Shown here piece after piece: positions 1 through 33,624 of a stretch of DNA of 33,624 nucleotides. Source of the stretch: a virus. Below the pieces are notes generated by a model, which saw nothing but the letters and a program-made list of their open reading frames with translations, ran no database searches and was not told where the DNA came from. The DNA lies in IMG/VR virus record IMGVR_UViG_3300048834_000264, positions 1 to 33,624 of that record, one strand, 5' to 3'. The translations under genes were made by a program, and so were the position numbers. Positions within the stretch are counted from its first letter, which is position 1. Each line of letters begins with the position of its first letter.

Positions 1-1
1 C

Positions 2-946
2 TGGATGACCAGCTTCGAGCTGCGTGAACTCATGGTATGGCATGCCGCACTGTGTGGTGCCGGCTACTGTTTCAAGTCCACCAGCACCAGCGGCGAAATC
101 CTGGAACTGATCCCGTTTGCTGCCGGATCGGTCACCGCAAAGCAAGCCGATGACTACACGCTGACGTACGAGGTGACGTCGCCAAAGGGGAACAAGCAAG
201 TGTTCCCATCCAGTGCGGTGTGGGCCATTCGTGGCCCAAGCTGGAACGGCTATGAAGGGCTGGAGGTGCTGAAGCTGGCGCGCGAAGCCATTGGCCTGAG
301 CATTGCAGCCGAAGAGCACCACGCCCGCGTGCACAGCAACCAGGCCAGCCCGGGCGGTCTGTACAGCGTGGAAGGAAGCCTGACGGCCGAACAACACGCC
401 AAGCTCAAGGATTGGCTGGAGCGCGAGTACAGCGGCCTGAACAACCTGGCCAAGCCCATGATCCTGGATCGTGGGGCCAAGTTCACCCCATACGCCTTCA
501 AGGGCGTTGACATTCAGCACCTGGAAACGCGCAACCACCAGATCGGCGAGGTCTGCCGGTTCATGCGCGTCTTGCCCATCATGGTCGGCCATGCCGACAA
601 GGCGATGACCTTCGCCAGCGCCGAGCAGATGTTCCTGGCCCACCTGGTGCACACCCTCATGCCCTGGTACACGCGCATCGAGCAATCGGCCAACGTCTGG
701 CTCCTTTCTCGCAATGATCGCAAAGCCGGCTTCTACACCAAGTTCCACGAGCGCGGCCTGCTGCGTGGTGCGATGAAGGATGAGGGCGACTACCTTTCCA
801 AGCTGGTCGAGCGCGGGATCCTGACCCGCAACGAAGCCCGCGATCTGATGGACCGCAACCCAATCAAAGGCCTGGACGAACCACTGACACCGATCAACCT
901 CACCGGCGATCCTGCCGGGCAACAGCAAGGACGCGGCAATGCGTAA
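2..946 (+). CDS. Portal protein, HK97 family (5' end cut by window)
   Basis: Portal subunits form the ring at the capsid vertex through which DNA is packaged and to which the tail attaches. The frame is open to the window edge; the first in-frame Met is at 5. The visible 313 residues match the middle and C-terminal part of an HK97-type portal, including the segment GPSWNGYEGLEVLKLAREAI and a helix-rich C-terminus ending in low-complexity Gln/Gly. Family members are usually about 400 residues, so roughly the first quarter lies outside the window. The stop overlaps the protease start by 8 bases, as in translationally coupled head genes. Confidence 0.9.
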   Translation, partial: WMTSFELRELMVWHAALCGAGYCFKSTSTSGEILELIPFAAGSVTAKQADDYTLTYEVTSPKGNKQVFPSSAVWAIRGPSWNGYEGLEVLKLAREAIGLSIAAEEHHARVHSNQASPGGLYSVEGSLTAEQHAKLKDWLEREYSGLNNLAKPMILDRGAKFTPYAFKGVDIQHLETRNHQIGEVCRFMRVLPIMVGHADKAMTFASAEQMFLAHLVHTLMPWYTRIEQSANVWLLSRNDRKAGFYTKFHERGLLRGAMKDEGDYLSKLVERGILTRNEARDLMDRNPIKGLDEPLTPINLTGDPAGQQQGRGNA

Positions 947-1571
947 CTATCTCGACATTCCTTTCAAGGTCAAGGCCGTCTCTGAAGACGGCCTTTTTTC
1001 TGGCTACGGCTCCGTCTTTGGCGTGGTGGACAGCTACCAGGAAGTGGTCGCACCCGGCGCCTTCAAAGATAGCCTGGAAAGTCGCGTTCCTGCGCTGCTC
1101 TGGCAGCACCGCAGCGGCGAGCCGATCGGAGTCTACACCGCCGTCAAGGAAGACAGCGTTGGCCTGCACGTCGAAGGCAAGCTCGCGTTGAAGACCACGC
1201 GCGGCGCTGAGGCCTACGAGCTGCTCAAGATGGGCGCCATCAGTGGCCTGTCCATCGGTTTCGTTCCGCGCGATGACAGCTACGACCGCGTCACCGGCGT
1301 GCGAACCCTCAAGCAGGTTGACCTGTGGGAAGTCTCCCTGGTCACATTTCCTGCCAACGAAGCGTCCCGCGTGGCCAACGTCAAGTCTATCGAACGCATC
1401 ACCACCCTTTCCGATGCTGAAACCTTCCTGCGCGATGCAGGCGGGCTCAGCAAACGCGAAGCCCTGGCCTTTGTGGCCAGGATCAAGTCCCTGCCTGGTC
1501 GGAGCGATTCCGATGAGCTGGGCGAACTGGCCGCGCTCCTGAAGCGCAACACCTCTTTGTTCACCGTCTGA
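939..1571 (+). CDS. Prohead maturation protease, HK97 family (peptidase U35)
   Basis: This serine protease is packaged in the procapsid and removes the N-terminal scaffold (delta) domain of the capsid protein. The 210-residue length and order fit the family. Visible landmarks are the N-terminal GYGSVFGVVDSYQEVVAPGAF-type strand (residues 22-42), the likely catalytic His57 in LLWQHRSGEPIG, the likely nucleophile Ser105 in GAISGLSIGF, and the conserved LWEVSLVTFPAN around residues 129-140. The start at 939 keeps the conserved N-terminus and has AAGGA upstream. A perfect terminator-like hairpin lies inside codons 12-21. Confidence 0.93.
   Translation: MRNYLDIPFKVKAVSEDGLFSGYGSVFGVVDSYQEVVAPGAFKDSLESRVPALLWQHRSGEPIGVYTAVKEDSVGLHVEGKLALKTTRGAEAYELLKMGAISGLSIGFVPRDDSYDRVTGVRTLKQVDLWEVSLVTFPANEASRVANVKSIERITTLSDAETFLRDAGGLSKREALAFVARIKSLPGRSDSDELGELAALLKRNTSLFTV
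972..999 (+). terminator. Terminator-like hairpin inside the protease gene
   Basis: A perfect 10-bp stem (972-981 with 986-995), 4-base loop CTGA, is followed by an unbroken T run (994-999). This is the textbook shape of an intrinsic terminator, yet it lies inside the first codons of the protease gene. It could attenuate transcription between portal and protease/capsid. Function is inferred from shape only. Confidence 0.6.
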
Positions 1572-1597
1572 AACCTCACCATCAAGGAAACCTCATC

Positions 1598-2953
1598 ATG
1601 GAACTCACCCGCAAGCACCTGACCATCGCCTTCCTGGCCGTGGTCGCCATCCTGGCCGCCTTCGCGCTGGCCGGTCATCCTCTCATCGATCCGGCCGTCC
1701 TGGCCGGCGTCGGCATGGTGCCCATGGCCATGTCTGGCGAAATCGACCTCAAGGAAATCAACAAGCTCCTGACCGACCAGGGTAAGGCCTTCGAAGAGTT
1801 CAAGAAGACCAACGACAGCCGGTTGGAAGCCAAAGCCGACGGCAAGGCCATCGGCGACATGGAAGCCAAGCTCGCCAAGCTGAACGAAGTGTTCGAAGCC
1901 ACCCAGGCCAGCATCAAGGAAATCGAGAAACGCGCCAAGCGCCCCGGCACTGGTGGCGATGTGGACCCGGTGCGCGCCGAGCACAAGCAGGCCTTCGGCA
2001 AGTTCCTGCGCAAGGGCGATGACAACGGCCTGGGCGAACTGCAGCAGAAGGCCTACAACATCACCACCGACTCGGACGGCGGCTTCGCTGTCCCCGAAGA
2101 ACTCGACCGCGACATCCTCGGTCTGATGGTCGATGTCTCCCCCATCCGTGAAATCGCCAATGTGCGCACCGTCTCGACCAGCGACTACAAGAAGCTGGTC
2201 AACACCCACGGCACCGCCAGCGGCTGGGTGGACGAAGACGACGCCCGCACCGCCACCGCTTCCAGCGTGATGGCACAGGTCACGCCGTTCATGGGCGAGA
2301 TCTATGCCTACCCGCAAGCCACCCAGCAGATGCTGGACGATGTGTTCTTCAACGCCGAAGGCTTCATCGTGGACGAGTGCGCCATCGAGTTCGCGGCCAA
2401 AGAAGGCGCTGCATTCGTGGCCGGTGACGGCGTGAAGAAGCCCAAGGGCTTCCTCGGCTACACCACTGCCGCCACGGCTGACGGCGCGCGCGCCTTCGGC
2501 ACGCTGGAGCACGTGGCCACCGGCGTGGCTGGTGGCTGGGCCGCTTCCAACCCGGCCGACATCCTCATCACCCTGGTGCACAAGCTCAAGGCCGGCATGC
2601 GTGCCAATGCCCGCTTCGTGACCAACAAGGCGCTGCTGGCCGAGCTGCGCACGTTCAAGGACGCCGAGGGCAACTACCTGTGGCGCCCGGGACTGGAGGC
2701 TGGCCAGCCTTCCACCCTGCTGGGCTACGGCGTGACCGAAGCGGAAGACATGCCCGTCAAGGCCGCCAGCTCGCTGAGCCTGGCCTTCGGCGACTTCAAG
2801 CGCGGCTACACCATCGTGGACCGCATCGGCACCCGCGTCCTACGCGATCCGTACACCAACAAGCCATACGTCGGCTTCTACGTGACCAAGCGCGTGGGCG
2901 GCATGGTGGTGGACAGCCAGGCCATCAAGCTGCTGAAGTTCGCCACGGCCTGA
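1598..2953 (+). CDS. Major capsid protein, HK97 gp5-like
   Basis: Shell-forming protein of the head. Residues about 46-120 are a charged, coiled-coil delta/scaffold region. The HK97 fold follows from about residue 150, after NITTDSDGGFAVPEE, through to the C-terminal DPYTNKPYVGFYVTKRVGG. The chosen ATG has AAGGAAA 8 bases upstream. That start adds a hydrophobic stretch at residues 8-26 (LTIAFLAVVAILAAFALAG) ahead of the delta domain, which is unusual. An internal start near 1715-1727 would remove it but has no comparable ribosome site. It lies directly behind the protease, as expected. Confidence 0.95.
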   Translation: MELTRKHLTIAFLAVVAILAAFALAGHPLIDPAVLAGVGMVPMAMSGEIDLKEINKLLTDQGKAFEEFKKTNDSRLEAKADGKAIGDMEAKLAKLNEVFEATQASIKEIEKRAKRPGTGGDVDPVRAEHKQAFGKFLRKGDDNGLGELQQKAYNITTDSDGGFAVPEELDRDILGLMVDVSPIREIANVRTVSTSDYKKLVNTHGTASGWVDEDDARTATASSVMAQVTPFMGEIYAYPQATQQMLDDVFFNAEGFIVDECAIEFAAKEGAAFVAGDGVKKPKGFLGYTTAATADGARAFGTLEHVATGVAGGWAASNPADILITLVHKLKAGMRANARFVTNKALLAELRTFKDAEGNYLWRPGLEAGQPSTLLGYGVTEAEDMPVKAASSLSLAFGDFKRGYTIVDRIGTRVLRDPYTNKPYVGFYVTKRVGGMVVDSQAIKLLKFATA

Positions 2954-2970
2954 TCGCCCATCCGCAAACC

Positions 2971-3007
2971 AAAAGGCCTCAGCCGGTCAAACTGGCTGGG
3001 GCCTTTT
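2971..3007 (+). terminator. Intrinsic terminator after the capsid gene
   Basis: A 14-bp stem (2971-2984 with 2994-3007, one G-T wobble) with a 9-base loop ends in TTTT. It sits between the capsid gene and the next start at 3022. It may trim or stabilise the capsid message. Confidence 0.75.
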
Positions 3008-3021
3008 CTCTGGAGATCCGC

Positions 3022-3330
3022 ATGAAGCTGAAGATCAAGAAGGACTTCCCGTTTGCCCATCGCGGCTGCGACGTTGTGCTGTACGTCAAGGGCCAGGAAG
3101 TCGAAACCGAAGACAAAGACCTGATCGACACCGCCCTGACCGAAGGCTGGGCCAGCAAGGTCAACGAAAAGCAGGCACCTGAAAACAAGGCCGTTCCGCA
3201 AGCGCCAGCGAACAAGGCGGCAGAGCCGGATTTCCCACCGGCCGACCCCGACGCCAAAGGCGGCGAGAACAAACCCCTGACCGAAGCCGACGCCGCTGCC
3301 GACCTGGCCGGCGAGCCGCGACCGGACTGA
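3022..3330 (+). CDS. Small head protein of unknown function
   Basis: 102 residues. The N-terminal half (MKLKIKKDFPFAHRGCDVV) looks folded; the second half is low-complexity, rich in Ala, Pro, Lys, Glu and Asp (from about residue 50). The ATG at 3022 is preceded by GGAG at 3012-3015, which selects it over the longer open frame. Its place between capsid and head-tail connector suggests a minor head or decoration protein, but I do not recognise a named family. Confidence 0.75.
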   Translation: MKLKIKKDFPFAHRGCDVVLYVKGQEVETEDKDLIDTALTEGWASKVNEKQAPENKAVPQAPANKAAEPDFPPADPDAKGGENKPLTEADAAADLAGEPRPD

Positions 3331-3397
3331 CCCCAGTCCGCAGGCCCATGCGCACCCTGGTGCGCATGTTCAAGCGACCTGACCACCAGCACCCACC

Positions 3398-3997
3398 ATG
3401 CACCACACCCGCCGCACCGCAGCGCCTGCCCGGCGCGCCGTCACCCTGTCCGACGCGCTGGCGCAGGTGCGTGAGTTCGAAGGCGACAACGGCGCCGGGG
3501 ATGCGCTGCTGGAAGCCTACATCGCCGCCGCACACGACGCCTGCGAGGCGCGCACCGAGCGTGCGCTGGTCACCAGCGACTGGCTGCTGACCCTGGACGC
3601 ATTCCCGGCCGCCTGCCGGTTCAACCCGCACGCCGCCATCGGCCTGCGCGCCTGCCCGGTGCAGTCGGTCCTGTCCATCAAGTACGACGACGCCGACGGC
3701 GTGGAGCGCACGCTGGACCCCGCGGCCTACCGCGTCAGCCTCACGCAAGAGCCTGCCCTGGTCACCCCGGTGGACGGCTGGCCCGCCACGCTGGCCGCCC
3801 CCGGCGCTGTGCGCGTGGCCTACCGCGCCGGCTACGGCGACGCGCCGGCCGACGTGCCCGCGCCGCTCAAGCAGTGGATCCTGCTGGCCGTGGGCGATAT
3901 GTACGAAAACCGCAACGCCACCAACGTGGGCAACATCAAAACCCCGCTGGAGTTTGTGGACGCACTGCTGCAGCCCTACCGGCTGCTGGGGGTCTGA
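3398..3997 (+). CDS. Head-tail connector, phiE125 gp8 / gp6-like
   Basis: Adaptor protein that docks below the portal. It has the helical N-terminus (TLSDALAQVREFEGDNGAGD), a central beta region and a C-terminal helix with LLAVGDMYENRNATNVG, typical of the phiE125 gp8 family of connectors. 199 residues fits the family. The ATG at 3398 has no good ribosome site and the first 14 residues (HHTRRTAAPARRA) are unlike the family, so the true start could be slightly downstream. It is followed 5 bases later by the head-closure gene. Confidence 0.85.
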   Translation: MHHTRRTAAPARRAVTLSDALAQVREFEGDNGAGDALLEAYIAAAHDACEARTERALVTSDWLLTLDAFPAACRFNPHAAIGLRACPVQSVLSIKYDDADGVERTLDPAAYRVSLTQEPALVTPVDGWPATLAAPGAVRVAYRAGYGDAPADVPAPLKQWILLAVGDMYENRNATNVGNIKTPLEFVDALLQPYRLLGV

Positions 3998-4002
3998 CCG
4001 CC

Positions 4003-4341
4003 ATGCGCGACCCTGGCCAGATGAAGGACCGCATCCGCATCGAGCGGCCGGTCACCGTGCAGTCCGCCACCGGCGGCACCAGCACCACCTGGCAGACCGT
4101 GCGCACCGTCTACGCCCGGCGGCTGACGGAGAAGGGCGTCGAGGCCTTGGCCGGCGCCCGCCTGCTGGCCAAGGTGGAGCTGGGCTTTGCCATCCGCTGG
4201 TGGCCGAGCCACGGCGTGGACGCGCTGCACCGCTTCGTCAACATCGAGGACGGCCGGATCTACAACATCACCAGCGTGGTCGAGAGCGAGCGCCACACCG
4301 AGCTGGTTCTGCTCGGCCACGCCGGCACCAACGTGGGCTGA
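4003..4341 (+). CDS. Head closure / head-tail adaptor protein, SPP1 gp16-like
   Basis: 112 residues, matching the small beta-barrel head-tail adaptor family (Pfam Phage_H_T_join). It opens with MRDPGQMKDRIRIERPV, followed by WQTVRTVYARRL, then FVNIEDGRIYNITSV and a C-terminal strand ending ELVLLGHAG. These proteins plug the connector after packaging. The order connector, closure, gp10-like, DUF3168, tail tube is the standard HK97-type order. Confidence 0.85.
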   Translation: MRDPGQMKDRIRIERPVTVQSATGGTSTTWQTVRTVYARRLTEKGVEALAGARLLAKVELGFAIRWWPSHGVDALHRFVNIEDGRIYNITSVVESERHTELVLLGHAGTNVG

Positions 4342-4345
4342 CGCC

Positions 4346-4786
4346 GTGGCTACCGTTCAAGTATCAGGCCTGCGCGAGTTGGGCCTGCAGATGCGCGCCC
4401 TGGGCGCCGACATGGCCGGCAAGGTGGCCCGCCAGGCCACCGCTGCAGGTGCAGGCGTGGTGCGCAAGGCCGCCCGCCAGAACGCGCCCAAGGACACCGG
4501 CAACCTGCAGGCCGCCATCGTCATGAAGCGCGAGCGCCAGACCCGCCTGACCGAGGAATACGTGGTGGCGGTGCGCAAGGGCAAATCCAGGGACGTGAAG
4601 GCCGCCAAGCGCGGCGAAGGCCGCCTGGGCAAGGATGCGTTCTACGCCCGGTTCATGGAGTTCGGCACCGTCAAGATGCCCGCGCAGCCCTTCCTGCGCC
4701 CCGCGCTGGAAGAAAACGTCCAGGCCGCCACCGACGCCATCGCCAAGCGCCTGAAACAGCGCATCGACAAGGTGAAGAACAAATGA
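4346..4786 (+). CDS. HK97 gp10-like tail-joining protein
   Basis: 146 residues starting at GTG 4346, only 4 bases after the previous stop. The family signature is clear: RKAARQNAPKDTGNLQAAI near residues 40-58, then FYARFMEFGTVKMPAQPFLRPA near 95-115. Such proteins act at the head-tail interface or tail terminator. An internal ATG at 4390 would cut the first strand, so GTG is preferred. The stop overlaps the next start (ATGA). Confidence 0.88.
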   Translation: MATVQVSGLRELGLQMRALGADMAGKVARQATAAGAGVVRKAARQNAPKDTGNLQAAIVMKRERQTRLTEEYVVAVRKGKSRDVKAAKRGEGRLGKDAFYARFMEFGTVKMPAQPFLRPALEENVQAATDAIAKRLKQRIDKVKNK

Positions 4787-5151
4787 TCCAGGCCGAAGCC
4801 CTGCACGCCGCCCTGGCCCCGCTGGTGGCCGGCCGGGTGTACCCCGTCATGTTCCCGCAGGAACCGCTGCCAACCTGGCCCGCCATCCGCTACACGCCCG
4901 TGGGCGGCCAGGTGTGGCCCGACGCGTGCGGAAGCGGCGATGGCGCCGAAGACGACGTGCGCGTGCAGATCGACAGCATCGCCACCACCTTCGACGCCGT
5001 CCGCCAGCTGCAGCAGCAAGTGCGTGCCGCCATGCTGGCCTTCACCCCGCCGGCCGTGGCCGACGGGCCACCCCTCTTCGAGTTCGATGCCGAAACGCGC
5101 ACCTTACGCGCCATCCAGGACTTCACCATCTACCCCAGCAGCGCCGCCTGA
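4783..5151 (+). CDS. Tail completion / terminator protein, DUF3168
   Basis: 122 residues of the DUF3168 family, which caps the tail tube near the connector. Features are RVYPVMFPQEPLPTWPAIRY early, a central DVRVQIDSIATTFDAVRQL helix-strand unit, and a C-terminal TRTLRAIQDFTIY strand. It starts within the stop of the gp10-like gene (ATGA overlap), pointing to coupled translation. Confidence 0.87.
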   Translation: MIQAEALHAALAPLVAGRVYPVMFPQEPLPTWPAIRYTPVGGQVWPDACGSGDGAEDDVRVQIDSIATTFDAVRQLQQQVRAAMLAFTPPAVADGPPLFEFDAETRTLRAIQDFTIYPSSAA

Positions 5152-5173
5152 TCGGCGCCAGACGATTACCCAC

Positions 5174-5198
5174 AACCCGCCCGCCTCGGCGGGTTTTT
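5174..5198 (+). terminator. Intrinsic terminator before the tail tube gene
   Basis: An 8-bp stem (5174-5181 with 5188-5195), 6-base loop and TTTTT tail. The next gene starts 23 bases later with its own AGGAG site. The same stem bases and the same downstream TTTTTCRTTTCCA string recur before the HNH gene near 33201. Confidence 0.78.
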
Positions 5199-5220
5199 CA
5201 TTTCCACAGGAGCCAGCACC

Positions 5221-5856
5221 ATGAGCCAAGGTCAACGCATCAAGTTTTACGGCACCACCTTTGCCGTCGTCACCGCCTGGGGCGCCGCCAACGCCCTCAC
5301 CAGCATCAGCAAGGCCAATCCCGCGGTGGTCACCGACACCGGCCACGCCATCCCGGACGGCTCGGTGGTCAAGATCAGCGGCGCCGTCGGCATGGAAGAG
5401 ATCAACGACCAGCTGGCCGTGGTCGAGGTGGTGGACGCCAACAGCTACAGCCTCATCGGCATCGACAGCACCAACTACGGCACCTACGTCAGCGGCGGCA
5501 GCGTGCAGGTGGCCACCTTCAGCAACAGCTGCGAGGTGACCGGCTACACCGGCGACAGCGGCACAACCACCGAGACCGAGAGCGAAACCAACTGCGGCAA
5601 GGCCATCGACTTCGGCAGCCCGGACCCCGGCAGCGTGTCCATCCAGTACAACCACGCTCCCACCGACTTCCAGGAAGCGCTGGAAACCGCCCGCCGCGCC
5701 GTGGCCACCACCGCCGTCAAGACCACGCTGCCCAACAGCAAGGGCGTGATGATCGACATTGGCGTCATCACCCAGGTGGGCCGCGCCGCCGCTGCCGGCG
5801 GCATGTGGACGGGCAGCGCCACGCTGCGCCGCATCACCGACCGTGTGGACCTGTGA
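5221..5856 (+). CDS. Major tail tube protein
   Basis: 211 residues. Residues about 1-105 contain a small domain often annotated in phages as E1 FCCH-like (IPDGSVVKISGAVGMEEINDQ, then YSLIGIDSTNYGTYVSGG). The tail-tube domain follows, with the SETNCGKAIDFGSPDPG and DFQEALETARRA segments. It polymerises around the tape measure to form the tail. AGGAG lies 8 bases before the start. Its place ahead of the chaperones and tape measure supports the call. Confidence 0.88.
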   Translation: MSQGQRIKFYGTTFAVVTAWGAANALTSISKANPAVVTDTGHAIPDGSVVKISGAVGMEEINDQLAVVEVVDANSYSLIGIDSTNYGTYVSGGSVQVATFSNSCEVTGYTGDSGTTTETESETNCGKAIDFGSPDPGSVSIQYNHAPTDFQEALETARRAVATTAVKTTLPNSKGVMIDIGVITQVGRAAAAGGMWTGSATLRRITDRVDL

Positions 5857-5867
5857 GGCCGGACGAC

Positions 5868-6233
5868 ATGGTGCAACCCATTGACCGCGCCGCCTTCCTG
5901 GCTGCCCTGCAAGCCGCCGCGCAGCCCGATCTGCAGGGCGTGGAACTCCCAGGCATCGGGGCCTGCTACAAGCGCCGCGTCACCGCGGGCGACGTGCTCG
6001 ACGCTGACGACGCGCGCGAAGCGCTCAAGGCCGCCGGCCTGCCGCTGGACCGCAAGACCAGCGTGGCCATCGGCCTGGCGCAGACCCTGTGCGACGAAGC
6101 CGGCCGCCCGCTGCTCGACCCGAAAGACCCGGCCCACATCCGCCTGCTGATCGCCCTGCCGTGGGACACCCTGCGCGGCGTGCTGATGCCCGGTGACGAA
6201 GCCGCCGCGGAGGACGCCGCCCCAAACGCCTGA
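5868..6233 (+). CDS. Tail assembly chaperone, gpG-like
   Basis: 121 residues. It is the upstream half of a lambda G/GT-type chaperone pair that loads the tape measure during tail assembly. The body is helical and acidic at the end (PGDEAAAEDAAPNA). The start is ATG 5868, 11 bases after the tube stop. The last codons carry a slippery heptamer, so a fraction of ribosomes should read on into the -1 frame and make a longer G-T fusion. Confidence 0.82.
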   Translation: MVQPIDRAAFLAALQAAAQPDLQGVELPGIGACYKRRVTAGDVLDADDAREALKAAGLPLDRKTSVAIGLAQTLCDEAGRPLLDPKDPAHIRLLIALPWDTLRGVLMPGDEAAAEDAAPNA

Positions 6234-6260
6234 CCGGTCCGCAGGAATACCTGCTGGACC
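6221..6260 (+). promoter_or_regulatory. Programmed -1 frameshift site
   Basis: The heptamer CCCAAAC at 6221-6227 is in the correct phase (C CCA AAC in the G frame, CCC AAA after slipping). The G stop follows at 6231. After an 8-base spacer comes a stem-loop: 6236-6245 pairs with 6250-6260 around loop AATA, with a single bulged T at 6255. Heptamer, spacer and hairpin match the classic layout. Confidence 0.8.
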
Positions 6261-6634
6261 TGTCCTTCGACCTTGGCGTGCCGCTGCACCTGCTGCGCGG
6301 CATGCCGCTGGCGGACCTGCAGCTTTACCAGCGCTACACCAGCCGCCGCGGCTTCCCCGGCCGCCGGGTGGAACTGCTGCTGGCCCAGGTGGCGCTGGTG
6401 CTTGCCCAGGTCAACGGCAACAAGGACTTGACCCTGCGCCAGTTCCTGTTTGACCCGCCGCCCGAGGCGGACGACGACGAACAGCCGCCAGACCCCGAAC
6501 AGGCCGCCGAACAGGTGGCCGCCTTCTTTGGCTACGCACCGCGCAAGCGGAGCGGCACCCCGCAACCCGAGAACAACCGAGACACACCCGATGGCCAACA
6601 ACCTGGGCAGCCTGGTCGTATCGCTGGGCCTTGA
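6227..6634 (+). CDS. T extension of the tail chaperone (made by -1 frameshift)
   Basis: The -1 frame continues for 135 residues after the slip, beginning RLTGPQEYLLDLSFDLGVPL, a conserved opening of DUF4035-like tail chaperones. No start codon precedes that conserved part, so it should be expressed only as a fusion of about 255 residues with the G-like protein. The C-terminus is acidic and Pro-rich. It overlaps the tape measure start by 44 bases. Confidence 0.8.
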   Translation, partial: RLTGPQEYLLDLSFDLGVPLHLLRGMPLADLQLYQRYTSRRGFPGRRVELLLAQVALVLAQVNGNKDLTLRQFLFDPPPEADDDEQPPDPEQAAEQVAAFFGYAPRKRSGTPQPENNRDTPDGQQPGQPGRIAGP

Positions 6635-8444
6635 CGCGGCCGAATTCACCCGCGGCCTGAGCAAGAGCGAGTACCAGACGCAGCAATGGGTGCGCCGGTT
6701 TGAAACGGGCATTGAAGCCGCCCGCACCGGCGCCCTGGCTGCGTTTGCCACCATGGGCACCGCCGCGGCCGTGCTCGACAGGCAGTTGAACGACATTGCC
6801 GGCTTCCAGGACCTGGCCGACAAGATGGGCGACACCGCCCAGGAAGTCGCCAGCCTCAAGCTGGCGGCCGACCTGTCGGGCACCGCGCTCGACACCATGG
6901 CGGGCGCCAGCGTCAAGCTCACCGCCGCCCTGGCCAAGACCGACGACGAGAGCAAGGGCGTGGGCGCAGCGCTCAAGTCCATCGGCCTGGAGTTCGACGA
7001 ATTCAAGCGCCTGGCGCCCGTGGCGCAGATCGATGCCGTGGCCCAGGCCCTGGCCGGGTTTGAGGACGGCGCCGGCAAGACCGCCGTGGCCGTGCAGCTG
7101 TTTGGCAAGAGCGGGGCCGACCTGATCCCCATGCTCAACGACCTGGCCGAGACCGGCGGCCGGCAGGTGAGCCTGACGCAGCAGCAGATCCAGGCCGCCG
7201 ACGACTACAGCAAAGCCACCGCCCGCCTGCGCAGCGAGGTGCAGAGCCTAGTGCAGGTGACGGCGGCAGACGCGGCTCCGGTGATGTTGCAGATCGTGCA
7301 GATCCTGCGCGACACCGTGCAGTACAGCACCAGCGCGGCCGGTGGCGTGAACTTGCTGGAGTCGTCCATGCGCGGCGTCAAGACCGCGCTGGAAGCCGTG
7401 CTGGTTGTCGGCAGCGACGTGGCCTACGTGTTCAAGACCATCGGCGACACGGCCGGCGCCTACGCAGCCGTCAGCGCGGCGCTCATCCGTGGCGACATCG
7501 ATGGCGCCAAGGCCATCGGAGCCGCCTACCGCGAGATGAGCGCCGAACGCCGCAAGGCGCTGGACGGTTATCAGGCCGGCGTTCTGGGGACTGGCGCCAG
7601 CTACCCACAGGCCAGCTACAGCAACGAAGGCCGCAACTACACCCCGCAGCCGCGGGCCATCAACTTCACGCCCGTCGTCACAGGCAACAGCAAGGCGGCA
7701 TCCGAAGCCGCCCGAGCCGCTCAGGAAGCCGAGCGCGCCGCGCGCGAGTACGACACGTGGCTCCGTTCCCTCACCGACGCTGAAAACGAGTACCGCCTGA
7801 AGAAGCTGGACGAACGCATCCAGGCGCAAAAGACCGAAGAGCAGACCTACGCCGACTGGCTGCGCGGCCTGGAAGAGGCCACCGTCGAAGGCGGTGCCAA
7901 GAACTACATCCGCAGGCTCGATGAGCAGCGCCAGGAAATGGAAAAAACCAAGTCCTTCGCCAAGGAAATGGGCCTGTCCTTCACCAGCGCGTTCGAAGAT
8001 GCCATCGTCGGCGGCAAGAAGTTCAGCGACGTGCTCAAGGGCCTGGAGCAGGACCTGCTGCGCATCGTGGTGCGCAAGAGCATCACCGAGCCACTGGGCA
8101 ACTGGATCACCAGCGCGCTGCCCAGCCTGTTCGGCGGTGGCAAGGCCATTGGCGGCGGCGTCAGCGGCGGCACCAGCTACCTGGTGGGCGAACGCGGGCC
8201 CGAGCTGTTCACGCCGGCTACGTCCGGGCGCATCACGCCCAGCGGCAGCATGGGCGTCACCGTCAACGTCATCAACCAGACCGGCCAGGCCGTGGACGCG
8301 CGACAGAGCAGCCGCACCGGCGCCGACGGCTCGCAGATCGTGGATGTGGTCATGACCCTGGTGGGCGATGCCCTGGCCTCCCGCAGCGGTCCTGTGGCCC
8401 GCGGCCTTGAAAACGGGTATGGCCTGCGCCCGGCCATGGCCTGA
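6591..8444 (+). CDS. Tail tape measure protein, lambda-type
   Basis: 617 residues. It sets tail length and is ejected ahead of DNA. It begins with LGSLVVSLGLDAAEFTRGLSK, continues through long helices with Ala-rich coiled coil (about 365-450), and ends in the lambda-type C-terminal domain (KFSDVLKGLEQDLLRIVVRK, then YLVGERGPELFTPATSGRI). It is short for the family; at about 0.15 nm per residue the tail would be near 90 nm (inference). The start lies inside the T frame with no strong ribosome site, which suggests coupling. Confidence 0.92.
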   Translation: MANNLGSLVVSLGLDAAEFTRGLSKSEYQTQQWVRRFETGIEAARTGALAAFATMGTAAAVLDRQLNDIAGFQDLADKMGDTAQEVASLKLAADLSGTALDTMAGASVKLTAALAKTDDESKGVGAALKSIGLEFDEFKRLAPVAQIDAVAQALAGFEDGAGKTAVAVQLFGKSGADLIPMLNDLAETGGRQVSLTQQQIQAADDYSKATARLRSEVQSLVQVTAADAAPVMLQIVQILRDTVQYSTSAAGGVNLLESSMRGVKTALEAVLVVGSDVAYVFKTIGDTAGAYAAVSAALIRGDIDGAKAIGAAYREMSAERRKALDGYQAGVLGTGASYPQASYSNEGRNYTPQPRAINFTPVVTGNSKAASEAARAAQEAERAAREYDTWLRSLTDAENEYRLKKLDERIQAQKTEEQTYADWLRGLEEATVEGGAKNYIRRLDEQRQEMEKTKSFAKEMGLSFTSAFEDAIVGGKKFSDVLKGLEQDLLRIVVRKSITEPLGNWITSALPSLFGGGKAIGGGVSGGTSYLVGERGPELFTPATSGRITPSGSMGVTVNVINQTGQAVDARQSSRTGADGSQIVDVVMTLVGDALASRSGPVARGLENGYGLRPAMA

Positions 8445-8461
8445 ACGGACACCAACACCCC

Positions 8462-9580
8462 ATGGCAACCCTACCGAGCTACGTCAAGATCATCTGGCCC
8501 GAAACGGCCGAGCAGCACGCCAGCGTGGTGCTGCGTTCGGAAGTGGAGCGTGGCATTCCGCGCACCCGCCGCACCGCGGCCGATGCACTGGTCACCGTCA
8601 GCCTCACGCTGCAGCTGTTCACGCCGCAGCGCGTGGCCGACTTCGAGGCCTGGTTCTACGCCGACGCACTGGCTGGTGCCGCATGGTTCAGCTTCACGCA
8701 CCCGCGCACAGGCGCCACGCTGCAGGGCCGCATGGTCGGCGGCTTTGGCCCGCTGCGCCAGACCGGATCGCAGACCTGGAGCATGCCGGTCGTCATCGAA
8801 TACATCCGCCCCAGCTTCGTGCAACTGGCGCCCGGGCTGCACGACGTGGACGCCTCGCGCATCCTGAGCGTGCAGCGCAACAGCACGGCCACGTACATCG
8901 ACGACGCAGGCGTCCTGCAGACCGCTGCGGCCAACGTGGCGCGGTGGCAGGGTGGGCAGGTGCTTGTTGAGGGGGAGGCGACGAACCTTGTGCTGCAAAG
9001 TCAGGCGGTCAACCTATCTCCATGGTCTGGTGGCGCTCGCACGCTGGCTGCTGAGTTCTGGGCTGGAAATGTGCCTTTTTTCAAGGTGGCAAAGGCCACT
9101 ACAGCCGCATCTGAGGGGATCAGGTCTGGATCCGCAGCAGCCACGGCTGGAGGCGCATGGACCATGACGCTGGCCCTGCTGGCCGACAGTCGAGACACCT
9201 GCACGGTTGGCATTTTTGCCAACATAGCCGAAGGCGCTGGCGGCTACTGGGGCGAGGTCGCTGAGTGCTCCAAGGAAATCATCTCCGGTCCCGGCATCTT
9301 CTCAGCGTACTCGGCGGTCGTCGGGTCCTTGTGGCATGTGGACAACCTCAGCGCCACGGTGCCAACGCTCATCCGGATCACGCGCAGCCTTGGACTGTCA
9401 AGCGCAGTCACCAGTCTGTCGTGCATGGTGTACCCAGGCCGCGCGTCGTCCACCACCATCGGCGATGCGGTCAAGATGACGCGGGTGCAGCTGGAGCCAT
9501 CGGACAGCGCAAGCAGCTACGTCCCAACCACAACCGCCGCCGTCACCCGCGCGGCCGACATCATCACGGTGGCGGCATGA
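8462..9580 (+). CDS. Minor tail protein (lambda M position) with C-terminal binding-type module
   Basis: 372 residues in two parts. Residues 1-125 (LPSYVKIIWPETAEQHASVV to PVVIEYIRPSF) are a tail-tip domain. From about 135, an appended module opens with RNSTATYIDDAGVLQTAAA, contains VEGEATNLVLQSQ and ends RVQLEPSDSASSYVPTTTA. That string set is common in phage lectin-like or fibre modules that touch the host surface. Codons in about 8990-9300 use more AGG, ACA, TCT and GGA than neighbours, suggesting a separately acquired piece. Binding is inferred. Confidence 0.75.
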   Translation: MATLPSYVKIIWPETAEQHASVVLRSEVERGIPRTRRTAADALVTVSLTLQLFTPQRVADFEAWFYADALAGAAWFSFTHPRTGATLQGRMVGGFGPLRQTGSQTWSMPVVIEYIRPSFVQLAPGLHDVDASRILSVQRNSTATYIDDAGVLQTAAANVARWQGGQVLVEGEATNLVLQSQAVNLSPWSGGARTLAAEFWAGNVPFFKVAKATTAASEGIRSGSAAATAGGAWTMTLALLADSRDTCTVGIFANIAEGAGGYWGEVAECSKEIISGPGIFSAYSAVVGSLWHVDNLSATVPTLIRITRSLGLSSAVTSLSCMVYPGRASSTTIGDAVKMTRVQLEPSDSASSYVPTTTAAVTRAADIITVAA

Positions 9581-10053
9581 CGGTCAGCACCTCCACGCTC
9601 ACCGCCCTGCAGCGCACGGACGACCCGTTCGGCATCCTGCAACTGCTGGAAATCACCGGCGACGGCATCAGCACGCCCGTGCGGCTGGTGGCCGACACGC
9701 GCGACCTGGTGCACCAGGGTGAAACCTACATCGGCATTCCGTTCGAGCTGGTGCTGCCCAAGCAGGCCGACAAGGAAATCCCGCGCGCATCCATCCGCGT
9801 GGACAACGTGGGCCGAGAACTGACGCAGGAGCTGGAAATCCTGCCGCCCGGCGCTGAGCTGACCGCCACCATCAAGGTGGTGCACCGCAAGACGCCCGAC
9901 GTGGTTGACTACGCCTTCACGGCGCCCATGAGCGGCGTGGCGGTGGACGTGCTCAGCGTGTCCGCATCCGTTGGCGTGACCGACCTGTGGCGCCGACCGG
10001 CGGTTGACCTGCGCTATGACCCCCTGACGGCCCCCGGCCTTTTCCCGACATGA
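9577..10053 (+). CDS. Tail tip protein, DUF1833 (lambda L position)
   Basis: 158 residues of the DUF1833 phage family: LLEITGDGISTPVRLVADTR, then YIGIPFELVLPKQADKEIPR, IRVDNVGREL and DLRYDPLTAPGLFP at the end. It starts inside the previous stop (ATGA). It occupies the position of lambda gpL between the M-like and K-like genes and probably forms part of the distal tail. Confidence 0.8.
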   Translation: MTVSTSTLTALQRTDDPFGILQLLEITGDGISTPVRLVADTRDLVHQGETYIGIPFELVLPKQADKEIPRASIRVDNVGRELTQELEILPPGAELTATIKVVHRKTPDVVDYAFTAPMSGVAVDVLSVSASVGVTDLWRRPAVDLRYDPLTAPGLFPT

Positions 10054-10466
10054 CCACGACCGACGCCGCCATCATCAAGCGCCTGAGCGCCTACGTTGGC
10101 ATGGACTACGTGGCCGGCGCATTCGACTGTGCCGACCTGGCCGTGCTGGTGCAGCACGAGGTGTTCGGCCGCACCGTTCACCTGCCCACGCACCCGCATG
10201 GCAGCGCCACGCAGCGCGCAGCCATCCTGCGCCACCGCGACGCCCTGGCCACCCGGGTGGACGTTCCGTTCACCGGCGCGGCCGTGCTGTTCTTCGCCGT
10301 CAACCACAAGGGCGACCACGTTTACCACATCGGCACCGCCTGCCTGCACCGTGGCGAGGTGCTGGTGCTGCACAACAGCTACGAAACCGGCGGTGTGCGC
10401 ATGGACAAGCTGCAGGACCTGCTGCGCTGGGGCATGAAGCTGGAGGGGTACTACGCATGGAACTGA
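10050..10466 (+). CDS. NlpC/P60-type tail assembly peptidase, lambda K-like
   Basis: 138 residues. A compact NlpC/P60 fold with likely catalytic Cys27 in FDCADLAVLVQHEVFG and likely His93 in DHVYHIGT; polar partners follow near LVLHNSYETGG. In lambda-like phages this protein joins the tail tip and may help local wall opening at infection. The start overlaps the previous stop (ATGA) and the end overlaps the J-like gene by 10 bases. Confidence 0.83.
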   Translation: MTTTDAAIIKRLSAYVGMDYVAGAFDCADLAVLVQHEVFGRTVHLPTHPHGSATQRAAILRHRDALATRVDVPFTGAAVLFFAVNHKGDHVYHIGTACLHRGEVLVLHNSYETGGVRMDKLQDLLRWGMKLEGYYAWN

Positions 10467-13400
10467 CCGTGCCCGCCCCCGTGCAAGTGATCGAGCGCGA
10501 GCAGGCCGCCCTGGTGGTGACGCCGCACCCGCTGAGCCTGCACGACCAGCGCATCTACAGCGCCCAGGCCGCCGAACTGCAGCCCGGCGAAACGCTGGCC
10601 AGCTTTCTGGCCCGCCACGGCGTGCAGCCCGGCCAGCAGTGGGTGGTGACCATTGGCGGTGTGCTGGTGCACGAGATGCACTGGCCCCGCGTGCGGCCCA
10701 AGCACGGCCACCTGATCGAATGCCGGCGCGTGCCGGAGCGGGACGTGCTGCGGCTGGCGGCCATCGTGGCGCTTACCGTTGCCACCCAGGGCATGAACAT
10801 CTGGCTGCAGACAGCCATCCGCGTTGTCGGCACGTTGATGATCAATAAGCTGCTCGGCCCCAAGCCAGTGCGCGCTGCGCCCGAGCAGGCCGTCAACCCC
10901 ACGTACAGCCTGCAAAGTGGCGGACAGAACCAGTCCCGCCTGTGGCAGCCCATCGGCCTGGTGCTGGGTGAGCCGTGGATGGTGCCCGACTTCGGCGCCC
11001 AGCCCTACACCTTTTTCAAGGACGGCGAGCAGCACCTGTGGCAGGTTTTCAACTGCGGCATCAACTGCGCGGACTTTCACACCATCCGCATCGGGCAGAC
11101 TTCGCTGGACAGCTACCAGGGCGTTACCGTGCTGCGCAGTGGCATGGCCACGGACAACAGCGCATTCCCGGCGCTGGGCACCAGTGTGGACACGGTGGCC
11201 GGCGCCCTGCTGGAAGCGCCCACCGCGCCCGGCGCCTGGGTGCAGCGCACCAGCAGCGCCGGCACCGTGCGCCTTGCGGTGGACGTGGTGGCCAGCCTGT
11301 TCAGTGTGGACAGCGGCAGCGGCGCCTACACCACGCGCACGCTGGACGTGGGCATCGAATACCGCGCCGTCGGATCTGGCACCTGGCTGCCGTTCACCGA
11401 GGCCATTGCCGGCGTGCCCGCCGTGACCGAGACGGTGACCAACGAGAACCGTTACGGCGAATTCGAGTGGACCCGGGTCATCACGCCCGATGTGCCTGCC
11501 GTGCCGGCCGGTGTGCTGCGCCTGAAAAACGCCAACCAGAAGCCCGTGCGCCGCACGGTGGAACTGGCCGTGCCGGCCGGGCAATACGAGGTGCGCCTGA
11601 GCAAGCTCAGCCAGGACTACACCGGAACCAGCGGCGCCAACTCGGTGGAGTGGAGCAGCCTCAAGAGCTACCAGCCCGACACGGCCGACTATGACGGGCA
11701 GGCCCGTATTGCCGTGCAGATCCAGGCCAGCGGGCAGTTGAACGGATCGCTGTCTGAGATCAATGGCATCGGCAAGGCGGCGCCTATGCCCTATTGGGAC
11801 GGCAGCGCCTGGGTGACGGCCACCGACCGCGCCAGCGGCCTGTGCAACCCCGGCGCCATCCTGCTGCTGCTGGCCCGCGGCATCAACAACGGCGCCGGCC
11901 GGCGCATCGCCGGGCTGGGGTTCAGCGATGACCGCATCGACATCGAAGGCCTCAAGGCCTTCATGGTGCACTGCGCGGCCAAGGGCTACCACTTCGACCT
12001 GTACCTGCAGGACACCACCAGCATCGGCGACCTGATGGACGCCGTTTCCGCTGCCGGCATGGGGAAGATCGACTGGCCCGACGGCAAGCTGGGCGTGGCC
12101 TTCTACGCCGACGACGACCCGATCACAGGCGTCATCAACATGGGCAGCATCAAGGCCCGCAGCTTCAGCGTGGAATACCAGACGCTGCCCACCGCCGACG
12201 AGCTGGAGCTGCAGTACATGGACCGGGACCGCGACAACGCCTGGACCAGCCTGCGCGCCACCGTGCCCGGCGTGGCCAGCGTGCGATCGACAGCCCGCAC
12301 GCAGATGGTTGGCGTGACCGGCGAAGCGCACGCCGCCGCGCTGCTGCGCTTCCTCATGGGCCAGAACATCTACCAGCGCAAGACCGTGACCTGCGAGCTG
12401 GACCTGGAGGCCATGACCTACCGCCGGGGGCAGGTGGTGGCCCTGAGCCATGACCTGACGCAGTGGGGGTATGGCGGCCGCCTCATGGCCTGTGAAGCCG
12501 TTGGCGGTGTGGTGCGCCTGACGCTGGACGACAGCGCGCCCGGTTCCATCCCGGCGGGCTACTCGGGCCGGTACATCGGACTGCGCCTGGCGGACGAGCG
12601 GCAGATGCGCGTGTTCCCGGTCAAGCCGTTCAGCGGGCAGGGCAGGGTGATCGAGCTGGATGCCGCATGGCCGCCCGGCGTGCCGCTGCCCGGCAGCAGT
12701 GCCGACAACCCCGCGCACGACTGCCTGTGGGTGTACGACTTCAAGGCCACGCCCGGCCAGCTGCTGCGCATTGCCAGCATCGAGCCCACCGGCGACGGCG
12801 CCCGCCTGACGATGGTGCCCGAGAGCGCGGAGTTCTGGGACTACGTGGCCAACGGCCTGTATGTTCCGCCGCCCAACAACAGCCTGCTGGCCACCGTGCC
12901 CGCTGTCACCAGCGTCCTGCCCGGCGAGTCGCTGGCGCGGCAGGGCAATACCTTCTACACCGAACTGGACCTGAGCTTCCAGACCGATGGCAACTTCAGC
13001 CGCGCCGAACTGTGGGGAAGCACCGCAGGCTTTGAACAGTTGGCCAAGATCGGCGAGACACGCAGCCACAGCATTGGCTGGCGCGGCGGCCTGGACGATG
13101 TGTGGAGCCTGGAGCTGCGCGTGTTCAGCGACACGCGGCAGGCCGAGCCGTTCCGGCTGGAATACACCGTGCAGGGCCTGCGGGCGCTGCCCGAGCCGTT
13201 CGACGTGTTCCAGGTGCTGGCCCAGCCCGATGGCACGCGCGAATTCCGCTTCGGCTACACCACCACGCCGGTGCCGGTGGACTGGCTGGGGGCCGAGATC
13301 CGCTACCTTCCGGGCACCCACACCACCCCTGCGTGGGACGGCATGACGCCGCTGCAGACCGAGCGCACCCACTACACCGCCAGCCCGGTGGAGGTGAACC

Positions 13401-14206
13401 AGCTGCTCAGCGGACCGCACACCTTTGCCTGCCGCAGCCTGGACACCACCGGCAACCTGAGCGACCCGGTTTACTTCCAGATCACGCTGCCGCCGCGCCG
13501 CCTGGGCAACGTGGTTGCCGAGTTTGATGAAGCCGCCGAGGCGTGGACCGGCACCGTGACCAGCGGCGCCGTCAACACCGACAACAACACGGTGGAGGCC
13601 GCCAGCACCACCACCTGGGACAGCCTGACCACCTGGGACACCTGGACCCGCTGGAGCCAGAGCGCTGCGGCCAGCTTCGCCTACACCAGCCCGGTGCGCG
13701 ACTTCGGCGCCGTGTTGACGGCCCTGGTGGACGTGCAGACCACCGCCGCTGGTGACGTGACCATCGAACTGCGCAGCAGCCAGACCAGTGCCGACCCGGT
13801 GGCCAACCCGTCGGCCTGGACGGCCTGGGGCGCCGCCGATGCCAAGGTGACGGCCCGCTACTTCCAGCTGCGCGTGACCGTGGCAGCCAACGGCAGCAAC
13901 CCGCTGGCCGTGCTCTCGGCCATGAGCTACATGGTCAGCGCCCCGCTGCTGACCGAATACATCAACGACCTGGACATCAGCACGCTCACGGGCGGCAACC
14001 GCATTGGCACGGGTGACGTTCGCATCCCGCTGGAGAACACCTACGCCGCCATCCTGGAGCTGCAGGTGGTCATTCAGGACGGCAGCGCCGGCGCCTGGGC
14101 GTGGCAGCTGGTGGACAAAACCCTGACCGGCCCGCGCGTGCAGTTCCGCCTGAACGGCACGCTGGCCGACCCTGATCTCGTGGACTTCATTGTGAAAGGC
14201 TTCTGA
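10457..14206 (+). CDS. Central tail tip / host-specificity protein, lambda J-like
   Basis: 1249 residues, the largest gene. Residues about 40-90 resemble a beta-grasp (ThiS/ubiquitin-like) unit with GETLASFLARHGVQPGQQWV, followed by a hydrophobic stretch at about 95-128. That pair resembles lambda gpI, which is otherwise missing here. The TipJ-type hub follows (GLVLGEPWMVPDFGAQPYTF, IRIGQTSLDSYQGV), then beta-rich domains including an FNIII-like segment near 850-1000, and a variable C-terminal part ending LVDFIVKGF. The C-terminus likely contacts the receptor. Confidence 0.9.
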   Translation: MELTVPAPVQVIEREQAALVVTPHPLSLHDQRIYSAQAAELQPGETLASFLARHGVQPGQQWVVTIGGVLVHEMHWPRVRPKHGHLIECRRVPERDVLRLAAIVALTVATQGMNIWLQTAIRVVGTLMINKLLGPKPVRAAPEQAVNPTYSLQSGGQNQSRLWQPIGLVLGEPWMVPDFGAQPYTFFKDGEQHLWQVFNCGINCADFHTIRIGQTSLDSYQGVTVLRSGMATDNSAFPALGTSVDTVAGALLEAPTAPGAWVQRTSSAGTVRLAVDVVASLFSVDSGSGAYTTRTLDVGIEYRAVGSGTWLPFTEAIAGVPAVTETVTNENRYGEFEWTRVITPDVPAVPAGVLRLKNANQKPVRRTVELAVPAGQYEVRLSKLSQDYTGTSGANSVEWSSLKSYQPDTADYDGQARIAVQIQASGQLNGSLSEINGIGKAAPMPYWDGSAWVTATDRASGLCNPGAILLLLARGINNGAGRRIAGLGFSDDRIDIEGLKAFMVHCAAKGYHFDLYLQDTTSIGDLMDAVSAAGMGKIDWPDGKLGVAFYADDDPITGVINMGSIKARSFSVEYQTLPTADELELQYMDRDRDNAWTSLRATVPGVASVRSTARTQMVGVTGEAHAAALLRFLMGQNIYQRKTVTCELDLEAMTYRRGQVVALSHDLTQWGYGGRLMACEAVGGVVRLTLDDSAPGSIPAGYSGRYIGLRLADERQMRVFPVKPFSGQGRVIELDAAWPPGVPLPGSSADNPAHDCLWVYDFKATPGQLLRIASIEPTGDGARLTMVPESAEFWDYVANGLYVPPPNNSLLATVPAVTSVLPGESLARQGNTFYTELDLSFQTDGNFSRAELWGSTAGFEQLAKIGETRSHSIGWRGGLDDVWSLELRVFSDTRQAEPFRLEYTVQGLRALPEPFDVFQVLAQPDGTREFRFGYTTTPVPVDWLGAEIRYLPGTHTTPAWDGMTPLQTERTHYTASPVEVNQLLSGPHTFACRSLDTTGNLSDPVYFQITLPPRRLGNVVAEFDEAAEAWTGTVTSGAVNTDNNTVEAASTTTWDSLTTWDTWTRWSQSAAASFAYTSPVRDFGAVLTALVDVQTTAAGDVTIELRSSQTSADPVANPSAWTAWGAADAKVTARYFQLRVTVAANGSNPLAVLSAMSYMVSAPLLTEYINDLDISTLTGGNRIGTGDVRIPLENTYAAILELQVVIQDGSAGAWAWQLVDKTLTGPRVQFRLNGTLADPDLVDFIVKGF

Positions 14207-14208
14207 CC

Positions 14209-14925
14209 ATGACTTGGCCATCGTCCGACGTTCCCACCACCGGCATGGACGCCGGCACCGACACGCCGCCGCGCAGCACCTTCCTGGCCTGGGCGCAGGC
14301 GTTCAACCAGATGCGCAACTACGTCACCACCTGGGCGCAGGGACTGCTGGGCAGCGCCGACGCAGCCGCCGCCCGCACCACGCTGGACGTGCCCACGCGC
14401 ACGGGCGGCAACGCCAGCGGCACCTGGGGCATCGGCATCAGCGGCAACGCGGCCACCGCCACCACGGCCACCAACTGCAGCCGCAGCGTGGCCGGCGCCG
14501 GTCTGGCCAGCGGTGGCGGGGCCCTGAGCGCCGACCAGACCATCACCGTGACCAAAGCGAGCCAGGCGCAGGCCGAGGCCGGCACAGACGACGCCACCGC
14601 CATGACGCCGCTGCGCACTGCGCAGGCCATCGCGGTGCAGGCGGTTTCGATTGGCGTCAATCAGACATGGCAGGCCGTCACCCGGGTGGGCAGCACCGAC
14701 TACCAGAACACCACCGGGCGGGCAATTTCTGTCATGTGCACCTTCAACGGCCGCGGCGGAAGAAGCTATGTCGGCGTGAACACGTCCACCTACGTGCAGG
14801 TGGGTGGCAACACATCGTCGATTTCTGACGACGCCAACTCTCGCCCGGTGCACTCGTTTGCGGTGCCGCCAGGGCACTACTACAAGGTGGTTGGAACCAT
14901 CAACAACTTCAAGGAGCTGCGATGA
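14209..14925 (+). CDS. Tail fibre-type protein
   Basis: 238 residues. The N-terminus carries the common phage fibre string AAARTTLDVPTRTGGNASGT, then Ala/Thr/Gly-rich repeats (SGNAATATTATNCSRS) and a C-terminal beta domain with VQVGGNTSSISDDANSRPVH. It follows the J-like gene by 2 bases, the position expected for a side fibre or tip appendage. The C-terminal domain from about residue 140 has different codon use and is probably the variable tip. Confidence 0.75.
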   Translation: MTWPSSDVPTTGMDAGTDTPPRSTFLAWAQAFNQMRNYVTTWAQGLLGSADAAAARTTLDVPTRTGGNASGTWGIGISGNAATATTATNCSRSVAGAGLASGGGALSADQTITVTKASQAQAEAGTDDATAMTPLRTAQAIAVQAVSIGVNQTWQAVTRVGSTDYQNTTGRAISVMCTFNGRGGRSYVGVNTSTYVQVGGNTSSISDDANSRPVHSFAVPPGHYYKVVGTINNFKELR

Positions 14926-15389
14926 GCGACTGCGGATTCTACCACCCCAGCGTGGGCTACTGGCAGACCAACGCCGAGCCGGACGAAGCCACGCTGGCCA
15001 GCTACCCGGCCGGCACCGTGCAGGTGCCGCTCAAGCCCGGTGAGTTCTTTGAATGGGACGGCGTGCAGTGGGTCGCGCAGACGCCGCCGCCGCCCACCCG
15101 CGCCGAGCTGGTGGCCGCCATCGAGGCGCAGCGCGACGCCACCATCGCCGCAGGCGTCGTGCACGACGGCGTGCTATATCACGCCGACAACACCTTCCTG
15201 ACCGAGATGCTGGGCCGCGTCATGGGCTACCAGGCCGGCGTGTACGCCGGGCCGCTGCCGGTGCGCACCAAGGCCAACACCACGTTGATGCTCGACATGG
15301 CGCAGCACGTGGCCCTGGCCGCCGCCGTCGGCGCCCACCGGCAGGACGCCTACGTGGCCAGCTGGGCCGCGAAGGACTCGCTGGAATGA
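14922..15389 (+). CDS. Fibre-associated protein with DUF4376-type domain
   Basis: 155 residues. Residues 65-155 match the DUF4376 pattern: RDATIAAGVVHDGVLYHADN, a central LGRVMGYQAGVYAG, and a C-terminal DAYVASWAAKDSLE. Such proteins lie next to tail fibres and often act in fibre assembly or form fibre tips. The start overlaps the previous stop (ATGA). Confidence 0.72.
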   Translation: MSDCGFYHPSVGYWQTNAEPDEATLASYPAGTVQVPLKPGEFFEWDGVQWVAQTPPPPTRAELVAAIEAQRDATIAAGVVHDGVLYHADNTFLTEMLGRVMGYQAGVYAGPLPVRTKANTTLMLDMAQHVALAAAVGAHRQDAYVASWAAKDSLE

Positions 15390-15751
15390 CCGCCGTTCAC
15401 CTGGCCATGCTGCTGGCTTCCATGTGGGTCTTCTGGTGCGGCTACGTGTTCACCATGGGCCTGTACCGGGCCAAGCTGCAGGGCCGCCTCAAGGGCCTGT
15501 CGCTGGTGATGGCATCGCCCGTCGTGGTGGTGGCCTTTGTGCTGGACTTCCTGGCGCAGGTCACGGTGTTCACCGTGGTGTTCCTGGACCCGCCGCGCCA
15601 CTGGCTGGTGACGCACCGCCTGCGCGCCTACATGTCAGGGCCTGACGGCTGGCGCCGTCGCTGGGCCGACTACCTCTGCCACCACCTGCTCGACCCGTTC
15701 GACCCGACGGGCAGCCACTGCGATTCTGAAACCCCCGTCCTGAAAGGCTGA
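15386..15751 (+). CDS. Membrane protein of the lysis region
   Basis: 121 residues with two hydrophobic segments (about 4-25 and 41-66) and a basic, Trp-rich C-terminal tail (GWRRRWADYLCHHLLDPFDPTG). I recognise this as a type recurring between fibre and holin genes in Burkholderiales phages, without a proven role. It could be a holin partner or antiholin; that is inference from place and topology. The start overlaps the previous stop. Confidence 0.7.
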   Translation: MTAVHLAMLLASMWVFWCGYVFTMGLYRAKLQGRLKGLSLVMASPVVVVAFVLDFLAQVTVFTVVFLDPPRHWLVTHRLRAYMSGPDGWRRRWADYLCHHLLDPFDPTGSHCDSETPVLKG

Positions 15752-15754
15752 CCG

Positions 15755-16078
15755 ATGGCGCTCCCAGATCCTGAAACCCTGCACCAGATCGGCGCTGGTG
15801 CTTCTGGCTCGGCCGTGGCGGCCTGGCTGGCCCGTGCCACCGGCTTCGAGCTGATCGGCATGTTCCTGGCCGGCCTGTCCGCGGCCTACTTCATCGGCCC
15901 CAGCGTGGCGGCCGTGTTCAACCTGCACGCCCACGCCAGCGCGGTCGGCTTCGCCACCGGGTTCCTGGCCATCATGGTGCTGCGCAAGGTGCTGGCCGTC
16001 ATCGACAGCTTCCCGGCCGACACCATCGGCGGGGCACTGGCGGCCAAGATCAAGCAACTGCTGGGAGTGGCCGAATGA
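15755..16078 (+). CDS. Putative holin
   Basis: 107 residues with two to three membrane segments (about 17-30, 32-57, 63-84) and a short C-terminal Lys-rich tail. Size, topology and position two genes before the endolysin fit a holin that opens the inner membrane at lysis. The stop overlaps the next start. Confidence 0.68.
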   Translation: MALPDPETLHQIGAGASGSAVAAWLARATGFELIGMFLAGLSAAYFIGPSVAAVFNLHAHASAVGFATGFLAIMVLRKVLAVIDSFPADTIGGALAAKIKQLLGVAE

Positions 16079-16347
16079 AGACCATCGATCTGCAATGCTG
16101 GCTGGTGCTGGCCGCCAGCATCGTCATCGCCACCAGCGCCGTGCTCGGCCTGATCGCCGACCGGTACGAAGAGAGCCTGCACGAGAACATCGCTCTCGTG
16201 TCCGTCGCGCTGGCCGGCCTGGTGGTGGCGCTGCAGATCGGAACGCACGGCTACGCGCACATGAGCGGCGTCACCTTCCTCATCGTCTCGGCTGCCATGT
16301 ACGCCGGCAGCCGGGCCTGGAAGAAGTGGCGGGAGCTGTATTCATGA
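16075..16347 (+). CDS. Second small membrane protein, holin or antiholin candidate
   Basis: 90 residues with three predicted membrane helices (about 6-26, 38-56, 64-80) and a basic C-terminus (SRAWKKWRELYS), a class I holin-like layout. It overlaps both neighbours by 4 bases and precedes the endolysin directly. Which of the two neighbouring membrane proteins is the true holin cannot be told from sequence. Confidence 0.68.
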   Translation: MKTIDLQCWLVLAASIVIATSAVLGLIADRYEESLHENIALVSVALAGLVVALQIGTHGYAHMSGVTFLIVSAAMYAGSRAWKKWRELYS

Positions 16348-16877
16348 CCCGCTGCACCTTCACCGTCACCGCCGGGCATGGCGCCACCGATCCTGGTGCC
16401 GTCTACTTCGGCTACACCGAGCGCGAGCTCATGACCGAGCTGCGCGACCTGGTGGCCAACAAGCTGCGCGCCAAAGGCTACCAGGTGCGTACCGACGGCG
16501 ACAGCGGCATCAACCTCGCGCTCACGCAAGCGCTGCACATCATCGCAGGCAGTGCCGCCGCCATCGAACTGCACACCAACGCCGCCGCCAGCGACGCCGC
16601 AACCGGTGTGGAAGTGGTGGCCCTGCCGGCGCAGAAGGATCTCGCGCAGCGCCTGGCCAAGGCCATTGCCGCCGTCCTGGGCCTGCGTCTGCGCGGCGAA
16701 GGCGGATTCATCGACCAGACCCAGAGCGCCCGCGGCCGGCTGGGCTACGTCGCCCGCGGCGGCATGGTCGTCGAAGTCTTCTTCCTCTCCAACATCCGCG
16801 ACCTGAGCGTGTACCAGGCCCGCAAATGGCTGGTGGCGCAAGCCATCGCCGACACCCTTTCCGATTCACCCACCTGA
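16344..16877 (+). CDS. Endolysin, N-acetylmuramoyl-L-alanine amidase (Amidase_3)
   Basis: 177 residues. A zinc amidase that cuts the bond between the glycan strand and the stem peptide. The zinc and catalytic residues appear as His12 (AGHGATDPGA), Glu26 (YTERE), His77 (IELHTNA) and Glu144 (GMVVEVFF). No signal peptide is present, so export should depend on the holin. The start at 16344 overlaps the preceding stop and keeps the N-terminal TAGHGATDPGA intact. Confidence 0.88.
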   Translation: MTRCTFTVTAGHGATDPGAVYFGYTERELMTELRDLVANKLRAKGYQVRTDGDSGINLALTQALHIIAGSAAAIELHTNAAASDAATGVEVVALPAQKDLAQRLAKAIAAVLGLRLRGEGGFIDQTQSARGRLGYVARGGMVVEVFFLSNIRDLSVYQARKWLVAQAIADTLSDSPT

Positions 16878-16898
16878 CCACCACCGGAGCACATCACC

Positions 16899-17306
16899 AT
16901 GGCCATCCAGTTCTCTGTCGCTGTCCGCAACGCCCGCGCCGACGCTATCGAAGCCACCATCGGCGCCAGCGCCATCATGAAAATCCGCACTGGCAGCATG
17001 CCGGCCAACTGCGCCACAGCTGACAGCGGCACCGTGGTGGCCACGCTCGCTCTGCCAGCCGACTGGATGGCCGCCGCCAGCGCCGGCAGCAAGGCCAAGT
17101 CCGGCACCTGGGAAGACGCTGCCGCCGACGCCGACGGAACGGCCGCGCACTTCCGCATCTACGCCAGCGACGGCACCACCTGCCACTGGCAAGGCACCGT
17201 GACCGGAACCGGCGGCGGCGGTGACATGCAGGTCAGCAACGTGAGCTTTGCCACCGGCCAGGCCTTCACTGTGACCGCTTTCACGCTGACCGAAGCCAAC
17301 GCCTGA
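16899..17306 (+). CDS. Probable virion structural protein
   Basis: 135 residues. It begins FSVAVRNARADAIEATIGAS and continues with a beta-rich, Gly/Ala/Thr-rich body (AAHFRIYASDGTTCHWQGTV, GGGGDMQVSNVSFATGQAF). I know this type as a recurrent small protein in proteobacterial phages, without an assigned role. GGAG lies upstream of the ATG. It sits between endolysin and spanins with other fibre-like genes. Confidence 0.7.
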   Translation: MAIQFSVAVRNARADAIEATIGASAIMKIRTGSMPANCATADSGTVVATLALPADWMAAASAGSKAKSGTWEDAAADADGTAAHFRIYASDGTTCHWQGTVTGTGGGGDMQVSNVSFATGQAFTVTAFTLTEANA

Positions 17307-17316
17307 GGCATCGGCC

Positions 17317-18177
17317 ATGCTTGACGTAGGCATCAAAGAGACGACCAGCACGACCGGTCCCGGAACGGTCACGCTGTCGGCGGTTTCCAACTTCGTGCGA
17401 GTGTCTCAAGCCTTCGGTGTGGGCGATCTGGTGGCGTACTGCCTGACCAGCGGTAACGGAGATAAGGAGTGGGGAGTCGGAACGGCTGGTAGCGGGAATA
17501 CGCTATCGCGTGATTTCATCGATGCCACGCTGGTCGGCTCCACTTTCACACGGTCTGGGGCGACAGCCATCAGCTTGACAGGAACCAGCACCCTGATCGT
17601 GACTGAGCATGGTGACGCACCGGCCATATCGCGCCCGACGCTGAGTGTGCCGTTCATGACGCAATACCTCAGCCCATTCCTGGCCACCAACAACGCAGGA
17701 AGCACGCTGGTGATGGTCGCCGACCGGCTGTATGCCATCCCGTTCATCACGCCCGCATACACAGACGAGCTGACGGGCATCGCGCTGGTCGTCACAACGG
17801 TTGCGACTGGCACGGCATATGTCGGCATTGCAGAAAGCGCTCGATCTGCTGGCGGCTACCGTCCTGGCCGACTGCTCGGCCAGGCGCAGATCGACACCAG
17901 CACGAGTGGGATCAAGAGCGACACGGTGAACTATGTGCCGCGCCTGCGGACAGGGCACCTGTACTGGGCGCTCATCACCTGCACGGCGGCTCCTACGGTT
18001 CGCGGTATCACCTACCAGGCAGCCACGCCCATGATGGGCATCGGCACGGACGGCATCAACACCTGGAACATGCTCTACAAAACCCAGGCTGGACCGATCC
18101 CGTCTGACCTGTCTGCCGATGCATTCAGCGCTGTCACGGCAGGCTCAACCATCCCCAACATTCTGTTCACGACATGA
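17317..18177 (+). CDS. Structural or fibre protein
   Basis: 286 residues. The N-terminus (KETTSTTGPGTVTLSAVS, then WGVGTAGSGNTLSRDFI) matches a phage appendage module; the second half is beta-rich (TDELTGIALVVTTVATGTAYV, LRTGHLYWALITCTAAPTV). Codon use is less GC-biased than in the head genes. Probably part of a fibre or tail-tip decoration. Confidence 0.68.
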   Translation: MLDVGIKETTSTTGPGTVTLSAVSNFVRVSQAFGVGDLVAYCLTSGNGDKEWGVGTAGSGNTLSRDFIDATLVGSTFTRSGATAISLTGTSTLIVTEHGDAPAISRPTLSVPFMTQYLSPFLATNNAGSTLVMVADRLYAIPFITPAYTDELTGIALVVTTVATGTAYVGIAESARSAGGYRPGRLLGQAQIDTSTSGIKSDTVNYVPRLRTGHLYWALITCTAAPTVRGITYQAATPMMGIGTDGINTWNMLYKTQAGPIPSDLSADAFSAVTAGSTIPNILFTT

Positions 18178-18680
18178 GCCCGATCAACTACACCGAAAAG
18201 GGCATCGGTCTGCACGATGCCGTGCGTGCTGCCGGCTACCGGCTGGAGCAGGTCAATGGCGTGTGGGTGGCTGACGATGCTACGGCCGTGCAGGCCATCA
18301 TCGACGGCTACACACTGGCCCAGGCCATTGCATACAGGCAGGCCGAGTGCCTGTCCATTGCGAAAGCCCTTCGGGATCGTGTGATCGCCGGCATCAGCGC
18401 TGGCGAAATGGCTGGCTGGCCGATCAAGTTGGCAGAGGCGCGAGCCTTTGCGGCAGACCCGGCAGGTGCTCAGACGCCCATGCTGGCGGCCGAGGCGGCA
18501 GTGCGCGGCGTTACCGTGGCCGATCTGGTGGCCAAGGTGGGCGGAAACAGTACGCGCTTCGCAGCGCTGGAGGCAGCCATCGGCGGCGCCGATGGTCGAC
18601 ACCGGGACACCCTGGCCGCTATGACCACGTTTGATGATGTGGCGGCCTACGATCTGACGACCGGCTGGCCGGTGGTGTGA
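18174..18680 (+). CDS. Fibre-associated protein
   Basis: 168 residues: an N-terminal unit (GIGLHDAVRAAGYRLEQVNG) and a helical segment with VIAGISAGEMAGWPIKLAEA near residues 70-90, ending ALTT-type MTTFDDVAAYDLTTGWPVV. The pattern recurs in proteobacterial phages next to fibre genes. It may assist or cap the fibre encoded just upstream, with which it overlaps by 4 bases. Confidence 0.68.
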   Translation: MSPINYTEKGIGLHDAVRAAGYRLEQVNGVWVADDATAVQAIIDGYTLAQAIAYRQAECLSIAKALRDRVIAGISAGEMAGWPIKLAEARAFAADPAGAQTPMLAAEAAVRGVTVADLVAKVGGNSTRFAALEAAIGGADGRHRDTLAAMTTFDDVAAYDLTTGWPVV

Positions 18681-18684
18681 CGGC

Positions 18685-19857
18685 ATGAGCTTTGGCCTCA
18701 ATCCGTTTGGACTGGCTCCTTTCGGCCTGCCATATGAGGAGGCGGCAGGTGGTGGCGCAGGAGGCGTTGACGCCACCGGGTCGATGTCCACGGCGCCATC
18801 GGTTCTGTCATCTTCCGGGGCGCTTCCAGTAACGGGGTCCGCAATCCTGACCACGGGCTCCGCCACCATGGCGGCAGATGGCGCCCTGCAGGGATCGGCC
18901 GATGGTGCGGCCAGCATGTCCACAGCGCCGGCCGCGCAGGTGGCCACGGCCGACCTGCTCATCAGCGGCAGTGCGGCCATGGCCCCAGCACCGGCCACGC
19001 TGGGCGCATCGGGAGCGCTCGCCATCACGGGCAGTGCGGCCATGTCCACCCTGGCGGCCATGCTGTCGGCTTCTGGAGCGTTGCCCATTGGCGGCTCCGC
19101 GTCCATGCAGACCGGCGCTGCGGTCATGTCGGCAGGCGCCGCGCTAGGCTCAGACGCTACCGCCAGCGCGAGCATGGCCACCAGCCCGGCAGGCATGTCT
19201 GCCGCCGGCAGGCTCAACATCGCCGCCACGGCAGCGCAAACCACGGGCGCTGCGGTCATGTCAGCCACGGGCGACCTGGCTGGCATCGCTGACGGCAGCG
19301 CCAGCATGTCCACGGCACCAGCCACCGTGGCCGGTCAGGGATTGCTGCAGCTGCTGGCTGCAGCCGGCATGCAGACCAGCACGCCCATCCTGGTGGCTTT
19401 TGGCTCGGAGCCGAGCACCGGGTCGGACATCGACTGGACCGCGCCAGGCGCCCGCGCCACCGTTCCGCAGGCCAGCGTGCTGGCGCTTGTTACCGGCGCC
19501 GACATCACCGCCACCATCCCGGCCGCCAATGTGCGCGCCATCGTTCCATTCGCAGGAGCAGACATGGACATCATCAAGACCTTCGACCACCAGGCCGGCG
19601 ACACCGAGATCTACGAACTGGCCTACGGACCCAAGTACCTAGACCCGCTGGCCGATACGCCGGCCACCCTGGCCGCCTTCGCCGGTGGCCATGCTGGCAT
19701 CACGCCCGAGGTGTCGGTCGGTGCGGCCACCGATGCCACGGTCAAGTTCGCCGTGGACGGCACTGTCCCTGTCGGCAGTTACACCGTGAGCGCCCAGCTT
19801 GCCACTGCAGCCGGGCGAAAGAAGACCGCGGCGGTGCAGGTCAACGTCGAGGCCTGA
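18685..19857 (+). CDS. Repeat-containing structural protein
   Basis: 390 residues in three parts: a short N-terminus (SFGLNPFGLAPFGLPYEE), about nine degenerate 20-25-residue repeats from about 30 to 240 (approximate unit SASMSTAPATLSASGALAIT), and a C-terminal domain (about 290-390) with TFDHQAGDTEIYELAYGPKY and an Ig-like strand set. The repeat region is almost only Ala, Ser, Gly, Thr and Met. It is probably a virion surface or fibre-stalk protein; no named family recognised. Confidence 0.65.
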   Translation: MSFGLNPFGLAPFGLPYEEAAGGGAGGVDATGSMSTAPSVLSSSGALPVTGSAILTTGSATMAADGALQGSADGAASMSTAPAAQVATADLLISGSAAMAPAPATLGASGALAITGSAAMSTLAAMLSASGALPIGGSASMQTGAAVMSAGAALGSDATASASMATSPAGMSAAGRLNIAATAAQTTGAAVMSATGDLAGIADGSASMSTAPATVAGQGLLQLLAAAGMQTSTPILVAFGSEPSTGSDIDWTAPGARATVPQASVLALVTGADITATIPAANVRAIVPFAGADMDIIKTFDHQAGDTEIYELAYGPKYLDPLADTPATLAAFAGGHAGITPEVSVGAATDATVKFAVDGTVPVGSYTVSAQLATAAGRKKTAAVQVNVEA

Positions 19858-19858
19858 C

Positions 19859-20263
19859 GTGCTCGGCACCATCACGTCCGCGCTCTTTGGCGGCAGCGCC
19901 GTGCGCACCGTCGTCACGCTGCTGGCCGGCATCGCCATCGGCGGCTGGACTGGCTGGCAGGCGCAGGGCTGGCGGCAGGGCGATCTGCGCGCAAAGGCCA
20001 TCGAGCAGCAGGCGCGCGACCAGCTGCGCCAGATCGAGCACCGCGACCGCGCCAGCGCGGCCTACCAACAGGAGCAAGCCGATGCAGACCGTGAACACAT
20101 CAAGATCGTGGAGCGCGTGCGCGTCATCAATGCGGCGCCTGCTGCTGCTGGCCAGTGCCTGGATGCTGACGGCCTGCAGCAGCTGGGCGCCGCCATCGAC
20201 AACGGCGCTCCCCCCGCCGCCGGACCTGGCCCAGCCCTGCCCAGCGCTGGCCCGGCCAGCTGA
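19859..20263 (+). CDS. Rz: Inner-membrane spanin, Rz-like
   Basis: 134 residues from GTG 19859, directly behind the previous stop. One N-terminal membrane helix (about 14-33, TVVTLLAGIAIGGWTGWQAQ) is followed by a charged coiled coil in the periplasm (AIEQQARDQLRQIEHRDRAS). With the nested Rz1 lipoprotein it would bridge inner and outer membranes in the last step of lysis. The nested reading frame strongly supports the call. Confidence 0.82.
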   Translation: MLGTITSALFGGSAVRTVVTLLAGIAIGGWTGWQAQGWRQGDLRAKAIEQQARDQLRQIEHRDRASAAYQQEQADADREHIKIVERVRVINAAPAAAGQCLDADGLQQLGAAIDNGAPPAAGPGPALPSAGPAS

Positions 20264-20369
20264 CGGCACCCGCGCCGCCATGCTGACCTGGAGCACCGAA
20301 ACCGCCCGCGCCTACAACCGGTGCGCCGCGCGGCACCGGGCGCTGGTGGACGCATGGCCCGGCCAGTGA
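20130..20369 (+). CDS. Rz1: Outer-membrane spanin lipoprotein, Rz1-like
   Basis: 79 residues in the +1 frame inside Rz. A signal peptide MRRLLLLASAWMLTAC ends in lipobox LTAC with Cys16 as the lipidated residue. A Pro-rich stretch (STTALPPPPDLAQPC) follows, then a short helix. It starts inside Rz and ends 106 bases beyond it, an overlapped arrangement. Together the pair forms a complete spanin complex. Confidence 0.82.
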   Translation: MRRLLLLASAWMLTACSSWAPPSTTALPPPPDLAQPCPALARPADGTRAAMLTWSTETARAYNRCAARHRALVDAWPGQ

Positions 20370-20521
20370 CCGCGCCCAGCCGGCGCCAGGACAAAGCCGA
20401 GCGCCAGCGCGATCAGCGCCGTGTCGCCCGCGAGCGGCAGGCCCGCGAGGATCTGCGCCGACGCGCCGAGGTGCCCGAGCTGCTGCCGGTGCGCGATGAA
20501 GAGGGGCGTTACAGGCCCTGA
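20354..20521 (+). CDS. Small very basic protein, unknown function
   Basis: 55 residues, extremely Arg-rich and helical (RRQDKAERQRDQRRVARERQ), no Cys, no membrane segment. The start overlaps the Rz1 end by 16 bases in a different frame. It is the last plus-strand frame before the convergent minus-strand region. It could be a real late gene or an accidental frame; I do not recognise a family. Confidence 0.45.
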   Translation: MARPVTAPSRRQDKAERQRDQRRVARERQAREDLRRRAEVPELLPVRDEEGRYRP

Positions 20522-20716
20522 ACGAACACCGTTGCGCACGAAGCGCTTGATCCAGTGCCAGTACGCCTCCAGCGTTCGGCGGCTGTAGTGGCGCACGGCA
20601 ATGGCCTCGGCCACCAGCTGCTGCAGCCTTTTGGGTTGGGAGGCCTGGTGGTCGCATAACGCCGGTGCGGCGTCGTGCGTCATGGTGGCTGGTGCTTGTG
20701 GATCAAGGACTTGCAT
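20520..20716 (-). pseudogene. 5' remnant of an IntI-like tyrosine recombinase
   Basis: From ATG 20716, with GGAGG six bases upstream, the frame reads about 61 residues resembling the N-terminal SAM-like domain of integron integrases: PKRLQQLVAEAIAVRHYS at residues 28-45, RT at 47-48, AY at 51-52 and WHWIKRFVR at 53-61. Homology stops near 20534; the frame runs on only opposite the Rz1 region. The core domain and catalytic Arg-His-Arg-Tyr residues are absent. It lies where temperate phages often keep int, but its motif is of the integron type. It is probably not an active enzyme. Confidence 0.7.
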
Positions 20717-20771
20717 GTGGCCCTCCGGTGTTATCCGACGTGGGGTGTTCCCGAATTTGTGTTGAACAACA

Positions 20772-20981
20772 TCACTCGCTGATTCCGCGCAGGGTTTCCA
20801 GCGCCTGAACCATCGCAACCACGTCGCCGCTCATGACAGCGCGGTCGGCGGCTTGCAAGTCCTGTTCAATGAACATGGCTCCAATCGCTCCAGCGGGGCC
20901 TATTTCCTTGTAGTAGCCCAGCACCTTGCGAACCCGGGCCATTTCCTTCGGCAGTGCGTCTGCCAGTGTTTCAGTCGTCAT
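20772..20981 (-). CDS. Small cassette protein, unknown function
   Basis: 69 residues, helical: ADALPKEMARVRKVLGYYKE, then GAIGAMFIEQDLQAADRAVM and VAMVQALETLRGISE. I recognise a recurrent small phage/bacterial family without known role. It starts inside the end of the upstream zinc-ribbon gene (11-base overlap) and stops just before a half attC box (GTTCAAC in the gene direction). It is the second gene of the last cassette. Confidence 0.7.
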   Translation of the reverse strand: MTTETLADALPKEMARVRKVLGYYKEIGPAGAIGAMFIEQDLQAADRAVMSGDVVAMVQALETLRGISE

Positions 20982-21123
20982 CGTCTTCTTCCTCGGTTGA
21001 GTCTTCAATGTCGAACACCTCGCCACAGGCGGCGCAGCGTTCAAGGTTCTCGAAAGGCTGCACGCCGTCCCAGCCGCTGTCGTACTGGTAGTGCACCTTG
21101 CAGCCACACTTTGGGCAGGCCAT
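20971..21123 (-). CDS. Mini zinc-ribbon protein
   Basis: 50 residues with two Cys pairs (Cys3/Cys6 and Cys30/Cys33) in MACPKCGCK and ERCAACGEVF, and an acidic tail ending in four Asp. GGAG lies 9 bases before the ATG. The leader from the attC R' box to the ATG is nearly identical to that of the 21489-21707 gene. Probably a small zinc-binding adaptor; target unknown. Confidence 0.75.
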   Translation of the reverse strand: MACPKCGCKVHYQYDSGWDGVQPFENLERCAACGEVFDIEDSTEEEDDDD

Positions 21124-21143
21124 GTCTTTCTCCGGTGTGGGTT

Positions 21144-21203
21144 GTTCAACTCTGCGCGCCAGTCGGACCGCCTTCGGCGGCCCGCTGCGCTTCGGTGTTC
21201 GGC
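21144..21203 (-). repeat. attC-like site 12
   Basis: In the gene direction: R'' GCCGAAC (21203-21197), near-palindrome with a 9-bp stem (21164-21172 with 21176-21184, one mismatch), and R' GTTGAAC (21150-21144), which fits GTTRRRY. Nearly identical core to sites 6 and 10. Confidence 0.75.
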
Positions 21204-21207
21204 AGCA

Positions 21208-21411
21208 TCACTGCGGCGCCAGTTCTGGCATCGTGTTGCAAGTGAAGTGGCACACTGGGCACTCCTGTCCCCAGCCCCCCGCCGTCATTAATCCGTGTCC
21301 GTTTGGGCACATGCCGCTGCGGATCAAAAAATCGCTTTCGATGTAGCGTTCTTTGTCGCCTGGCTGTCCTCCAAGCACATCGATTCGGTCGGGGTCTGCT
21401 CTTTCAATCAT
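21208..21411 (-). CDS. Small cassette protein with zinc-binding pattern
   Basis: 67 residues with a likely zinc site: Cys35 and His39 (GMCPNGHG) with Cys51 and Cys54 (QECPVCHF). The N-terminus has ERADPDRIDVLGGQPGDKER. The leader contains GAAAGGA before the ATG. The gene stops 5 bases before attC site 12. Function unknown. Confidence 0.72.
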   Translation of the reverse strand: MIERADPDRIDVLGGQPGDKERYIESDFLIRSGMCPNGHGLMTAGGWGQECPVCHFTCNTMPELAPQ

Positions 21412-21431
21412 GGTGGTCCTTTCTCGGCAGT

Positions 21432-21484
21432 GCCGAACTGGTTAATCGACCGCACGCGGTGCGGCGGTCATCGTGGTGTTGAAC
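21432..21484 (-). repeat. attC-like site 11
   Basis: R'' GTTCAAC (21484-21478) fits RYYYAAC. R' GTTCGGC (21438-21432) is off consensus at one base. The centre has an imperfect GC-rich hairpin (GACCG at 21448 with CGGTC at 21465). Weaker than its neighbours but correctly placed between two small genes. Confidence 0.6.
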
Positions 21485-21488
21485 AACA

Positions 21489-21707
21489 TCAATACTCGAC
21501 GCGGGCAAGCTCGAACTCATGGCCGCAGTATTCGCAGGTCAACTCGTGGCCTTCCAGCTTGTCCCATGCATTCGTGAAGATGTGCCTAGATATGTAGTTC
21601 TCGCTGTCGTGCTCCGGGCCTGAAATGTCGTTGGCCTCGTTGCACTTCGGGCAGTCAACGTACAGCGACCAATCAAGCTGGGCCACTGGCTGGGTAAGTT
21701 GTGTCAT
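21489..21707 (-). CDS. Small zinc-ribbon protein
   Basis: 72 residues. Two CxxC pairs, Cys19/Cys22 (VDCPKCNEAND) and Cys58/Cys61 (LTCEYCGHEFE), flank an acidic linker. This is a typical small phage zinc ribbon. The leader has ACACCGGAGAAAGAC before the ATG, shared with the 20971-21123 gene. The stop lies 5 bases before site 11. Confidence 0.75.
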   Translation of the reverse strand: MTQLTQPVAQLDWSLYVDCPKCNEANDISGPEHDSENYISRHIFTNAWDKLEGHELTCEYCGHEFELARVEY

Positions 21708-21727
21708 GTCTTTCTCCGGTGTAGGTT

Positions 21728-21787
21728 GTTCAACTCTGCGCGCCAGTCGGACCGCCTACGGCGGTCCGCTGCGCTTCTGTGTTCGAT
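21728..21787 (-). repeat. attC-like site 10
   Basis: R'' ATCGAAC (21787-21781), a perfect 9-bp central stem (21748-21756 with 21760-21768, loop TAC), and R' GTTGAAC (21734-21728). The core is the same as in site 6 over more than 35 bases. Confidence 0.78.
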
Positions 21788-22080
21788 GACTCGCGCCCGA
21801 TCCGTGCCCGCGCCTCCCAGGCGTGGCCGTTATCGGTCCAGCTTGCAGCCATCGCGCCGCAGCAAAGCGAGCACCACCGGTAGCTCATAAGCGCGCCGTC
21901 AAACACTGCCGCCAGAAGCCTAACGCGCTCTCCGGGTGTGATTTCTTGGCGGCACATGCCGCAGGTGCCACCCCTGCGCGCCGTACCGATCTTGTCTTTC
22001 AGAACCCGGTCGCCCGGCGATCCGAAGTCACCTTCAAACGGGTTGACCTTCAAGCATTCAGCTTCGTCAAAAATCATCAT
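21730..22080 (-). CDS. Cys-rich cassette protein
   Basis: 116 residues. A zinc-finger-like set: Cys40/Cys43 (GGTCGMCRQEI) and Cys70 with Cys73 or Cys74 (YRWCSLCCGA). The last 18 residues (SSNTEAQRTAVGGPTGAQ) are encoded by the attC site itself, as seen in many cassette proteins. The start ATG sits just downstream of the R' box of site 9, with GGAG overlapping that box. Function unknown. Confidence 0.75.
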   Translation of the reverse strand: MMIFDEAECLKVNPFEGDFGSPGDRVLKDKIGTARRGGTCGMCRQEITPGERVRLLAAVFDGALMSYRWCSLCCGAMAASWTDNGHAWEARARIGRESSNTEAQRTAVGGPTGAQS

Positions 22081-22132
22081 CGAACTCTCCTATCGAGCGG
22101 ACCCGTTGGGCCGCTCATTGCCAGTGTTAGGC
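22079..22132 (-). repeat. attC-like site 9
   Basis: R'' GCCTAAC (22132-22126) matches the consensus perfectly. R' GTTCGAT (22085-22079) is one base off. A 6-bp central stem (22095-22100 with 22111-22116) is present. Confidence 0.72.
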
Positions 22133-22305
22133 GCTATCCTGAATTCGCACCAAAACGCAATGATTGCAGGTGGCATCATCCACGCTGATACAGCGCTGGT
22201 TGATTCGGCCAGCCTGCGTGCGCAGTCCTCGCACCCATCACGCCAGCCTTCCTCGTCGTCACCAACACCAGCGCACCGCGCAACGTCATTCGGTAGCGTT
22301 ACCAT
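22090..22305 (-). CDS. Small cassette protein
   Basis: 71 residues. The central GWRDGCEDCARRLAE carries a CxxC pair (Cys25/Cys28), followed by a hydrophobic patch (VSAWMMPPAIIAFWCEF). The C-terminal APNTGNERPNGSAR is encoded within attC site 9. GGAGG stands in the leader just after the R' box of site 8. Not a recognised family. Confidence 0.68.
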   Translation of the reverse strand: MVTLPNDVARCAGVGDDEEGWRDGCEDCARRLAESTSAVSAWMMPPAIIAFWCEFRIAPNTGNERPNGSAR

Positions 22306-22320
22306 TTCTCAATCCTCCGC

Positions 22321-22380
22321 GCCTAACCCGGCGCTCGTTCGGATGGGCCTGACGGCCCGCCGCAAAGCTCGGCGTTAGCG
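22321..22380 (-). repeat. attC-like site 8
   Basis: R'' CGCTAAC (22380-22374), central stem GGGCC/GGCCC (22345-22349 with 22354-22358), and R' GTTAGGC (22327-22321), a perfect consensus. One of the clearest attC boxes in the array. Confidence 0.78.
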
Positions 22381-22611
22381 GGCACGGATCGCATCTGCGC
22401 ATTCGTGGCATGCAGACCACGGCGTTCCGTTATTCGGGCCCTGCACGGCTGCGGCATGAACTTCGCAAGCAAGCGCGCAAGACATCCGTTCCTGTTTTAC
22501 CGCCGCCTCCCATGCACGGGCAGCGATTGAGTAGAAAATAGATTCTCTCCTCATGTTGGACCCCGCTCCCGCCTTCTTCATTTCTCTCACCCACCACTCA
22601 TCAAACGTCAT
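22375..22611 (-). CDS. Small phage-type cassette protein (FDxWW family)
   Basis: 78 residues. It starts FDEWWVREM, with AARAWEAAVKQERMSCALAC in the middle and SACHECADAIRAR at the end; Cys45/Cys49 and Cys68/Cys71 may bind metal. The layout resembles the 23009-23305 protein (FDSWW, then REAWIAATKIERERC). I place the start at 22611, where GAGG is 9 bases upstream; ATG 22620 would add MNE and is also possible. Function unknown. Confidence 0.7.
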   Translation of the reverse strand: MTFDEWWVREMKKAGAGSNMRRESIFYSIAARAWEAAVKQERMSCALACEVHAAAVQGPNNGTPWSACHECADAIRAR

Positions 22612-22635
22612 TTCGTTCATCCTCGCGGGCTTGCC

Positions 22636-22695
22636 CGCTAACAGGGCGTTCAAGCCGAACCCGCTTCGCGGGTCGGCTTAACTTCGGTGTTGACC
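22636..22695 (-). repeat. attC-like site 7 (aadA-like architecture)
   Basis: A 13-base arm (22652-22664) pairs with 22668-22679 around loop TTC, leaving one unpaired base (22658), the type of extrahelical base that guides attC recombination. Outer boxes in the gene direction are GGTCAAC (22695-22689) and GTTAGCG (22642-22636). From memory, the string GTTCAAGCCGA and the CGCTTCGCG centre resemble attC sites of aadA cassettes. Confidence 0.82.
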
Positions 22696-22955
22696 GGCAC
22701 GTCGGGCACCCAGCGAGGGATGGTGTACATGTCGGTGTAGGGCTCGTTGAAAAACGGGTCTTCTGCGCTGTAGCAAGCGCCGGCTGCAATGGTTTCTGGT
22801 GCGTCGAGTGGTCCGCAGCAGCGCGGCTCTTCGCTGACGTCGAATCGGTCGGTGTCGAGTTCGGGCGGTGAGTAGCTGTGGCTCACGCACTCGAACCAGT
22901 AGCCGCGCGCCAGCATCTTGGCGTTGTCCATCAATATGGCGACAGTTTTGGTCAT
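22650..22955 (-). CDS. Small cassette protein
   Basis: 101 residues. It begins MTKTVAILMDNAKMLARGYW and has a Cys pair in EEPRCCGPLD and an acidic, aromatic-rich centre (NEPYTDMYTIPRWVPDVP). The C-terminal NTEVKPTREAGSA is encoded within attC site 7. The leader has GAAAG but no strong ribosome site. Not recognised. Confidence 0.7.
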   Translation of the reverse strand: MTKTVAILMDNAKMLARGYWFECVSHSYSPPELDTDRFDVSEEPRCCGPLDAPETIAAGACYSAEDPFFNEPYTDMYTIPRWVPDVPVNTEVKPTREAGSA

Positions 22956-22980
22956 GGTTTTCTTTCTTCGGCTGGGTTCC

Positions 22981-23039
22981 GGTCAACTAGGCGCGCCAGT
23001 CGGACCGCCTACGGCGGTCCGCTGCGCTCTGTGTTGGGC
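22981..23039 (-). repeat. attC-like site 6
   Basis: R'' GCCCAAC (23039-23033) matches the consensus. A perfect 9-bp stem (23001-23009 with 23013-23021, loop TAC) follows. R' GTTGACC (22987-22981) is one base off. Shares its core with sites 10 and 12 and its R'' flank with site 3. Confidence 0.78.
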
Positions 23040-23305
23040 TGCTCAAACCACCGTTCTCCCATGCGCAAGGCTTCCGCGCAGTCTTCTGCCCCGCAGGCTT
23101 CGGCGTCATGAAAGTCCGCGTCCTCTGTGTCGGTTTTTGCCAGTGATGCCGCTTTTTCTGCGTGGTATGCCTGCACCCGTTCGCAAACCTTTGTGCACCG
23201 CTCCCGTTCAATCTTTGTTGCTGCAATCCAAGCTTCGCGGGCGTCGATCTTCACAATCGTAGGAATCATGTGGCGTATGCCTTCCCACCAGCTATCAAAG
23301 TCCAT
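23009..23305 (-). CDS. Small phage-type cassette protein (FDxWW family)
   Basis: 98 residues. FDSWWEGIRHMIP at the N-terminus, then a helical REAWIAATKIERERCTKVCE and an acidic tail with Cys71/Cys76. It shares the FDxWW start and the ExAW..A....ER..C...CE pattern with the 22375-22611 protein. The last residues (QPNTERSGPP) lie within attC site 6, where the stop codon sits in the loop. GGAG in the leader follows the R' box of site 5. Confidence 0.73.
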   Translation of the reverse strand: MDFDSWWEGIRHMIPTIVKIDAREAWIAATKIERERCTKVCERVQAYHAEKAASLAKTDTEDADFHDAEACGAEDCAEALRMGERWFEQPNTERSGPP

Positions 23306-23326
23306 ATTGATCCTCTCCGGGCATCA

Positions 23327-23368
23327 GCCCAACTCTTAAATCGAACCGACGCCGGGGCGAGGTTCATC
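23327..23368 (-). repeat. attC-like site 5, short or degenerate
   Basis: R' GTTGGGC (23333-23327) is perfect. The R'' candidate GATGAAC (23368-23362) is poor, and the site is only about 42 bases with a 5-bp stem (23343-23347 with 23361-23365). It overlaps the end of the 23336-23617 gene. Probably a partly eroded or very short attC. Confidence 0.5.
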
Positions 23369-23617
23369 GGTGGGGTTGAGCTTCACGTCTGCCAGTTCGT
23401 AGTCAAACGACTCCAGCACAGTGCCCTGAGCGATGGCTCGGCTCATGCCGAGCACCTGGCCCCAGCGAACACCCTCCACCTCGCAAGGCCACTCGCCATC
23501 GTGTTTTGCTTCGTCACGGTAGTACTCAAGGTCTGCAAGTGCTGCGGCCTTCGCCTCTTCGGCTGTGTCGTGAAACAGAATGCCGTTGTCGTCGGTGAAG
23601 CTGAAAAATGGTTTCAT
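23336..23617 (-). CDS. Small phage-type cassette protein
   Basis: 93 residues: MKPFFSFTDDNGILFHDTAE, then AAALADLEYYRDEAKHDGEW and a strand-rich second half with EGVRWGQVLGMSRAIAQGTV. This is a known style of small early phage protein, without a named role. GGAG 8 bases before the ATG. The leader begins GTTGGGCTGATGCCC, shared with the next cassette downstream. Confidence 0.72.
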   Translation of the reverse strand: MKPFFSFTDDNGILFHDTAEEAKAAALADLEYYRDEAKHDGEWPCEVEGVRWGQVLGMSRAIAQGTVLESFDYELADVKLNPTDEPRPGVGSI

Positions 23618-23636
23618 CGTGTTCTCCAGGGCATCA

Positions 23637-23721
23637 GCCCAACTCTGTGCTCCAGCGAACTGCCAGAGCGTGGTTTCAATCGGTGCGCCCAGCGGGCAGT
23701 CGCTGAGCGTCGGTGTTCTGT
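23637..23721 (-). repeat. attC-like site 4
   Basis: The longest site, 85 bases. R' GTTGGGC (23643-23637) is perfect; R'' ACAGAAC (23721-23715) is weak. Inner arms CTCCAGCGAACTGCC (23650-23664) and GGCAGTCGCTGAG (23695-23707) pair with bulges. It encodes the C-terminal tail of the methyltransferase. Confidence 0.68.
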
Positions 23722-24620
23722 GGCATCAGCAGGCGCCACGCTTCAGCCGCACATCGCGGCACCTGTCCGTTTCCAATGGCTTTAAGTCGGTCCACCCGAG
23801 CGGCCACCCCATCAGCCACTCGACCCACGTTGGGTTCAGTGCTCCACCAACGGCGTTCGGCAATTGCTCCCCCTTCGCTCCACCGCCTCTTTCTGCGTAG
23901 CTCTTGGCGTTCGGGTGCTTGAAATCCCGGGCAGCCGGCGTCGGCCATTTCGATCGAGCGGAAACCGCCTCGATCAGCGTCCCGCCCTCTCTGCTCTTGC
24001 GCGGTGTCACGCGCCCGCCCTTCGTGCCCAGACTGCTGGTCAGTGTCGGCCAGAGCCTGACCGCCGTCGCCAGTCCGTCGCCGCTCTTGGCACTCGCGCC
24101 TCTGCGGTTGTTGTTCCCGCACACTGTTGGCGTTGGCCACAAGCCAGAATCTGTCGCGCTGGTGAGGCGCCCCAACGTCGGCAGCTCCCAGCACTGTCCA
24201 GCGGCAGTCATACCCGAGCGTGGCCAGGTCACTGAGGACTCGTCCGAGTCCCCGAGTAAGCAGGGCTGGGCTGTTTTCCACGAAGACGAAGCGGGGTCGA
24301 ACTTCGCCCACGATGCGCGCCATGTGCGCCCACATTCCCGATCGAGCGCCGTCGATGCCGGCGCCCTTTCCGGCGACGCTGATGTCCTGGCACGGGAAGC
24401 CGCCAGAAACCACATCAACAAGGCCTCGCCATGGTCGTCCGTCAAAGGTGCGAACGTCATCCCAAACCGGGAAGGCCGGGAGAAGGCCGTCATTCTGTCG
24501 GGCGGCAAGTACGCTTGCGGGGTAGGGTTCCCACTCGACGGCGCAAACGGTGCGCCATCCGAGCAGGTGGCCGCCGAGAATTCCTCCACCAGCGCCCGCG
24601 AAAAGAGCCAGCTCATTCAT
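23676..24620 (-). CDS. Orphan DNA cytosine-5 methyltransferase
   Basis: 314 residues of the C5-methyltransferase family: motif I FAGAGGG (7-13), motif IV GGFPCQDIS with catalytic Cys77, motif VI VENS (114-117), motif VIII QRDRFWLVA (154-162), and the C-terminal VDRLKAIGNGQVP (motif X). It transfers a methyl group from S-adenosylmethionine to cytosine. No restriction enzyme gene is nearby, so protection of phage DNA from host restriction is a reasonable inference. The last 13 residues (QNTDAQRLPAGRTD region) come from attC site 4. It is the only large gene of the array. Confidence 0.88.
   Translation of the reverse strand: MNELALFAGAGGGILGGHLLGWRTVCAVEWEPYPASVLAARQNDGLLPAFPVWDDVRTFDGRPWRGLVDVVSGGFPCQDISVAGKGAGIDGARSGMWAHMARIVGEVRPRFVFVENSPALLTRGLGRVLSDLATLGYDCRWTVLGAADVGAPHQRDRFWLVANANSVREQQPQRRECQERRRTGDGGQALADTDQQSGHEGRARDTAQEQRGRDADRGGFRSIEMADAGCPGFQAPERQELRRKRRWSEGGAIAERRWWSTEPNVGRVADGVAARVDRLKAIGNGQVPRCAAEAWRLLMPQNTDAQRLPAGRTD
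23726..24616 (-). CDS. Second open frame overprinted on the methyltransferase
   Basis: A 296-codon frame on the same strand, shifted by one, starting 4 bases after the methyltransferase start (ATGAATGA). Its predicted protein has MSWLFSRALVEEFSAATCSD, FDPASSSWKTAQPCLLGDS, LWPTPTVCGNNNRRGASAKS and NPTWVEWLMGWPLGWTDLKP. I recognise these strings from a phage hypothetical-protein family. In such high-GC DNA a long second frame alone means little, so this may only mirror methyltransferase conservation. Translation is unproven. Confidence 0.35.
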   Translation of the reverse strand: MSWLFSRALVEEFSAATCSDGAPFAPSSGNPTPQAYLPPDRMTAFSRPSRFGMTFAPLTDDHGEALLMWFLAASRARTSASPERAPASTALDRECGRTWRASWAKFDPASSSWKTAQPCLLGDSDESSVTWPRSGMTAAGQCWELPTLGRLTSATDSGLWPTPTVCGNNNRRGASAKSGDGLATAVRLWPTLTSSLGTKGGRVTPRKSREGGTLIEAVSARSKWPTPAARDFKHPNAKSYAERGGGAKGEQLPNAVGGALNPTWVEWLMGWPLGWTDLKPLETDRCRDVRLKRGAC

Positions 24621-24951
24621 CGTTTCTTTCTTGGTTAGGTGCCACAGAACTCAACGCGCCAGTCGGACGCTCCGCGCCGCTGCGCTCTGTGTTGGGCCAC
24701 AGCATGGCGCCGCGCAGGGCTTCAAGCACCGCCTCTCGGTGCGTCTTGCCTGAGCTGTCTCGCCACCAACCGTCGTAGTCCCGCATGCCGCAGGGCGCCG
24801 TAACGATGATGTACCAGTCGTCTTTTTTACTGTCGCGTGCAATACCGATTGCGCGACCCTTGTAGGTGTAGTGTCCTTCTGTGGAGCACTCCCACGACGT
24901 GCGCACGCGGGGTGCCCCAACTCTGCAATCCATCGAATTCGCTTCGCTCAT
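24613..24951 (-). CDS. Small cassette protein
   Basis: 112 residues. A folded-looking centre TSWECSTEGHYTYKGRAIGI, then KKDDWYIIVTAPCGMRDYDG and WWRDSSGKTHREAVLEALRG. The last 28 residues (from LWPNTERSGAERPTG on) read straight through attC site 3 and end over the methyltransferase start. ATG 24951 overlaps the upstream stop (ATGA). Function unknown. Confidence 0.72.
   Translation of the reverse strand: MSEANSMDCRVGAPRVRTSWECSTEGHYTYKGRAIGIARDSKKDDWYIIVTAPCGMRDYDGWWRDSSGKTHREAVLEALRGAMLWPNTERSGAERPTGALSSVAPNQERNDE
24649..24697 (-). repeat. attC-like site 3
   Basis: R'' GCCCAAC (24697-24691) and R' GTTGAGT (24655-24649) both match the consensus. Arms GCGCCAGTCGGACGC and CGCCGCTGCGC are imperfectly palindromic. 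It shares the GCGCTCTGTGTTGGGC flank (plus strand) with site 6. Confidence 0.76.
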
Positions 24952-24972
24952 TGCTGATCTCCGGTGTTATGC
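24915..24972 (-). repeat. attC-like site 2
   Basis: R'' GCATAAC (24972-24966), R' GTTGGGG (24921-24915), both near consensus. Inner arms pair as GCAAT/ATTGC and CGAA/TTCG. The site contains the end of one gene and the start of the next. Confidence 0.62.
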
Positions 24973-25262
24973 CAAGTGGCAATCTCTTCCGGCGTGGCCT
25001 TCCGGTCGTGGTCGCAGTGCTTGCAGCACATCCGCGAATACTCCTTCGGCCAGCTCTTGCGAAACGCCAGCTCGTGCTCTGCGCCGTTGAGACAGTCGGC
25101 TTTGCTGGGCTCGTAATCGAAGCTGATGTGGGTTTCAAACACAAACGTCTTGTCGCACTCGCTGCATGTGTGTTCGTGCTTCACGCCTTCGGCGTAGCCG
25201 TGGCCGTCGTCGTGGCAAACCTCTTGATCGGCCCCGCAGTAGGGGCATTGCATGTCGCTCAC
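24948..25262 (-). CDS. Multi-CxxC zinc-binding cassette protein
   Basis: 104 residues with several metal pairs: Cys6/Cys9 (MQCPYCGADQE), Cys33/Cys36 (HTCSECDKTF) and Cys79/Cys80 with Cys83 (RMCCKHCDHD). The first half is a classic zinc ribbon. It is the first cassette of the array; the leader follows the R' box GTTATGC of site 1. Its last codons (HNTGDQQ) enter site 2. Role unknown, perhaps a nucleic-acid-binding adaptor. Confidence 0.75.
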   Translation of the reverse strand: MSDMQCPYCGADQEVCHDDGHGYAEGVKHEHTCSECDKTFVFETHISFDYEPSKADCLNGAEHELAFRKSWPKEYSRMCCKHCDHDRKATPEEIATWHNTGDQQ

Positions 25263-25286
25263 TGGTTTCCTTTCGCGCCCGTCAGG

Positions 25287-25340
25287 GCATAACTCTGCGC
25301 CCGACCGGACCCGCTGGCCCGGTCAACTTCGGTGTTCACG
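25287..25340 (-). repeat. attC-like site 1, upstream border of the array
   Basis: R' GTTATGC (25293-25287) with arms GACCGG/CCGGTC (25303-25308 with 25319-25324). The R'' side CGTGAAC (25340-25334) is poor and contains the stop of the DUF4224 gene. This marks the junction between the phage leftward operon and the first cassette. Confidence 0.65.
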
Positions 25341-25611
25341 CGGCCTTCCGGCCAAAAAGCACCACCAGCCCTGCGCGGTTACCCGTGGGTGCCGGCTGGG
25401 GTTGATGGATTGCCTGAGCATCGTTGGCGGCAGGGCGCTGGCCAGCCAGCACTTTCTCGGCATGGGCGCGCATCACCAGAGGCCGGCCGTTGGGCTTGCG
25501 TGTGACGTGCAGGCCCAGGTCTTCCAGGTAGCGGGCCTTGGCGGCGTTCTGCCGAAGGCCAGCGCACATGGAGTCAATCTCTTCGTCGGTCAGGTCCGGT
25601 CGGGTGTTCAT
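25336..25611 (-). CDS. DUF4224 family protein
   Basis: 91 residues. TDEEIDSMCAGLRQNAAKAR, then YLEDLGLHVTRKPNGRPLVM, the DUF4224 signature. In temperate phages this family usually lies beside the integrase gene; here its neighbour is the cassette array. The start overlaps the upstream stop by 4 bases. It may assist integration or excision, an inference from context. Confidence 0.82.
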   Translation of the reverse strand: MNTRPDLTDEEIDSMCAGLRQNAAKARYLEDLGLHVTRKPNGRPLVMRAHAEKVLAGQRPAANDAQAIHQPQPAPTGNRAGLVVLFGRKAA

Positions 25612-26162
25612 GCGGCCTTCCTTTCCGTGCGCAGCGGCTTACCCAGCATCGCGTCCAGATCCACCGTGGCGTGGCCGTTCTTGATGCGTGCGCCGGTCAG
25701 CCGGATGGCTTCTTCGTAGACGCTGCGTGCCACGCTGGCCCGCTGCTGCTCGTGCAGGCGGATCACGTCGCGCAGGTGCTCGATGGCCTGACCGCTCAGG
25801 CCCATGCGGCCAGTGCGCTGGTAGCGTGCGGCGGTCTCGATCAGGTCCTGCTCGGCCAGGTGGCACGCGGGCATCACCTCATCGCGCATCACGCCCAGCG
25901 TGCCGGCCATGGTCTGCGCGATGTTGTTCAGGTTGACCAGGTCGGACCACTCCGTCAGCCGCGCATGGCCGCGGGTGAATGCGTCCAGCGCGGTGAGTTC
26001 GCGCATCATCAACTGGTCGCGCGCCTGCTCTGATGTGATGGCCGCGCCCGCCATGGCGTGCTCGATGGTGTCCAGGTCGGTGCGCCACACCTTGCGCGAC
26101 ACGGGTGGTTTGCTGTGCCCGCGCTGGGCGCGCTTTTGTGCTCGTCGCTGTTCGCGGTTCAT
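25608..26162 (-). CDS. Phage protein of unknown function
   Basis: 184 residues. A very basic N-terminus (NREQRRAQKRAQRGHSKPPV) is followed by a long helical body (QARDQLMMRELTALDAFTRG, HLRDVIRLHEQQRASVARSV). The KRAQ-type basic start suggests nucleic acid contact. It overlaps both neighbours by 4 bases, so it belongs to the leftward operon. No named family recognised. Confidence 0.75.
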   Translation of the reverse strand: MNREQRRAQKRAQRGHSKPPVSRKVWRTDLDTIEHAMAGAAITSEQARDQLMMRELTALDAFTRGHARLTEWSDLVNLNNIAQTMAGTLGVMRDEVMPACHLAEQDLIETAARYQRTGRMGLSGQAIEHLRDVIRLHEQQRASVARSVYEEAIRLTGARIKNGHATVDLDAMLGKPLRTERKAA

Positions 26163-26764
26163 GCCTGCATCCCCCTGCTCGGCAGCGCATAAGCCGCCAT
26201 CGCACCGGGTCGGCCGTCGAAGGGCCGCAGCTCGGTGCCGGTGTAGATGCCGGCCATCACGTCCACCTGGCGCGGCTTGGCCACGTGCTCGGCCGCCTTC
26301 AGGTGTGCCGCAGGGCGGCTGTAGCCGGCGTCCTTGCTTTGCAGCGTGCCGCGCTGCACCAGCAGGATCAGCGCCGGCCGCAGCATGGTCTGTGGCAGGC
26401 CGGTGGCGGCGCCCAGGTGGCCAATGCGCATGGGCGCGTTTTTGCGCTTGTCGATGGTCTCGCAGATCAGCGCCTCCACCTCCACGGCCGACAGGGCCGG
26501 CTTGGGTGCCGGTGTTGCGGGCTTGGGTTCCTGCGCCGGTTCTTCTGGGGTGTTCGGTTTTCGGCCCGTGATGCGGTAGTGCTTGACGCGGCTGTCCGTG
26601 GCGTCGGCAGTGGTCTGCACCACCCAGGTCTTGCGCAGCTCCTTGATCTGGCCCAGCGCTGCGCCCTTGCTGATGCGCATGCGCTTGCTGATGGCGGTTG
26701 CGTCCAGGCCGGGCGCTGGCTCGGCGCTCAGCAGGGCGGCGATTTTTTTGCGCATGGTGGTCAT
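26159..26764 (-). CDS. Winged-helix DNA-binding protein
   Basis: 201 residues. The N-terminus (LDATAISKRMRISKGAALGQ, residues about 18-38) is a helix-turn-helix. A Pro-rich linker (TPEEPAQEPKPATPAPKP) and a second helical domain (APMRIGHLGAATGLPQTMLR) with helix-turn-helix character follow. The start at 26764 overlaps the previous stop and has AAGGGG upstream. Probably a transcription regulator of the early region. Confidence 0.72.
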   Translation of the reverse strand: MTTMRKKIAALLSAEPAPGLDATAISKRMRISKGAALGQIKELRKTWVVQTTADATDSRVKHYRITGRKPNTPEEPAQEPKPATPAPKPALSAVEVEALICETIDKRKNAPMRIGHLGAATGLPQTMLRPALILLVQRGTLQSKDAGYSRPAAHLKAAEHVAKPRQVDVMAGIYTGTELRPFDGRPGAMAAYALPSRGMQA

Positions 26765-27120
26765 GCCGTGGCCCCTTCCATTTCCACCCGCTGGGCCGGG
26801 TTGGCCATATGCAGCCACTCGGCCACGGTCATCACCGGGAAGTTCAGGCCCTTGGCCAGGCGCACTTCGGCCAGCGCGCCGCGGCTGGCGCCGAAGTTCG
26901 GCAGCGTGGCCACGGCGTTGCTGCGCGCCATCATCAGCGTGATGTCGCGGCGCATGTGGTCGATCCACGGGGTGTCGTCCTGCGGCAGGCTGTCCTCGGC
27001 CGGGTTGGTGACGATGTAGCCGGCGGCGCGCAGCTGTGCGGCTGCCGCGTGGAATGCCGGGTGGTTGAACTCGGGCAGGCCACTCATGGGGCCAGCCAGG
27101 TACAGGCGGTGCTGGCTCAC
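26761..27120 (-). CDS. DUF4406 protein, nucleoside deoxyribosyltransferase-like
   Basis: 119 residues. LYLAGPMSGLPEFNHPAF at the N-terminus, then GYIVTNPAEDSL, WIDHMRRDITLMMARSNAVA and LPNFGASRGALAEVRLAKGL. This is the DUF4406 family, with the fold of nucleoside 2-deoxyribosyltransferases. It may act on nucleotides, but the substrate is unknown. The ends overlap both neighbours by 4 bases. Confidence 0.85.
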   Translation of the reverse strand: MSQHRLYLAGPMSGLPEFNHPAFHAAAAQLRAAGYIVTNPAEDSLPQDDTPWIDHMRRDITLMMARSNAVATLPNFGASRGALAEVRLAKGLNFPVMTVAEWLHMANPAQRVEMEGATA

Positions 27121-27350
27121 TTCAGCACCTCCAGCGGAACCTCTGGGCCAAACTTCACCGGCTGGCCTTGTGCAAACAGGTAGGCCGCGCTGCTGAGCAT
27201 GGTGCGCGCCACCATGGCCGTGTCGGTGTTGCCCAGCAGAGAGTCGGCGCCGTGGGCCATGCCGCCGCTGCAGGCGCTGGTGCGCACCGTGGGAGGTTCG
27301 CCGGCCAGGCCGGGCACGATGTCAATGGTGATCAAGGGTGCAGTGCTCAT
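27117..27350 (-). CDS. Small early protein, unknown
   Basis: 77 residues: STAPLITIDIVPGLAGEPPT, then GADSLLGNTDTAMVARTMLS and AYLFAQGQPVKFGPEVPLEV. GAGG lies about 7 bases before the ATG. It overlaps the DUF4406 start. Not recognised. Confidence 0.68.
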   Translation of the reverse strand: MSTAPLITIDIVPGLAGEPPTVRTSACSGGMAHGADSLLGNTDTAMVARTMLSSAAYLFAQGQPVKFGPEVPLEVLK

Positions 27351-27360
27351 GGTGTGAACC

Positions 27361-27669
27361 TCAACGGATGACCAGGCCGACGATGCGGTCGGCGTTGGGG
27401 ATGACGGCGGCCAGGAAGACCGCCACACCGGCCGCGTAGGCCAGCCAGAAGCGGCGCGTGGCGCTGGCGTCGCGCTCGTGCGGCTGCACGTCGTTGGCCG
27501 GGTGGCCTTCGCAGCAGAAGTCGGTGCAGGTGGCCAGGCCATCGCACATGCCTGGCCGGCAGCGGCGCTGCTCAATCGGGCCGTGAACGATGCGCAGCGG
27601 TGCCTGCAGCTGGCTGGCGTCAACGCGGTGCAGCAGCAGTGGTTCGTGGGTGAGGCTTTGGTGGTTCAT
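27361..27669 (-). CDS. Cys-rich small membrane protein
   Basis: 102 residues. The centre has several Cys (RCRPGMCDGLATCTDFCCEG) and the C-terminus one membrane helix (about 74-92, WLAYAAGVAVFLAAVIPNA). The type recurs in proteobacterial phages. The start overlaps the upstream stop (ATGA). Role unknown; the membrane anchor puts the Cys-rich part on one face of the inner membrane. Confidence 0.72.
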   Translation of the reverse strand: MNHQSLTHEPLLLHRVDASQLQAPLRIVHGPIEQRRCRPGMCDGLATCTDFCCEGHPANDVQPHERDASATRRFWLAYAAGVAVFLAAVIPNADRIVGLVIR

Positions 27670-28049
27670 TTCTCCACCTCCGCAACCACCACAGCAGGCC
27701 GGCACACCAGATCACCGTCGTGCGTCCACAGCACCAGCGCACCGGGTCCAAGCTCGGCCTGGCAGAGGGTTTCGGCGGCGCGCTGCAGTCGGGTGTCGGC
27801 CGCGTCCAGCTCGGAGTTGATGCGTTCGATGCGGCTGGCGTCGTCGGCGTCGCGCTCGGACAGGTGGATCAGTGTGAAGAACGCAGCCACGGCCAGCACG
27901 GCGGTGACGGTGGGGGAAACAGCGCTGCGCCAGCCGCTGCGGCGGGCGTGATCGGCCACGAAGTCGTCCCAGTCTTGATCGGGCAGGGGGCGCTTGTCGG
28001 TTCTCTCGATTGGCGATGGCTCATCGGCGGGTCTGATAGCACGGTTCAT
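27666..28049 (-). CDS. Membrane protein with coiled coil
   Basis: 127 residues. An acidic N-terminus with DQDWDDFVADHARRSGWRSA, one membrane helix (about 44-62, VSPTVTAVLAVAAFFTLIHL), then a heptad-rich segment (DASRIERINSELDAADTRLQ). The stop overlaps the next start. Function unknown. Confidence 0.7.
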   Translation of the reverse strand: MNRAIRPADEPSPIERTDKRPLPDQDWDDFVADHARRSGWRSAVSPTVTAVLAVAAFFTLIHLSERDADDASRIERINSELDAADTRLQRAAETLCQAELGPGALVLWTHDGDLVCRPAVVVAEVEK

Positions 28050-28180
28050 ACGGCACCGCCCTTCTGTGCCGCCCAGGCCGCACGCATGGCGCGCAGGTGC
28101 TGACCTGCCGAACGGTTGATGGTGATGGTGATGCGCTGCATGGCCATCGCGCACAGGTGGTCGAGTTCGGCGCGGGTCAT
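28046..28180 (-). CDS. 44-residue early protein
   Basis: A short helical protein (TRAELDHLCAMAMQRITITI, then AGQHLRAMRAAWAAQKGGAV). It overlaps the gene before and after by ATGA, which supports real translation. Not recognised. Confidence 0.65.
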   Translation of the reverse strand: MTRAELDHLCAMAMQRITITINRSAGQHLRAMRAAWAAQKGGAV

Positions 28181-28428
28181 GCGGAACCGCCTTCAAGCGC
28201 CACGATGTCACCCGAAATGGTCAGGCCGATGCGTGCGCCCGGGTTTTCCTCGGTGATGTCGTGGATGCGCTGCCACATGTTGGAGCAGTCTTCGGCGCAC
28301 TGCACATCGCGCTGCAGGCGCTCGATTTCTTCGGCCTGCACCGCGCACAGTGCGCGCAGGTGGTCAAGTTCCCAGCGCTCCAGCCGGCGCTGGATGCTGA
28401 TCGTTTCCTTGGTGTGTTGCTGTGCCAT
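28177..28428 (-). CDS. First gene of the leftward operon, unknown
   Basis: 83 residues: MAQQHTKETISIQRRLERWE, a long helix (LRALCAVQAEEIERLQRDVQ), then IGLTISGDIVALEGG at the end. I start it at 28428 because GGAGGG stands 5 bases upstream; ATG 28440 would add MEGQ and bury that site in the gene. PL lies about 25 bases upstream of this start. Function unknown. Confidence 0.7.
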   Translation of the reverse strand: MAQQHTKETISIQRRLERWELDHLRALCAVQAEEIERLQRDVQCAEDCSNMWQRIHDITEENPGARIGLTISGDIVALEGGSA

Positions 28429-28459
28429 CTGGCCCTCCATTCTGGGTTGCGATGGCGTG

Positions 28460-28500
28460 ATCTTAGGGAATACCTAACAGCGTGTCAAGGCATTGCCTAA
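28460..28500 (-). promoter_or_regulatory. PL promoter with paired operators
   Basis: On the minus strand, -35 TTGACA (28488-28483), 17-base spacer, -10 TAAGAT (28465-28460). Operator 1, TTAGGGAATACCTAA (28463-28477), covers spacer and -10; operator 2, CAAGGCATTGCCTAA (28486-28500), covers the -35. Centres are 23 bases apart, the same as at PR. Confidence 0.8.
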
Positions 28501-28550
28501 TCGACTTTTAGGAAACAAGATGCAACCGACGAACGGAAAGGGATGGCCGG

Positions 28551-28970
28551 ATGTGGATGTTCTTCTGGGTAATGTTCGCTGTAGTGGTGGGTGTTTTTGC
28601 GGCCAACAAGGGCCGTAGCGGCGTTGGCTGGTTCCTTCTGTCGCTGCTGATTTCGCCACTGCTTGGATTTCTCTTCGTGGCGGTGCTGTCCAACCTAAAG
28701 GAAGGTGCTGCAAGCCATGCGGTTTCCGCAGCGCAGCCTGGTGCAGCAACGCATGTACGTTGCCCGGCCTGTGCAGAATGGGTGCTCCCGCAAGCTGCGG
28801 TATGCAAGCACTGCGGCGCAGCGCTCACGCCAGACACTACTTTTGAAGCACGTCAGGCCGCTGCAAAGCGATTGGAGAAGGAATCGGAGAGCACTGATCT
28901 GCTGATCGGCATCGGCGCGGTTGTGGCCATCGTCATGGTGGTGGCCCTGGTTTCCAACTGCGGCGGCTAG
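28551..28970 (+). CDS. Membrane protein with zinc ribbon, possible moron
   Basis: 139 residues. Two N-terminal membrane helices (about 2-18 and 25-47), a zinc ribbon with Cys71/Cys74 and Cys85/Cys88 (VRCPACAEWVLPQAAVCKHC), and a third helix at 117-135. Convergent with the repressor gene, with which it overlaps by 4 bases. GGAAAGGG stands upstream. Its place within the immunity region, in opposite orientation to the operon it interrupts, suggests a lysogeny-expressed gene such as a superinfection-exclusion factor; that is inference. Confidence 0.75.
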   Translation: MWMFFWVMFAVVVGVFAANKGRSGVGWFLLSLLISPLLGFLFVAVLSNLKEGAASHAVSAAQPGAATHVRCPACAEWVLPQAAVCKHCGAALTPDTTFEARQAAAKRLEKESESTDLLIGIGAVVAIVMVVALVSNCGG

Positions 28971-29413
28971 TGTCTGGTGGTCAGGTGTTGACGCTCCAGC
29001 ATTTCCTTGAACACGGCGTTGTAGTGCTCGGCTTTTTGCCTCAGTTCGTCCATGAACCGTGTCTGCTCTATTTCGGGGAGGGCCTGAAACAAGCGCAGTA
29101 GCTCGTCCTCAATCTGAGTGGTAGCGGCCACCGCATGGTAGCTGCTGGGTGGCTCGGAAGCCTTGTGCGCAACATGGGTGCCAGTTCGGGGGGCGGCGGC
29201 CGTGTTGGTGGAGTCAAACCACCAGTCGAGGCCTTTTCCGTTGAGCTCCACCAGCTTTGGATAGTGCTTCTTTGCCAGGCGCCCGGTCTTCAGCAATTCG
29301 GTGACGGATGGCAGCTTGATGCCAAAGTGTTCGGCCAGGCGCGTGCGGTTCCAGCCGCGGCCTTCCATGGCTTGTTGGATCTTGCGGCCGAGGGGGTGCT
29401 GGGGCGTTTTCAT
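28967..29413 (-). CDS. CI-like phage repressor
   Basis: 148 residues. An N-terminal helix-turn-helix (about 8-45: KIQQAMEGRGWNRTRLAEHF, then SVTELLKTGRLAKKHYPKLV), a linker, and a C-terminal helical segment (IEDELLRLFQALPEIEQTRF) likely for dimerisation. No LexA/S24 peptidase residues, so it is not cleaved like lambda CI. The start at 29413 leaves PR and its operators free upstream. It probably binds the TTAGG-type operators at both PL and PR. Confidence 0.8.
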   Translation of the reverse strand: MKTPQHPLGRKIQQAMEGRGWNRTRLAEHFGIKLPSVTELLKTGRLAKKHYPKLVELNGKGLDWWFDSTNTAAAPRTGTHVAHKASEPPSSYHAVAATTQIEDELLRLFQALPEIEQTRFMDELRQKAEHYNAVFKEMLERQHLTTRH

Positions 29414-29445
29414 GTCAACTTGAATTGGGCTTTGCCACAAGGCGG

Positions 29446-29487
29446 TTCGGCAATGCCTTGACATTGGCTTAGGGAATACCTAATAAT
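29446..29487 (+). promoter_or_regulatory. PR promoter with paired operators
   Basis: -35 TTGACA (29458-29463); -10 best read as AATAAT (29482-29487, 18-base spacer). Operator 1, TTAGGGAATACCTAA (29469-29483), is identical to that at PL. Operator 2, TTCGGCAATGCCTTG (29446-29460), overlaps the -35. Centres are 23 bases apart. Transcription should start close to 29494, the first base of the Cro gene. Confidence 0.8.
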
Positions 29488-29493
29488 TCGGCC

Positions 29494-29745
29494 ATGGACC
29501 TCTCTACATGGCTGAAAAGTGAACGCGGGCGACAGGTTGCGCTTGCAAAGCACTTGAATGTGACGACTCCGACAGTTTCCGAGTGGGTCAACTCGGACAG
29601 GCCTGTGCCACTGCGGCACGCGGCCGAGATCGAGCTGTTCACCGGAGGCGCCGTCACGCGCCGCGCCATGTTCCCGAACGACTGGCAGCGCATCTGGCCC
29701 GAGCTGACCGACACAGCCGATACCGCAACCAGCGAGGCGCGGTAA
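29494..29745 (+). CDS. Cro-like regulator, YdaS family
   Basis: 83 residues. MDLSTWLKSERGRQVALAKH, then LNVTTPTVSEWVNSDRPVPL and TRRAMFPNDWQRIWPEL match the YdaS/Cro-like helix-turn-helix family. It is the first gene from PR and should oppose the repressor. No ribosome site precedes the ATG and the predicted transcript begins about there, so the message is probably leaderless. Confidence 0.85.
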   Translation: MDLSTWLKSERGRQVALAKHLNVTTPTVSEWVNSDRPVPLRHAAEIELFTGGAVTRRAMFPNDWQRIWPELTDTADTATSEAR

Positions 29746-29956
29746 GTGGCCTTCTTTTTTCACACCACTGCCATCCTGGCCCGGCTTGTCCGGGCTGGCT
29801 TTGTGTTCGCTGGCTTTTCATCCCTGGCCGTGGGTGGGCGCGGGGCCGGCGGTGGTTTTTTCTGTGGTGAAGGTGGTGCTGTGTTCCATGGCTCCATCTT
29901 CTTTTTTTTGGCCTGATCAAGGTCCTCAACTGCTCTCAACAAGGTTGCGAGGCTCC
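29746..29956 (+). other. Stretch between Cro and next regulator; doubtful small frame
   Basis: Immediately after the Cro stop, GTG 29746 opens a 56-codon frame to 29916 rich in Phe, Gly and Ala (VAFFFHTTAILARLVRAGFV). It has no ribosome site and an odd composition. The stretch also has T runs (29753-29760, 29902-29909) but no clear terminator hairpin. I cannot assign a function. Confidence 0.25.
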
Positions 29957-30328
29957 ATGAATCAACAGATTTCACTCCCCGTCGAGGTGCGGCCCGAAGA
30001 GGTGATGCGCAAGCAGAGCCTGGGCGGCGCCATTGAGCTGTGTGCCGAGCTGGGTGGCTTCGCGCTGGACAAGACGCTGCAGCAGGAGCTGGGCGTTGAC
30101 AAGGCGCAGTTCAGCCGCTGGCAGAGCGGAACCGAGGGCATCCAGTGGGACAAGTTCCGCTCCCTGATGGACAAGTGCGGAAACGATGCTTCGGTGCTGT
30201 GGATGCTGCACCAGCGAGGATATGACCTGCACAGCATTCGCCGGCGCGAGAGCGCCCTGGAGGCCGAGAACCGCCGCCTGCGTGATGACTTGGCTGCGAT
30301 GCGTCGGGTGTTGGGGGTGGCCGCATGA
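29957..30328 (+). CDS. DNA-binding regulator with C-terminal coiled coil
   Basis: 123 residues. The centre has a helix-turn-helix (LQQELGVDKAQFSRWQSGTE), followed by WDKFRSLMDKCGNDASVLWM and a leucine-type coiled coil (ALEAENRRLRDDLAAMRRVL). The position after Cro and the shape recall CII-type regulators, though I cannot name it as CII. The stop overlaps the next start. Confidence 0.72.
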   Translation: MNQQISLPVEVRPEEVMRKQSLGGAIELCAELGGFALDKTLQQELGVDKAQFSRWQSGTEGIQWDKFRSLMDKCGNDASVLWMLHQRGYDLHSIRRRESALEAENRRLRDDLAAMRRVLGVAA

Positions 30329-30636
30329 CAACCGATACCGCAACCATGGCCGAGAAGGTCGCAAAGCCTTCCCGCAGCCAGCAGATGGTGCTGGATGTGC
30401 TGATCGCGGCCCACCGCAACCGCATTGCACCGCTGACCGCTGGCGACATCCGCGAACGTCTGGAGCTTCTGCACGCACCGCGTCGCTTCGACAAGGGCTG
30501 GGTGACGGGGCGGCTCGATGAGCTGCGCGACAAGGGTGCTGTAGAGCAGTCGGAAGAACGGCGCTTCAACCCGCAGACCAAGCAGAGCAGCCACCTGTGG
30601 TTCATCCCGGCGCAACAGTCGCGCCTGTGCGATTGA
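30325..30636 (+). CDS. Winged-helix protein
   Basis: 103 residues. A winged-helix domain: PSRSQQMVLDVLIAAHRNRI, then RFDKGWVTGRLDELRDKGAV and a wing strand (FNPQTKQSSHLWFIP). It overlaps the previous gene by 4 bases. Probably a DNA-binding regulator or replication accessory factor. Confidence 0.7.
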   Translation: MTTDTATMAEKVAKPSRSQQMVLDVLIAAHRNRIAPLTAGDIRERLELLHAPRRFDKGWVTGRLDELRDKGAVEQSEERRFNPQTKQSSHLWFIPAQQSRLCD

Positions 30637-30690
30637 GCGCACCGATACCGAAGCGCAGCGCAGCCGCACCAAAGAAACGTAGTCCGAAGA

Positions 30691-31491
30691 ATGAGCATCA
30701 CGATCATGACGCAGGCATGGCTTGCGGATATTCCGTCAGGCCGAAAGCTGGTACTGCTGAGTCTGGCTGACAACGCCAACGACCGTGGCGAGTGCTACCC
30801 ATCTGTGGATGCTGTGGCGGCGCGCTGTGGCCTGTCCGTTCGGGCCGTTCAGGGGCACATTGCAGACCTCGAAAAAACCGGGATGGTCAGCCGCGAAAAC
30901 CGCCACGGCCGGTCCAATCTTTTCACGCTGCACCACCGCAGATTCTGCACCCCGCAGAATCTGCACCCCGCAGAATCTGCACCCACCACCCCCGCAGAAT
31001 CTGCACCCCCGCAGAATCTGCACCCCGCAGAATCTGCACCCCACCCCGCAGAATCTGCACCCCACCCCGCAGAATCTGCACCCCCCACCCCCGCAGAATC
31101 TGCACCCATAACCGTCATAGAACCATCACTTAACCGTCAAAGTAATCATCATGGCGCGAAGCGTGCGCAGGTGGTTGGTGGGGTGTTCGGGTTGGGCGAT
31201 GTTGACCAGCAGGTACTGGCCGACTGGCTGGCCCACCGCAAGCGGCGCAAGGCCGATGTGACGGCCACGGTGGTGGCAGACCTGCGAAAGCAGGCGGCGC
31301 TGGCAGGGCTGTCGGTGGAGGACGCGATCCGCACCGCGATCCGCCGCGGCTGGACGGGGTTCGAGGCGGCCTGGGTGGGTTCGTCAGACCGTCCTGCCGC
31401 CGATGTGGCGCCGGCCCGCCAAGGGCGGCATTCCGGCTTTGCCGGCAAGGATTACCGCAAGGGGGTGGCCGATGACGGCTCGTTCTCTTGA
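30691..31491 (+). CDS. Replication initiator, phage O-like, with internal iterons
   Basis: 266 residues. An N-terminal HTH_36-type domain (residues about 1-85: GRKLVLLSLADNANDRGECY, then YPSVDAVAARCGLSVRAVQG), a repeat-coded linker at about 86-138 (PAESAP and QNLHP units), then a C-terminal part (VDQQVLADWLAHRKRRKADV) that may bind the helicase loader. The nine iterons encode the linker. Its end overlaps the DnaC-like gene, the O-P arrangement of lambda. The start at 30691 has only a weak GAAGA upstream. Confidence 0.82.
   Translation: MSITIMTQAWLADIPSGRKLVLLSLADNANDRGECYPSVDAVAARCGLSVRAVQGHIADLEKTGMVSRENRHGRSNLFTLHHRRFCTPQNLHPAESAPTTPAESAPPQNLHPAESAPHPAESAPHPAESAPPTPAESAPITVIEPSLNRQSNHHGAKRAQVVGGVFGLGDVDQQVLADWLAHRKRRKADVTATVVADLRKQAALAGLSVEDAIRTAIRRGWTGFEAAWVGSSDRPAADVAPARQGRHSGFAGKDYRKGVADDGSFS
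30938..31103. repeat. Nine iterons, probable replication origin
   Basis: The 11-base near-palindrome GCAGAATCTGC starts at 30954, 30970, 30994, 31011, 31027, 31048, 31069 and 31093. One further copy at 30938 is its reverse complement, GCAGATTCTGC. Start distances are 16, 16, 24, 17, 16, 21, 21 and 24 bases. Spacers are C/A tracts on the plus strand. Placement within the initiator gene is the lambda pattern. Confidence 0.85.
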
Positions 31492-32299
31492 GTCGCTGGT
31501 GGCTGGTGCCGTCACGTCTGCCAGGCCGATGCGCATGGACCTGGGTGAGCGTGCCGAGGTGTGCGAGCAGCATGGTCCGTTCACCAGCAAGGGGGAGCGG
31601 TTCTTCAGCCGCACCGAGGTGTGGAGCAAGTGCCCAGCGTGCGTCGAGCTGGAGCGCAAAGCCAACGCCGAGCATGCTCAGCAGGACGCCGCACGGCGCG
31701 AGCGCGAGCGGCTGGAGTCGTTCATTGACCGCGCGGCCATCCCGCGCCGGTTCATCGGCCGCGGCTTCGACAACTTCACGGTGCAGTCGCCCGACCAGCA
31801 GCGCGCACTGGACGCGGCCCGCGGCTATGCCGACACGTTCGAGCAGCGGTTCAGGGCCGGCCATGGGCTGGTGTTTTCTGGCATGCCGGGCACGGGCAAG
31901 AGCCATCTGGCGGTGGCCATCCTGCAGGCGGTGCTGCCGCGCCATACCGGGCTGTACGTGACTTGTATGGGTGTCATCCGCATGGTGCGCAACACCTGGC
32001 GCCGCGAGTCGCAGCAAAGCGAGCAGCAGGTGCTGGACATGCTGTCGGGCGTGGATCTGCTGGTGATTGATGAGATCGGCGTGCAGTACGGGACCGATGG
32101 CGAGCAGACCGTGCTGTTCGAGGTGCTGGATCTGCGCTACCAGGACCAGCGGCCCACCATCCTGCTGACCAACCAGGACAAGGATGGATTCAAGAGCTAC
32201 GTGGGGGATCGCTCGTTTGATCGCCTGACCGAGACCAGCCGCTGGGTGGCGTTCGACTGGCCAAGCCACCGCGCAGCCGCACGAAAGGCCCAGGCATGA
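31472..32299 (+). CDS. DnaC-like helicase loader (AAA+ ATPase)
   Basis: 275 residues. An N-terminal zinc-type cluster (Cys31, His34, Cys54, Cys57), helical linker, then an AAA+ core with Walker A GMPGTGKS (137-144), Walker B LLVIDE (196-201) and sensor region PTILLTNQD (228-236). It would load the host replicative helicase at the phage origin, acting with the iteron-carrying initiator upstream, which it overlaps by 20 bases. Confidence 0.9.
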   Translation: MTARSLESLVAGAVTSARPMRMDLGERAEVCEQHGPFTSKGERFFSRTEVWSKCPACVELERKANAEHAQQDAARRERERLESFIDRAAIPRRFIGRGFDNFTVQSPDQQRALDAARGYADTFEQRFRAGHGLVFSGMPGTGKSHLAVAILQAVLPRHTGLYVTCMGVIRMVRNTWRRESQQSEQQVLDMLSGVDLLVIDEIGVQYGTDGEQTVLFEVLDLRYQDQRPTILLTNQDKDGFKSYVGDRSFDRLTETSRWVAFDWPSHRAAARKAQA

Positions 32300-32505
32300 G
32301 CGAGCAGTCCATCACCCAGCGCCTGCATCGGTTGCTGGCGGCCAGCTACCCGGAGCCCATCGACCGGGCCGACCTGGTGCGGCGCCTTGGCCTGCCAGTC
32401 CGGGCGCTTGATCGTGCGCTTGAGCGTTGCCGCCAGGCCGGTGTTGTTCGCAGGGTCCGTCCGCTTTCGGCCCGCCATGGATACGCCTACACGGTGGAGA
32501 CATGA
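32296..32505 (+). CDS. Small winged-helix protein
   Basis: 69 residues: SITQRLHRLLAASYPEPIDR, then LVRRLGLPVRALDRALERCR and a wing (PLSARHGYAYTVET). A one-domain DNA-binding protein. It overlaps both neighbours by 4 bases (ATGA). Confidence 0.72.
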   Translation: MSEQSITQRLHRLLAASYPEPIDRADLVRRLGLPVRALDRALERCRQAGVVRRVRPLSARHGYAYTVET

Positions 32506-32738
32506 GCACCTGCCGCACCTGCATCCACTGGACGGCATCTGGCGTTCCTCGCTGGGCGTTCAACATGGGCATGGCCTGCTGCGCGCTGAAGAACACCAAG
32601 GCCGTCACCCTCAACCACTGGTCCGCCTGTGGCCAGTGGCGCGCCGCACCCGAGAGCCAGATGCCCGAGCGCCTGCAGTGGCTCAAGCGCTGCGGGGTTG
32701 ATGTGAACCAGCACCGAATTGTGACAACACCCATCTGA
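32502..32738 (+). CDS. Small Cys-rich protein
   Basis: 78 residues. Cys4/Cys7 (TCRTCIHW), Cys26/Cys27 (MACCALKN), Cys43 (HWSACGQW) and Cys68. The pattern suggests metal binding. A recurrent small protein type before phage late regulators; role unknown. The start overlaps the previous stop. Confidence 0.7.
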   Translation: MSTCRTCIHWTASGVPRWAFNMGMACCALKNTKAVTLNHWSACGQWRAAPESQMPERLQWLKRCGVDVNQHRIVTTPI

Positions 32739-32740
32739 AC

Positions 32741-33160
32741 ATGACCGAAACCGCCGAACTCGATCTGTCGTTTGAAGATGCCCAGCAACAACTGGCCGAA
32801 CACGTCAGCAGCCTGCTGGCGCAGTGGCATGCATGGTCGGCCGGGCAAGGCATGACCTTCGGCTACCCGACGATCAACACCACCTGCCGCATCGCCCGAA
32901 GCTCGCGCCAGTACGACGATGCCAATGGAGGCCTGGACGCGCACATCGACCATGTGCTGATGGAAGCGGTGGACGGTGTGATCGACGCGATCACCGATCC
33001 GTGGCGCTCGGCCCTGTCGGTGCAGGCCCGCAACCTGCACACCGGCGCCCAGGTGTGGAACAGCCCGCGCCTGCCGAGCGACCCTATCGAGCTCGGCAAG
33101 GTGCTGCAGGCTGCGCGAAAAAAGTTTGTGGACGGCTTGCTCCGTCGGAATTTGTTGTGA
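32741..33160 (+). CDS. Putative late transcription regulator (Q-like position)
   Basis: 139 residues. QLAEHVSSLLAQWHAWSAGQ, then SSRQYDDANGGLDAHIDHVL and VDGVIDAITDPWRSALSVQA; helical, ending basic (AARKKFVDGLLRRNLL). It is the last gene before the leader and terminator that precede HNH and terminase, the classic slot of Q. The shape resembles antitermination proteins of Burkholderiales phages, but I could not confirm a family. Confidence 0.55.
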   Translation: MTETAELDLSFEDAQQQLAEHVSSLLAQWHAWSAGQGMTFGYPTINTTCRIARSSRQYDDANGGLDAHIDHVLMEAVDGVIDAITDPWRSALSVQARNLHTGAQVWNSPRLPSDPIELGKVLQAARKKFVDGLLRRNLL

Positions 33161-33240
33161 TACATTGCAGCCCGTCGGACAGGTGCGTCCGAAATTTGCC
33201 AACCCGCCCAGCGAAAGCCCGGCGGGTTTTTCGTTTCCAG
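33161..33240 (+). promoter_or_regulatory. Late leader: inverted repeat and terminator before HNH
   Basis: TTGCTC (33137-33142) and TACATT (33161-33166), spaced 18, could be a weak promoter. An inverted repeat TCGGAC/GTCCGA spans 33175-33192. An intrinsic terminator follows: 8-bp stem (33201-33208 with 33221-33228) and TTTTT (33227-33231). A terminator before the late genes is what an antiterminator would act on. Confidence 0.55.
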
Positions 33241-33573
33241 ATGGCCAACACCACCGACCAGCGCGCATCGGCTGCATCCCGCGGCTACGGCCACAAGTGG
33301 CAGAAAGCGCGAGAGCAGTGGCTGCGCGAGCACCCGCTGTGCGTGATGCACACGGAACTCGGGCGGGTAGTTCCGGCCACAGTGGTGGATCACATCAAGC
33401 CACACCGCGGCGACTTCAAGCTGTTCTGGGACCGCAAGAACTGGCAGAGCCTGTGCAAGCAGTGCCACGACGCACACAAGCAGCGGCAGGAGAAGGGCGG
33501 CAGCAGTGCAGCCTGCAACCTGTCCGGTCTGCCGACTGATCCGAACCACCACTGGTTCAAGACGCCAGCCTGA
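33241..33573 (+). CDS. HNH endonuclease
   Basis: 110 residues. The HNH motif is complete: DH at 50-51 (VVDHIKPH), Asn67, and CKQCHDAH at 72-79; likely zinc ligands are Cys34, His37, Cys72 and Cys75. In HK97-like phages this enzyme lies directly before terminase and helps cut DNA during packaging. The ATG has no ribosome site, only TTTCCAG. About 50 bases without a feature follow to the window end. Confidence 0.88.
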   Translation: MANTTDQRASAASRGYGHKWQKAREQWLREHPLCVMHTELGRVVPATVVDHIKPHRGDFKLFWDRKNWQSLCKQCHDAHKQRQEKGGSSAACNLSGLPTDPNHHWFKTPA

Positions 33574-33624
33574 CCTGCAAGGGGAGGGGGGTGGTCAAAA
33601 GTCTAGCCCGACCCAGCCCAAGAC

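Follow-up and report, generated by a model that had tools for sequence, protein, structure and literature searches.

Integrons are generally treated as bacterial devices, in which IntI joins a folded attC strand to attI and the cassettes face away from intI; in the usual view they face that way because the promoter sits there. Integrons of phages were described by Qi et al. 2023 (PMC9892861), a source that covers Vibrio and Shewanella integrons in phages, a class 1 integron on P1 and CALINs, and notes divergent attC directions in one phage. In appearance, the phage cases reported so far are host-type pieces or scattered attC clusters. A different layout is that of the Treponema reverse integron (Coleman 2004, cited in PMC3607928). 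In this system transcription of intI proceeds toward attI, and the cassette ORF has its stop codon within R'' (PMC3607928, PMC7691350).

The window analyzed here comprises all 33,624 bases of an IMG/VR virus record. It is a tailed phage with plus-strand genes for portal, head protease, major head protein, tail tape measure and J protein; it also encodes a DnaC-like helicase loader and has an early operon directed leftward. Features of the region studied are listed in Table 1. Repeats of CCGCAGAATCTGCACCC are arrayed at positions 30924-31131, inside the early/replication region, and may represent iterons or the internal repeats of a coding gene. Searches with the DNA of the region gave no match among cultured phages, and searches with the DNA of the integrase fragment gave none among plasmids. 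A 390-aa gene adjoining the region had no relative among the viral contigs searched.

Table 1. Positions of the integrase remnant, attI, attC sites, cassette ORFs and flanking operons in the window.
Feature	Position	Strand	Basis or remark
Late operon end	19859..20521	+	Rz1-like lysis gene and small ORF; convergent with intI
Phage-lineage intI 5' remnant	20536..20716	-	~60 codons; profile and DNA matches
attI	20717..20767		Leader CACAAATTCGGGAACACC..GTCGGATAACACCGGAGG, preceding the ATG of intI; conserved in relatives
Crossover core GTTGAAC	20761-20767	+	End of attI
Cassette ORF, 69 aa	20772..20981	-	Homologues in early operons of phages with no detected attC
Cassette ORF, 50 aa, zinc-ribbon-like	20971..21123	-	Shares cassette with 69-aa ORF
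attC B	21144..21203	+	Scored
attC C	21432..21484	+	Scored
Cassette ORF, 72 aa, weakly zinc-ribbon-like	21489..21707	-	ORF call
attC D	21728..21787	+	Scored
attC E	22079..22132	+	Scored
attC F	22321..22380	+	Scored
attC G	22636..22695	+	Nearest to textbook attC
Cassette ORF, 101 aa	22650..22955	-	ORF call
attC H	22981..23039	+	Scored
attC I	23327..23381	+	Scored
Cassette ORF, 93 aa	23336..23617	-	ORF call
attC J	23637..23721	+	Scored
Cassette ORF, C5 cytosine DNA methyltransferase	23676..24620	-	PF00145, 9e-34
Cassette ORF, 112 aa	24613..24951	-	ORF call
attC K	24644..24697	+	Scored
attC L	24915..24972	+	Scored
Cassette ORF, 104 aa	24948..25262	-	ORF call
attC M	25287..25340	+	Outermost; abuts phage early gene 25336-25611
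Phage early operon	25336..28428	-	Direction as cassettes; terminates at array

The initial annotation had pointed to a minus-strand frame with a good ribosome site and an IntI-type N-terminus that breaks off near position 20534. These statements were borne out. The sequence GGAGG precedes the ATG at 20716; PF13495 (Phage_int_SAM_4) matches residues 33-62 above its gathering score (9.2e-7); the integron integrase profile TIGR02249 matches at E=2.8e-5, a score far below the full-length cut-off; and the best match in PDB is VchIntI (2a3v, 0.003). The profile search thus placed the fragment within the tyrosine recombinases, as an IntI, and gave no placement outside them. At the DNA level it is 80-82% identical to intact intI genes from 20789 down to 20536, where the similarity ends abruptly, 2 nt from the predicted break; with one intact gene the identity is 82% over 253 nt. 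The nearest IntI protein is phage-borne (77%). A canonical phage integrase is not indicated, as the fragment is nearer to IntI and the canonical recombinase of the relatives is a separate gene after intI. By its profile and DNA matches the fragment is the front end of an integron integrase from a phage-specific integron lineage. The C-terminal ~285 codons, with the catalytic domain and all catalytic residues, have been lost from the window, and its own integrase is dead.

Finding the intact gene at this locus in related phages had been proposed as a check. A search of viral contigs with the fragment identified it in two IMG/VR phages, L002 and L003, with full-length intI genes encoding 348 and 346 aa. 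These proteins score 434-440 bits against TIGR02249 (cut-off 265), and that of L003 matches VchIntI 2a3v across nearly its whole length (E=5e-78). Both phages carry the same leader as the window, in the equivalent position. With the L002 phage the window also has in common the head module, in the same gene order, and the leader-adjoining cassette with its 50-aa and 69-aa ORFs, located between an attC and the leader. Full-length IntI was absent from L158-L160 and L211, which by their capsids are the window's nearest relatives, so that no very close relative with an intact intI is known. Among full-length IntIs from bacterial assemblies the closest one, 87% identical to that of L002, was found on a 3-kb contig of a Hydrogenophaga MAG (L045), making Comamonadaceae possible hosts.

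The suggestion that the fragment occupies the place where phages keep int was correct, since the relatives keep int there. In all ten relatives checked, a canonical recombinase (tyrosine in nine, serine in one) is the first gene downstream of intI to exceed 800 bp. The L002 and L003 contigs have a large serine recombinase at the start and intI at the end, and the two genes would adjoin if the genomes are circular. No Phage_integrase match was found in the window, a record that may be incomplete; the profile search for int covered tyrosine recombinases. Because a recombinase follows intI in all these relatives and none was found in the window, one deletion at 20536 may have removed int along with intI. 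The window contig may also lack int only because it is incomplete.

The homology to intI ends at 20536 and the frame of the last late gene at 20521. This junction could be explained by an assembly break or a chimera, the phage itself having an intact intI, and it is known from a single contig, no second contig of the same phage having been found. However, intI is joined here to the end of a convergent late operon, and several relatives likewise have convergent genes beyond intI and int. We regard an assembly artefact as unlikely and favor a deletion in the window, which would have taken the last ~83% of intI.

The leader upstream of the ATG is conserved among the window, L002, L003, L045, L004 and L006, with the consensus RYYYAA^C-NNN-AATTCGG..-GTCGGATAAC-ATG. 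The variable part stops at AA^C, which on the opposite strand is G^TT, the integron crossover. As in integrons, the leader adjoins intI and the cassette junction falls at this point; judged by these features it is the attI site. Perfect LexA boxes were found neither in the leaders of the IntI clade described below nor in the conventional set, the two groups being alike in this respect.

Twelve attC sites are present between 20761 and 25340. Six of them (B, D, F, H and J included) were located by a scanner, and six were identified from complementary ends and then scored. In 10 cases out of 12 the R'' complements exactly the opposite end of its own cassette, and in the remaining two it agrees in 6/7 positions, giving 82 of 84 positions; none of 100,000 shuffles equalled this, a result somewhat favored by the placing of some sites by the same rule. 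The sites fold into imperfect hairpins with bulges in the 5' arm, as expected of an integron array. Against a profile trained on 91 bacterial attC oriented solely by intI, of which eight score higher when reversed, all twelve score better in the polarity that is conventional with respect to intI. A locus without any integron, in which early genes are split by repeated hairpins near an unrelated tyrosine recombinase, would agree with the near-identity of the hairpins at sites B, D and H. It is next to impossible given that the end complementarity varies from cassette to cassette, that relatives encode full-length IntI and that a cassette has been inserted exactly at attI. On sequence grounds, the window array is a genuine integron array.

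The cassette ORFs were all called on the minus strand, antisense to the attC and running toward intI. The strand of the methyltransferase gene was settled by Pfam and PHROG homology. In the 69-aa ORF the window and L002 differ by 24 substitutions, 18 of them at third codon positions of the minus-strand frame. In the relatives the start codon lies at a median of 30 nt past the end of the attC R'', and many stop codons are located at a distance of 2 nt from the next R' or 5 nt inside it. The usual orientation of ORFs along the attC was tested for and not found, and the locus was therefore classed as an integron variant and not as an ordinary integron. Homologues of the 69-aa protein reach 92% identity, and those of 79% are encoded in early operons of phages with no detected attC. 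The same protein recurs in L145-L157, often in compact early operons with no attC found nearby. The cassettes of the window and of several relatives carry genes for C5, Dam-type and N6/N4 DNA methyltransferases, DHH phosphoesterase, PAPS reductase and helicases; the methyltransferases suggest anti-restriction functions.

The layout had been described initially as opposite to the usual divergent one. This was right insofar as intI and the cassette ORFs are codirectional; by attI/attC polarity, however, the layout is usual and it is the ORFs that are inverted. Codirectional intI and cassette ORFs are shared with the Treponema reverse integron, where ordinary cassettes accompany an intI that has been turned. 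In the phage clade, in contrast, the flipped elements are the ORFs, and intI has its ordinary orientation: its transcription leads away from attI, and the end of the ORF next to R'' is the start rather than the stop. Together with the conventional attC polarity this refutes a reverse integron of the Treponema type, which we consider extremely improbable.

The inversion was then examined in a wider set. Relatives of this IntI are encoded by 43 viral contigs, out of 127 loci from bacterial assemblies 80 were retained as a comparison, and a maximum-likelihood tree of 98 IntI proteins was built; the viral relatives are database contigs, mostly metagenomic. Twenty-four of 25 inverted loci fall into one 39-row clade (support 93/98) which has no conventional members, L032 being the sole inverted locus outside it. 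Inside the clade 78 of 78 attC are conventional and the ORFs are 77 inverted versus 2, whereas outside it 9 ORFs are inverted versus 41 conventional (Fisher 2e-22, an optimistic value as the ORFs of near-identical phages are not independent). A single origin of the inverted layout may be read from the tree, in which it is weakly resolved (44/89). As a strand control, 75 ORFs of the inverted strand matched 54 PHROG families, against no family for 40 antisense ORFs from these arrays. The ORFs of L004 and L010 were put on the opposite strand by a gene caller with per-locus training; a model trained on intI genes reversed these calls, and whole-contig calling agreed for L004.

Some clade members from bacterial assemblies look like prophages: that of Aromatoleum (A. 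toluolicum strain T) has a RecE-like exonuclease among its upstream genes, that of Thiobacillus denitrificans RG a phage integrase adjoining intI, and L052 shares 10.5 kb with a viral contig at full identity. The two named bacteria are culturable carriers. Compared with sedentary chromosomal integrons (TIGR02249; VchIntIA 2a3v), the phage clade is alike in full-length IntI, attI, conventional attC arrays, end complementarity and insertion at attI, but its ORFs are inverted and its intI is codirectional with them, at the end of the early operon beside int. With the phage integrons of Qi et al. 2023 it shares intI, attI and attC in phage genomes; an inverted-ORF lineage is not described in the available part of that paper (PMC9892861). 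The IntI proteins of cultured-phage records are 29-54% identical to IntI of the lineage studied here, and in the Shewanella phage integron IntI is host-like (95% to S. oneidensis) and the cassettes are conventional and divergent. Few attC were found in these public-record phage integrons, used as controls, with a scanner that under-calls unusual structural types.

Other viral IntIs were also observed. L030, L031, L033-L035 and L039 form a separate subclade, in which L030:10001-12836 has two plus-strand attC downstream of intI and resembles a Treponema-type reverse integron in a virus. Virus Rctr41k (L237, KX853513), from an enrichment culture, encodes an IntI-like protein (4680-5678, 43%) codirectionally with all neighboring genes; no attC was found there by the same scanner, which under-calls other structural types.

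Of the two origins offered initially, capture and decay of a mobile integron or loss of a phage integrase of IntI type, the second agrees with the data: intact homologues with the same attI leader stand at the same place in related phages, within a phage/prophage IntI clade. The first was rejected for a mobile integron on ORF orientation and on IntI identity, the plasmid class 1/3 IntI being 51-55% identical to the intact relative. Capture of a piece of a bacterial integron, chromosomal or mobile, with subsequent decay has precedents in the phage integrons of Vibrio, Shewanella M16-3 and P1 listed in PMC9892861, and would fit the broken intI of the window. It is nevertheless very unlikely, since the nearest IntIs are phage-borne members of that clade, the cassette ORFs are inverted, unlike those of bacterial arrays, a cargo gene (69 aa) also occurs in phage early operons, and the place beside int is kept in relatives. 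With its dead intI the window is in effect a CALIN, the term for attC arrays that lack an integrase; unlike a CALIN, it retains attI and an intI stub, and its relatives are complete.

Comparison of closely related phages revealed exchange of cassettes. L025 and L028 are 99.9-100% identical in flanks of 7.1 kb and 1.3 kb, yet their arrays are unrelated (2.75 kb versus 0.36 kb), and the breaks fall on the AAC of attI and that of the outer site. L007 and L008 are 92-96% identical nearby and differ by a cassette inserted exactly at the attI junction; the cassette ends in GACGCCGAAC and attI reads TTAAATTC. In L012 and L037, ~94-97% identical around the array, the cassettes are fully different, the arrays having been replaced. 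Phages that are near-identical apart from their cassettes, the breakpoints coinciding with attI and attC cores, imply that the integrons of these relatives are active in nature.

Overall, we are highly confident that the fragment is the 5' remnant of a phage-lineage IntI whose intact relatives run an integron with inverted cassettes, and that it arose by deletion in the window. This explanation builds on sequence evidence for intI identity, attI, the attC array, its polarity, ORF inversion, the clade and natural exchange. By analogy with the chemistry of known IntI, the enzyme of the relatives would recombine folded attC with the attI in the leader of its own gene, in an integron that closes the early operon and immediately precedes the ordinary int of the phage. 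The attC of the cassettes have conventional polarity and the ORFs lie inverted to them. Transcription of the early region would proceed through the early genes and the cassettes into intI in one direction; only inverted cassettes would be expressed in sense, so that selection would keep them. Given the ORF direction, a Pc on the attI side would be useless for these cassettes. In the window, the deletion would have removed most of intI and perhaps int, leaving attI, the 12 attC and the cassettes. Such a phage could no longer move cassettes alone, and its 12 attC could be used by IntI supplied in trans.

Neither a phage IntI clade nor systematically inverted cassettes were found in the literature covered, which excluded most subscription papers and all preprints. 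Phage integrons as such are known (Qi 2023, PMC9892861); a phage clade with systematic cassette inversion is in no paper searched. That a phage clade of integrons carries its cassettes inverted suggests that the promoter, and not the chemistry of recombination, sets ORF orientation, and such integrons give phages a site-specific means to swap small early genes. The origin of inverted cassettes and their crossing into bacterial arrays become testable questions. It is probable that this lineage, with a cassette pool of its own, serves temperate phages as a dedicated exchange of accessory early genes (DNA methyltransferases, zinc-ribbon proteins, helicases), placed back-to-front for expression from the early operon, and that bacterial integrons with expression from Pc can make little use of inverted cassettes, a barrier that would keep the two pools apart.

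Follow-up and report, generated by a model that had tools for sequence, protein, structure and literature searches.

A phage cassette array with reversed genes, an attI-like site and a truncated intI, and its likely affiliation with a phage-borne integron lineage

Complete integrons and CALINs occur in phage genomes, and phage attC sites recombine with IntI1 in the assay of Qi et al. (2023; PMC9892861). The complete integrons described there are captured host-type or class 1 elements, and the arrays called typical have cassettes in the same direction. The locus analyzed here and its relatives share with these an integron integrase, attI and attC arrays in phages, as well as DNA methyltransferase cassettes.

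The window, i.e. the whole stretch analyzed, is a viral contig of 33.6 kb (IMG/VR IMGVR_UViG_3300048834_000264) that is linear and may be incomplete. It encodes portal, protease, major head protein, tail fibre J, endolysin, an O-like protein and a DnaC-like loader. Between the late operon (+ strand) and the early operon (− strand) lie ∼13 small genes, all on the − strand. A preliminary description had placed an integron-type cassette array in this slot of a temperate phage; both the slot and the phage setting, with structural and replication genes, are confirmed. The term temperate applies to the relatives described below and is not established for the contig itself, because no match to PF00589 or phrog_1 (phage integrase) was found in this linear, possibly incomplete sequence. 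Among GenBank phages, megablast retrieved no relative, and the matches listed by a more sensitive search were to methyltransferases only.

The attC sites and their cassettes

The region contains 12 palindromic sites (positions 21144–25341). As Rfam at the gathering threshold gave no match in the window, we built our own covariance model from known attC sites, trained only on those of class 1 integrons (n = 11). The 12 sites are its top 12 matches in 33.6 kb, all on the + strand, at 57.8 to 12.9 bits. The next match, a partial one, scored 12.5 bits, and the best − strand match anywhere in the window 9.6 bits. An independent model thus finds 12 integron-type attC sites, where two would suffice. 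Sites and cassettes are as follows.

20762–21197, +: cassette 1, with genes 20971–21123 and 20772–20981, both −, for a zinc-ribbon protein and a small protein
21144–21203, +: attC 1, 24.1 bits
21208–21411, −: gene of cassette 2 (21198–21478), ORF, ribosome-binding site adjoining the left box
21432–21484, +: attC 2, 18.1 bits
21489–21707, −: gene of cassette 3 (21479–21781), CxxC protein
21728–21787, +: attC 3, 20.0 bits
21793–22080, −: gene of cassette 4 (21782–22126), recurs in L026
22079–22132, +: attC 4, 37.5 bits on + versus 7.7 on −
22150–22305, −: gene of cassette 5 (22127–22374), recurs in L173
22321–22380, +: attC 5, 18.5 bits
22375–22611, −: gene of cassette 6 (22375–22689), ORF
22636–22695, +: attC 6, 57.8 bits on + versus 8.6 on −, aadA-type BLAST matches
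22650–22955, −: gene of cassette 7 (22690–23033), codon score 8.5 versus −13.6 on the other strand
22981–23039, +: attC 7, 20.1 bits, 93% identity with one L016 attC
23009–23305, −: gene of cassette 8 (23034–23375), ORF with ribosome-binding site
23327–23381, +: attC 8, 22.7 bits on + versus 7.3 on −
23336–23617, −: gene of cassette 9 (23376–23715), codon score 12.0 versus −7.0
23637–23721, +: attC 9, 25.4 bits
23676–24620, −: gene of cassette 10 (23716–24691), C5-cytosine DNA methyltransferase (PHROG 363, E = 3.3e-74)
24644–24697, +: attC 10, 21.2 bits
24613–24951, −: gene of cassette 11 (24692–24966), ORF
24915–24972, +: attC 11, 24.7 bits, weak DNA fold (−6.5 kcal/mol)
24948–25262, −: gene of cassette 12 (24967–25334), CxxC/Lar-like protein, codon score 7.0, weak Lar-family match
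25287–25341, +: attC 12, 12.9 bits, distal array end, directly beside the early operon of the phage

The outer boxes are complementary within each predicted circular cassette. Between each site's right box and the left box that follows it, 103 of 108 positions are complementary (9, 8, 9, 9, 9, 9, 9, 9, 7, 9, 8 and 8 of 9 for the neighboring pairs), whereas shuffled box pairings average 64 with a maximum of 89, and none of 20,000 reaches the observed value. Pairing within a single site is at background level (64/108). Because closure is symmetric and within-site pairing uninformative, orientation was settled by the covariance model (with attC 4, 6 and 8 scored on both strands), by matches to resistance cassettes and by the position of intI. 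By BLAST, attC 6 is 85–89% identical to the attC sites of aadA11 and aadA13, matches other class 1 attC sites as well, and has a 35-nt core present unchanged in a resistance-integron attC. All four inspected matches to 22638–22699 have resistance genes and intI1 placed as expected for the + orientation. The unpaired L″ bases fit this orientation too, as do the places of intI and attI.

The proposal that the palindromes are integron attC sites therefore stands, on the covariance model suggested for checking it, on cassette closure and on the aadA-type match. The R″ and R′ boxes had been read in the gene direction; instead, all 12 sites score on the + strand, opposite to the genes. With attC on + and genes on −, the cassettes are reversed: the genes are antisense to attC, and each attC lies upstream of a start codon.

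Window cassettes recur singly in other phages. Cassette 1 also adjoins attI in L016 (84% and 92% amino acid identity), cassette 4 is found by itself, flanks excluded, in phage L026 (77% nucleotide, 86% amino acid identity), and homology of cassette 5 to L173 (88% amino acid identity) begins at the cassette edge. Homologues of the cassette 10 methyltransferase lie within the arrays of L138, L163 and L145, and cargo across phage arrays includes DNA methyltransferases and Mom-like modifiers. For the cassette 8 protein the scan found no viral relative, and for that of cassette 9 only distant homologues, in viral contigs without an attC match.

The attI-like site, truncated intI and the phage operon

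Two features at the left end of the array had escaped the preliminary description.

20534–20716, −: truncated integron integrase gene (intI), ∼61 codons of its 5′ end remaining, by homology and profiles
∼20717–20764, +: attI-like site, with the G|TT cut predicted to fall at 20761/20762

The intI fragment shows 72% amino acid and ∼80% nucleotide identity to the complete IntI of a Hydrogenophaga contig (L011), exceeds the cut-off of PF13495 and matches TIGR02249 (E = 1.5e-5); positions 20537–21202 are 85% identical to L016 at the nucleotide level. The attI-like block is conserved in L011, L015 and L016, likewise upstream of intI. It closes with the left box of attC 1 (9/9), and its homology with L011 and L015 stops at 20764, at the core box. 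Its predicted place adjoining the 5′ end of intI agrees with relatives L020 and L037, whose homology edge falls at the attI core. Judged by sequence, the window carries an integron with a truncated intI. The contig lacks intact IntI and phage integrase, so that its array is a relic unless it is mobilized by IntI supplied in trans from a co-resident phage or the host.

On its far side, the array meets the proposed transcriber.

25336–28440, −: leftward early operon

Its gene 25608–26162 is conserved in other phage contigs; L002 and L003 have this gene in common with the window, with no array detected beside it in either. In a consensus scan, whose hits were no commoner than in shuffled sequence, a promoter-like site (28488–28460, −) precedes the early operon, and none was seen in the array interior or around attI, the place of a canonical Pc.

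Relatives, polarity and cassette exchange

At least 30 IMG/VR contigs (e.g. L015, L016 and L020), some of which may be prophages in cellular assemblies, and two bacterial contigs (L011, beside tRNA-Arg, and L129, beside tRNA-Val) combine a phage operon, a reversed array, attI, intact intI and usually a phage integrase, which lies beside intI in nine of 10 viral contigs tested. Their IntI have TIGR02249 scores of 405–468 bits (cut-off 265), and Arg-161, His-292, Arg-295, His-318 and Tyr-327 are invariant in 21 phage IntI. In the tree, phage IntI form one clade (support 99/90), with 57 IntI of cellular or plasmid origin outside it. Of the 59 cellular IntI, two lie inside it, one from the prophage L129 and one from a mobile element without detected attC (L128). 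As the search was seeded with one phage IntI and sampled one bacterial family and one class, the tree is biased, and the clade could break with a wider sample.

Polarity was called by ORF and ribosome-binding-site criteria; because the longest-ORF test alone is noisy in GC-rich DNA, it was supplemented by codon scores and by start-site/ribosome-binding-site criteria. By longest ORF, viral arrays have 33 antisense and six sense cassettes, and cellular arrays 13 and 73 (p = 8e-14). The strict test, which left about half of the cassettes uncalled, gives 69 antisense to three sense in viral and eight to 14 in cellular arrays (p = 9e-9). In 62 further viral loci, all 145 attC matches have the canonical strand placement with respect to intI, indicating that the genes, and not the attC sites, are flipped.

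Whole cassettes come and go in these relatives. L155 and L156 are 99.9% identical on the intI side, 99% on the far side and ∼100% in common cassettes; what sets them apart is cassettes inserted precisely at G|TT. L020 and L037 are 97% identical in both flanks and carry entirely different arrays, with breakpoints at R′ and attI. Thus, the comparison of related phages proposed earlier revealed site-exact cassette differences, in relatives rather than in the window's own strain.

Interpretation and comparison with known integrons

From these sequence comparisons, we consider it very likely that the window holds an integron belonging to a separate, phage-borne lineage, with reversed cassettes read by a phage operon. 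In relatives with an intact copy, intI lies at the far end of the phage operon, usually adjoining the phage's own integrase. IntI would join circular cassettes at attI and attC, cutting G|TT, so that the operon gains and loses cassettes at its 3′ end. Being reversed, the array would be read from a phage promoter on the far side and not from Pc beside attI; expression probably starts at the early promoter, although consensus hits did not exceed the shuffled background. As the presumed last gene of the transcription unit that holds the cassettes, intI may be expressed in the lytic phase, in which attC DNA would be abundant in single-stranded form, and the benefit may be the swapping of counter-defense genes.

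Other readings must account for the same observations. Palindromes acting as transcription terminators, or as shared spacers that do not recombine, would fit the GC-rich hairpins at several sites, and attC sites have been considered possible weak terminators (PMC9892861). However, terminator-like sites in the region are no more numerous than in shuffles, and box closure, the associated intI and above all the exact gain and loss of cassettes at G|TT between near-identical phages make this reading scarcely credible; for the phage family we reject it because of that exchange. Standard cassettes with attC in the gene direction, as originally described, would explain a palindrome after every gene and start and stop codons near the boxes, yet are very improbable given 12 of 12 sites scoring opposite to the genes and the fit of the L″ bases and intI/attI to the + orientation. 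Slightly less improbable is that a prophage acquired part of an ordinary chromosomal integron by chance, as in Vibrio anguillarum phages (PMC9892861). The host group has many chromosomal integrons (a close IntI in 161 of 401 genomes of the Hydrogenophaga contig's family), and the window intI is truncated. The data nevertheless largely contradict such an acquisition: phage IntI form their own clade, dozens of phages share the slot and layout, the cassettes are of opposite polarity to those in chromosomal arrays, and a search with 68 phage cassette proteins yielded a single weak match (24% identity) in the chromosomal integron loci sampled.

A different question is whether the window array is now frozen, a cluster of attC sites that has attI but lacks a working intI, its genes retained only for their usefulness. 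We give this slightly less than an even chance, and it is compatible with a phage integron lineage for the family. The ∼61-codon intI, the missing phage integrase and the weak attC 11 and attC 12 are in its favor, whereas the boxes still close almost perfectly, single cassettes are common to other phages, and IntI could act in trans.

Returning to the phage-borne lineage, it seems somewhat favored that temperate phages own an active integron lineage with switched polarity, in which the phage operon replaces Pc and the cassette pool is separate. Through such a platform, phages would exchange early genes, those for anti-restriction included, apart from the bacterial pool, and with intI last in the operon, cassette shuffling would be tied to phage replication. 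A dedicated site-specific device for gene swapping would give phages a route to mosaicism besides illegitimate and homologous recombination, and would explain the one-at-a-time exchange of counter-defense genes, e.g. DNA methyltransferases. It also suggests a viral cassette reservoir that may leak into class 1 integrons. From the reversed arrangement it would follow that cassettes can form with attC upstream, against models that add attC at the 3′ end of a gene; this position of attC makes cassette birth directly testable.

Integron cassettes in phages, claimed as new in the preliminary description, were known (PMC9892861); the phage-specific lineage and the reversed polarity look new, and we found no description of them in the literature searched. 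The phage arrays differ from the elements of Qi et al. (PMC9892861) in that their IntI form a phage-specific clade, they occupy a fixed slot, their cassettes are reversed, and intI runs in the direction of the cassette genes. In sedentary chromosomal integrons of Burkholderiales, the relative geometry of intI, attI and attC and the structural attC type are the same, whereas the cassette genes are mostly sense to attC, the IntI belong to other clades, and the integrons lie outside phage operons. The class 1 integron (IntI1, aadA cassettes) shares the unchanged core of attC 6, but phage IntI is 53% identical to IntI1, and Pc-driven resistance cassettes are absent. In inverted-intI integrons of the Treponema type, intI is flipped and the cassettes stay sense to attC; one viral contig (L035) looks to be of this type. 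The phage arrays likewise have intI co-directional with the cassette genes, but there intI keeps its place relative to attI and attC, and it is the cassette genes that are flipped.

An attC array between late and early phage genes

The + strand in the left two thirds of the linear viral contig (33,624 bases, one entire IMG/VR record) encodes proteins for the phage head, tail, and lysis; farther right are an operon pointing left and replication genes pointing right. Identified phage proteins are portal, protease, major head, tail fibre J, endolysin, an O-like protein, and a DnaC-like loader. The late genes end with a stop at 20521, the leftward early operon runs from 25336, and the array lies in between:

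20534-20716, − strand, truncated intI
~20717-20764, attI-like site
21144-25341, + strand, 12 attC sites
22636-22695, + strand, best-scoring attC

A covariance model was trained on 11 attC of class 1 integrons from four plasmids, because circularity was to be avoided; the window sites were not in the training set. When the entire window was scanned on both strands with filters off, the top 12 matches were the 12 listed sites, every one on the + strand. The best-scoring site holds a 35-nt core unchanged from one resistance-integron attC, and BLAST by itself matches it to the attC of aadA11, aadA13, and others (85-89%). The sites are integron-type attC, as proposed in the preliminary description. 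Moreover, right boxes pair as reverse complements with the left boxes of the following sites at 103 of 108 positions, compared with 64/108 for shuffled pairings (maximum of 89 in 20,000 shuffles), which is the expected trace of circular cassettes.

The − strand ORF from 20716 encodes an N-terminal integron-integrase fragment of ∼61 codons (72% identity to the complete IntI of a Hydrogenophaga contig, L011); a conserved attI-like block precedes it. No phage tyrosine integrase was found in the window contig. A single deletion could account for the loss of both this gene and the remainder of intI, and the array of this contig is possibly a relic.

Cassette polarity and its possible basis

The order intI (−), attI, attC array (+) corresponds to the canonical geometry, and the cassette genes run on the − strand, opposite to their attC. 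The preliminary description had the attC boxes following the gene direction; the model scores (57.8 bits for the best site versus 8.6 on the other strand), the placement of gene, attC, and intI1 in four resistance-integron matches, and the position of intI all give the opposite, + orientation. Under strict start-site criteria, which gave a clear call for about half of the cassettes, viral cassette genes from 49 loci were antisense in 69 cases (about 30 distinct viral contigs) and sense in 3. L035 and L196 account for all 3 sense calls, and neither belongs to the reversed-cassette type. In contrast, most cassette genes in the chromosomal integrons of related bacteria are sense (73 versus 13 antisense by longest ORF, p 8e-14 for the difference; 14 versus 8 under strict criteria, p 9e-9).

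In ordinary integrons, the choice of attC strand sets cassette orientation so that Pc reads the gene (PMC8946536). In the phage integrons, the reading promoter would lie within the phage operon, at the array end opposite attI; a weak test found no promoter-like site inside the window array. Expression would be limited to reversed cassettes, and selection would therefore retain those. With intI as the final gene of the phage operon, IntI would be made during phage DNA replication, when single-stranded attC is plentiful. This is probably how these integrons act, the expression steps being inferred.

A family of phage integrons with exchanged cassettes

Scanning IMG/VR with the intact IntI as query yielded 28 contigs; a profile of 21 phage IntI returned at least 572 candidate stretches, many of which may be other IntI. 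L015 (41 kb) and L016 (40 kb), both viral, carry phage operon, reversed cassettes, attI, and intact intI consecutively. Of 10 other contigs tested, 9 have a phage integrase gene adjoining intI and the tenth has a portal gene there. The arrangement recurs in two bacterial contigs: in L011 it comes with phage integrase and tRNA-Arg, and in L129 with tail genes, phage integrase, and tRNA-Val. In a tree built from a narrow sample of 82 IntI, 22 viral sequences (L011 included) and two from bacterial genomes, one prophage (L129) and one mobile element (L128), form a clade (support 99/90) separate from the remaining 57 cellular or plasmid IntI. L035 is placed outside, and a smaller tree agreed.

In L128, the phage-clade IntI (7702-8700) neighbors RdgC, SbcC-like, and Gp3-like genes, and no attC was detected in that bacterial genome. 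In viral L035 (9977-12839), intI points toward a sense array, the inverted-intI type. Another phage lineage (57.8-kb contig; L008 10164-11062, L009 381-1279) has three attC with reversed cassettes adjoining a probable phage integrase; no intI was found, which makes it a phage CALIN. A lone strong attC match (39.6 bits) lies at 622-685 of L003, a contig with the window's early gene 25608-26162.

Related phages differ by entire cassettes, the site-exact differences sought as a check on the preliminary description. Identity between viral contigs L155 and L156 is 99.9% across 4 kb at the intI side and 99% at the opposite side; L153, which comes from a third sample, matches L156 without differences for 13.9 kb. 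Two cassettes (757 bp and about 616 bp) are present in L155 and absent from L156, and one of 451 bp shows the converse. At the clearest junction, the sequence is ...CTCTGTC/GTTGGAGGG in L155 and ...CTCTGTC/GTTATGCGCC...GCTCTGC/GTTGGAGGG in L156. L020 and L037 share both flanks (97% identity) and zero cassettes, with homology bounded by R′ at one flank and by the attI core at the other. Three window cassettes recur in different neighborhoods: cassette 1 adjoins attI in L016, L026 has cassette 4, and L173 has cassette 5. Judged from these alignments, cassettes of phage integrons move.

Cargo and relation to known integrons

The set of 55 larger reversed-cassette proteins includes several DNA methyltransferases (C5, Dam, N6/N4, D12), two Mom-like modification proteins, and also a DHH phosphoesterase, an exonuclease, and a PAPS-reductase-like protein. 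The window carries a C5 methyltransferase and several CxxC proteins. Phage and chromosomal cassette pools look separate, because 68 phage cassette proteins gave one weak match only to the sampled chromosomal integron loci. Cassette ORFs in the window (21730-25262), L015, and L016 often run into an attC or attI box, yielding a recurrent C-terminal PNTE/PNTN tail. A class 1 integron on a Comamonas testosteroni plasmid (NZ_CP129673.1; L004 2621-4042) has four identical tandem cassettes with the annotated ORF WP_143008597.1 antisense to attC, which may be a case of a resistance integron acquiring a reversed cassette.

Integrons in phages are already known, with 3 complete integrons and 17 CALINs among 10,705 genomes (PMC9892861). 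None of the published open-access papers searched describes a phage-specific integron lineage whose cassettes are reversed. Whereas the phage integrons of PMC9892861 are mostly captured host-type, the window's relatives form a phage-specific lineage with reversed cassettes.

What the first reader, a model, noticed from the sequence alone, without database searches (positions are those of the whole stretch)
23676..24620. Cytosine methyltransferase overprinted by a second long frame
The methyltransferase keeps all core motifs, yet a 296-codon frame shifted by one begins 4 bases later and yields strings I recognise from a phage hypothetical family (for example NPTWVEWLMGWPLGWTDLKP). Either that family is a shadow of the methyltransferase widely misannotated, or both proteins are made from the same DNA.
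Basis: partly seen in the sequence, partly recalled or inferred. Interest (0 to 1): 0.6.

Follow-up and report, generated by a model that had tools for sequence, protein, structure and literature searches.

The report
Methylase's DNA-reading half in second frame
In this phage one stretch of DNA appears to encode two proteins at once, the catalytic half of a DNA methylase and, one letter out of register, what looks like its missing DNA-recognition half, and the same double coding recurs in many phages and bacteria where it is usually annotated as a single gene.

Summary
The second frame is real. ORF 23726-24616(-) (ALT, 296 aa) lies in the +1 frame of the C5-methylase ORF 23676-24620(-) (MT), its ATG 4 nt after the MT start. 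In 128 relatives synonymous shuffling predicts 655 ALT stops; 26 are seen. In 27 ordinary C5 methylases the same test shows no depletion, 310 vs 326. Relatives fetched with MT alone are open too (73 of 80). The frame under protein constraint switches along the gene: MT for motifs I-VIII, ALT after motif VIII (21 of 21 independent pairs), both at the C-terminus. AlphaFold orders only MT residues 1-165 and the motif-X helix; the recognition-domain position is disordered. ALT carries WPTPT repeats there and a motif-IX-like LNPTWVEWLMGWP. In L194 and L238 MT stops after motif VIII and ALT also carries motif X. Best reading: MT is the catalytic large domain and ALT the small (target-recognition plus motif IX) subunit of a two-chain C5 methylase, a kind known from M.EcoHK31I, here fully overprinted and widespread. 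MT therefore does not keep all motifs. No stand-alone ALT gene was found. Expression, assembly and specificity are untested.

The parts
23676..24620 (-). MT: C5-cytosine DNA methylase, catalytic chain, 314 aa
   Evidence: PF00145 E 9.4e-34; phrog_363 E 3.3e-74; AlphaFold model superposes on M.HhaI Z 22.4, 194 residues
23726..24616 (-). ALT: +1-frame ORF, 296 aa, proposed small-domain (recognition plus motif IX) chain
   Evidence: phrog_1008 E 3.8e-29; stop depletion in relatives and frame-specific constraint
24614..24620 (-). ATGAATG: MT start and ALT start 4 nt apart
   Evidence: ALT start slot is ATG in 67 of 71 MT-retrieved relatives, MT codon 2 AAT 64, AAC 0
24126..24620 (-). MT residues 1-165, motifs I-VIII (motif names by recall); ALT also open here
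   Evidence: pLDDT mostly above 85; ALT stops 2 vs 346.5 expected over relatives; MT frame dominates constraint
23847..24125 (-). middle segment, place of a recognition domain: linker-like in MT, constrained in ALT
   Evidence: omega_MT 1.40-1.47, omega_ALT 0.28-0.29, 21 of 21 pairs; MT pLDDT under 55
23846..24142 (-). three WPTPT-type repeats of ALT (residues 160, 189 and 224 on)
   Evidence: consensus in A3
23783..23839 (-). motif-IX-like LNPTWVEWLMGWPLGWTDL in ALT (260-278)
   Evidence: mostly 90% or more conserved over 98 sequences; weak direct match to an in-frame methylase C-terminus, stronger through L004 and phrog_1008
23727..23798 (-). motif-X-like RVDRLKAIGNGQVPRCAAEAWRLL in MT (275-298)
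   Evidence: ordered helix 288-298, within the M.HhaI alignment that runs to the chain's C-terminus

Best explanation
One DNA segment encodes two co-evolving proteins. MT folds as the large catalytic domain of a C5-cytosine methylase (motifs I-VIII closed by X) with a disordered linker where the small domain should be. ALT, read in the +1 frame from an ATG 4 nt downstream of the MT start, supplies the small domain: a variable recognition part built of WPTPT-type repeats plus a motif IX-like helix. The two chains would assemble into one enzyme that methylates cytosine at a site chosen by ALT, probably protecting the phage genome as an orphan methylase. Shown: both frames are under protein-level selection, and the constrained frame changes after motif VIII. 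Inferred: both are translated (probably from one ribosome-binding region), ALT binds MT, ALT sets specificity, protective role.
For: ALT stops 26 vs 655 expected in 128 genes, including 2 vs 346.5 over the core, against 310 vs 326 in 27 control methylases. ALT start kept in 67 of 71. Constraint flips to ALT in the middle segment, 21 of 21 pairs, with omega_MT 1.40-1.47. MT predicted ordered only as the large domain plus the X helix, matching M.HhaI from end to end over 194 residues. ALT-frame ORF of L004 matches the ALT profile (probability 98.9) and its C-terminus is 57% identical to an in-frame methylase C-terminus covered by PF00145. In L194 and L238 MT ends after VIII and ALT carries IX and X. 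Naturally two-chain C5 methylases exist, M.EcoHK31I with motif IX alone on the small chain (PMC3404938 passages).
Against: No expression or activity data. AlphaFold could not fold ALT (pLDDT 57.7). The direct ALT to motif-IX match is weak (probability 12.5%). Core constraint on ALT is mild by one measure (NN/NS 0.74). ALT is broken with MT open in L039 and L121. In most actinophage-type loci IX-X lies in the MT frame (54 of 83 loci scored), so ALT does not always carry motif IX. PMC3404938 places the predicted recognition domain of M.EcoHK31I on the large chain, not the small one.
Confidence: 0.75

Rival explanations
1. ALT is a genuine overprinted protein whose job is unrelated to methylase specificity, for example a regulator or anti-restriction factor.
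For: ALT has no known fold or Pfam family; its first ~150 residues resemble no methylase part.
Against: ALT was never found without MT; constraint moves to ALT exactly where MT lacks its recognition domain; ALT-frame ORFs of L002, L004, L194 and L238 continue into motif IX-X-like sequence.
Confidence: 0.14
2. Programmed +1 frameshifting joins MT motifs I-VIII to the ALT recognition part and motif IX, making one chain.
For: ORF order in L002, L004, L194 and L238 would allow it; the constrained frame changes once after VIII.
Against: A frameshift product needs neither the kept ALT ATG nor an ALT frame free of stops across the core (2 vs 346.5). MT stays under constraint at its C-terminus. No slippery site was searched for.
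Confidence: 0.08
3. ALT is only a shadow of MT conservation and base composition; no protein is made.
For: The window is GC-rich (0.658) and its own open frame alone has P=0.024; MT dominates the core constraint.
Against: Stop depletion holds at GC 0.38-0.60 (28 vs 302 in 72 loci); the middle segment is constrained in ALT only; ordinary C5 methylases show no depletion.
Confidence: 0.03

Closest known systems
M.EcoHK31I (YGGCCR), naturally two-chain C5 methylase
   Same: Large chain with motifs I-VIII and X, motif IX on a second chain (PMC3404938 passages). From recall, the small chain is read in another frame of the same gene.
   Different: There the predicted recognition domain is placed on the large chain; here constraint puts that region in the second frame. 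ALT is 296 aa and starts 4 nt after MT; the M.EcoHK31I small chain is 176 aa by recall. Sequence kinship not testable, its sequence was not held.
M.AquI (CYCGRG), two-chain C5 methylase
   Same: A second chain carries the distal variable region and motif IX; L194, L238, L002 and L004 share the M.AquI partition with X on the second chain.
   Different: In the window motif X is on MT, and the two genes overlap almost entirely.
phrog_1008, 'DNA methyltransferase'
   Same: ALT matches at E 3.8e-29; the profile spans ALT-type N-parts and methylase C-termini.
   Different: The label does not tell that it is an overlapping-frame product.
M.HhaI and M.HaeIII, one-chain C5 methylases
   Same: MT matches their catalytic domain, Z 22.4 and 20.1.
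   Different: They carry the recognition domain and motif IX in the same chain; MT does not.

Membership tests
C5-cytosine DNA methylase (PF00145) | catalytic domain, motifs I-VIII | tested here: met
   PF00145 E 9.4e-34, profile 4-180 of 324; M.HhaI Z 22.4
C5-cytosine DNA methylase (PF00145) | recognition domain and motif IX in the same chain (one-chain type) | tested here: not met
   Pfam match stops at 180; residues ~170-285 disordered and unconstrained in the MT frame
M.EcoHK31I-type two-chain C5 methylase | large chain with I-VIII and X | tested here: met
M.EcoHK31I-type two-chain C5 methylase | motif IX on a second polypeptide | tested here: inconclusive
   sequence resemblance only: weak direct, stronger through relatives
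M.EcoHK31I-type two-chain C5 methylase | second polypeptide encoded in an overlapping frame (recalled for M.EcoHK31I) | tested here: met
   the ORF overlap, with selection on both frames; translation not shown
M.EcoHK31I-type two-chain C5 methylase | both chains needed for methylation; YGGCCR specificity; sequence homology to M.EcoHK31I | not testable with these tools
   no assay; the enzyme's sequence and original paper were not held
M.AquI-type split | motifs IX and X together on the second chain | tested here: not met
   in the window X is on MT; met by L194, L238, L002, L004
phrog_1008 | profile match | tested here: met
   E 3.8e-29, ALT 67-280

The most novel reading that the evidence does not exclude
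In a large clade of phage and prophage C5 methylases the DNA-recognition domain is encoded in the +1 frame of the catalytic domain's own gene, so one gene makes an obligate two-chain enzyme. The arrangement spans phages and bacteria of several phyla, is old, and is missed by annotation, making it one of the longest and most widespread overlapping gene pairs in prokaryotes.
Probability: 0.6. Interest if true: 0.82.

Novelty: new variant of a known kind. Interest (0 to 1): 0.68.

Why it matters
If right, many orphan phage C5 methylases annotated as single proteins are half an enzyme on paper. Codon-optimised or recoded copies would lose the recognition subunit, and specificities measured on native clones would belong to a two-chain complex. 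It also offers a natural case in which selection on two frames can be separated segment by segment, and a test of how a domain can move between reading frames.

Tried and rejected
Shadow of MT conservation: rejected by the GC 0.38-0.60 set, the control methylases and the middle segment. Stand-alone ALT genes: none among the 80 bacterial loci, 8 fetched sampled-genome hits (G001 is the L170 genome; the two weak G227 matches were not opened) and 12 further opened records. The bacterial loci were fetched with ALT patterns, so they are biased towards ALT carriers. The stops that one search reports inside ALT matches of G171, G078 and G180 looked like counter-examples; each has an open ALT ORF over the matched part (in G171 the ALT start slot is not ATG). 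ALT structure: AlphaFold failed, so no fold search was run on it. PDB by sequence: nothing credible. L021 was dropped as a split example because one frame there reads like an HNH endonuclease insertion (by eye). A restart after the ALT nonsense codons of L039 and L121 was considered because Met follows in both, but Met is common at that column (25 of 98). Kinship of the relaxed-specificity Paracoccus prophage methylases (PMC3925955 passages; PMC6536676 passages and section 13) to this family was not tested; an alphaproteobacterial ALT query listed no Paracoccus phage among the 40 rows shown of 73. Paper searches for this overlap found no description; the frame-transition survey returned (PMC3711429, passages) does not describe it in the passages seen.

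Rows dropped before counts: 15 of 125 loci without recognised motif boundaries, 18 duplicates and 16 without motifs of 106, 3 of 30, 71 nonredundant of 80; (stricter motif finder, same loci) kept 34 nonredundant and gave 0 middle stops vs 55.2.

Full report
What is there. The window is a 33,624-base virus record. On the minus strand, 23676-24620 encodes a 314-aa C5-cytosine methylase (MT; PF00145 E 9.4e-34) and 23726-24616 a 296-aa ORF in its +1 frame (ALT), whose ATG lies 4 nt after the MT ATG in ATGAATGAG. ALT has no Pfam or NCBIfam match but belongs to phrog_1008, labelled DNA methyltransferase, and its C-terminus to phrog_26627.

Is the second frame real? In this gene alone the evidence is modest: 0 stops where synonymous shuffles average 2.73, P(0)=0.024, at GC 0.65. 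The family settles it. Of 80 loci retrieved from IMG/VR with the MT protein, 73 have the ALT frame open up to the last 12 codons. Among the nonredundant new ones 43 of 49 are open; of the six with stops, five have them within about the last 26 codons and one (L121) at codon 144. Over 128 nonredundant genes retrieved with either protein or from phage records, 26 ALT stops are seen against 655.3 expected, and 115 genes are open against 0.68 expected; 13 of the 26 stops fall in the GC<0.5 bin, where 3 of 6 genes are open. Split by segment in 110 genes with recognised boundaries: core 2 vs 346.5, middle 0 vs 103.6, C-terminus 6 vs 110.6. The control, 27 ordinary C5 methylases from 143 genomes sampled in the class of G001 (the genome of L170), gives 310 vs 326.4 and none open, so the test is calibrated. 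The genes are related to each other, so counts are not independent events.

The ALT start is kept. In 71 nonredundant MT-retrieved loci the ALT start slot is ATG in 67. The overlapping MT codon 2 is AAT in 64 and AAC in none, although the same genes use AAT 263 and AAC 462 times elsewhere; the MT start slot itself is ATG 44, GTG 15, TTA 6, TTG 5, CTT 1. The ALT start slot is directly preceded in frame by a stop in 63 of the 71 (TGA 60, TAA 3).

Which frame is constrained where. Using non-overlapping pairs of relatives, the core (motifs I-VIII) varies like an MT-coding region: positions 1/2/3 .092/.043/.214, position 3 above position 1 in 54 of 55 pairs. In the middle segment the pattern flips.387/.142/.122, MT position 1 (ALT position 3) above position 3 in 21 of 21 pairs, omega_ALT 0.28-0.29, omega_MT 1.40-1.47. 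At the C-terminus both frames are constrained (omega 0.24-0.35 in each). In the core the ALT constraint is mild (NN/NS 0.74, SN/SS 0.34). The method counts single changes with a fixed transition weight of 2; it is not a likelihood estimate. An all-pairs version gave the same picture.

What the two chains are. The AlphaFold model of MT (mean pLDDT 72, pTM 0.65) is confident for residues 1-165 and a helix at 288-298; residues about 170-285 are low. It aligns to M.HhaI with Z 22.4, rmsd 2.7, 194 residues, from near the start to the C-terminus of M.HhaI, that is, over the catalytic domain with the C-terminal helix. In C5 methylases the small domain holds the variable region and motif IX and makes the specific DNA contacts (PMC3404938, passages). 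ALT, in the same DNA stretch, carries LWPTPT-type repeats and then LNPTWVEWLMGWPLGWTDL, mostly 90% or more conserved over 98 sequences. The link to motif IX is direct but weak (hhalign E 0.0023, probability 12.5%) and stronger through relatives: the ALT-frame ORF of Mycobacterium phage Phanphagia (L004) matches the ALT profile with probability 98.9 (over ALT 99-200), and its C-terminus is 57% identical over 94 residues to the in-frame C-terminus of the Gordonia phage CheeseTouch methylase (L007), which PF00145 covers to position 316 of 324. phrog_1008 spans both. AlphaFold could not fold ALT (pLDDT 57.7, pTM 0.25).

Natural variants. In L194 and L238 the MT frame stops soon after motif VIII and the full-length ALT ORF continues through LNPxWVEWLMGWP into a motif-X-like GNGQVP stretch; Streptomyces (L002) and Mycobacterium (L004) phages show the same, annotated as two adjacent DNA methylases. 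So motif X may sit on either chain. Among actinophage-type loci most have IX-X in the MT frame (54 of 83 loci scored, including eight added comparison loci; 16 split, 13 incomplete), and there the segment after VIII is constrained in both frames (.223/.132/.208); in these, ALT does not carry motif IX. In a set retrieved with Lacticaseibacillus and Paenibacillus phage methylases, 72 nonredundant loci at GC 0.38-0.60 show 28 ALT stops vs 302 expected from motif VI to just before X, 55 open vs 2.1 expected, and a middle pattern of .388/.234/.257.

Distribution. All 80 best loci from one-genome-per-species bacteria, fetched with ALT patterns, carry both frames; titles name Pseudomonas, Acinetobacter, Burkholderia, Bradyrhizobium, Pantoea, Akkermansia, Geothrix and MAGs of other groups, where contamination is possible. 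In an even sample of 321 genomes of the class of G001, 10 had an ALT match at E<=0.001. A Leptospira plasmid (L327) and E. coli genomes also have the pair: a Citrobacter copy matched 41 of 5,426 E. coli genomes, four of them over 60% or more of the query; of two opened, one (L325) has both frames open and one (L326) has both interrupted.

Stand-alone test. None found: 80 of 80 bacterial loci, 8 of 8 fetched sampled-genome hits, and all 12 further records opened from phages, plasmids and E. coli (L325-L336) have the methylase in the overlapping frame. Exceptions to intactness: ALT broken with MT open in L039 and L121; MT interrupted with ALT open in L191, L193, L212, L242, L245 and L247; L228 changes frame in both.

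Interpretation. The simplest account is a two-chain C5 methylase whose recognition subunit is overprinted on the catalytic gene. Naturally two-chain C5 methylases are known: M.AquI, and M.EcoHK31I, whose large chain has I-VIII, X and a predicted recognition domain and whose small chain has IX (PMC3404938, passages; PMC3439449, passages). From recall, the small M.EcoHK31I chain is read in another frame of the same gene; the original paper was not held. What I did not find described are the full-length overprint with start codons 4 nt apart, the evidence that the recognition region itself lies in the second frame, and the breadth. Whether M.EcoHK31I belongs to this family is untested. Translation, assembly and specificity are inferred.

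Noticed in passing
window 10451-14221 (-) over 10457-14206 (+): A 1256-aa antisense ORF covers the whole central tail fibre J-like gene (phrog_31). Its frame is codon-aligned with the gene, so the shuffle test says nothing; most likely high-GC codon usage.
   Followed up: partly
L021:2900-3440: The methylase/ALT gene appears interrupted near the motif-IX position by a stretch whose third frame reads like an HNH endonuclease (by eye).
   Followed up: no
L337-L442, MT motif GKRRGKEDDRHLW: In the short-ALT loci the DNA around this motif is strikingly conserved; the ALT Met slot is kept by GAT in 75 of 82 (same genes GAT 670, GAC 966), possibly an internal ALT start.
   Followed up: partly
L039 and L121: Both carry an ALT nonsense codon at nearly the same place, just before WELPM or LPM, with the rest of ALT conserved downstream.
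   Followed up: partly
L325:1053-2039: E. coli PT62 carries a second C5 methylase in the same region with a weaker ALT-like +1 ORF (39 bits).
   Followed up: no
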